This document shows, piece after piece, positions 1-27,292 of a DNA stretch of 27,292 nt (positions are counted from its first letter, which is position 1; the number at the start of each line of letters is the position of its first letter). Under the pieces are notes generated by a model. That model was given only the letters and a program-made list of their open reading frames with translations. It was not told the DNA's origin and ran no database searches. The stretch is taken from positions 1 to 27,292 of IMG/VR virus record IMGVR_UViG_3300046484_000042, one strand, 5' to 3'. The DNA is from a virus. A program made the position numbers and the translations under genes.

Positions 1-234
1 ACCGAAGGCTTGACACCAGAGCCAGCAAAGGGCGAGGACAACAAGCAAAGACAATTCAGTGATGCAGACGTTAAGAAGATTATGGACGTTGTAGTATTAA
101 AGGAACTGCAATTCACAAACAAGCAGATTAAGCAGATAACCGAGAACAAAAAGATGTTCAAGCATTGGATACAGGCAAAGATTATCCTGCTTGAGAAGTC
201 AATACTGCCGAAAGCAAAGGAGTATATAAAATGA
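1..234 (+). CDS. C-terminal fragment of an unidentified phage protein
   Basis: The reading frame is open at the left edge of the window (it reads T-E-G-L-T-P from base 1), so this is the last 77 residues of a longer gene. A TTG at base 10 could act as a start but has no ribosome binding site in view. The visible part is lysine-rich and probably helical. Its stop overlaps the start of the nuclease gene (ATGA at 231-234), so the two are translationally coupled. In many phages the gene next to a RecB/Cas4-like exonuclease is a single-strand annealing protein or another recombination factor. That is only an inference from position; no motif here shows it. Confidence 0.6.
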   Translation, partial: TEGLTPEPAKGEDNKQRQFSDADVKKIMDVVVLKELQFTNKQIKQITENKKMFKHWIQAKIILLEKSILPKAKEYIK

Positions 235-929
235 TACAAAAGATGATTGATGATAAGCTCAAGGCAGAGCAAGAGGAACATGGCAAGCGGTTGAGGAGTG
301 GGAAATGGTCGCCAAGCAGTTTTGGATATTGTTACCGCAAGCAATACTGGAACCGCCTTAACGAACCACAGAGCAACCCACCAGATGAGCGGACTTTAAG
401 GGTATTTCGTTGCGGACACCTATTCCACGACTTTGTGCAGGAGTTCTTTGTAGGTCAGACCGAAGTCAAGGTTGATGTTAAAGATGTGTTTGGATATGCC
501 GACATCGTGTTATCCGACGAGGTTATTGACATCAAGTCGGTGCATAGCTACCAATTCCACTATACTACCAAGCAGGGCTTTGATATTGCAAAGGAGAAAT
601 ACACGAACATCTTACAGACAGCGACCTATGCGGTGCTACTCAACAAGCCGAAGTTTCGCCTGGTTTTTGTAAGCAAAGACGATTTGTGTATTGAGGAATA
701 CGGATTTGTAACCGACAAGTGGAAGGCAGAGGTTGAAAAGGAATTGGCTAATCTAAGGTCGCTTTGGGACGCAAAGACCCTACCACCTGCCCACCCAAGA
801 GCGTTTAAAACCAAAGACGAGTTTAAAGAATGTAGAAGTTACTGCGGATATAAAGACCGCTGTATAAAGGAAGGCCATGTAATACCACCAGAAGTTAAAA
901 AGGAGAAAAAAAATGCAAATATCACCTGA
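231..929 (+). CDS. Cas4/RecB-like PD-(D/E)XK nuclease with probable 4Fe-4S cluster
   Basis: A 232-residue protein with the hallmarks of the RecB/Cas4 exonuclease family. Cys34 lies in a GYCYRKQYW segment, His66 fits the N-terminal motif, and Asp91 (GYADIV) is followed by the D-x-K pair Asp100/Lys102 (VIDIKS). The RecB motif QxxxY is Gln129-Tyr133. Three cysteines near the end (Cys201, Cys205, Cys211) together with Cys34 match the four-cysteine iron-sulfur clasp of Cas4 and AddB. Family members degrade DNA ends in a metal-dependent way, and phage copies usually serve recombination and replication. It overlaps the previous gene by ATGA. Family assignment is firm; the exact role (recombination exonuclease or interference with CRISPR adaptation) is open. 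Confidence 0.85.
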   Translation: MIQKMIDDKLKAEQEEHGKRLRSGKWSPSSFGYCYRKQYWNRLNEPQSNPPDERTLRVFRCGHLFHDFVQEFFVGQTEVKVDVKDVFGYADIVLSDEVIDIKSVHSYQFHYTTKQGFDIAKEKYTNILQTATYAVLLNKPKFRLVFVSKDDLCIEEYGFVTDKWKAEVEKELANLRSLWDAKTLPPAHPRAFKTKDEFKECRSYCGYKDRCIKEGHVIPPEVKKEKKNANIT

Positions 930-1083
930 AGGATGCACAGAATGTAATAGAGTATGCCAACCTTTAACCACAAAACATAATTGGTCGGCAAGTGAATGGT
1001 ATTGCTCAAAGTGCCATAAGAGTTATCCGATGGACATAGAAGCGGCAAAGCAAATTTATGCTTTTGAAGCTAACCAAAAATAA
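913..1083 (+). CDS. Small zinc-ribbon-like protein, 56 aa
   Basis: A short gene starting at an ATG preceded by AGGAG and an A-rich spacer, overlapping the 3' end of the nuclease gene by 17 bases. The product has two cysteine pairs (C-T-E-C near residue 8 and C-S-K-C near residue 36), the spacing expected of a small zinc ribbon, and a short acidic/aromatic tail. I do not recognise a named family. It is the first of a run of cysteine-pair miniproteins in this early region. Small phage proteins of this type are often host-takeover or nucleic-acid-binding factors, but nothing here fixes a function. Confidence 0.65.
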   Translation: MQISPEGCTECNRVCQPLTTKHNWSASEWYCSKCHKSYPMDIEAAKQIYAFEANQK

Positions 1084-1095
1084 AGGGGGAGAAAA

Positions 1096-1455
1096 ATGCA
1101 ATCGTGTCCTAAATGTGGTGCAGAGATGAAAGAAAGAACCGCTAAGATGAGTGGCAAGAAGTTTTGGGGATGTTCAGCTTTTCCGAAATGCGATGGTGTA
1201 GTGTGGCCGAACAAAGCTAAAGAGCCACCGAAGTCAACACCACCCTTAAAAAGTGAGTGGCCACAGCCCGACCCACGACTTGATACCAAGATACCAACCC
1301 CCTTAAGCAACCACGAATACAGAATGTGTGCGGCTAACAATGCGGCATTACTGATGAGCCGTTACCTAATTAGCAATGGAGATATGTCCATAGTAGATAT
1401 AAGGGAAGAATGGGAGAAAATGTTTCAGTTTATTTTATCGGAGATATGCAAATAA
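1096..1455 (+). CDS. Topoisomerase-type zinc-ribbon protein, 119 aa
   Basis: The first 35 residues (CPKCG...KKFWGCSAFPKCDG) match the four-cysteine zinc finger found at the C terminus of bacterial topoisomerase I and in some nucleases: CxxC, then FWGCS.FPKC. This motif usually binds single-stranded DNA. A proline-rich linker (about residues 45-75) leads to a helical tail ending near IREEWEKMFQFIL. The tail resembles small phage domains of unknown role that I cannot name. A GGGGGAG ribosome binding site precedes the ATG. The next gene starts directly after its stop codon. DNA binding is a reasonable inference; the tail function is unknown. Confidence 0.75.
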   Translation: MQSCPKCGAEMKERTAKMSGKKFWGCSAFPKCDGVVWPNKAKEPPKSTPPLKSEWPQPDPRLDTKIPTPLSNHEYRMCAANNAALLMSRYLISNGDMSIVDIREEWEKMFQFILSEICK

Positions 1456-1791
1456 ATGGAAAAGAAAATCAATGAACGTAAAGAGATGAAGGAAGTTTAT
1501 AAGTGCGACTATGTGCATATATGCGATAATTGTGCTCGTGAACGGGAAAAAGAATATAAATTAAAACTACTTACGCCGGAAACACTTTACAAAAAAGACA
1601 ACCCTGAATTTTGTAGCATTAAGTGTATGCGAGAATGGATACTTGATTCAGAAAAGCCAAAGTTAGTAGAAGATGACCCAATTATCAGAGATGAAGAATT
1701 TGATAGATACGAGGGCGGGAAAACTTATTCAATAATGGATTTAACTCTTGATAATTTGAGGATTCTGCTCATAGGGGAAAAGAAATGCTAG
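1456..1791 (+). CDS. Small cysteine-pair protein, 111 aa, unknown function
   Basis: The ATG directly abuts the TAA of the preceding gene. Two cysteine pairs (C-D-N-C near residue 23 and C-S-I-K-C near residue 53) suggest one zinc site in the N-terminal half. This is followed by an acidic segment and a short leucine-rich C terminus (LTLDNLRILLIG). The last bases overlap the methyltransferase start by seven nucleotides, so it probably belongs to the same transcript. I do not recognise the family. Confidence 0.65.
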   Translation: MEKKINERKEMKEVYKCDYVHICDNCAREREKEYKLKLLTPETLYKKDNPEFCSIKCMREWILDSEKPKLVEDDPIIRDEEFDRYEGGKTYSIMDLTLDNLRILLIGEKKC

Positions 1792-2492
1792 ACCTACGAT
1801 TAGGTGATTGCCTTGAGATAATGAAAACAATACCTGACAAGTCGGTTGATATGGTTTTATCAGACCCTCCCTACGGCATAGACTTCTGCTCGTCCAGGAC
1901 GAGCAGAAAAGAACGCCTACAAAACGATAAATTAGATGATTGGTTGCCCCTGATGCAGAATTTCTTAGGAGAAGCCAAGCGAGTGCTAACAGATACTGGT
2001 TGTTGTTGTTGTTGTTGTTGTGGTGGTAAAACGCCCGTTACCGCTATATTCACAATGGAAGCTATAAAACATTTTAACCTTATCCAGACCTTAGTATGGA
2101 GAAAGTTTATCGGTTTGGGGTGGAGATATAGACCGAGCTATGAAAACATCATCATATTAAGCAAGGATAATAAAAACTACAATTTTTATGATACGAGTAA
2201 GAAATGCTCAAACGTAATTGAGGGGATAAACCAGGACATACCGCAATACAACGGCAATAAGGCCGCTTGCTTAGATGACCACCCTACGCAGAAACCCGTT
2301 GCCCTAATGAAGCATTTATTAAATATTCATTCAAAAACAGGGGACATGGTTCTCGACCCCTTTATGGGGGGGGGCTCAACAGGTATGGCTTGCAAGGAGC
2401 TTAAACGTAATTTTATAGGCATTGAAATAAAAGAGGATTATTTTAACTTAGCTCGTAAACGGATACAAAACACAATGGAGATGATGTTATGA
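1785..2492 (+). CDS. DNA methyltransferase, N4/N6 (DPPY) type, with poly-cysteine run
   Basis: A 235-residue SAM-dependent DNA methyltransferase. The catalytic motif IV is SDPPYG (residues 26-31) and the SAM-binding motif I is DPFMGGGSTG (191-200). Motif IV before motif I defines the beta-type order. A HPTQKP element (166-171) typical of these enzymes precedes motif I. DPPY most often goes with N6-adenine methylation, but N4-cytosine cannot be excluded. No target-recognition domain or restriction partner is visible, so an orphan methylase that protects phage DNA is likely. Odd points are seven consecutive cysteines (73-79) encoded by TGT repeats, a perfect hairpin just after DPPYG, and a nine-G tract coding motif I. 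It ends in an ATGA overlap with the next gene. Confidence 0.88.
   Translation: MLDLRLGDCLEIMKTIPDKSVDMVLSDPPYGIDFCSSRTSRKERLQNDKLDDWLPLMQNFLGEAKRVLTDTGCCCCCCCGGKTPVTAIFTMEAIKHFNLIQTLVWRKFIGLGWRYRPSYENIIILSKDNKNYNFYDTSKKCSNVIEGINQDIPQYNGNKAACLDDHPTQKPVALMKHLLNIHSKTGDMVLDPFMGGGSTGMACKELKRNFIGIEIKEDYFNLARKRIQNTMEMML
1884..1908 (+). repeat. Perfect 11-bp inverted repeat with 3-nt loop inside the methyltransferase
   Basis: TTCTGCTCGTC (1884-1894) is followed by CAG and then its exact reverse complement (1898-1908). It lies within codons just after the DPPYG motif and encodes F-C-S-S-R-T-S-R. No U-run follows on either strand, so it does not look like an intrinsic terminator. It could form a stable RNA hairpin early in the message. 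Confidence 0.8.
2001..2021 (+). repeat. (TGT)7 microsatellite coding seven cysteines
   Basis: Seven TGT codons in a row within the methyltransferase, flanked by GGT codons, so the whole stretch is nearly a pure TGT/GGT repeat. Slippage by one unit would change the cysteine number but not the frame. Confidence 0.9.
2366..2374 (+). repeat. G9 homopolymer in the SAM-binding motif
   Basis: Nine consecutive G residues cover the end of Met194 and the glycines of DPFMGGGSTG. A one-base change in length would shift the frame and remove the last ~40 residues of the methyltransferase, including part of motif I. Confidence 0.9.
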
Positions 2493-2737
2493 AATCTTCT
2501 TCAGAGATAGCCCAAGACATAGCCACCAACGAGCAGGAAATCAACAAAGCCGCAGATAATAGAGATACAGTTAAGATGGAGATAAATCGTTTAAGGCGTG
2601 AGATACACGCAAAGCAAATACAAATCAAGAACTTAGAGGACAGCTTAATAAAAGCCGAGTGCGTGGTAAGAGAGCTAAAGACAAATCACAATATCCTTAA
2701 AGACAGTTTTTGGCGTGCAAAGGACGAGAATTTATGA
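2489..2737 (+). CDS. Small coiled-coil protein, 82 aa
   Basis: Starts in an ATGA overlap with the methyltransferase stop. The sequence is almost entirely helical with heptad-like spacing of hydrophobic residues (MEINRLRREI...QIKNLEDSLI...VVRELKTN), so a single long coiled coil is expected. Charged residues dominate and there are no cysteine pairs or membrane segments. The family is not recognised. Similar short coiled-coil proteins are common in phage early regions and are usually assumed to be oligomeric adaptors. Confidence 0.7.
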   Translation: MKSSSEIAQDIATNEQEINKAADNRDTVKMEINRLRREIHAKQIQIKNLEDSLIKAECVVRELKTNHNILKDSFWRAKDENL

Positions 2738-2916
2738 GCGAAGAAATAAAGAGATGTTACTGCGGCCGTGAACTAAAAGAAAAATGGGGATATATCGTTT
2801 GTCCTGAACACGGGGCTTGTTGGAGAAATGCACCTATTAAGTTGCCAAAACGGGAGAAGATAGGGAAGTGGTCGGGGAAATCTAAGAGTCAGAATGCGTG
2901 GAATGACTATCAATGA
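2734..2916 (+). CDS. Small zinc-ribbon-like protein, 60 aa
   Basis: I chose the ATG at 2734 because it overlaps the previous stop as ATGA, the pattern used throughout this block; an in-frame start 24 bases upstream would lie inside the previous gene. The product has C-Y-C-G at residues 8-11 and C-P-E-H-G-A-C near residue 24, a likely zinc site. The C terminus is basic (KLPKREKIGKWSGKSKS). The family is unknown. It is coupled to the HNH-like gene by another ATGA overlap. Confidence 0.65.
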   Translation: MSEEIKRCYCGRELKEKWGYIVCPEHGACWRNAPIKLPKREKIGKWSGKSKSQNAWNDYQ

Positions 2917-3260
2917 AACGATATAGTAGTAAGAGCATAAAAGGTAAACTTGACCGATTAGTCGGGGGATTCTACCGCTCACGCCCTTGTGACCACTGCC
3001 GTAAGGACAGCCCCTCTTGCTGGGCACACATAAAGTCAAGGAGGTATTTAAGCACTCGCTGGCTACCTACCAACGCATTTTCTCTTTGTAACTCTTGCCA
3101 TCGCTGGGCTCACGACCACCCAGACAGCTTTACGCAATGGATAGACTTGTATTGCCCGGGGAGATTAAAGGAGCTCCAAAGAGCATTTAATATATCCGAA
3201 CCCATTAAGAAAGCTTGGTTGGAAGAACTTTATGAGAAACTTAAACTTGAATTACAGTAA
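2913..3260 (+). CDS. HNH-type nuclease, NinG-like arrangement
   Basis: A 115-residue protein whose first 70 residues carry an HNH signature: Cys26-x2-Cys29, then His39 in AHIKSRR, Asn54 in PTNAF, Cys59-x2-Cys62-His63 and His67. The four cysteines would hold a structural zinc and the histidines and asparagine form the nicking site. The arrangement recalls phage NinG/Rap-type recombination proteins that act on branched DNA, as well as small phage HNH enzymes near packaging genes. Position among early recombination-type genes favours the first. The C-terminal helix (LEELYEKLKLELQ) may help dimerise. The HNH fold is fairly sure; the subfamily is not. Confidence 0.72.
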   Translation: MKRYSSKSIKGKLDRLVGGFYRSRPCDHCRKDSPSCWAHIKSRRYLSTRWLPTNAFSLCNSCHRWAHDHPDSFTQWIDLYCPGRLKELQRAFNISEPIKKAWLEELYEKLKLELQ

Positions 3261-3282
3261 ATTGTGTTAGTATGAGGTGCAA

Positions 3283-3465
3283 ATGACCACCAAGACCCCT
3301 AAAGGGAGATGTGATTGGGTAGAAGATTATGAAAGCAATTGGACAGCGACTTGCAATGACGAGATATTTGTCTTTACTACTGACGGCGTAGAAGAAAATG
3401 GATTTAAGTTTTGCCCTTATTGCGGTAAGACGATAAAAATTAATCGGTATAAGGAGGATTTATGA
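3283..3465 (+). CDS. Small phage zinc-ribbon protein, 60 aa
   Basis: Start placed at the ATG at 3283, four bases after a GAGG motif; a GTG six bases upstream is a weaker alternative because it lies inside that motif. The sequence layout C-D-W...W-T-A-T-C...F-C-P-Y-C-G-K is one I recognise as a recurrent, unnamed small phage protein: a ribbon built from two spaced cysteines and a terminal CPYCGK pair. The function is unknown. It ends with an ATGA overlap into the next gene. Confidence 0.7.
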   Translation: MTTKTPKGRCDWVEDYESNWTATCNDEIFVFTTDGVEENGFKFCPYCGKTIKINRYKEDL

Positions 3466-3713
3466 CCCCTAAAGAACCGAGGACGATATTATTAGAGGTT
3501 GCAGACGAAGCGTGTGTTGAGAGTGGTTTATTTGACCTCGCCTTACAGGAACTCTCCGAGTGGGTGAGGGGACGGAAGATAGCCTGTAAGCATACCATCT
3601 CTGGTAAACCTGTTCAAAATCATAATTGTGGCGAATGTAAGAAATATAACGATGCCTGTGAGATACTGGCGAAAGGATTGGTTTTAGAAAGGAAAGGACT
3701 GGTGCAGAGATGA
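3462..3713 (+). CDS. Small protein with C-terminal cysteine cluster, 83 aa
   Basis: ATGA overlap with the previous gene and a clear GGAGGA ribosome binding site in front. The N-terminal half is acidic and helical (ILLEVADEACVESGLFDLALQEL). The C-terminal half has C-K-H and then C-G-E-C and C within about 25 residues, a possible zinc site. I do not recognise the family. Its stop again overlaps the next start. Confidence 0.65.
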   Translation: MTPKEPRTILLEVADEACVESGLFDLALQELSEWVRGRKIACKHTISGKPVQNHNCGECKKYNDACEILAKGLVLERKGLVQR

Positions 3714-3931
3714 TACCAAATGATATTTGTCCTCATTGCGAAGGCAAGGCAATAGTAGGGCATAAACCTGCACCAAGTATGAGTAGGGAGAGATTGATAG
3801 GGATAATTAAGGCAAGCGAATTATGGCGTATGTCAAATTATGTAGGACGAGATAAAAAGTTTACTCCTGACGAGGGAACTGGCACAGAATTGTTAGCCGA
3901 CGCCATTATGAACGAAATGGAGGGGGAATGA
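3710..3931 (+). CDS. Small protein with CPHC knuckle, 73 aa
   Basis: The first 10 residues contain a single C-P-H-C pair, typical of half a zinc ribbon, followed by a helical segment (RERLIGIIKASELWRMSN) and an acidic tail. Only one cysteine pair is present, so metal binding would need His residues or dimerisation. It is coupled on both sides by ATGA overlaps. Function unknown. Confidence 0.62.
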   Translation: MIPNDICPHCEGKAIVGHKPAPSMSRERLIGIIKASELWRMSNYVGRDKKFTPDEGTGTELLADAIMNEMEGE

Positions 3932-4197
3932 AAGTTTGGGTAGTCTGTGTATCTGACTGTGAGACAACTGATGTTAAGGCGATTTGTTCCACTAAAGAGC
4001 TTGCTCTGCGAGAGTTGTTTAAGGCGAGAGATGCGTTGATAGCTGAATATAAGCATATGATGACCTATGACTGGCTTACCAATAAAGATGACTACCAAAG
4101 GATGATAGACAACCTATCAAGCGATGACTATGACAAGTGGGATAATTACCCACACGAGAAACCCTATTTTTATGAAACAGAACTTATTGAGAGTTAG
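3928..4197 (+). CDS. Small phage protein with beta-strand start, 89 aa
   Basis: Begins with a hydrophobic strand (KVWVVCVSD) followed by a segment like S-T-K-E-L-A-L-R-E-L, the layout of a widespread class of small phage proteins that start 'VyvV...vFstkekA'. The rest is rich in Asp, Tyr and Lys, with no membrane segment. No enzymatic motif is visible. The ATG overlaps the previous stop. I cannot name the family or propose a role. Confidence 0.6.
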   Translation: MKVWVVCVSDCETTDVKAICSTKELALRELFKARDALIAEYKHMMTYDWLTNKDDYQRMIDNLSSDDYDKWDNYPHEKPYFYETELIES

Positions 4198-4209
4198 CCC
4201 TCAACGGAG

Positions 4210-4222
4210 AAGGAGGTGAGGT
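4210..4222 (+). promoter_or_regulatory. Extended double Shine-Dalgarno sequence
   Basis: AAGGAGGTGAGGT carries a near-complete complement to the 16S rRNA tail (AAGGAGGTGA) and a second GAGGT five bases before the ATG at 4228. It is the strongest ribosome binding site in the + block and breaks the run of overlapping starts. Translation re-initiates independently here. Confidence 0.75.
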
Positions 4223-4227
4223 AAAAA

Positions 4228-4545
4228 ATGACCTTGGTAGCGGCATTTGCCAAATGTGAGGGCTGCAGGAAACAATTTCAATTCATTCGCAATACAAGAA
4301 CACAACCCCATCGCTTCTGTATGTCTTGCAAGGCCAAGAGAAAAAAAGAGGCTCTGATAAACTTCCAAATTAGTCATCCATACATTAAAAAGGGGATACA
4401 ACCACAAAAGTTAATAATGACCTGTAAGCGGTGCAAAGAGAAGTGGGTATATTTTTGGGGAGGCGTGGGGCCTAAGAGAAGAAATTGTGATTACTGTAAA
4501 TGTGTGATAAACAGGGAAAGATACCACAGTAGAAAGGAAAAATGA
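4228..4545 (+). CDS. Double zinc-ribbon basic protein, 105 aa
   Basis: Two separate four-cysteine ribbons are visible: C-E-G-C...C-M-S-C (residues ~10-34) and C-K-R-C...C-D-Y-C (~67-89). Both are embedded in very basic sequence (KAKRKKE, RERYHSRKEK). The architecture suggests nucleic-acid binding. It is the last of the zinc-ribbon run and is coupled by ATGA to the first glycosyltransferase, so early and glycan genes appear to share a transcript. The family is not recognised. Confidence 0.7.
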   Translation: MTLVAAFAKCEGCRKQFQFIRNTRTQPHRFCMSCKAKRKKEALINFQISHPYIKKGIQPQKLIMTCKRCKEKWVYFWGGVGPKRRNCDYCKCVINRERYHSRKEK

Positions 4546-5393
4546 ATTTCTCAATTATTTTGCTTAACTACAATGATAGTCGTTATTTAATAAATTGGTT
4601 AGAAAAATACAACAAATCCACTGTCAAAACTGAATTAATAGTAGTTGATGACTGTTCTACTGACCATAGTTGGCGGTTGCTAATTTATTTACAGCAAAAA
4701 TATCCTTATATGCGGCTTGTAAGAACACCCAAAAATTTAGGCCCATTCGGGGCGTTTATGTGGGGAGTACACTATGCCACTAATGACTACGTTTCCCCGT
4801 GGTCAGCAGATGACGAAATGGGGACAGATTACGTAGCTAAGATGTCACAGTTGATAAAAGATTATCCATTTTGTGATATATTTACTTGCAATGCTTTGGT
4901 AGAAAAAGAGGACAGACATTACCGTAGGGAAGCCCTACCATTTGATTCTTACATCTCCCCCGATTATCTGCACAAGGTCGCCAAGACTTCAGGTATTTCT
5001 GCGGTGAACGTCATAGGCAACGTCGTTCGTAAAGACCACGTTATTAAATGCTGGGAAATGGGCAAACCCTGGGTAACACACTTTGACGCATTTTACCTCT
5101 TTACCGCCGCATTTAAGACTGGCATGATTATTGCTGGTGAACCTCTCGTTTTATATCGGTCAAATAATAAGGGATTTGGTAATTCAAGGAAAAGAAAAGA
5201 CAATTTATCGTCGGTAAGAAAAATGAGAAACCTATTCAACAGATTTGGAATAGAGAAATATTTTGATGACCTTGATTTATGGAGTGATAAAGCAACAATT
5301 AAGACCGAGATGATTTTCAGGATACTTCAGGTATTACCGAAATGGTTAAGACGAAGGATATATGACAGAGTGTATAGTCGTTCTTTTGTTTAG
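4542..5393 (+). CDS. Family 2 (GT-A) glycosyltransferase
   Basis: A 283-residue enzyme with a standard GT2 N terminus: FSIILLNYND strand, then VVDDCSTD (34-41) for nucleotide-sugar binding, and a DXD-equivalent SADDE (88-92) for metal and donor phosphate. No membrane anchor is visible; the basic C terminus (KWLRRRIYDRVYSR) may associate with the membrane. Such enzymes transfer a sugar from a nucleotide donor to a glycan, lipid carrier or protein. It opens a cassette with two more glycosyltransferases, a GT-C membrane protein and a SAM methyltransferase, which suggests modification of host surface polysaccharide or of virion proteins. Donor and acceptor are unknown. Confidence 0.85.
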   Translation: MNFSIILLNYNDSRYLINWLEKYNKSTVKTELIVVDDCSTDHSWRLLIYLQQKYPYMRLVRTPKNLGPFGAFMWGVHYATNDYVSPWSADDEMGTDYVAKMSQLIKDYPFCDIFTCNALVEKEDRHYRREALPFDSYISPDYLHKVAKTSGISAVNVIGNVVRKDHVIKCWEMGKPWVTHFDAFYLFTAAFKTGMIIAGEPLVLYRSNNKGFGNSRKRKDNLSSVRKMRNLFNRFGIEKYFDDLDLWSDKATIKTEMIFRILQVLPKWLRRRIYDRVYSRSFV

Positions 5394-5394
5394 A

Positions 5395-5451
5395 GTGGTT
5401 TATGTTTTGTTAATAATCAGTTGCTTATACGCATGGTGGAGGTTAAAATGA
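5395..5451 (+). CDS. Possible 18-aa hydrophobic peptide (GTG start)
   Basis: A GTG one base after the upstream stop opens an 18-codon frame (VYVLLIISCLYAWWRLK) that ends in an ATGA overlap with the 30-aa membrane peptide. No ribosome binding site is visible, so coupling to the glycosyltransferase would be needed. It resembles the next peptide in ending hydrophobic-then-W-R. Real expression is uncertain. Confidence 0.28.
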   Translation: MVYVLLIISCLYAWWRLK

Positions 5452-5540
5452 AAAATATTGTTGATAGTAGAATAGGAATTATTTTAATTTGTTCAACTCT
5501 TTTTTTATTTATTTGTTTTTTGCTATGGAGGTTTAGATGA
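5448..5540 (+). CDS. 30-aa single-pass membrane peptide
   Basis: A short ATG frame with an excellent ribosome binding site (GGTGGAGG, five bases before the start) and an ATGA overlap with the following GT-C gene, both strong signs that it is translated. The product has a short polar N terminus, one hydrophobic segment (IGIILICSTLFLFICFLLW) and a basic end (RFR). It could be a small subunit or flippase-like helper of the membrane glycosyltransferase, but at 30 residues no family can be assigned. Confidence 0.6.
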   Translation: MKNIVDSRIGIILICSTLFLFICFLLWRFR

Positions 5541-5923
5541 TATTAATAATCCTTACCTGTTTCCTTACCCACTTCAACGCCTTATGGGGCCAGTTTGTGA
5601 GCGACGACCAAGCAGGATTGGTTACTCCGTTTAGTTGGCAGAACCCCCAGAGTATAGTCAGAAACATTGAGTTTCACTTCTGGGGGGCAAATCCTTTCCC
5701 TTACCACCTGACATCGCTGATACTTCATATCTTTGCCTGTATGCTCTTATATAAGGTAATGAAGATATTCTTTAAGCCAATACCCTCTTTAATAGGGACT
5801 TTGTTCTTTTGTGTCCTACCCGTTCACACCGAAGATGTATCATGGATTTCAGGAGATGGGTATATTTACATAGCAATAATCGTATTTACAATGATGTTGT
5901 TGTATAAAAGGGGGACAGAATGA
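5537..5923 (+). CDS. N-terminal part of a TMTC-like GT-C glycosyltransferase
   Basis: 128 residues with three or four membrane segments and the diagnostic features of TMTC-type (TPR-containing) GT-C enzymes. FVSDDQ (20-25) supplies the acidic pair of the first periplasmic loop, ANPFPYHLTSLILH (51-64) matches the conserved segment after it, and PVHTEDVSWISG (95-106) matches the family's 'HPVHTEAVaWisGR' motif. GT-C enzymes use lipid-linked sugars on the outer side of the membrane. The frame ends at residue 128 just where the family normally continues into further helices; the rest lies in the next gene, one base out of frame. Either the gene is split or it carries a one-base deletion in AAAAGGGGG (5907-5915). 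Confidence 0.75.
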   Translation: MILIILTCFLTHFNALWGQFVSDDQAGLVTPFSWQNPQSIVRNIEFHFWGANPFPYHLTSLILHIFACMLLYKVMKIFFKPIPSLIGTLFFCVLPVHTEDVSWISGDGYIYIAIIVFTMMLLYKRGTE

Positions 5924-7005
5924 CCTACGTCCTATCCCTTATAATATATGCTTACTTCTGCCCTGGTATGGTGGGGTGGATGTGTGTGATACCTTTTTAT
6001 ATGATGGTCTTTGAGTTGTCTTTAGGCAGACCTTTAAAAAAGTTGTTATTAACTATCCCTTATTTCGTTATCGCAGGGTATTCGTTCTTAATGAGCCACT
6101 ACGCCGTAGTTAACAGGGTAGCAGAGGTCAAGAGGTTCAATCTCTTTAATCATCTTGCATTAAACAACAATATCCTCTTAATTATTACCCACTCAATATT
6201 TGCTAACGCCTATGAGATATTCATCCCCAATCACCTTTCTATCTACCACGAACCACTTATGATTACAACCCCCATGCTAATCTTGGAGATAGGTGTCGTA
6301 GTAGCCTTAATTTTAGCCATAATACCCCTTTATAGGCGATTTAAGCCCTTATTCTTCGGGGTGGGTATGTTTATAGCCACTTTGTTGCCTACGTTCACTA
6401 CAATAGGCGTAGCGTGGCTGTTAGCCGACAGATACAATTACCTTGGTTCACTCATCTTAGCTTGCCTTATTGCGTGGTTATACTCTCGGTTCTCTAAATA
6501 TGGCAATTGGGTGGTAGCAGGAATAGCGTTCCTGTTTATGGCTTATGCTTATACGACGGTCGTAAGGAATTGCGATTATGCCACTAACCACCAATTTTGG
6601 CTATCAACTGTCAAACAAAATCCAATGTCACCAAGAGCCCACTCTGAAATGGGTCGCATCTTATTAGCCGAGGGGAACTACAATATGGCTGTAATGGAGT
6701 TTAGGAACTCTACCATCACTTCGCCAAGCTATGATGTCGGTTGGGCTAACCTCGGCATAGCTTATGTCTATCAGAGAGATTATGCCCACGCAGTAGAGTC
6801 ATTTGAAAAAGCTATTTCCCTTAAAACACCCCTTTATATGCCCTATATGCAAGTAGGGATAATCTATCTTAATTCAGATATGTTTGATAAAGCCATGGTA
6901 AGGTTTCATCAGGCATACTTTAGGTGTAAGGACAAAGTTGTCAATAAAGACTTAAACAAAGCTTGGCATATAGCAAGGAGGTTAAAACGTGAAAAAACTC
7001 GTTAG
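5920..7005 (+). CDS. C-terminal part of the TMTC-like GT-C protein, with TPR repeats
   Basis: 361 residues beginning with several membrane segments (about residues 1-32, 42-60, 118-137, 145-160, 172-190, 198-212). The element ADRYNYLGSL (169-178) matches the 'aERYlYlPslg' region of TMTC-like enzymes. Three TPR units follow at about 238-337 (RAHSEMGRILLAEGNYNMAV, GWANLGIAYVYQRDYAHAV, YMQVGIIYLNSDMFDKAM). Together with the preceding 128 residues it makes a normal ~490-residue enzyme. It starts in an ATGA overlap with a GGGGGA ribosome binding site, so separate translation is possible. The next gene overlaps its end by 17 bases. Confidence 0.78.
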   Translation: MTYVLSLIIYAYFCPGMVGWMCVIPFYMMVFELSLGRPLKKLLLTIPYFVIAGYSFLMSHYAVVNRVAEVKRFNLFNHLALNNNILLIITHSIFANAYEIFIPNHLSIYHEPLMITTPMLILEIGVVVALILAIIPLYRRFKPLFFGVGMFIATLLPTFTTIGVAWLLADRYNYLGSLILACLIAWLYSRFSKYGNWVVAGIAFLFMAYAYTTVVRNCDYATNHQFWLSTVKQNPMSPRAHSEMGRILLAEGNYNMAVMEFRNSTITSPSYDVGWANLGIAYVYQRDYAHAVESFEKAISLKTPLYMPYMQVGIIYLNSDMFDKAMVRFHQAYFRCKDKVVNKDLNKAWHIARRLKREKTR

Positions 7006-7594
7006 TGTAATCGTTCCTAACCACGGCAAAGACTTGACACTATTAAAACACTCCCTTGTTGGCTCTACCTACAAAAACTATGAGTTAATAGTTGTAGATG
7101 AAGGCAAAGAGAGAGCCGCTCAACGCAATACCGGTGCTAAGAAAGCAACGGGAGATTTCTTCCTATTCCTTGACAGTGACCATACAATTTCATCGGGTTT
7201 GCTTGAAGAGGGGGTTGCTTTACTAACCAATGCCTATGACGGATTATTCATTCCTGAAATAATCGTCGGTCATCCCATTAAGACTTGGCTTAGGTCGTTC
7301 TATAACGAAACAAGAGTAGACGCCATAAGGTTTATAGATAAGAAGTATTGGGTACCATTTGACGAGGACATTACCGGTTTTGAGGACTGGGACTGGGACA
7401 GAAGATTTCGGGGAATAAAGGGAACTACTATCAACCCCCTATATCACCACACCAAAGGAAGCGTAAAAAAGAAACTCCATTATGCAAAATGGATGAATAA
7501 GTACAAAGAGAAATACCCCAACTGCCCTGAACTATCACTTAAATACCGCTTATGGACTGTATGGTGGGAAGGAGCAAGGAGAAAACGTGGATAA
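6989..7594 (+). CDS. Short family 2 glycosyltransferase
   Basis: 201 residues from a GTG start with a strong AAGGAGGT site seven bases upstream. It has VSVIVPNHGKD at the N terminus, VVDEG (35-39), RNTGA for donor binding, DSD (62-64) as the metal-binding DXD and FEDWDW (131-136) carrying the catalytic ED. It is shorter than most GT2 enzymes but keeps all core motifs. It probably makes the nucleotide-sugar or lipid-sugar intermediate used by this cassette. Membrane anchoring is not evident. Confidence 0.85.
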   Translation: MKKLVSVIVPNHGKDLTLLKHSLVGSTYKNYELIVVDEGKERAAQRNTGAKKATGDFFLFLDSDHTISSGLLEEGVALLTNAYDGLFIPEIIVGHPIKTWLRSFYNETRVDAIRFIDKKYWVPFDEDITGFEDWDWDRRFRGIKGTTINPLYHHTKGSVKKKLHYAKWMNKYKEKYPNCPELSLKYRLWTVWWEGARRKRG

Positions 7595-8273
7595 GAAAAC
7601 TTATGAAAAGAAGTTTATACAGTATTACGGACTAAAGGTTCCTGAGTTATTAAGGACAGCAATGTCTTTATGCAATATACATTTCCTGGTAGAGCTTGGA
7701 GTAGGCGATGGGGCGTTGTTAGAAGCTCTCCACCGAGAACAGCTCTTGTATGCACGTTACATCTATGGAGTAGATATTTCAGCGGAGAGACTCAAGAGAG
7801 CCAAAGACATCTTACCTATGGTAGAGTTTATGCACAAGGATTTAAGACACACAGGTTTGATGGGAATAGACTTCGTTATCTGTAACCAAGTTATAGAACA
7901 CATAGAAAACCAAACAGGTGTAGTAAATGCCATATACGATATGCTGGCAGACGGTGGCATATGTTATCTCTCAACCGTCTTTAAGAAACCTTGGGCGTGG
8001 TATTTCTACCGCAATAAAGGTAAATGGGTGTTAGACCCTACCCACGTTATTGAATACACCCACGACAGTCAGTTAGTTGATTTATTAAAAAGAGATTTTG
8101 AAATATTAATAAACAAGAAAACTCTTTATTGGTTTCCTGTTACTGACTTTGTTTTAAAAAGATTAGGTTTCGGGAATGATGTTTATAACAACATTTTATT
8201 TAGAATGCTAAGAAAAATAAAATTACCGATACTCGGATACTATGAATGGATTCTAGTATTAAAAAAACTATGA
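7587..8273 (+). CDS. Class I SAM-dependent methyltransferase
   Basis: 228 residues from a GTG start (AAGGAG upstream). Motif I is VELGVGDG (35-42), the ribose-binding acid is Asp63 in GVDIS, and the post-II motif is NQVIEHIE (100-107), typical of Methyltransf_11/23 enzymes that act on small molecules, sugars or lipid quinones. Lying between glycosyltransferases, it is most simply a sugar O-methyltransferase that caps or decorates the glycan. It is distinct from the DNA methyltransferase, with no DPPY. The stop overlaps the next start as ATGA. Confidence 0.82.
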   Translation: MDKKTYEKKFIQYYGLKVPELLRTAMSLCNIHFLVELGVGDGALLEALHREQLLYARYIYGVDISAERLKRAKDILPMVEFMHKDLRHTGLMGIDFVICNQVIEHIENQTGVVNAIYDMLADGGICYLSTVFKKPWAWYFYRNKGKWVLDPTHVIEYTHDSQLVDLLKRDFEILINKKTLYWFPVTDFVLKRLGFGNDVYNNILFRMLRKIKLPILGYYEWILVLKKL

Positions 8274-8491
8274 AATATTGGTTTGGATTCATTATTTTTA
8301 CAATAGTAATTTATTCATTCTTGATACGCCACCCAGTATATTATATCGTTGAACATAGCATACCTCTTACTAACGCTCAAATCAGGTTGGTTGAAGATTA
8401 TATAAGTGGCAAAAGCAAAAGAGATATAGACCAATATGCAGAAATACAGAGTTGGTTTGAATCATACGAATTTACAAGGAGAAAAAAATGA
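8270..8491 (+). CDS. Small single-pass membrane protein, 73 aa
   Basis: I chose the ATG at 8270 because it overlaps the methyltransferase stop (ATGA); a start at 8246 would be nested in the previous gene. No ribosome binding site is present, consistent with coupled translation. Residues 3-20 (YWFGFIIFTIVIYSFLIR) form one membrane helix, followed by a charged soluble domain (about 50 residues). The family is unknown. It may tether the cassette's soluble enzymes to the membrane, but this is speculation. Confidence 0.6.
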   Translation: MKYWFGFIIFTIVIYSFLIRHPVYYIVEHSIPLTNAQIRLVEDYISGKSKRDIDQYAEIQSWFESYEFTRRKK

Positions 8492-9252
8492 AATGCTTAA
8501 TAGCTTTCCCGACATTAGGAATGGAGCCAAATCCACATAGGTTCTTTATGTCCTTCATCAGCTTATACACCGAGTGTCTTATGATATTTAAAGAGGGTGT
8601 TGAGGTTAAGCCGGTGTATCACAAGCTTGCTTGGGTAGCAGACAATGAGATAGTGCAGTATGCAATGGACGGTGGTTATGACTACATTCTTCGTCTTGAC
8701 GACGATATATACGGAATAGAGTTCGGAGATGTCAAAAAGCTCTACAATGCACAAAAGTACTTCATTACAGGCTTAATGCCTTTAGGTGGGCCACCGTATG
8801 CCAACGTCGCCTTTAAGAAACAATACCCCGAAGATAACCTTATAAATATAGCCCAAGGCACATCTAAAGGGAAATTTGAGGAAATTGATGAGAGTTTAAC
8901 CGGTGTCCAAGAAGTAGATATGACCGCCACACCCTTTGCCCTCATTAAGACCGAAACCTTTAATATGATTAAACGCCCTAAAGGAGAGTGGTTTGAGTAT
9001 ATTCCCAAATGCCCCCCCGATAGCTCTTTCTGCCAAAGATTAGATGAGGTAGGGATACCACGATATGTACATATGGATATACGTTTAAGCCATAAAGAGG
9101 TAACACCTTATAATCGGTTACCCTTATCACAGGCGTATTTAATAATGGGCTATAAAGAAAATGCCTTCCCCGAGGACTCCGAAGAATACCGTCGGGGAAA
9201 GCAAATCGTAGAAAATATGGAAGCTACAAGAAAAAGTATTAGAATTTCTTAG
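8488..9252 (+). CDS. GT-A-like glycosyltransferase (DXD), third of the cassette
   Basis: A 254-residue protein with the layout of phage GT-A-fold enzymes: strand CLIAFPTLG, then WVADNEIVQYAMDGGYDYILRLDDDI, where DDD (71-73) is the metal-binding motif. This is the 'vaRNrl...g.DyllflDdD' pattern seen in many phage and capsule glycosyltransferases. A late S-H-K-E segment may supply the metal-binding His. A C7 tract at 9012-9018 encodes C-P-P. It starts in an ATGA overlap and its end overlaps the end of the convergent - strand gene by 14 bases, so no terminator lies between the blocks. Confidence 0.75.
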   Translation: MKCLIAFPTLGMEPNPHRFFMSFISLYTECLMIFKEGVEVKPVYHKLAWVADNEIVQYAMDGGYDYILRLDDDIYGIEFGDVKKLYNAQKYFITGLMPLGGPPYANVAFKKQYPEDNLINIAQGTSKGKFEEIDESLTGVQEVDMTATPFALIKTETFNMIKRPKGEWFEYIPKCPPDSSFCQRLDEVGIPRYVHMDIRLSHKEVTPYNRLPLSQAYLIMGYKENAFPEDSEEYRRGKQIVENMEATRKSIRIS

Positions 9253-9652
9253 TAGCAAGCACTACTGGCCCGAAACCCCAAATCTTGTTTGAGAAATCTC
9301 TGCTTGCATATGCCCCTATTTCAACAGAGTTTCCATAAGGCACATTGATACCATATTTAGCCAACGTACCAAGATTATAATTTATTCCCCCTGCAAATAT
9401 GCCGTGGGCTTGGTCATTAACGCTCGTAGCTAAGCCGAGATTACCTGAAAAACCTTTATAACTTATTATCTCAAGCTCTGATAACGATACGAGGTCGTTA
9501 TAGTCCTTAGCCATATCCCATGCTAAACCAGTCTTAACTGATGGGGCACTTGATAAAATAGTCTGAAAATCATCGGGATTTGTCGGTGTTCCCGCCATTG
9601 CCACCCCACAAAACATCAATACCAATACCGATACAATTACTAACTGCTTCAT
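9239..9652 (-). CDS. Secreted, outer-membrane-barrel-like protein, 137 aa
   Basis: Start set at 9652 because AAAGGAG lies just upstream and the first 20 residues form a complete Sec signal peptide ending VAMA before GTPTNP. A longer frame upstream overlaps the neighbouring membrane peptide. The mature part (about 117 residues) alternates hydrophobic and polar residues (GFSGNLGLAT, GIFAGGINYNL, SVEIGAYAS) and ends in Phe after GFGPVVLATKK, as outer-membrane barrel proteins do for BAM recognition. It may be a small barrel or a periplasmic protein. A role in surface change or superinfection exclusion is possible but unproven. Confidence 0.7.
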   Translation of the reverse strand: MKQLVIVSVLVLMFCGVAMAGTPTNPDDFQTILSSAPSVKTGLAWDMAKDYNDLVSLSELEIISYKGFSGNLGLATSVNDQAHGIFAGGINYNLGTLAKYGINVPYGNSVEIGAYASRDFSNKIWGFGPVVLATKKF

Positions 9653-9771
9653 CTTATTCTCCTTTCGGTTATTACTCTGAACAATACACAAAACACTATT
9701 ATTAACGGAAACAATACCACAAATAAATACTGAAGTAAAGGCAAACCATACATCTTCTTTACTAATTTCAT
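9649..9771 (-). CDS. 40-aa single-pass membrane protein
   Basis: A short frame with ATGA overlaps at both ends: with the lysine-rich peptide upstream (9768-9771) and with the secreted protein downstream (9649-9652). One hydrophobic segment (LLQYLFVVLFPLIIVFCVLF) sits between two basic ends (MKLVKK, RVITERRIR). Size and position fit a miniature holin or regulator, but no family can be assigned from 40 residues. Confidence 0.6.
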   Translation of the reverse strand: MKLVKKMYGLPLLQYLFVVLFPLIIVFCVLFRVITERRIR

Positions 9772-9836
9772 TTGCTACTTAAGTCCCACGGTTTTTTGTC
9801 TGCTTTAATCTTCTTAACTTTCTTTACTTTTTTCAT
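9768..9836 (-). CDS. 22-aa lysine-rich peptide
   Basis: ATG preceded by AGGAG at good spacing, stop in an ATGA overlap with the 40-aa membrane protein. The peptide is MKKVKKVKKIKADKKPWDL plus three residues, with nine lysines. Its start lies inside the 3' end of the previous gene in another frame. The ribosome binding site and coupling make translation plausible; it may serve mainly to couple translation. Confidence 0.45.
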   Translation of the reverse strand: MKKVKKVKKIKADKKPWDLSSK

Positions 9837-10188
9837 TTAAATCTCCTGTATTTGAATTAGCTGATACCGGGATGTTTATGGCAACACCTCGTTCTGCTAT
9901 CGTCTTATTTACCACATCTGGAACATTAATACTTGCGGGCGGTATCTTCTTGCAAAGCTCGTCTATCGCCCAAGATATGGCCCACCGTGATATAAAATTC
10001 AATTTGAAATTCATCTTATCACATACCGCCTGAACGCTATCCATGGCGATTTGTTTACGTTCCTCGGGGGTTATCTTGCCGTCTTTAGCCGCCTGCTCAA
10101 CCTCGGCCACTATTCCAGGCAAACAAGCCATAATAGCTTTAGTCGTGTTACTTAGCCACCCAAGTAACTGGGAGAACATTTTCTTCAT
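9814..10188 (-). CDS. Uncharacterised phage protein, 124 aa
   Basis: Start chosen at 10188, where GGAG lies eight bases upstream; an alternative ATG at 10248 would add 20 residues (IHKHHILVGLVILL...) and overlap the previous gene. The N terminus is amphipathic (KKMFSQLLGWLSNTTKAIMACLPGIV). A helical segment follows with KDGKITPEERKQIA, then RWAISWAIDEL and a polar tail. The D-G-K-I-T-x-E-E pattern resembles calcium-binding or holin-region phage proteins, but I cannot name the family. It lies in the likely lysis region. Confidence 0.65.
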   Translation of the reverse strand: MKKMFSQLLGWLSNTTKAIMACLPGIVAEVEQAAKDGKITPEERKQIAMDSVQAVCDKMNFKLNFISRWAISWAIDELCKKIPPASINVPDVVNKTIAERGVAINIPVSANSNTGDLNEKSKES

Positions 10189-10237
10189 GTGATCACTCCT
10201 TTCTAATAGTATCACCAAACCTACTAAGATATGGTGT

Positions 10238-10426
10238 TTATGAATCATCCCATCTCCTCCGCAATTCTTTTGCGTGTCTTTTCTTATTTGCCGCTTCCAA
10301 TTTCATTTCAATAGTAAACTCTTTAGCAATGTAATACGTCGCTCCCCTATGGCAACCGATAATCTCTCCATGCCTGATTACGAAAAGCATATCCCTGACA
10401 CGGTCTGTAAAAACATCATCTTCCAT
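10238..10426 (-). CDS. Small basic protein, 62 aa
   Basis: Starts inside the end of the upstream gene (11-base overlap). The N-terminal half is strand-like (MLFVIRHGEIIGCHRGATYYIAKEF) and the C-terminal half is a basic helix (KLEAANKKRHAKELRRRW). No cysteine pairs or membrane segment. The family is unknown; the overlap on both sides supports a real gene. Confidence 0.55.
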   Translation of the reverse strand: MEDDVFTDRVRDMLFVIRHGEIIGCHRGATYYIAKEFTIEMKLEAANKKRHAKELRRRWDDS

Positions 10427-10742
10427 TTTTTCCAGCTTCTCCTTGAATCCCTTGAATACCTTGCGGTCCCGTTGGACCAGTAAATCCTCGTGTTCTTGGA
10501 AACATGTCCTCTAGGGCTATAAGTCGTTTTTCGCTCATTTCAACCATTGTCGTAAGTCGCTGAAAATTCATAAGGAAAGCCCCAAGCTGAACAACAATGG
10601 CTAAAATAAGAGCAATAATAACTCCTCGCCAAAACTTACCCTCTCCGATATGACCATCTATTTCAGCGTGTCTTTTAAAACATTCCTCGCCCATTATAGC
10701 GGGAATACAACCTTTTCTGCGTTCGTCTCCGCTCCAAGTCAT
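10416..10742 (-). CDS. Membrane protein with collagen-like C terminus, 108 aa
   Basis: Start placed at 10742, preceded by AGGAGAGAGC; an in-frame ATG at 10781 would lie inside the neighbouring membrane peptide gene. Residues 1-38 are polar with two cysteines, about 39-60 form one membrane helix (GVIIALILAIVVQLGAFLM), about 61-80 a coiled segment, and the last 25 residues are Gly-x-y repeats (GFTGPTGPQGIQGIQGEAG). Collagen-like triplets in phages usually form trimers in fibres. A membrane-anchored version next to the fibre genes may be a lysis or fibre-assembly factor. Confidence 0.65.
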   Translation of the reverse strand: MTWSGDERRKGCIPAIMGEECFKRHAEIDGHIGEGKFWRGVIIALILAIVVQLGAFLMNFQRLTTMVEMSEKRLIALEDMFPRTRGFTGPTGPQGIQGIQGEAGKNGR

Positions 10743-10750
10743 GCTCTCTC

Positions 10751-10843
10751 CTATTTTTTCTCTCCCATATCTCCCCGACACAATTCATAAATCAGCCAAG
10801 TTGCCAACAAAATTATTATCAATACCCATTTGGGTATCATCAT
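10751..10843 (-). CDS. 30-aa single-pass membrane peptide
   Basis: Starts in an ATGA overlap (10840-10843) with the preceding 52-aa gene. MMIPKWVLIIILLATWLIY forms one hydrophobic helix and the tail is charged (CRGDMGEKK). The next gene follows with a ribosome binding site in the tail codons. Its place between the fibre and presumed lysis genes makes a tiny holin-like function conceivable. No family assigned. Confidence 0.55.
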   Translation of the reverse strand: MMIPKWVLIIILLATWLIYELCRGDMGEKK

Positions 10844-10998
10844 GCTGTCGGCTCCGCTACTGTTACTTTCGGCGTTCTCTTCTCTATCTCCTGATTTATC
10901 ATTATCAGGTTACCCTGTATTTTCATAAACTCCTGATACTGACTGCCCTGTGCCTTTGCCAACTCTAAATCTGTATACTCTGATAGTTTCTTATCCAT
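10840..10998 (-). CDS. Small helical protein, 52 aa
   Basis: ATG at 10998 with a G-rich stretch upstream (GGGGGGT); the stop overlaps the next start. The sequence is hydrophilic and helical (LSEYTDLELAKAQGSQYQEF, LIMINQEIEKRTPK), with the look of a short coiled coil. It lies two bases after the previous gene's stop. I do not recognise it. Confidence 0.55.
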   Translation of the reverse strand: MDKKLSEYTDLELAKAQGSQYQEFMKIQGNLIMINQEIEKRTPKVTVAEPTA

Positions 10999-11000
10999 CT

Positions 11001-11234
11001 TTACCCCCCAAATAGTGCTAACTGTGAGTTTACGTTATCCAATTGGCTCTGTAGGTCATCAAGATCTGTCTGAATTATATCAATTGATATTTTATCGGCG
11101 TCCATTCTGTCTTGTAAAGCTTGTGCCTGTGCAGTAAGGTCGTCTTTTGAAAGCGTAACCGTAACATCAATTGAGCTTCCGTCATCTGATAACTTCTGGT
11201 CTTTTATCTTTGAGTTTGACATTTCTAGTGGCAT
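11001..11234 (-). CDS. Small coiled-coil protein downstream of tail genes, 77 aa
   Basis: The ATG at 11234 has GGAG five bases upstream, so the start MPLEMSNSK is preferred over the internal Met. The N-terminal third is strand-like (SSIDVTVTLS) and the rest is a predicted coiled coil with heptad leucines and isoleucines (LQDRMDADKISIDIIQTDLDDLQSQL). Nine bases separate it from the Hint-containing gene upstream. A tail-fibre chaperone or small tail component is plausible from position only. Confidence 0.6.
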   Translation of the reverse strand: MPLEMSNSKIKDQKLSDDGSSIDVTVTLSKDDLTAQAQALQDRMDADKISIDIIQTDLDDLQSQLDNVNSQLALFGG

Positions 11235-11242
11235 AGTTCTCC

Positions 11243-12166
11243 TTAAATTACGTCAAAACGTAGTTGGTTACCTTGAATCCTAAGTTGAGGTTGAGCTGCG
11301 AGATAATAAACTTTCATCTGGATATCATCTACGTAAACTATTAGTCCAGCTTTGTTGTGGACTGTAAATCCATTGGCAATAAACTTATTTGGTTTGCCTA
11401 CTGAGAGATTATAGACCTTAGTTTTCTTCTCAATAATTTTTAAAGAAGTAACCTTTGCATATAAACCATTTCTGACCACCATATCCCCAAGTTTAAGCTC
11501 ACCAAGTTTTACAAAACCTTTGTCGGTGAGAAATGGGTGTTCTTGTGAAGCTGTAACTTGATTGTTTAGACATATTACTTTATCTACGATATGAGAACTA
11601 TTTGCCTCTACTTTTACCAAAGTCTTATCATGGGCTATAATAGTATCTCCTACCTTCAACTTCTCTATGGCAATATATCCTTTTGGTGTCGATATCTTCG
11701 TCCCTTTAATAAAACAGGTTCCAGTGTAAGCTGACAGAGCTACTCCTGCACTTGTTCCATTAAGATCAGCAGGTGCCCAAGACCTACCCCAAAGCTGAGA
11801 TGAACCACCATAAGATGAGTAAACCCCAGAACTAGGCCAATATGTTCCACCAGCGATAGCTAAATCTGTTCCGCCAATTGTTCCTGCTGCATTTATTAAT
11901 TGACAATGGACATCGTAGGCTTTTGAAGCACTTTGACAATACTTGTAAATTTGGACTTCTATTCCGGTTATGGTTGCTCCTGTAGGAATTCCACAATTAT
12001 ATGAAGTACCTTTTATCCAATGTGTAATATATGTTGCAGTCAAACCTGTATTTGTCGAATATTGTGTATTGTGTGATGTTATATAACTAGGGTTTGCCCA
12101 AGTAGATGCACCTGTACTTGAGTCATCAGTTCCGTACGATGGATTTATCCAGCCAGTATCAGACAT
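11243..12166 (-). CDS. Tail/fibre-associated protein interrupted by a Hint (intein-like) domain
   Basis: The start is taken at 12166, in an ATGTCTGA overlap with the previous stop; the longer frame to 12391 would run antiparallel to no signal and lie in the previous gene. Residues 1-150 are a beta-rich, Gly/Ser/Tyr-rich domain of the sort found in phage fibres (W-I-N-P-S-Y, GGSSQLWGRSW, GVALSAYTGT). Residues 151-271 are a Hint domain. Residues 272-307 resume the beta domain (KAGLIVYVDDIQMKVYY). Removing the Hint region joins two halves of one strand-rich domain. The +1 residue is Lys, so classical splicing is unlikely; self-cleavage is possible. Confidence 0.8.
   Translation of the reverse strand: MSDTGWINPSYGTDDSSTGASTWANPSYITSHNTQYSTNTGLTATYITHWIKGTSYNCGIPTGATITGIEVQIYKYCQSASKAYDVHCQLINAAGTIGGTDLAIAGGTYWPSSGVYSSYGGSSQLWGRSWAPADLNGTSAGVALSAYTGTCFIKGTKISTPKGYIAIEKLKVGDTIIAHDKTLVKVEANSSHIVDKVICLNNQVTASQEHPFLTDKGFVKLGELKLGDMVVRNGLYAKVTSLKIIEKKTKVYNLSVGKPNKFIANGFTVHNKAGLIVYVDDIQMKVYYLAAQPQLRIQGNQLRFDVI
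11354..11716 (-). other. Hint/bacterial intein-like domain coding segment
   Basis: Codes residues 151-271 of the tail protein. It starts with Cys151 (CFIKGTKISTPKG, block A), contains LKVGDTIIAHD, a block-B-like S-x-x-H at 207-210 (SQEHPFL), VYNLSV (251-256, block F) and ends FIANGFTVHN with His270-Asn271 (block G). At about 121 residues it has no homing endonuclease. The residue after Asn is Lys, as in A-type bacterial intein-like domains rather than true inteins. Confidence 0.82.
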
Positions 12167-12713
12167 TATGTATCCTAAAGTAAGAGTTCTTAACCGTGAT
12201 TGATGGTACTGAAGTCCAAGTCTGACTCCCCACAGAATAAAGTTGATGGAAAGTATAGACATGTCCGACAGCACTTGCAGAGAAATAGATAGACCATAGA
12301 TTTTCTTGCCACCAATTAGTACTAAGATTAATTCCAGTAATCTGGGATGAAGTATCTTGAGCGGAACCAGCAGTCCAATCAGTCCCACCACCAGGAGCAG
12401 TAAGTATAGAATCTACTGAAGCCCCGTTTGTAAAATAAGGACTGTCTGCCATGGAGATAAAGTCTGCTCCTATAGTCGTAGGGACTTGAGCATAAGCCCC
12501 ACCATCAATACTATATTGTAGGGTACAGGTAGATCCAGTTTGAACAGGAGTAGTCAAAGATTGGATTCTTAATATTGTTATAACCGGAGGTAATGCTATT
12601 GTAGATTGAATAGCTGCTACGTTAGTATCTTCTGCCGCATAAGCAGATTCTAGACCTACCCCTGCATCATCTTGATATATTCTAAAGTGAGTTTGTGTGA
12701 CTGGGGCTGCCAC
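12159..12713 (-). CDS. Fibre-associated beta-rich protein, 184 aa
   Basis: Begins at a GTG (TAGTG overlap with the tail fibre stop). The sequence has many aromatic and Thr/Ser-rich strands (THFRIYQDDAG, CTLQYSIDGGAYAQVP, NWWQENLWSIYFSASA) and ends with a strand, SYFRIHNV. This layout resembles lectin-like or receptor-binding domains that follow fibres in phage genomes. No catalytic motif is evident. It is followed in an 8-base overlap by the Hint-bearing protein, so the two may be parts of one adhesin complex. Confidence 0.65.
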   Translation of the reverse strand: MAAPVTQTHFRIYQDDAGVGLESAYAAEDTNVAAIQSTIALPPVITILRIQSLTTPVQTGSTCTLQYSIDGGAYAQVPTTIGADFISMADSPYFTNGASVDSILTAPGGGTDWTAGSAQDTSSQITGINLSTNWWQENLWSIYFSASAVGHVYTFHQLYSVGSQTWTSVPSITVKNSYFRIHNV

Positions 12714-14668
12714 TATGCACTACCTTTCATAATACCCTTCTCGACCAACACTGCTTGAATCTCATTCAGTAATGCAACGATTCCATCAGCTTGAGCAGAG
12801 GTAGTATAACCATAGGGGGTAACTAGGGTGCTACCTGTAGTGGCTACCTGTGCCTGTGCTGCGTTGGCTCTTTGAATCACAGGAGTTGCTCCATGAAACG
12901 CTAACTTTTGTGCAGTAGCTGTAGCAAACATAGACCCTGTAGTAGTGTCAGTAATCCAGTCATTAGCTGGCATGTTTAAGTCGATACTAGTAAGTGCGAA
13001 CTGAGTTACTCCTGTAGTCGAAGATACACCAACGACATTTGCATTAGTTTCAAAGTCTAGAGTAATCTTCTCGTTATTGGTTAGACCATTGCCCCCAAGA
13101 ATCATAGAACCCATATCAGAGAGTAATGCGGGAGTCCCTGAACCTTTAGGCTTGATTAGGATGTCACCCGTTGTCGCCGCCGCAGAAACCCCGAAAGTGA
13201 TAACTCCTGCCGAGTCAGACTGAAGACTCCAATAGTTATTTGCATCATAAAGACCCTGAGATTGAAAGGTTGTCGTCGAGGTAGACTTCACTGTTCCGGT
13301 GACATTTAGGATAGTAGAAGCATAGACTACGCCTGTGTTGTATGCAGGTACAGCTGATGTTCCTGCACCCAAGAGAGCCGCTCCGACTGTTGCACTATTA
13401 GCTATACTGACCTGTGCATTGGTAGTAGTCGTCCCTGCTGCAATCAGACAATAAGCTGTCTCGGTTGCTCTACCAGATCCACCCCCTGCTACTGGAAGCA
13501 ATGTGAATGTTGGTAAAGAACCAGTTCCATTATAAACGAGAGGATAGGATTGAGTACCTGTAGCAACAGACTGTAATGCCCCTGTAGTAGTAGTGCCTCC
13601 GACGATAGGCATATAAGCAGTTACAGAACTTAATCCTGTTCCTCCATTCGGGACAGTTAAATCTGTCGTAAGAGCTAAGGAACCCCCTGATATGGCTCCT
13701 GTGGTAGTAATAGCCTGTGCACCAGTCCCGTCGAATCCAGCAACCAACGCTCCAGTAGATGTTACTGTCCATTGATTTACTCCATTGGTATAAATTAGGA
13801 AGTCATTGTGCAGATTACCAGAAGTTTTTATCCCAGAGGCAAGACCACCATTATAATCAAGTTCTAAAGCATATGTTGGTGTTAAGTATAAAGTATGCGG
13901 ACCTAGGTCCATTCTATCAATATAGACATAACCATTAAAACAGATGTCATAACCAGATAGTTGTGCGCCTACAGTAAACTTTCCAGACTTTACTCTTAAC
14001 CTTCCATCGGGGTCAATTACATAAGAGTCTACTCCAGCTAATGTTTGCACAGGACTTGCTAACTGTAAATTTCCACCTATAGATACATCACCAGTATTAG
14101 AGGTAAGAGGTATGATACTTATTGAATTAATAGTACAGGTATAGGTAGCATTTCCATAGAGAGTAAACTTCTCAGTGGAATATGCGGTGACATAATAGGT
14201 AGTTGTACCAGCAACAATTTGTTGAGCAGATGTAGCTGAGAATGCATACTTAGGTACGCTTCCGTAAGTAAATCCAGTAGCACCGCTACCTCCTACAGAG
14301 GCGGTAATAACTATCTTATAAGTCACTCCAGCGATCGGAGTAGCTCCTACTCCTGATGGGATACAAGTACCATTAGAGGCGTTGTTCACTCTTGTTATCG
14401 TTGTTCCCGCACCATTAGCCGCCCATCCATTTGTAGCGGTCCAGTTAGCGGGGTCAAAGGAAGGGCAGAGTTCAGAACCAAGAGTTGCGTTAGCTGAGAT
14501 ATTCTTTCCTGCGGTAGTAGAGCCAACGGTAAGATCGCCTGTGAGAGTAGTTGCCCCTGCTCCGAGAGTGCCTGTGGTAACGAAGTTATGTACCCCTAAA
14601 TTAACATCAGAGGTTGCACCTGTGTAGGGGATGCCGCCTGATTTAGGAATATAGTTTATTATGTCCAT
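12713..14668 (-). CDS. Large tail fibre / adhesin, 651 aa
   Basis: The N terminus has the recurrent phage-fibre motif PYTGATSDVNLGVHN (15-29), followed by a domain (about 60-205) that looks carbohydrate-binding. Repeated modules of about 45 residues start with G-G-T-G or G-G-S-G (NGGTGLSSVTAYMPIVGGTT and GGGSGRATETAYCLIAAGTT). The C-terminal helix SAQADGIVALLNEIQAVLVEKG is typical of fibre ends. Such proteins trimerise and bind the cell surface. It is coupled by TAATG to the ATP-grasp gene upstream. Short direct repeats at protein level indicate growth by module duplication. Confidence 0.78.
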   Translation of the reverse strand: MDIINYIPKSGGIPYTGATSDVNLGVHNFVTTGTLGAGATTLTGDLTVGSTTAGKNISANATLGSELCPSFDPANWTATNGWAANGAGTTITRVNNASNGTCIPSGVGATPIAGVTYKIVITASVGGSGATGFTYGSVPKYAFSATSAQQIVAGTTTYYVTAYSTEKFTLYGNATYTCTINSISIIPLTSNTGDVSIGGNLQLASPVQTLAGVDSYVIDPDGRLRVKSGKFTVGAQLSGYDICFNGYVYIDRMDLGPHTLYLTPTYALELDYNGGLASGIKTSGNLHNDFLIYTNGVNQWTVTSTGALVAGFDGTGAQAITTTGAISGGSLALTTDLTVPNGGTGLSSVTAYMPIVGGTTTTGALQSVATGTQSYPLVYNGTGSLPTFTLLPVAGGGSGRATETAYCLIAAGTTTTNAQVSIANSATVGAALLGAGTSAVPAYNTGVVYASTILNVTGTVKSTSTTTFQSQGLYDANNYWSLQSDSAGVITFGVSAAATTGDILIKPKGSGTPALLSDMGSMILGGNGLTNNEKITLDFETNANVVGVSSTTGVTQFALTSIDLNMPANDWITDTTTGSMFATATAQKLAFHGATPVIQRANAAQAQVATTGSTLVTPYGYTTSAQADGIVALLNEIQAVLVEKGIMKGSA

Positions 14669-15939
14669 TAAAAGGTTCCTATGACTTCTTTAGCTTTATT
14701 TAGTGTTTCTGAAATCCTATCCAAATCACCAACTGCACCTTTATCTATACCATAGCAATCTACTTCACCCGCTAATTTCTTTAATTGCTTTACAACTCCA
14801 TCTACGGTTTGGTCACCCGCCACTAAGACACACACAACCTCTTCGGGGGAGTTTTTAACAGCGTAATAATTACCGTTTTTCTTACAAACCGTCATAAATT
14901 TAATATTAGACCTTAATTTGGGATTGAAATCTACCTTAACCCAATGATTTTCTGTATGGTTACTATACAACGGAACAGCTCCTACATACTTATACATTGA
15001 TTTTAACTTAGGCGGTTTATTAGAAGCAATATCCCAAGACATTTCAGGCCAATTATCTATCATCTCTGGATAAAGCAATCCAAGTGGATTAGGAGCACGC
15101 ATACAAATATCTAAGAAAAAATGTTTAGCGGTAGTTACAATCTTTTCTTCGGTGCTTACGGCAGAGCGAACATCAAGCTGTTTAAGAACTGGCTTAAATT
15201 TAGTCATTGTTTCTAAGAGAGGTTTGGGTAATTTTTCTGTAGGAACAAGTTTACCTAAATAGGAGTTTTTGGATAATTCAAGGCCGTAGTAAGAGTAATC
15301 AGAGTATTCTCCGCCTGAAAAGAAAGTATCTACTCCAAATTCATTGTCAGTGTGTATTGCTTCTTCTACAACAAATTCAAATTCATCAGCATAGATACCG
15401 AGAGCTTGCTCCCAATCTTTTAAAAGTAACTCAACCGACTTATAATCTTTGGCATAGAAAGAATTTATTGTTCCACGCCAAATATCTATCTTTACATACT
15501 TATCAGGATTTTTCTTTATATATTCAGTAAGAGCAGGTATACCTTTTATCTTAATACTCTCCTGTAACGGTAATCCTATTTCGGAGATGATTTTTTTTAA
15601 TCCCCACCGACTATTTTCTATCTTCTCTCCCTGCCCGCTTCCGTATATCGGCTTTTCGGGAAAGTGTTTCCTAAGCCACGCTATCATATCATTTTTATGG
15701 ACATCTGGACAAAATATAGCGTCAACCTTATCAATTATATCCCAGAAATATTTGACCTTCTCTACTCCATCAAAACCAAGCCCAATGGCAAAGTCCTCGT
15801 ATTTAGGGAAGAAAGAGCTTGTCCAATCGGTGTAGTAATAGACTTTATCTCCGTGTCTTGCCAGACCTGCCGCAAGCTCAAGATACAACCCGCTATCAAT
15901 ACAGAGCCAAGTTCTTTTTTTTGTATTTTTAGTGTCCAT
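14668..15939 (-). CDS. ATP-grasp-fold ligase in the tail module
   Basis: 423 residues with the signs of an ATP-grasp enzyme: a Rossmann-like N-terminal domain (residues 10-100), then the nucleotide-binding half with YVKID (Lys150), the hinge-type acidic stretch FVVEE (189-193) followed by E200 and D204, and the metal-binding end FLDICMRAPNP (D277, R281, N284), comparable to the 'D.N.R' region of the fold. Family members join a carboxylate to an amine or thiol using ATP. No purine or cell-wall pathway genes are nearby. Lying between ejection and fibre genes, it may modify a virion protein or the host surface. There is no ribosome binding site before the ATG. Confidence 0.7.
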   Translation of the reverse strand: MDTKNTKKRTWLCIDSGLYLELAAGLARHGDKVYYYTDWTSSFFPKYEDFAIGLGFDGVEKVKYFWDIIDKVDAIFCPDVHKNDMIAWLRKHFPEKPIYGSGQGEKIENSRWGLKKIISEIGLPLQESIKIKGIPALTEYIKKNPDKYVKIDIWRGTINSFYAKDYKSVELLLKDWEQALGIYADEFEFVVEEAIHTDNEFGVDTFFSGGEYSDYSYYGLELSKNSYLGKLVPTEKLPKPLLETMTKFKPVLKQLDVRSAVSTEEKIVTTAKHFFLDICMRAPNPLGLLYPEMIDNWPEMSWDIASNKPPKLKSMYKYVGAVPLYSNHTENHWVKVDFNPKLRSNIKFMTVCKKNGNYYAVKNSPEEVVCVLVAGDQTVDGVVKQLKKLAGEVDCYGIDKGAVGDLDRISETLNKAKEVIGTF

Positions 15940-15949
15940 ATGGTATAAT
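15921..15949 (+). promoter_or_regulatory. Sigma70-like promoter pointing rightward, antisense to the virion block
   Basis: TTGTAT (15921-15926), a 17-base spacer and a perfect TATAAT (15944-15949) lie in and beside the start of the ATP-grasp gene. The -35 is only half-consensus. Transcription would run against the virion genes. Chance occurrence in AT-rich sequence is possible. Confidence 0.3.
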
Positions 15950-15955
15950 TAGAGT

Positions 15956-16018
15956 ATGGTTATATTAATGTTCTTAGGTATTTTGCTATTTTCTGTATCT
16001 TTATATCATCTACTTTAA
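15956..16018 (+). CDS. Possible 20-aa hydrophobic peptide on the opposite strand
   Basis: Seven bases after the TATAAT element an ATG opens a 20-codon frame (VILMFLGILLFSVSLYHLL after Met), almost all hydrophobic. It fills the 75-base gap between two - strand genes. There is no ribosome binding site, so it would be leaderless. Weak evidence. Confidence 0.2.
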   Translation: MVILMFLGILLFSVSLYHLL

Positions 16019-17277
16019 CGAGCGGCGTGTCTAAAAGCACTTCCTGCCACGCTACCGCCCGCATAAGTAGCGGCTCCCGCACCAAGCCCCACACCAAGAA
16101 TCTTTAATAACTGGTTTATCTTATGAGCAGAATTAAACTTAGTCATCTTAGAAATAATATTACTTGGTAAAACCTTCTTAAATGCTAATGATTTATCTGC
16201 ACTTAACTTATCAAAATTCTTCATTGTATTCTCAGTCTTATTAAATCCTAAGTCACCTCTAATGCCCTTATAAGCTTTCATATAATCCCCGTAGCCTTGA
16301 TTATAGAGTTTTAGTTCGGGAACCTGCTCAACAACCTCTCCCTTTAAATCGTTAGCAAAATCTAAGAGGATTCTGTCGGAATCAGTCCAATCGGCTTTAA
16401 AACCTTTTGCTATTTTAGACTTTATTCCTGGCAAATCTTTTATCCATTTCTGGAGTTTATCCGCTTCTTGTAAAGAAAGTTCTTGGTTAGGATTTTCTTC
16501 TACTGTTTTTATTATACTTTCTATTCTTTTGGCAATAGGATTTTTGGCTTCTAAGGCATCAAGGAAGTTTGGTTGTTCTGATATTCTCCCTAATGAGTCA
16601 CCATAGTTTTCTTTTAGACTATTTAATGGGTTAGTTAATTTAATTGTCTTATCTGAGTCTTTTACCAATTCTCCGTATTTCTCCCCAAATTGTTCCATTA
16701 CTTCTTGTTTAGATTGAACTAAAGAATTTTCTACCTCTCTTGATAAAGAAGAAACCTTTTGCGGTGTATTCATTCCTATTGATTGTTTTATGGCACTCAT
16801 AGCCCCAGGGAGAGCCTCTTCTAACGCAGGCATTGTCGCTAATGCCGCACCTGCCATACCCACAGGAGAAGACATATCTGACATCTGTTGAGCACCCATA
16901 CTCTCTTTAGAGGTTGGCATACTGATACCACCAACCTTTAAATCAGGCGTTCCACCTGCTATATTAGGCAGAAACATTCCTAAAGAACCCCATTGCGGAT
17001 TAAGCTGAGCCGCTCCACCAATACCAGGCATTTTCATAGCACTGTCTTTAGAGATATTTGGTTGGGTAAGAGCTTTAATAGCCCCTGTAATGCCCTCTAA
17101 CATTGGATTAGGTGGCTTTGGAGCATTAATGGCTTGTGTGGCTTCTTCACGGGACATTGATTGTTTAGGAGATGTCTTAGAGAATATATCATTTAATTCT
17201 TGTTCAGTAGGTGGACTATCACCCGTTAAACTTAACGATTTACCGCTTGTGGGGTCAGTTACTTTATATGTTGGCAT
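16015..17277 (-). CDS. Ejection/internal virion-type protein, 420 aa
   Basis: The first 33 residues (YKVTDPTSGKSLSLTGDSPP..ELNDIF) are an N-terminal motif I recognise from podophage internal or ejection proteins. The middle is Gly/Met/Pro-rich with a hydrophobic stretch (GMAGAALATMPALEEALPGAM, ~137-157). Residues ~170-380 are mostly helical and charged, and the C terminus has a glycine-zipper-like membrane segment (LLKILGVGLGAGAATYAGG). Such proteins leave the virion with the DNA and form a channel across the envelope. It is third in a row of three candidates. GAGGAT precedes the start. Confidence 0.68.
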   Translation of the reverse strand: MPTYKVTDPTSGKSLSLTGDSPPTEQELNDIFSKTSPKQSMSREEATQAINAPKPPNPMLEGITGAIKALTQPNISKDSAMKMPGIGGAAQLNPQWGSLGMFLPNIAGGTPDLKVGGISMPTSKESMGAQQMSDMSSPVGMAGAALATMPALEEALPGAMSAIKQSIGMNTPQKVSSLSREVENSLVQSKQEVMEQFGEKYGELVKDSDKTIKLTNPLNSLKENYGDSLGRISEQPNFLDALEAKNPIAKRIESIIKTVEENPNQELSLQEADKLQKWIKDLPGIKSKIAKGFKADWTDSDRILLDFANDLKGEVVEQVPELKLYNQGYGDYMKAYKGIRGDLGFNKTENTMKNFDKLSADKSLAFKKVLPSNIISKMTKFNSAHKINQLLKILGVGLGAGAATYAGGSVAGSAFRHAAR

Positions 17278-17289
17278 AAATTATCCTCT

Positions 17290-18750
17290 TTATTTAGGAG
17301 AAACTACCATTCTCCGCATATTTAATCTTTGTTGTTCATTATCATCTCTTTTTCTTGTATCTTCTGAATCTGAACTTTCATCATTTTTATTTATACTTTT
17401 TGAAGTATAATTTCTTTGATTGGGAGGTTGCAAATTTCCCATGTTGTGGTCAACGGCCCAATCTCCAGCCTCTCTCCAAGTCATATTGTATTTTTTTGTT
17501 AAATAATCCATAACATCATAAGTGTTATATTGGTCTAAAACAGATTTAGGTATTTTAATATTATTTTTCTCGGCATAAGATAACGGACGTTCAGAATCAT
17601 TGTTATTTGCTTTTATTTCTTCAACATGAAACCGCCCTATTTTCTGTGCCTTACTACCACCCTGTTGTCCTGCCTGAATTGCCTGACCTTGAGGAGTTTG
17701 CATTACATTTCCCTGTTGGCTACCCGTACTACCTACTGTATAGGGAGTAATATCTGCTACTGCCTTATCTCTCAGTCTTAAATTAGTTTCTACTTGGTCT
17801 AAACCCGATGAAAACTGTTTTTGTCCATAAGTAGGATTTAAGATTTGATTAACTAATTCAAACGCTTGGTCGGTAGGCACACCACCACGAACAAACGCTA
17901 CTGCCATATTATCCTTCATCAAGTTTAGCTGGGTTATAAATTCGGTAGCAACCTGAACTTGGTCTTGTGACATATTCTTTGTTTCTGCCTGATTTAATTC
18001 ATAGTTCGGTGTTCCTGATATACCGCTCATTCTTGCCCCAACTACGACTTTGTTAAATGGGGTAAAACCAGTCCTCTCAAACTCATTATTTAACTCTCTC
18101 ATTGGTTCTAAATCCATTTGAACAGAGTTAAGAGCTGTCCTTAACTGAACCATTTGGTTTTGGTTCATTGTTTTTGTTAGTGTTTGAGTAGCAATATAAT
18201 CAAGTTGAGATTTCTTTAGGTCAAATTTGTCTTTAGAAGCTAACGCTATTATTTTACCTGCTAACCCCGTCCTACCCAAACCCGTTAGTAACGGAGAGGT
18301 TGTTCCGTTCTTAATACCCTCGTAAATTTGAGTAGCTTCATCACCAGTTTCTTTCATCTGAGGAGTTGGGCCTTTAAAACTCACCTGACCTTTAGCATTA
18401 ACCGATGGAGTAGCGTCAACACCCTGAGTTTTGGCGGCTTCTTCGGCTGATTTATATTGTAAAACACTTTCCATAGGAGTAAGTATTTTCTGAGGTGGTT
18501 TAATAGACACTTCTCCGTCACTCTTAATATCTACACCGAGAGAAGTTGCTTTTTCCATATTCGGCGTTCCGTCAGGATTAATCATTCCAAACTGTTGCAT
18601 TAACTGCTGACCTTGCTGACGTATTCTTTGTCTATCTTGGTCTTGTTGCTGTTTCTGACGCTGTTCCTGAAAACGCTGGTTCATAACATCAGGACTTAAT
18701 GCTTGTTGAGCACCTTGCATTGTAGCTGAAAATGGGTCTCCGAGTGCCAT
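17290..18750 (-). CDS. Large helical ejection-type protein, 486 aa
   Basis: Glutamine-rich N terminus (RFQEQRQKQQQDQDRQRIRQ, 27-46), then a long helical, charged region, a second Gln/Gly-rich linker (~345-370) and a polar C-terminal tail rich in Asn, Asp and Arg. No enzymatic motif. It starts in a TAATG overlap with the preceding Gln/Asn-rich gene and a GGAGG site lies inside that gene's last codons. Size, composition and position between an adaptor/hub set and fibres match the second ejection protein of P22-like phages (gp20 position). Sequence identity to gp20 is not claimed. Confidence 0.6.
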   Translation of the reverse strand: MALGDPFSATMQGAQQALSPDVMNQRFQEQRQKQQQDQDRQRIRQQGQQLMQQFGMINPDGTPNMEKATSLGVDIKSDGEVSIKPPQKILTPMESVLQYKSAEEAAKTQGVDATPSVNAKGQVSFKGPTPQMKETGDEATQIYEGIKNGTTSPLLTGLGRTGLAGKIIALASKDKFDLKKSQLDYIATQTLTKTMNQNQMVQLRTALNSVQMDLEPMRELNNEFERTGFTPFNKVVVGARMSGISGTPNYELNQAETKNMSQDQVQVATEFITQLNLMKDNMAVAFVRGGVPTDQAFELVNQILNPTYGQKQFSSGLDQVETNLRLRDKAVADITPYTVGSTGSQQGNVMQTPQGQAIQAGQQGGSKAQKIGRFHVEEIKANNNDSERPLSYAEKNNIKIPKSVLDQYNTYDVMDYLTKKYNMTWREAGDWAVDHNMGNLQPPNQRNYTSKSINKNDESSDSEDTRKRDDNEQQRLNMRRMVVSPK

Positions 18751-19496
18751 TATTGACCTCCTCCAAACGTCTTGGCGTTATTCGTGGGTGAATTAAACAC
18801 TGGCATTAAATTCTGTATCGCATTATTTCCTAAACTCATTACTCCATTCTGCATACCGTAAGCATTGCCGAGCGAAGCCTGATATGGATACGCCTGATAT
18901 TGTGCCGCATTCTGTGCCGCACCTGCCTGACGTTTCATAGCTTCAAGTCCATATCCCTGTTGAGAATTATAAAGATTACTCATATTCTGTATACCCGTCT
19001 GTTGATTACCATACATTGTATTCTCTAATCCTTGGGCATTTTGTAATGACTGCTGACCATAAGCCATACGATTCTGAGCGTCTGCGACTGCGGCTTCAAC
19101 ACCTGCCCTACCTAAACTTTCTAAATTTATACCGCTGTTTAAAAGGCCTCGGTTGTTAGACTGTTGATTGACGTTCTGTGTTGCAAGCTGTAAGTTAGGC
19201 TGCAGAGAGGACTCCCACCCTGCATAGGGATTAGCGGCCTGACCTGATACAGTGTTGTAGATATTCTGTGCCATTGGGCCTTGCTGTTGATACTGCTGTT
19301 CAGAGTTTTGATAGCCCGACGGTGCTTGTCCCATACCGCTAAAATACTGGTAGAGTTGTTGCAACATATTACCTTGATTAAAAGACTGTCCGTACTGCTG
19401 ACTTTCTTGGTCTGTCATTTTACTGCGATTGTACATTGTAGAGCCAGCTTCTGAAATACCTCCAGCCGCCTTACTCTTTGCGTCGCCAAAACTCAT
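18750..19496 (-). CDS. Gln/Asn/Tyr-rich ejection-type protein, 248 aa
   Basis: A low-complexity protein with about a third Gln, Asn, Gly and Tyr (QQYGQSFNQGNMLQQLYQYF; QNAAQYQAYPYQASLGNAYG). The start follows GAGGTGA. The N terminus (MSFGDAKSKAAGGISEAG) and central AVADAQNRMAYGQQSL segment look like small P22 gp7-type or tape-like internal proteins in podoviruses. It is the first of the three ejection candidates. The prion-like composition suggests flexible or disordered packing inside the capsid. Function inferred from position and composition. Confidence 0.6.
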   Translation of the reverse strand: MSFGDAKSKAAGGISEAGSTMYNRSKMTDQESQQYGQSFNQGNMLQQLYQYFSGMGQAPSGYQNSEQQYQQQGPMAQNIYNTVSGQAANPYAGWESSLQPNLQLATQNVNQQSNNRGLLNSGINLESLGRAGVEAAVADAQNRMAYGQQSLQNAQGLENTMYGNQQTGIQNMSNLYNSQQGYGLEAMKRQAGAAQNAAQYQAYPYQASLGNAYGMQNGVMSLGNNAIQNLMPVFNSPTNNAKTFGGGQ

Positions 19497-19499
19497 ATG

Positions 19500-19820
19500 T
19501 CACCTCGTGTAGTAGAACTTGTTAGTTTTATCTCTATGAAAGTAATAAATTCCGTTAGGATATTTTTCTCTCATAAACTTTCTTATCTGTAAGAAATTGA
19601 TTTTCCCTTTAAATTCGCCGATGGTGAAAAAGTTGTTGATGTATATGAATAACTGTTCTCGTTTTTTGGTAACAATCCATGTGAAGAAAGCGGCATCTTT
19701 TTCTCCCCGCCTGATAAAGTGGAAACAATTATTGTCAATGGCTTCTTGGAGTTCTTTTTTGAGTTCTTCATTATATTTAATTCCCTCTTGGTTTAAAAGA
19801 CCAAGGATTTTACTGACCAA
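19500..19820 (-). CDS. Uncharacterised 106-aa protein between fibre and ejection genes
   Basis: The best start is a TTG at 19820, overlapping the fibre-like gene by 11 bases; no ATG is available near the frame's beginning and no ribosome binding site is visible, so coupling is likely. The sequence has an N-terminal helix, then NCFHFIRRGEKDAAFFTWIV, INNFFTIGEFKGKINFL and a KYPNGIYYFHRDKTNKFYY tail: aromatic, mixed alpha/beta, soluble. The layout is faintly like the small acyltransferase-like proteins sometimes found beside phage tail genes, but no catalytic residues can be assigned with confidence. Confidence 0.55.
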   Translation of the reverse strand: MVSKILGLLNQEGIKYNEELKKELQEAIDNNCFHFIRRGEKDAAFFTWIVTKKREQLFIYINNFFTIGEFKGKINFLQIRKFMREKYPNGIYYFHRDKTNKFYYTR

Positions 19821-20586
19821 TGGCTACCCAATCATAAATCGTACCTGTTTGAGTGTAATAATGAGAGCCAGAGTCTGTAATTGTAAAATTTGTTCCATCA
19901 GCACTGAAAGTCGGCTTTACAGCAGAGTTACCGCTTGCCTGTAAAATATTCATACCTGAAATCCATATAGCAGGCCAAGTATCGGCAGTCCCAAATATAT
20001 GAATTACTTTTGGTGTTGTTCCTAAACCGTGAGCGATAGCGATAGTGGCATTAGTTCCCGTATATGTTCCCGCAGATATTGTTTTTCCCGCTATCCCACT
20101 TCCACCATTCCTTGTTGGTAGTATCCCCGTTACACAACCTACAGTTGGATTTGTGCCTGCTCCTACGCCATTAGCGAGGTTTATTCCTACCCATTGAGGG
20201 GTAGTACCGTCTGTTGCTAAGAACGTGCCTGCTGTGCCTATTGCAAGCCTTGTAGGCACGGTTCCTGCCATGTATTCCATATCACCTGATGTTGTCATTG
20301 GAGTTAAGGCAGTAAATGCCGCTAAAGCCGTTGTCTGACCTGTTCCACCGAATTGTATCTGGACAGGCGTTGCGTTCCACACACCAACGGTTACTGTGCC
20401 TAATTGAGCTATGTCAGCATGAGTGTGAGAGTTGTAGGTTGATACTGTTGTGTTGTTGTTGTTATTCTGCGTTACAGATGAAATAACCGTACCCGAAACT
20501 ACGTTCGTAAGACTCAAAGAATTGCTTGGGTTGCAGTATGCTGTCGTTGCCCAAAGTAAAAACGGAATAATCAAAAGTTTCTTCAT
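19810..20586 (-). CDS. Fibre-like protein with Sec signal peptide, 258 aa
   Basis: The first ~19 residues (MKKLLIIPFLLWATTAYC) form a classic signal peptide, cleaved probably before NPSNS. The rest is fibre-like: TQNNNNNTTVSTYNSHTHADIAQLG, a GGTGQTTALAAF module shared in style with the 651-aa fibre, and GDMEYMAGTVPTRLAIGTAGTFLATDG repeats. The C-terminal domain has SADGTNFTITDSGSHYY. A signal peptide on a phage fibre is unexpected, since tails assemble in the cytoplasm. GGAGATG lies before the start. Confidence 0.72.
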   Translation of the reverse strand: MKKLLIIPFLLWATTAYCNPSNSLSLTNVVSGTVISSVTQNNNNNTTVSTYNSHTHADIAQLGTVTVGVWNATPVQIQFGGTGQTTALAAFTALTPMTTSGDMEYMAGTVPTRLAIGTAGTFLATDGTTPQWVGINLANGVGAGTNPTVGCVTGILPTRNGGSGIAGKTISAGTYTGTNATIAIAHGLGTTPKVIHIFGTADTWPAIWISGMNILQASGNSAVKPTFSADGTNFTITDSGSHYYTQTGTIYDWVAIGQ

Positions 20587-20595
20587 GTCATCTCC

Positions 20596-20871
20596 TTATT
20601 GCCACCCTGTTCCAGACGGCTCGGTTACACAAATTTTAACTGTGAATGTTGCACCATTTTTATATATCACCATATCACCATATCTTCCATTTCTATTATG
20701 ATTTGGGTCTTGAGTTACTACTGTTAAGTTATTCATATTATCGTGAATTGTTTTAAAATACTTTAGCGTTGCTTTTGAGTCGTCCACTGTTGGAGGGTCA
20801 GGCATTACCCCTGCGTATGCGACACCCGTTATAAAAATAAATAAACTACACTTGGTCAGTAGGTTCCACAT
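20596..20871 (-). CDS. Small secreted protein, 91 aa
   Basis: Starts within the end of the propeller gene (26-base overlap). Residues 1-20 (WNLLTKCSLFIFITGVAYA) are a signal peptide with an AYA cleavage site before GVMPDPP. The mature 71 residues include a YFKTIHDNMNNLTVV helix and a two-strand end (GDMVIYKNGATFTVKICV). No family recognised. It sits between two other secreted virion-block proteins, so the three may act together. Confidence 0.65.
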   Translation of the reverse strand: MWNLLTKCSLFIFITGVAYAGVMPDPPTVDDSKATLKYFKTIHDNMNNLTVVTQDPNHNRNGRYGDMVIYKNGATFTVKICVTEPSGTGWQ

Positions 20872-23143
20872 AATTTATAAACCCGAATATAGTAAATCCC
20901 TCTCCAACATTATTATTAGAATATTTCAATCTAAACATCTGCGTTCCTAACTCTACTTCCTGACGGTCTACAATTAGTGATTGTCCACCCCAAAGAGATT
21001 GGTCCCAGATAGCCGTATCCCAGAGAGCAAGGGATTGACCCAAAGTAATAGCAAACTGTTTTCCTAATTGGTAATCATTATCACAATTCATTAAAAGAGT
21101 ACAACCATTTGTTTGGGATAAGACGTAAGTTGTTACTACACGCCAGTATTTATAGGCAAGAGATAAATCCTGATACTTCCACCACTTCGTTTGGTAGTAA
21201 GCATTGATAGCGGTATTAGCGGTAGTTGAAATTCCATATGGTGCAGTAGGAACTGTAAAATTGGTAGTCCAGCGAGCGGTATTAGAAACTCTTAACTCAT
21301 CTATATATCCGCTAAAAAACAAAGCTGTTCCTGATACGCATTTACCAACCTGAAAGGCACTGCTTGCGGCGGTTATATTAGTAACAGGACTGTTCGCTAC
21401 TGTCCCGACAGAGTTTCCATTTACATAAGCTGTAACTGCTGTCCCGTTTCTTACAATAGCGATATGATATAACGTATTTATAGACATCCCGTGAGCAACA
21501 TTCAAACGTATAGTCCAACCACTTGAATACATTGCGGCAAAATCTATATTTCCTGCTGAATTAAATACTAAACACCAACCATCTGAACCAGCATTCCAGT
21601 TGCTATCTCCGCATACATAATAAGTAGTTGATACGCTTGGTATATTGACCCAACAGTCAATAGTAAAATTTCCTGCAAAATCAAAATCGGTACTATGGGC
21701 AACAGAAAGAAAAGTTGTCGCACCATCAAAAGCACCCGATAATCCCCATTTATATTGTCCAGTAGTAGAGGAATACGTTAATCCTGTAGGAGTTACAGTT
21801 TTTCCTCCCGCACTATCAGTTACATTATTATCTAAATGAAGTAATAATTTAGAATTAGTATCAGCGGCAGGTTGAGTATTAGTAACATCAGAACTTGTAG
21901 TAGTGGGATAATAATATAAGTAACCACCATAATCTCCCCAGATTAAGATATTCTGACCTACTGCATTATCTCCCACACACCAAGCGTTAGGTGACCAACC
22001 ACCAAATACTGACCATGCTTTCTTTTCAGTATCAAAGAAAAGAACCGTATCGTTAGTTGACGATGCCGCAGAAGAACCCGATACATACAAGTCATAATTG
22101 GCATATTTATAAGTAGAGAACGGAATGGTAAGCATTTGATTCGCACGGGAGAAGTTTAATCCACCGATAGTACCCCGTATCTTAGATGATGGATAAACTA
22201 CGTTGTAGGTTCCGTCGTAGACAGCGACGTCGCCTTGTGCGGTAGTAAAGTAAATGAAGTTACCAATTACACTTAGTGACTGTTGCGACATTGTACCTAC
22301 ATCAGAAACCAATAACTGTAAGGTGAAGTTATCTATGTTATCTCCCGTTAGACACCAAATAGAGCGGTCTTTAAAGATATATAGAGCGTTAAATGCCGCT
22401 ACCAAACCACGAACTGACTGTCCGTCATTAACATTGACGTCAATGAAGTTTATTAAAGGCCATACGGTTATTCCGTTTGTAAGGTCGGAGAAGTGAACAC
22501 GGGAGGTATTTATAGTATCGTTAGTGAATAACTGGTTTTTATAATAGACAACTATCGAGCAAGTAGGAGCCCGTGTATCAGCGGTAAGAGCGGTAACGAC
22601 TCCTGACCCTGACCACATAAAGGGTTTCTGTCCCACGCTATCAGGCAAGGCCATTACAAGAGTATTAGAAGCAACAGTAAATGAGGTGAAAGAGTTATTA
22701 GTATATCCTGTAGTAGGAACTGTGCCTGAACCTGTTATATCTGTATAAGGTCCAGCAGGTATCCCGCCTCCCAAGGAATAAGTTTTATAAGATATAGCAG
22801 CAGAAGCGTTATTGACAGAACCAGTAGCAACCAAGTAACGATTACCGTCATTTTTCCTGTAAACATATACCCCCGTTACTACGCAGTTTGTCCCACCTGA
22901 GATTGTATAAGCGGCGTCAGATGGAACGATACCATAACCATATCTCTTACTTATTGCACCGCCGGTATCAAATACAACGTTCTGTAGGTCGGTAGCTTCA
23001 TTGTCAGCTATCTCAGTCGGAGAGAGAGTGTTATTGAGGCCACCGTTGTTGGAGAAATAATTAAATTTCTGCCACGTCACAGCCGCTTGGCACGAAGTCG
23101 TTATGAGTAATCCAATAATTATTAAACTAAGTTTCTTTATCAT
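20846..23143 (-). CDS. Propeller-like tail/stabilisation protein with inserted LamG domain and signal peptide, 765 aa
   Basis: Residues 1-20 (MIKKLSLIIIGLLITTSCQA) are a signal peptide. Residues ~28-430 match the style of podovirus tail stabilisation/hub proteins: NGGLNNTLSPTEIADNEATDL, then repeated strand blocks (VRGLVAAFNALYIFKDRSIW). Residues ~433-637 are a LamG/concanavalin-like module (LLLHLDNN, GAFDGATTFLSV, FTIDCWVN, IDELRVSNTARW), usually sugar-binding. The first fold seems to resume at ~645-765 (TKWWKYQDLSLAYKYW), so LamG looks like an insertion. Start and stop are in overlaps with neighbours. Hub/stabiliser identity is inferred, LamG is clear. Confidence 0.72.
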   Translation of the reverse strand: MIKKLSLIIIGLLITTSCQAAVTWQKFNYFSNNGGLNNTLSPTEIADNEATDLQNVVFDTGGAISKRYGYGIVPSDAAYTISGGTNCVVTGVYVYRKNDGNRYLVATGSVNNASAAISYKTYSLGGGIPAGPYTDITGSGTVPTTGYTNNSFTSFTVASNTLVMALPDSVGQKPFMWSGSGVVTALTADTRAPTCSIVVYYKNQLFTNDTINTSRVHFSDLTNGITVWPLINFIDVNVNDGQSVRGLVAAFNALYIFKDRSIWCLTGDNIDNFTLQLLVSDVGTMSQQSLSVIGNFIYFTTAQGDVAVYDGTYNVVYPSSKIRGTIGGLNFSRANQMLTIPFSTYKYANYDLYVSGSSAASSTNDTVLFFDTEKKAWSVFGGWSPNAWCVGDNAVGQNILIWGDYGGYLYYYPTTTSSDVTNTQPAADTNSKLLLHLDNNVTDSAGGKTVTPTGLTYSSTTGQYKWGLSGAFDGATTFLSVAHSTDFDFAGNFTIDCWVNIPSVSTTYYVCGDSNWNAGSDGWCLVFNSAGNIDFAAMYSSGWTIRLNVAHGMSINTLYHIAIVRNGTAVTAYVNGNSVGTVANSPVTNITAASSAFQVGKCVSGTALFFSGYIDELRVSNTARWTTNFTVPTAPYGISTTANTAINAYYQTKWWKYQDLSLAYKYWRVVTTYVLSQTNGCTLLMNCDNDYQLGKQFAITLGQSLALWDTAIWDQSLWGGQSLIVDRQEVELGTQMFRLKYSNNNVGEGFTIFGFINYVEPTDQV

Positions 23144-24291
23144 GGCTGACTGAACCTTCGGTCATACGAACTACTTTCAAGACCATCCAGACGTACTCCT
23201 TTCTGAATTCTATCTATTGACTTTACTCTATACTGCATATCGGGTGCTAAAGAACCAAGTTTATGTTGCATTTCTTTTAGTCCTTCGGCAAAAGCTGTTT
23301 GGTTATACGTTGTACTCGGTGAGTCGCCTTTTTGTGCCATAACGAAAGTCAAAGCTCCATGTATCAATACCCAATGGTAGCTATCTGGCATATCTGGAAC
23401 GTCCCAATCATTAACGCATGGTTCGGGTATTCTAAAGTATCTGTAATAAAGTGTCCTTGACGCAGAGGGAATTTGGTATAACTGAACACGGACGTTTTTA
23501 AGGGAGATAGAATAGGTAGAAAGAGCGGCAACGTTTATCGAAATTGTTTCATAAACAGTTAGTTGAGTATCACTATCCACGGATTTAATCGTATAGACAT
23601 TTCTTGGGGTGGTTTGAGTAGGCAAAGTTATCGTATTCATTCTCCCTAAACCCTGAACAGTAGTCCAAGAAGTGCCCACTCCTGTGATTACGTTGGTGTT
23701 AGCAGTAGCAGTTACTGTCCCCGTTGAGTAAGTATCTAACTGCGTACCACACATTAAGGCATAAACAGGGTCAGCGAAAGCCGTAGGCATAGGGTGAAGC
23801 TCGTCAAAGTCGGTAATAGGGAATTGAGAGAGAGAAATATTATTCTGTGACTGCCTGAATGTCTTGTATTTGTCCATATCTGCGGCTAATCTATACTCGT
23901 CTTGGTAAATATTATAGGTTTGTGAGGTGGCAGAAGTACCTTGAAACACCACGTTTAGCGTTAAGGTGGACGCTGTAGGCACGGCTATTACCCTGTAAAT
24001 CGCATTTTGGCCCTGCAAAGAGAACTTACTGCCTATCATTGAGATAGTAAACGTCGCCCCGCTTGCTGCATGAGCTGTAACTGTCGGGGAGTTGAGAGTT
24101 ACGTCAACTGAACCAGTGTTGTAGGGGGCGACGGTAGTTATCACACCTTTGTCTTGGAGGTAGTAGGGGTAGTCAAATGATGAGTACACCCTCTTTAATG
24201 CGTAGTTTATTGAGTTTTGGATAAGAGTCGGTTGACTTTGAACATTACTTATTGCTACGATATCATTAAATAACTGTAAACGGGTACTCAT
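23140..24291 (-). CDS. Head-tail adaptor / tubular-type protein, 383 aa
   Basis: The N terminus (STRLQLFNDIVAISNVQSQP...INYALKRVYSSFDYPY) has the helix layout of podovirus adaptor/tubular proteins that bind the portal, followed by beta domains with a GTVTATANTNVITGVGTSW motif that is frequent in phage virion proteins. C-terminal segments HWVLIHGALTFVMAQKGD and FAEGLKEMQHKLG resemble the last helices of such adaptors. It is flanked by ATGA overlaps. Gene order (capsid, decoration, adaptor, propeller) supports this. A long middle insert with beta repeats is unusual. Confidence 0.65.
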   Translation of the reverse strand: MSTRLQLFNDIVAISNVQSQPTLIQNSINYALKRVYSSFDYPYYLQDKGVITTVAPYNTGSVDVTLNSPTVTAHAASGATFTISMIGSKFSLQGQNAIYRVIAVPTASTLTLNVVFQGTSATSQTYNIYQDEYRLAADMDKYKTFRQSQNNISLSQFPITDFDELHPMPTAFADPVYALMCGTQLDTYSTGTVTATANTNVITGVGTSWTTVQGLGRMNTITLPTQTTPRNVYTIKSVDSDTQLTVYETISINVAALSTYSISLKNVRVQLYQIPSASRTLYYRYFRIPEPCVNDWDVPDMPDSYHWVLIHGALTFVMAQKGDSPSTTYNQTAFAEGLKEMQHKLGSLAPDMQYRVKSIDRIQKGVRLDGLESSSYDRRFSQP

Positions 24292-24638
24292 AGGCCCTCC
24301 AAAATACGTGTGTCAGTAGAAGCTCCACTTGAAACTATCCATAAATCTATATTGTCTGCTATCATTATTATCAGTACTGCCCCTGCGGAGATAGGAGTTC
24401 CCGTTGCAGTGGTTACGGAATTATCCCCTATATACAAAATATCAGACGCAGAGTTGTTGGTTATCATCACAACCTTACGACCTGCAAGAGGAGTGCCTGT
24501 TAGTTTAGCCGCTGTGCCAGTAGCAGTAAGAGCGGAAGACTTTATCCCCATATAAATTACAGGCATCCAAAATATCTGATTGCCTGCAGAGTCTGACGAC
24601 AGTGGTCCTGTGTTAGGTGTAAAGTTATATCCGCTCAT
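24288..24638 (-). CDS. Small beta-rich virion protein, 116 aa
   Basis: Short Gly/Ser/Thr-rich sequence with evenly spaced strands (KVVMITNNSASDILYIGDNSV, AGAVLIIMIADNIDLWIV, TDTRILEGL). The pattern 'r.v.i.n.s...lyiG...vt...G..l.aG' is a recurrent small virion domain, probably a decoration or spike component, that I cannot name exactly. Both ends overlap neighbours as ATGA. Confidence 0.58.
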   Translation of the reverse strand: MSGYNFTPNTGPLSSDSAGNQIFWMPVIYMGIKSSALTATGTAAKLTGTPLAGRKVVMITNNSASDILYIGDNSVTTATGTPISAGAVLIIMIADNIDLWIVSSGASTDTRILEGL

Positions 24639-25465
24639 CTCTCCGCTTTATCGGCAAATAACAGCCGACGGGTTGCTTCCTCTAACTTAGAGTTGACTTC
24701 TATTTCTTTTTGTCTTAGTTTTATCTCACGATTCTGTATTTCGGCAATAAGGGAACGGTCTTGTTCTAACTTACCATTTACAGACTGTTCTTTTTGCTTT
24801 ATCTCGTCTAAAATCTTCCTGTTGTTGTCTTCGGTTTCTTTTAAAGCCTTTAAATTTGGCTCAATATTCTTTTGTATCTCAAGAACATTGGTTAATTTGG
24901 CGTCGGTGTCTTTGGTTAATTTACTGATAGTGTTCTCACGGGAAGCTAACTCGGTTTCTCTTAGCTTTATATCCTCTATTGCTTTCTTGATTTCTTTTTC
25001 ACGGGAGTCTATCTCAGCAAGAGCTGACTGTGAGTTTGCTTTCTCAAGCGTTGCCCTCTGTAGCTCGGACTTTGCTGTTCCAAGTAATCTCTGTATCTCA
25101 ATACGGGAGTCTAATACTTTCTTTCGTTCTTCTTCAAGCTTCATTACGGCGAGTTCTCTGCTTTGTAAGTCTGTTGACCTGCGTACTAAGCTTGCCTCAC
25201 CTTGTTTAAGACCTTCTTTTTGAGCTACGATAGAATTAAGTATCGTCTGTTTTTCTATCTCTGTCTTTTTTAGTTCTCTTGCCTTAATAGTGTCAAATTC
25301 ACGTTTGTCCCTAAGGAGCATATCCTTATTCTGTGCAACCTCTACTGAGGAATTTGCCACCTGACGCTGTAACTCTTGTAACTCTGCTTTAAGGTTAGCA
25401 ATATTTACACGTAGTACTTCCTGATATTCCATATTATCAAGGATATTCATTTTCTCTTTAGCCAT
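24635..25465 (-). CDS. Long coiled-coil protein, 276 aa
   Basis: Nearly the whole chain is charged, heptad-like coiled coil (about residues 14-265: LKAELQELQRQVANSSVEV, LKKTEIEKQTILNSIVAQKE, KIKQKEQSVNGKLEQDRSL). No membrane segment or catalytic motif. AAAGGAG precedes the start. Position after the decoration gene suits a scaffold-like or head-associated rod protein, though scaffold genes normally precede the capsid gene. Function not established. Confidence 0.68.
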   Translation of the reverse strand: MAKEKMNILDNMEYQEVLRVNIANLKAELQELQRQVANSSVEVAQNKDMLLRDKREFDTIKARELKKTEIEKQTILNSIVAQKEGLKQGEASLVRRSTDLQSRELAVMKLEEERKKVLDSRIEIQRLLGTAKSELQRATLEKANSQSALAEIDSREKEIKKAIEDIKLRETELASRENTISKLTKDTDAKLTNVLEIQKNIEPNLKALKETEDNNRKILDEIKQKEQSVNGKLEQDRSLIAEIQNREIKLRQKEIEVNSKLEEATRRLLFADKAER

Positions 25466-25493
25466 TTTTCTCCTTTAATGCAAGACAAAGATT

Positions 25494-25518
25494 GGTGGCT
25501 TTTTTATGGAAAGCCACC
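25494..25518. other. 9-bp hairpin in the decoration/coiled-coil intergenic gap
   Basis: GGTGGCTTT (25494-25502) pairs with AAAGCCACC (25510-25518) around a 7-base loop, inside the 66-base gap between two - strand genes. No U-run follows on the - strand, so it is more likely an mRNA processing or stabilising hairpin than a terminator. Confidence 0.45.
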
Positions 25519-25531
25519 GAAAACCAAATAG

Positions 25532-26110
25532 TTACAGGTTCCTCTGAGGCTGTACCCACATTAGACAAGCACCATTACCAACACCAGCTAAAGTGGCGGT
25601 TGTCGTAGTGTTAATACAAATCCCAACGAAACTTGTGGCAGTACCTGGCAGTATCGGGTTATAATCCGCTTTTCCAGTTAGTGCTCCCTGGCTGTATAGG
25701 TTGCCCAATGTCGGGGCAGTTCCTACCATTACCAAGTGCGGTCCTCTAATACAGATACGACCTGATGTAGATGACGCTATGTATGTACCGTTACCGTCAA
25801 CAACTCCAAATATTAACGGCGTGCTTTGAGTGGTACACTGTGAAACAGCAGCACCAGAAACAATCATTGTACTCCCAGGCGAAATCGTACCACCAGAAAG
25901 AGCAAAGGTTGTTCCAGCGGCTCCAAAAGCAGAGTCAAATACAACTACTGCGTTAGGAGTTAAGGTACCTGCTGTGCCATTATATGCGTCAACATATACT
26001 GACTGTTCAATGTAATTCTTACCACTGAAAGAGGTTGCCCCCTGTTCAGCAAATGCTATCCCGCTCATAATAAAGAGGGATAGAACAACAAATACGAATA
26101 ATTTTCTCAT
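25532..26110 (-). CDS. Decoration-type protein with Sec signal peptide, 192 aa
   Basis: Start taken at 26110: GGAG is eight bases upstream, whereas the ATG at 26116 is only two bases from it. Residues 1-21 (MRKLFVFVVLSLFIMSGIAFA) form a signal peptide with an AFA cleavage site. The mature part resembles capsid cement/decoration proteins (DUF2190-like style): TLTPNAVVVFDSA, ISPGSTMIVSGAA, GRICIRGPHLVMVG, GKADYNPILPGTATSFVGICI. Next to the capsid gene, a head-decoration role is natural, but the signal peptide is hard to reconcile with it. An exported homologue of a decoration fold is the alternative. Confidence 0.65.
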   Translation of the reverse strand: MRKLFVFVVLSLFIMSGIAFAEQGATSFSGKNYIEQSVYVDAYNGTAGTLTPNAVVVFDSAFGAAGTTFALSGGTISPGSTMIVSGAAVSQCTTQSTPLIFGVVDGNGTYIASSTSGRICIRGPHLVMVGTAPTLGNLYSQGALTGKADYNPILPGTATSFVGICINTTTTATLAGVGNGACLMWVQPQRNL

Positions 26111-26126
26111 TGTCATATCTCCTTTT

Positions 26127-27116
26127 TTATGAATCGGGGCTTCCCCACATTACACCTTGTCTTGCAAGGTTTGTGCAAACCATATTACCCGCCCAATAAA
26201 TACGTCCCAGCAAACCGTCCTGATTTTCGGGTGCGATAAAATCACGGATGGCCATATCCCTCTCCTGGTGTACCACGAGTTTCAGGTACTTCAGGTTAAG
26301 GAAATAAGCAGTGTTTGCAGGCATATAATAATCTGGTAAACAAACTGCACCGTTAAGGAATAAGTGTTCAAAACCTATATCCCCGAACTGTGTTTTTGGC
26401 GACGGAACATTGTAAGTAACTGTCCCATTCAAGGCTGTCCAATAGTTTGCATACGTCAATAGTGTCATGGCGATTACAGACGGTGCTTCATCTCCACGGA
26501 AGGTGTTAATGAATAGCTTTCTCATTGTTGCCAATCCATTAAGACCAAAAGAAGCAGAGCATGAAGATGTCTGTGCTCTCCACCAACTATAGACTGCTCT
26601 ATCAAGACCGCCAGCTACGCCGGTTGTCTGTACGTTAGGTAACAGGTTCTGAAACCCTGTGATACCTGTTTGGTCGCCTTCGCCTAATGAACTCATGATT
26701 CCACGAGTGGAACCAGCCATTGCGTCCTTCATTGCTTCCTCTGCAATTTCTATCTGAGCGGCAATGTAATTCACAGCTGCCGTTTCATCGGAACCCGAGT
26801 TCTGCAACATCTTCGTACCTGATAACATGATAGGTACTGTGAGCTGCTTTCTCTCGAATATCGCCGAAGTAACAGGGTCAGCTTCCATAGCGTCTAATGT
26901 CTGTAGACCTGTGTAGCCCTGTACTGGAGGCAATTCTTTAAGAACAGGGAACGAGTAGTTGAACCCACCCGATTCATATTCCTTATGTCCGATTTTGTTC
27001 AGTAGATAAATGAGAGGAATTTGCTGAGTGATATTATCACTTATCTTTTTGGCCACCTTTGGGTGCGTAAGGGAACGTATAGTATCCCATTGCACGGTGG
27101 TCGCTAGATTAGCCAT
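26127..27116 (-). CDS. Major capsid protein (HK97-fold type)
   Basis: 329 residues with the layout of a family of phage major capsid proteins. A helical N arm (1-40) is followed by YESGGFNYSFPVLK (E-loop region), ERKQLTVPIMLSGTKMLQNSG (89-108), a conserved helix EEAMKDAMAGSTRGIMSSL, then GITGFQNLLP and GVAGGLDRAVYSWWR (166-180), and a late YFLNLKYLKLVVH / RIYWAGNMVCTNLARQG segment. 'GGidRa...WWR' with 'iGlqnLv' is characteristic of this group, in which the protein assembles the icosahedral shell. GGAGG lies five bases before the start. It is the anchor of the virion block. Confidence 0.82.
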   Translation of the reverse strand: MANLATTVQWDTIRSLTHPKVAKKISDNITQQIPLIYLLNKIGHKEYESGGFNYSFPVLKELPPVQGYTGLQTLDAMEADPVTSAIFERKQLTVPIMLSGTKMLQNSGSDETAAVNYIAAQIEIAEEAMKDAMAGSTRGIMSSLGEGDQTGITGFQNLLPNVQTTGVAGGLDRAVYSWWRAQTSSCSASFGLNGLATMRKLFINTFRGDEAPSVIAMTLLTYANYWTALNGTVTYNVPSPKTQFGDIGFEHLFLNGAVCLPDYYMPANTAYFLNLKYLKLVVHQERDMAIRDFIAPENQDGLLGRIYWAGNMVCTNLARQGVMWGSPDS

Positions 27117-27133
27117 GTATTCCTCCGGTTAAG

Positions 27134-27292
27134 CTATTTCTTAGTAAGCTGTCGGAGAGATTCATTCCAAGTCCTTCCTTGTAAAACTTCTTCCTTGGCA
27201 TTAGAACGTCCCCCTCCGTCAGAAGAAATAGCATTTAGTTTCTCCTGTGTTAGTGGTTTCTTTCCGTTCCTACTTTTCGCCAAGAGAGCTTG
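27134..27292 (-). CDS. C-terminal fragment of the gene upstream of the capsid gene
   Basis: The frame is open at the right edge and ends at TAG (27134-27136), giving 52 residues: basic, with a glycine knot (SSDGGGRSNAKEEVLQGRTWN) and a final QLTKK. In this position phages usually carry a scaffold, portal or protease gene. The fragment shows no protease or portal motif, so no call is made. Confidence 0.55.
   Translation of the reverse strand, partial: QALLAKSRNGKKPLTQEKLNAISSDGGGRSNAKEEVLQGRTWNESLRQLTKK

Follow-up and report, generated by a model that had tools for sequence, protein, structure and literature searches.

Most familiar inteins sit in enzymes of replication and packaging. Among other Hint domains, the A-type bacterial intein-like (BIL) domains are defined by a +1 residue that is not a nucleophile; splicing through aminolysis has been proposed for them, and splicing has been reported, according to PMC4031507, which cites Dassa 2004 and Aranko 2013. 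Reviews describe cleavage products as dominating the reactions of A-type BILs (PMC4031507, PMC7664689), and the BIL of M. magnetotacticum, which carries Tyr at +1, did not splice until that residue was changed to Cys (PMC4031507). For BIL2 of the Tetrahymena BUBL, part of a multi-domain locus, a Lys isopeptide product has been reported (PMC8616854). Here we describe a Hint that interrupts a viral tail domain, which only ligation could make whole, in a window of 27,292 nucleotides (the whole stretch of DNA that was analysed, from IMG/VR virus record IMGVR_UViG_3300046484_000042). The Hint appears to be of a known kind, the A-type BIL; what is new is Lys at +1 within a viral tail domain, and a splicing function is plausible from the sequence.

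A tail-type protein interrupted by a Hint domain

The ORF of 307 residues has a suitably spaced AGGA 5' of its ATG. Its parts and its neighbours are as follows.

11243–12166, minus strand: CDS of a tail-type, CBM-like beta-sandwich protein interrupted by the Hint (307 aa, stop included)
11717–12166, minus strand: N-flank, residues 1–150, the host beta-sandwich through its next-to-last strand, assigned from homology to Hint-less loci and the model of the homologue L248
11354–11716, minus strand: Hint or A-type BIL-like domain, residues 151–271, assigned from Pfam, PDB sequence, fold and profile matches
11714–11716, minus strand: Cys151, the putative N-terminal nucleophile
11537–11539, minus strand: His210, the block-B His, with Ser207 before it where most have Thr
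11354–11359, minus strand: His270-Asn271, the putative C-terminal catalytic pair (Asn271 at 11354–11356)
11351–11353, minus strand: Lys272, the +1 residue
11246–11353, minus strand: C-flank, residues 272–307, the final host beta-sandwich strand and a 19-aa tail
12159–12713, minus strand: upstream gene, 184 aa, with an 8-base overlap with the start of the 307-aa CDS (context only)
11001–11234, minus strand: downstream gene, 77 aa, in the same direction (context only)

Elsewhere in the window, a 765-aa protein with a Laminin_G_3 domain (20846–23143, minus strand) is likely to be another glycan-binding tail part.

By sequence and predicted fold, residues 151–271 are a complete mini Hint that lacks an endonuclease and resembles A-type BILs. 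The original prediction had placed a Hint at these residues with Lys at +1, and Pfam, the sequence match to 2lwy and the predicted fold all bear it out. The region matches the Pfam families PT-HINT (3.9e-11) and Hint_2 (1.4e-9), and also Intein_splicing (2.9e-7), the last under its cut-off. The nearest PDB sequence by phmmer is the C. thermocellum BIL 2lwy (2.2e-9), with the gp41-1 intein at 3.7e-3; a profile match to 2lwy reaches 5e-39. AlphaFold modelling, which had been proposed as a check, returned a Hint fold: the AlphaFold2 model of the Hint with its flanks has a pLDDT of 87, exceeding 90 across most of the Hint, and its structural matches rank 2lwy at the top, next BIL2 of Tetrahymena BUBL1 and next gp41-1. 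The absence of an endonuclease, also predicted, holds as well, since a Hint of 121 aa leaves no room for one. Cys151, the block-B His210 and His270-Asn271 are all kept. Two residues near the active site depart from consensus, Ser207 in place of the block-B Thr and Asn260 in place of the block-F His, each a substitution seen in a minority of relatives.

The flanks had been read as two halves of one beta domain, and this proved correct. With the Hint present, the Hint-less tail protein of MW202473 aligned to residues 1–146 (tblastn against phages; 61 bits, 3e-8); once the flanks were joined, the alignment reached residues 1–167 and 72 bits (3e-13) and was gap-free at the join. A profile scan of viral contigs for the host domain identified 142 relatives, 80 of which were fetched. 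The search for tail genes without the Hint, another proposed check, thus produced 83 Hint-less loci that span the seam (about 80 distinct contigs, as L276, L308 and L321 repeat L007–L009); over query residues 140–160 their net length difference is at most 2 residues in 76 of 83 and at most 4 in 82 of 83. As these homologous loci run uninterrupted over the seam, the Hint is a true insert. Full-protein MAFFT alignments with mixed rows put host rows onto the Hint and were set aside for folding; the Hint and the host were modelled separately. L248, a homologue without the Hint, was modelled with a pLDDT of 97; there the seam is a turn at residues 145–148, between the last two strands, and the fold is similar to that of carbohydrate-binding modules (families 4, 16 and 61), with modest scores (E ~3e-4, TM ~0.4). 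Given this hairpin turn and the lengths of the Hint-less homologues, removal of the Hint with ligation would restore a CBM-like domain. The Hint has a GC content of 34%, its two flanks 41% and 36%, which points weakly to a separate origin.

No Hint was found by profile search in the fetched host-domain relatives (80 of 142), and searches of viral contigs revealed neither a close relative of the whole 307-aa gene nor a second phage with a Hint in this host domain. One candidate for such an insertion, L292, was rejected, being two host domains in tandem. In another locus (L010, 1149–1724), the segments of the host beta domain follow another order, which looks like a rearrangement.

Lysine at the +1 position

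The original prediction had held that ordinary splicing chemistry is missing here. Canonical trans-esterification is indeed impossible with Lys at +1, and the prediction was right to look to other routes, but Lys is not thereby a sign of degeneration, because a non-nucleophilic +1 residue defines A-type BILs (PMC4031507). We collected Hints from viral contigs and from bacterial and archaeal genomes, using in the two larger scans a profile without the +1 position, and clustered them at 80% identity. The +1 residue of the resulting 108 clusters is most often Lys (42), followed by Ala (13), Cys (12) and Thr (8), with others fewer, although the samples are non-random, related sequences are not independent and counts of clusters are not counts of events. 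Among viral clusters without the window copy, 27 of 51 have Lys at +1, or 27 of 39 once those with Cys or Ser are removed; by contrast, inteins of viral enzymes that these scans also picked up have Cys in nearly all cases. Each of the 42 Lys+1 clusters keeps Cys1, the block-B His, the penultimate His and the terminal Asn, as do nearly all other BIL-like clusters. At +1, some close relatives among the viruses have Arg or another residue instead.

Lys at +1 is not a chance loss. The Lys+1 Hints have a median identity of 33%, falling to only 11% over residues +2 to +6, and their flanks, with the Hint masked, form about 30 unrelated clusters. On a tree of the Hints, the Lys label requires 19 changes, compared with at least 27 in 200 shuffles, which suggests that Lys at +1 is partly inherited yet has arisen in several Hint groups. 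Bias from the seeds was considered and rejected: a rescan with five non-Lys seeds (+1 Gly, Ala, Gly, Glu and Ala) again gave Lys in 14 of 22 viral clusters, with Arg in 3 of 22. Nor is Lys272 likely to be left over from the host loop, where just 1.5% of the residues in Hint-less homologues are Lys. In at least 7 loci a stop codon follows directly after a lone +1 Lys (listed are L101, L102, L110, L136, L147, L149, L233, L344 and L358), so Lys can be the entire C-flank. As Lys recurs after many Hints whose viral structural proteins are unrelated, it probably has a part in their working, and we read these Hints as a BIL-like subclass, found in structural proteins of viruses, with Lys, or sometimes Arg, at +1. 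A literature search, with most subscription papers outside its scope, gave no match for Lys+1 or tail-fibre Hints.

Hints also occur in other arrangements. Several viral or microbial proteins contain them in tandem (L091 at 2197–3384, L103, L152, L157, L245 and L330), and most or all of the copies have Lys at +1; the three consecutive Hints of L091 have the junctions HN|KGCF, HN|KGGGGCF and HN|KGFSGG. C-terminal arrays in L147, L149, L344 and L358 show the +1 progression HN|AP, HN|R and HN|K-stop. In a further five (L044, L059, L069, L071 and L094), the final Hint of the array ends in LVSD|ESE and, having lost His-Asn, may retain only the N-terminal reaction. Other Hints lie about 7–21 residues from the N-terminus (L092, L093, L095, L096, L109 and L138, plus L105 with Gly at +1), where only a short N-flank would be transferred; L096 has tail-tip J domains by Pfam (Phage-tail_3, FNIII-A_GpJ), and the flanks of L109 and L138 are homologous. 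Marine viral proline-rich proteins (L012–L015, L017–L021, L025, L027 and relatives) surround the Hint with PPIM|CFVAGT...VSHN|KLPP, and collagen-like repeat tail proteins (L029, L038, L050, L051, L053, L060, L061 and L065) place it amid repeats (GPT|CFIPST...LVHN|MSS). The Ruminococcus phage NatCom_3870 (L003) has several separate PT-HINT-like ORFs in one small region, with differing C-terminal parts and Ala or Ser at +1. In Phage NCTB (L326, 548–4462), a large protein of the tail region, annotated as 'large intein domain protein', carries its Hint right at the C-terminal end, and the short C-flank begins with Ala. These findings point to viral structural proteins as the home of a Hint group that is marked by Lys at +1 and often arranged in tandem arrays.

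Ligation, cleavage and other possible outcomes

We give roughly an even chance to the reading in which the window Hint is an A-type BIL of the Lys+1 subclass that processes itself to ligate its flanks through the Lys272 amine. An N-S acyl shift at Thr150-Cys151, assisted by His210, would be followed by cyclisation of Asn271, assisted by His270, which would release Lys272. The Lys272 amine, by default the new alpha-amine, would then attack the thioester and join residues 1–150 to 272–307. The product, ...AYTGT-KAGLIVYVDD..., would be a 186-residue host protein folding as one domain, with the 121-aa Hint lost, and cleaved by-products would be expected, as with known A-type BILs. Counting for ligation are the best sequence and fold match, to the C. 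thermocellum BIL 2lwy, flanks that join without remainder at a hairpin turn, the invariant catalytic residues of the Lys+1 clusters and the recurrence of Lys at +1 despite its rarity in the host loop; counting against it are the less common Ser207 and Asn260, the Arg or other +1 residues of some viral relatives, the cleavage products that dominate in A-type BILs, the Tyr+1 BIL that did not splice and the lack of a second phage with this insertion among the viral contigs searched. Sequence comparison shows that the Hint is an insert, to which fold family it belongs, that its catalytic residues are intact and its seam clean, and that Lys recurs at +1; activity, the order of the steps and a preference for ligation over cleavage are what we infer.

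Between ligation and loss of the C-terminal piece of 36 residues, the intact seam speaks for ligation. If the Hint instead cut at Asn271-Lys272, at Cys151 or at both without ligation, the tail protein would be matured by cleavage alone, with the C-piece lost or bound as the last strand. The mainly cleaved products of known A-type BILs (PMC4031507, PMC7664689) and the impossibility of canonical trans-esterification for Lys speak for such an outcome, which we nonetheless consider unlikely: the last beta-sandwich strand sits in the C-piece, release of a piece would not need the length of uninterrupted homologues to be restored at the seam, and in the loci with a lone Lys before the stop, C-terminal cleavage would free just a lysine. 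The same strand and the match of the joined flanks to the Hint-less length make it less likely that freeing this piece is the purpose of the Hint, as had been suggested. A domain that merely folds, inert or decayed, and is carried as a surface loop of the tail would be tolerated in a hairpin turn, and Ser207 and Asn260 are off consensus; with the central catalytic residues all kept and a confident predicted fold, we regard this as very improbable.

A further route would make the Lys side chain the acceptor, the epsilon-amine of Lys272, or a Lys of another protein, taking the N-flank from the thioester; the product would be a branched isopeptide, or tail subunits would be crosslinked. In viral structural Hints, Lys is enriched at +1 well beyond any other residue, isopeptide bonds of the K(epsilon-NH2)-C-ter kind have been reported for BUBL1 BIL2, second among the distinct fold matches (PMC8616854), and the lone Lys after some Hints suggests that Lys itself matters. 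However, Arg, which is incapable of this role, replaces Lys in several close relatives, which argues against a constant need for the epsilon-amine, and an intramolecular branch would be an unusual chain linkage within a beta-hairpin; we judge this route improbable for the window Hint. Viral structural Hints might, more broadly, form a distinct class with the epsilon-amine of the +1 Lys as a dedicated thioester acceptor, whose branched or intersubunit isopeptides would cross-link or cap tails and capsids without enzyme or ATP, a proposal that we hold to be quite improbable. Either outcome would be of consequence: splicing supported by Lys would extend the set of +1 residues that allow ligation and would be useful as a tool, and a side-chain acceptor would mean enzyme-free formation of isopeptide bonds in virions.

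Comparison with described Hint domains

The class 1 mini-inteins, such as gp41-1 (6qaz), share with the window Hint the fold, blocks A, B, F and G and an exact seam in the host domain. Exact insertion with insert-less homologues is found here as in inteins of this class; the window Hint differs from them in having Lys272 rather than Cys, Ser or Thr at +1. PT-HINT of polymorphic toxins (PF07591) is the best Pfam match, and its +1 residue is variable; unlike in these toxins, no toxin domain follows the window Hint, whose C-flank instead supplies the host fold with its last strand. BUBL BIL2 (6y75, 6tmm) resembles it in fold, but is eukaryotic and lies between ubiquitin-like domains, whereas the window Hint stands singly in the tail domain of a virus, where a Lys acceptor would be hypothetical.

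The closest likeness is to A-type BILs such as 2lwy. Both have the Hint fold, Cys1, a TxxH-type block B, the block-F Y-N and a C-terminal His-Asn, and both lack an endonuclease and a Cys, Ser or Thr at +1. The sequence and fold traits by which A-type BILs are recognized are found here (a Hint fold with N-terminal Cys and block-B His, C-terminal His-Asn and a non-nucleophilic +1 residue), and the sequence is nearer to a known A-type BIL than to inteins (2.2e-9 against 3.7e-3 for gp41-1). The window Hint differs in having Lys at +1, recurring in viral relatives, and in its location: A-type BILs lie in variable regions of secreted bacterial proteins, whereas this Hint has a clean seam within the fold of a phage tail domain; the viral family of that domain is conserved, but the loop that holds the Hint is variable. 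As this mismatch is a trait of distribution rather than of chemistry, we file the window Hint as a variant of the A-type BILs.
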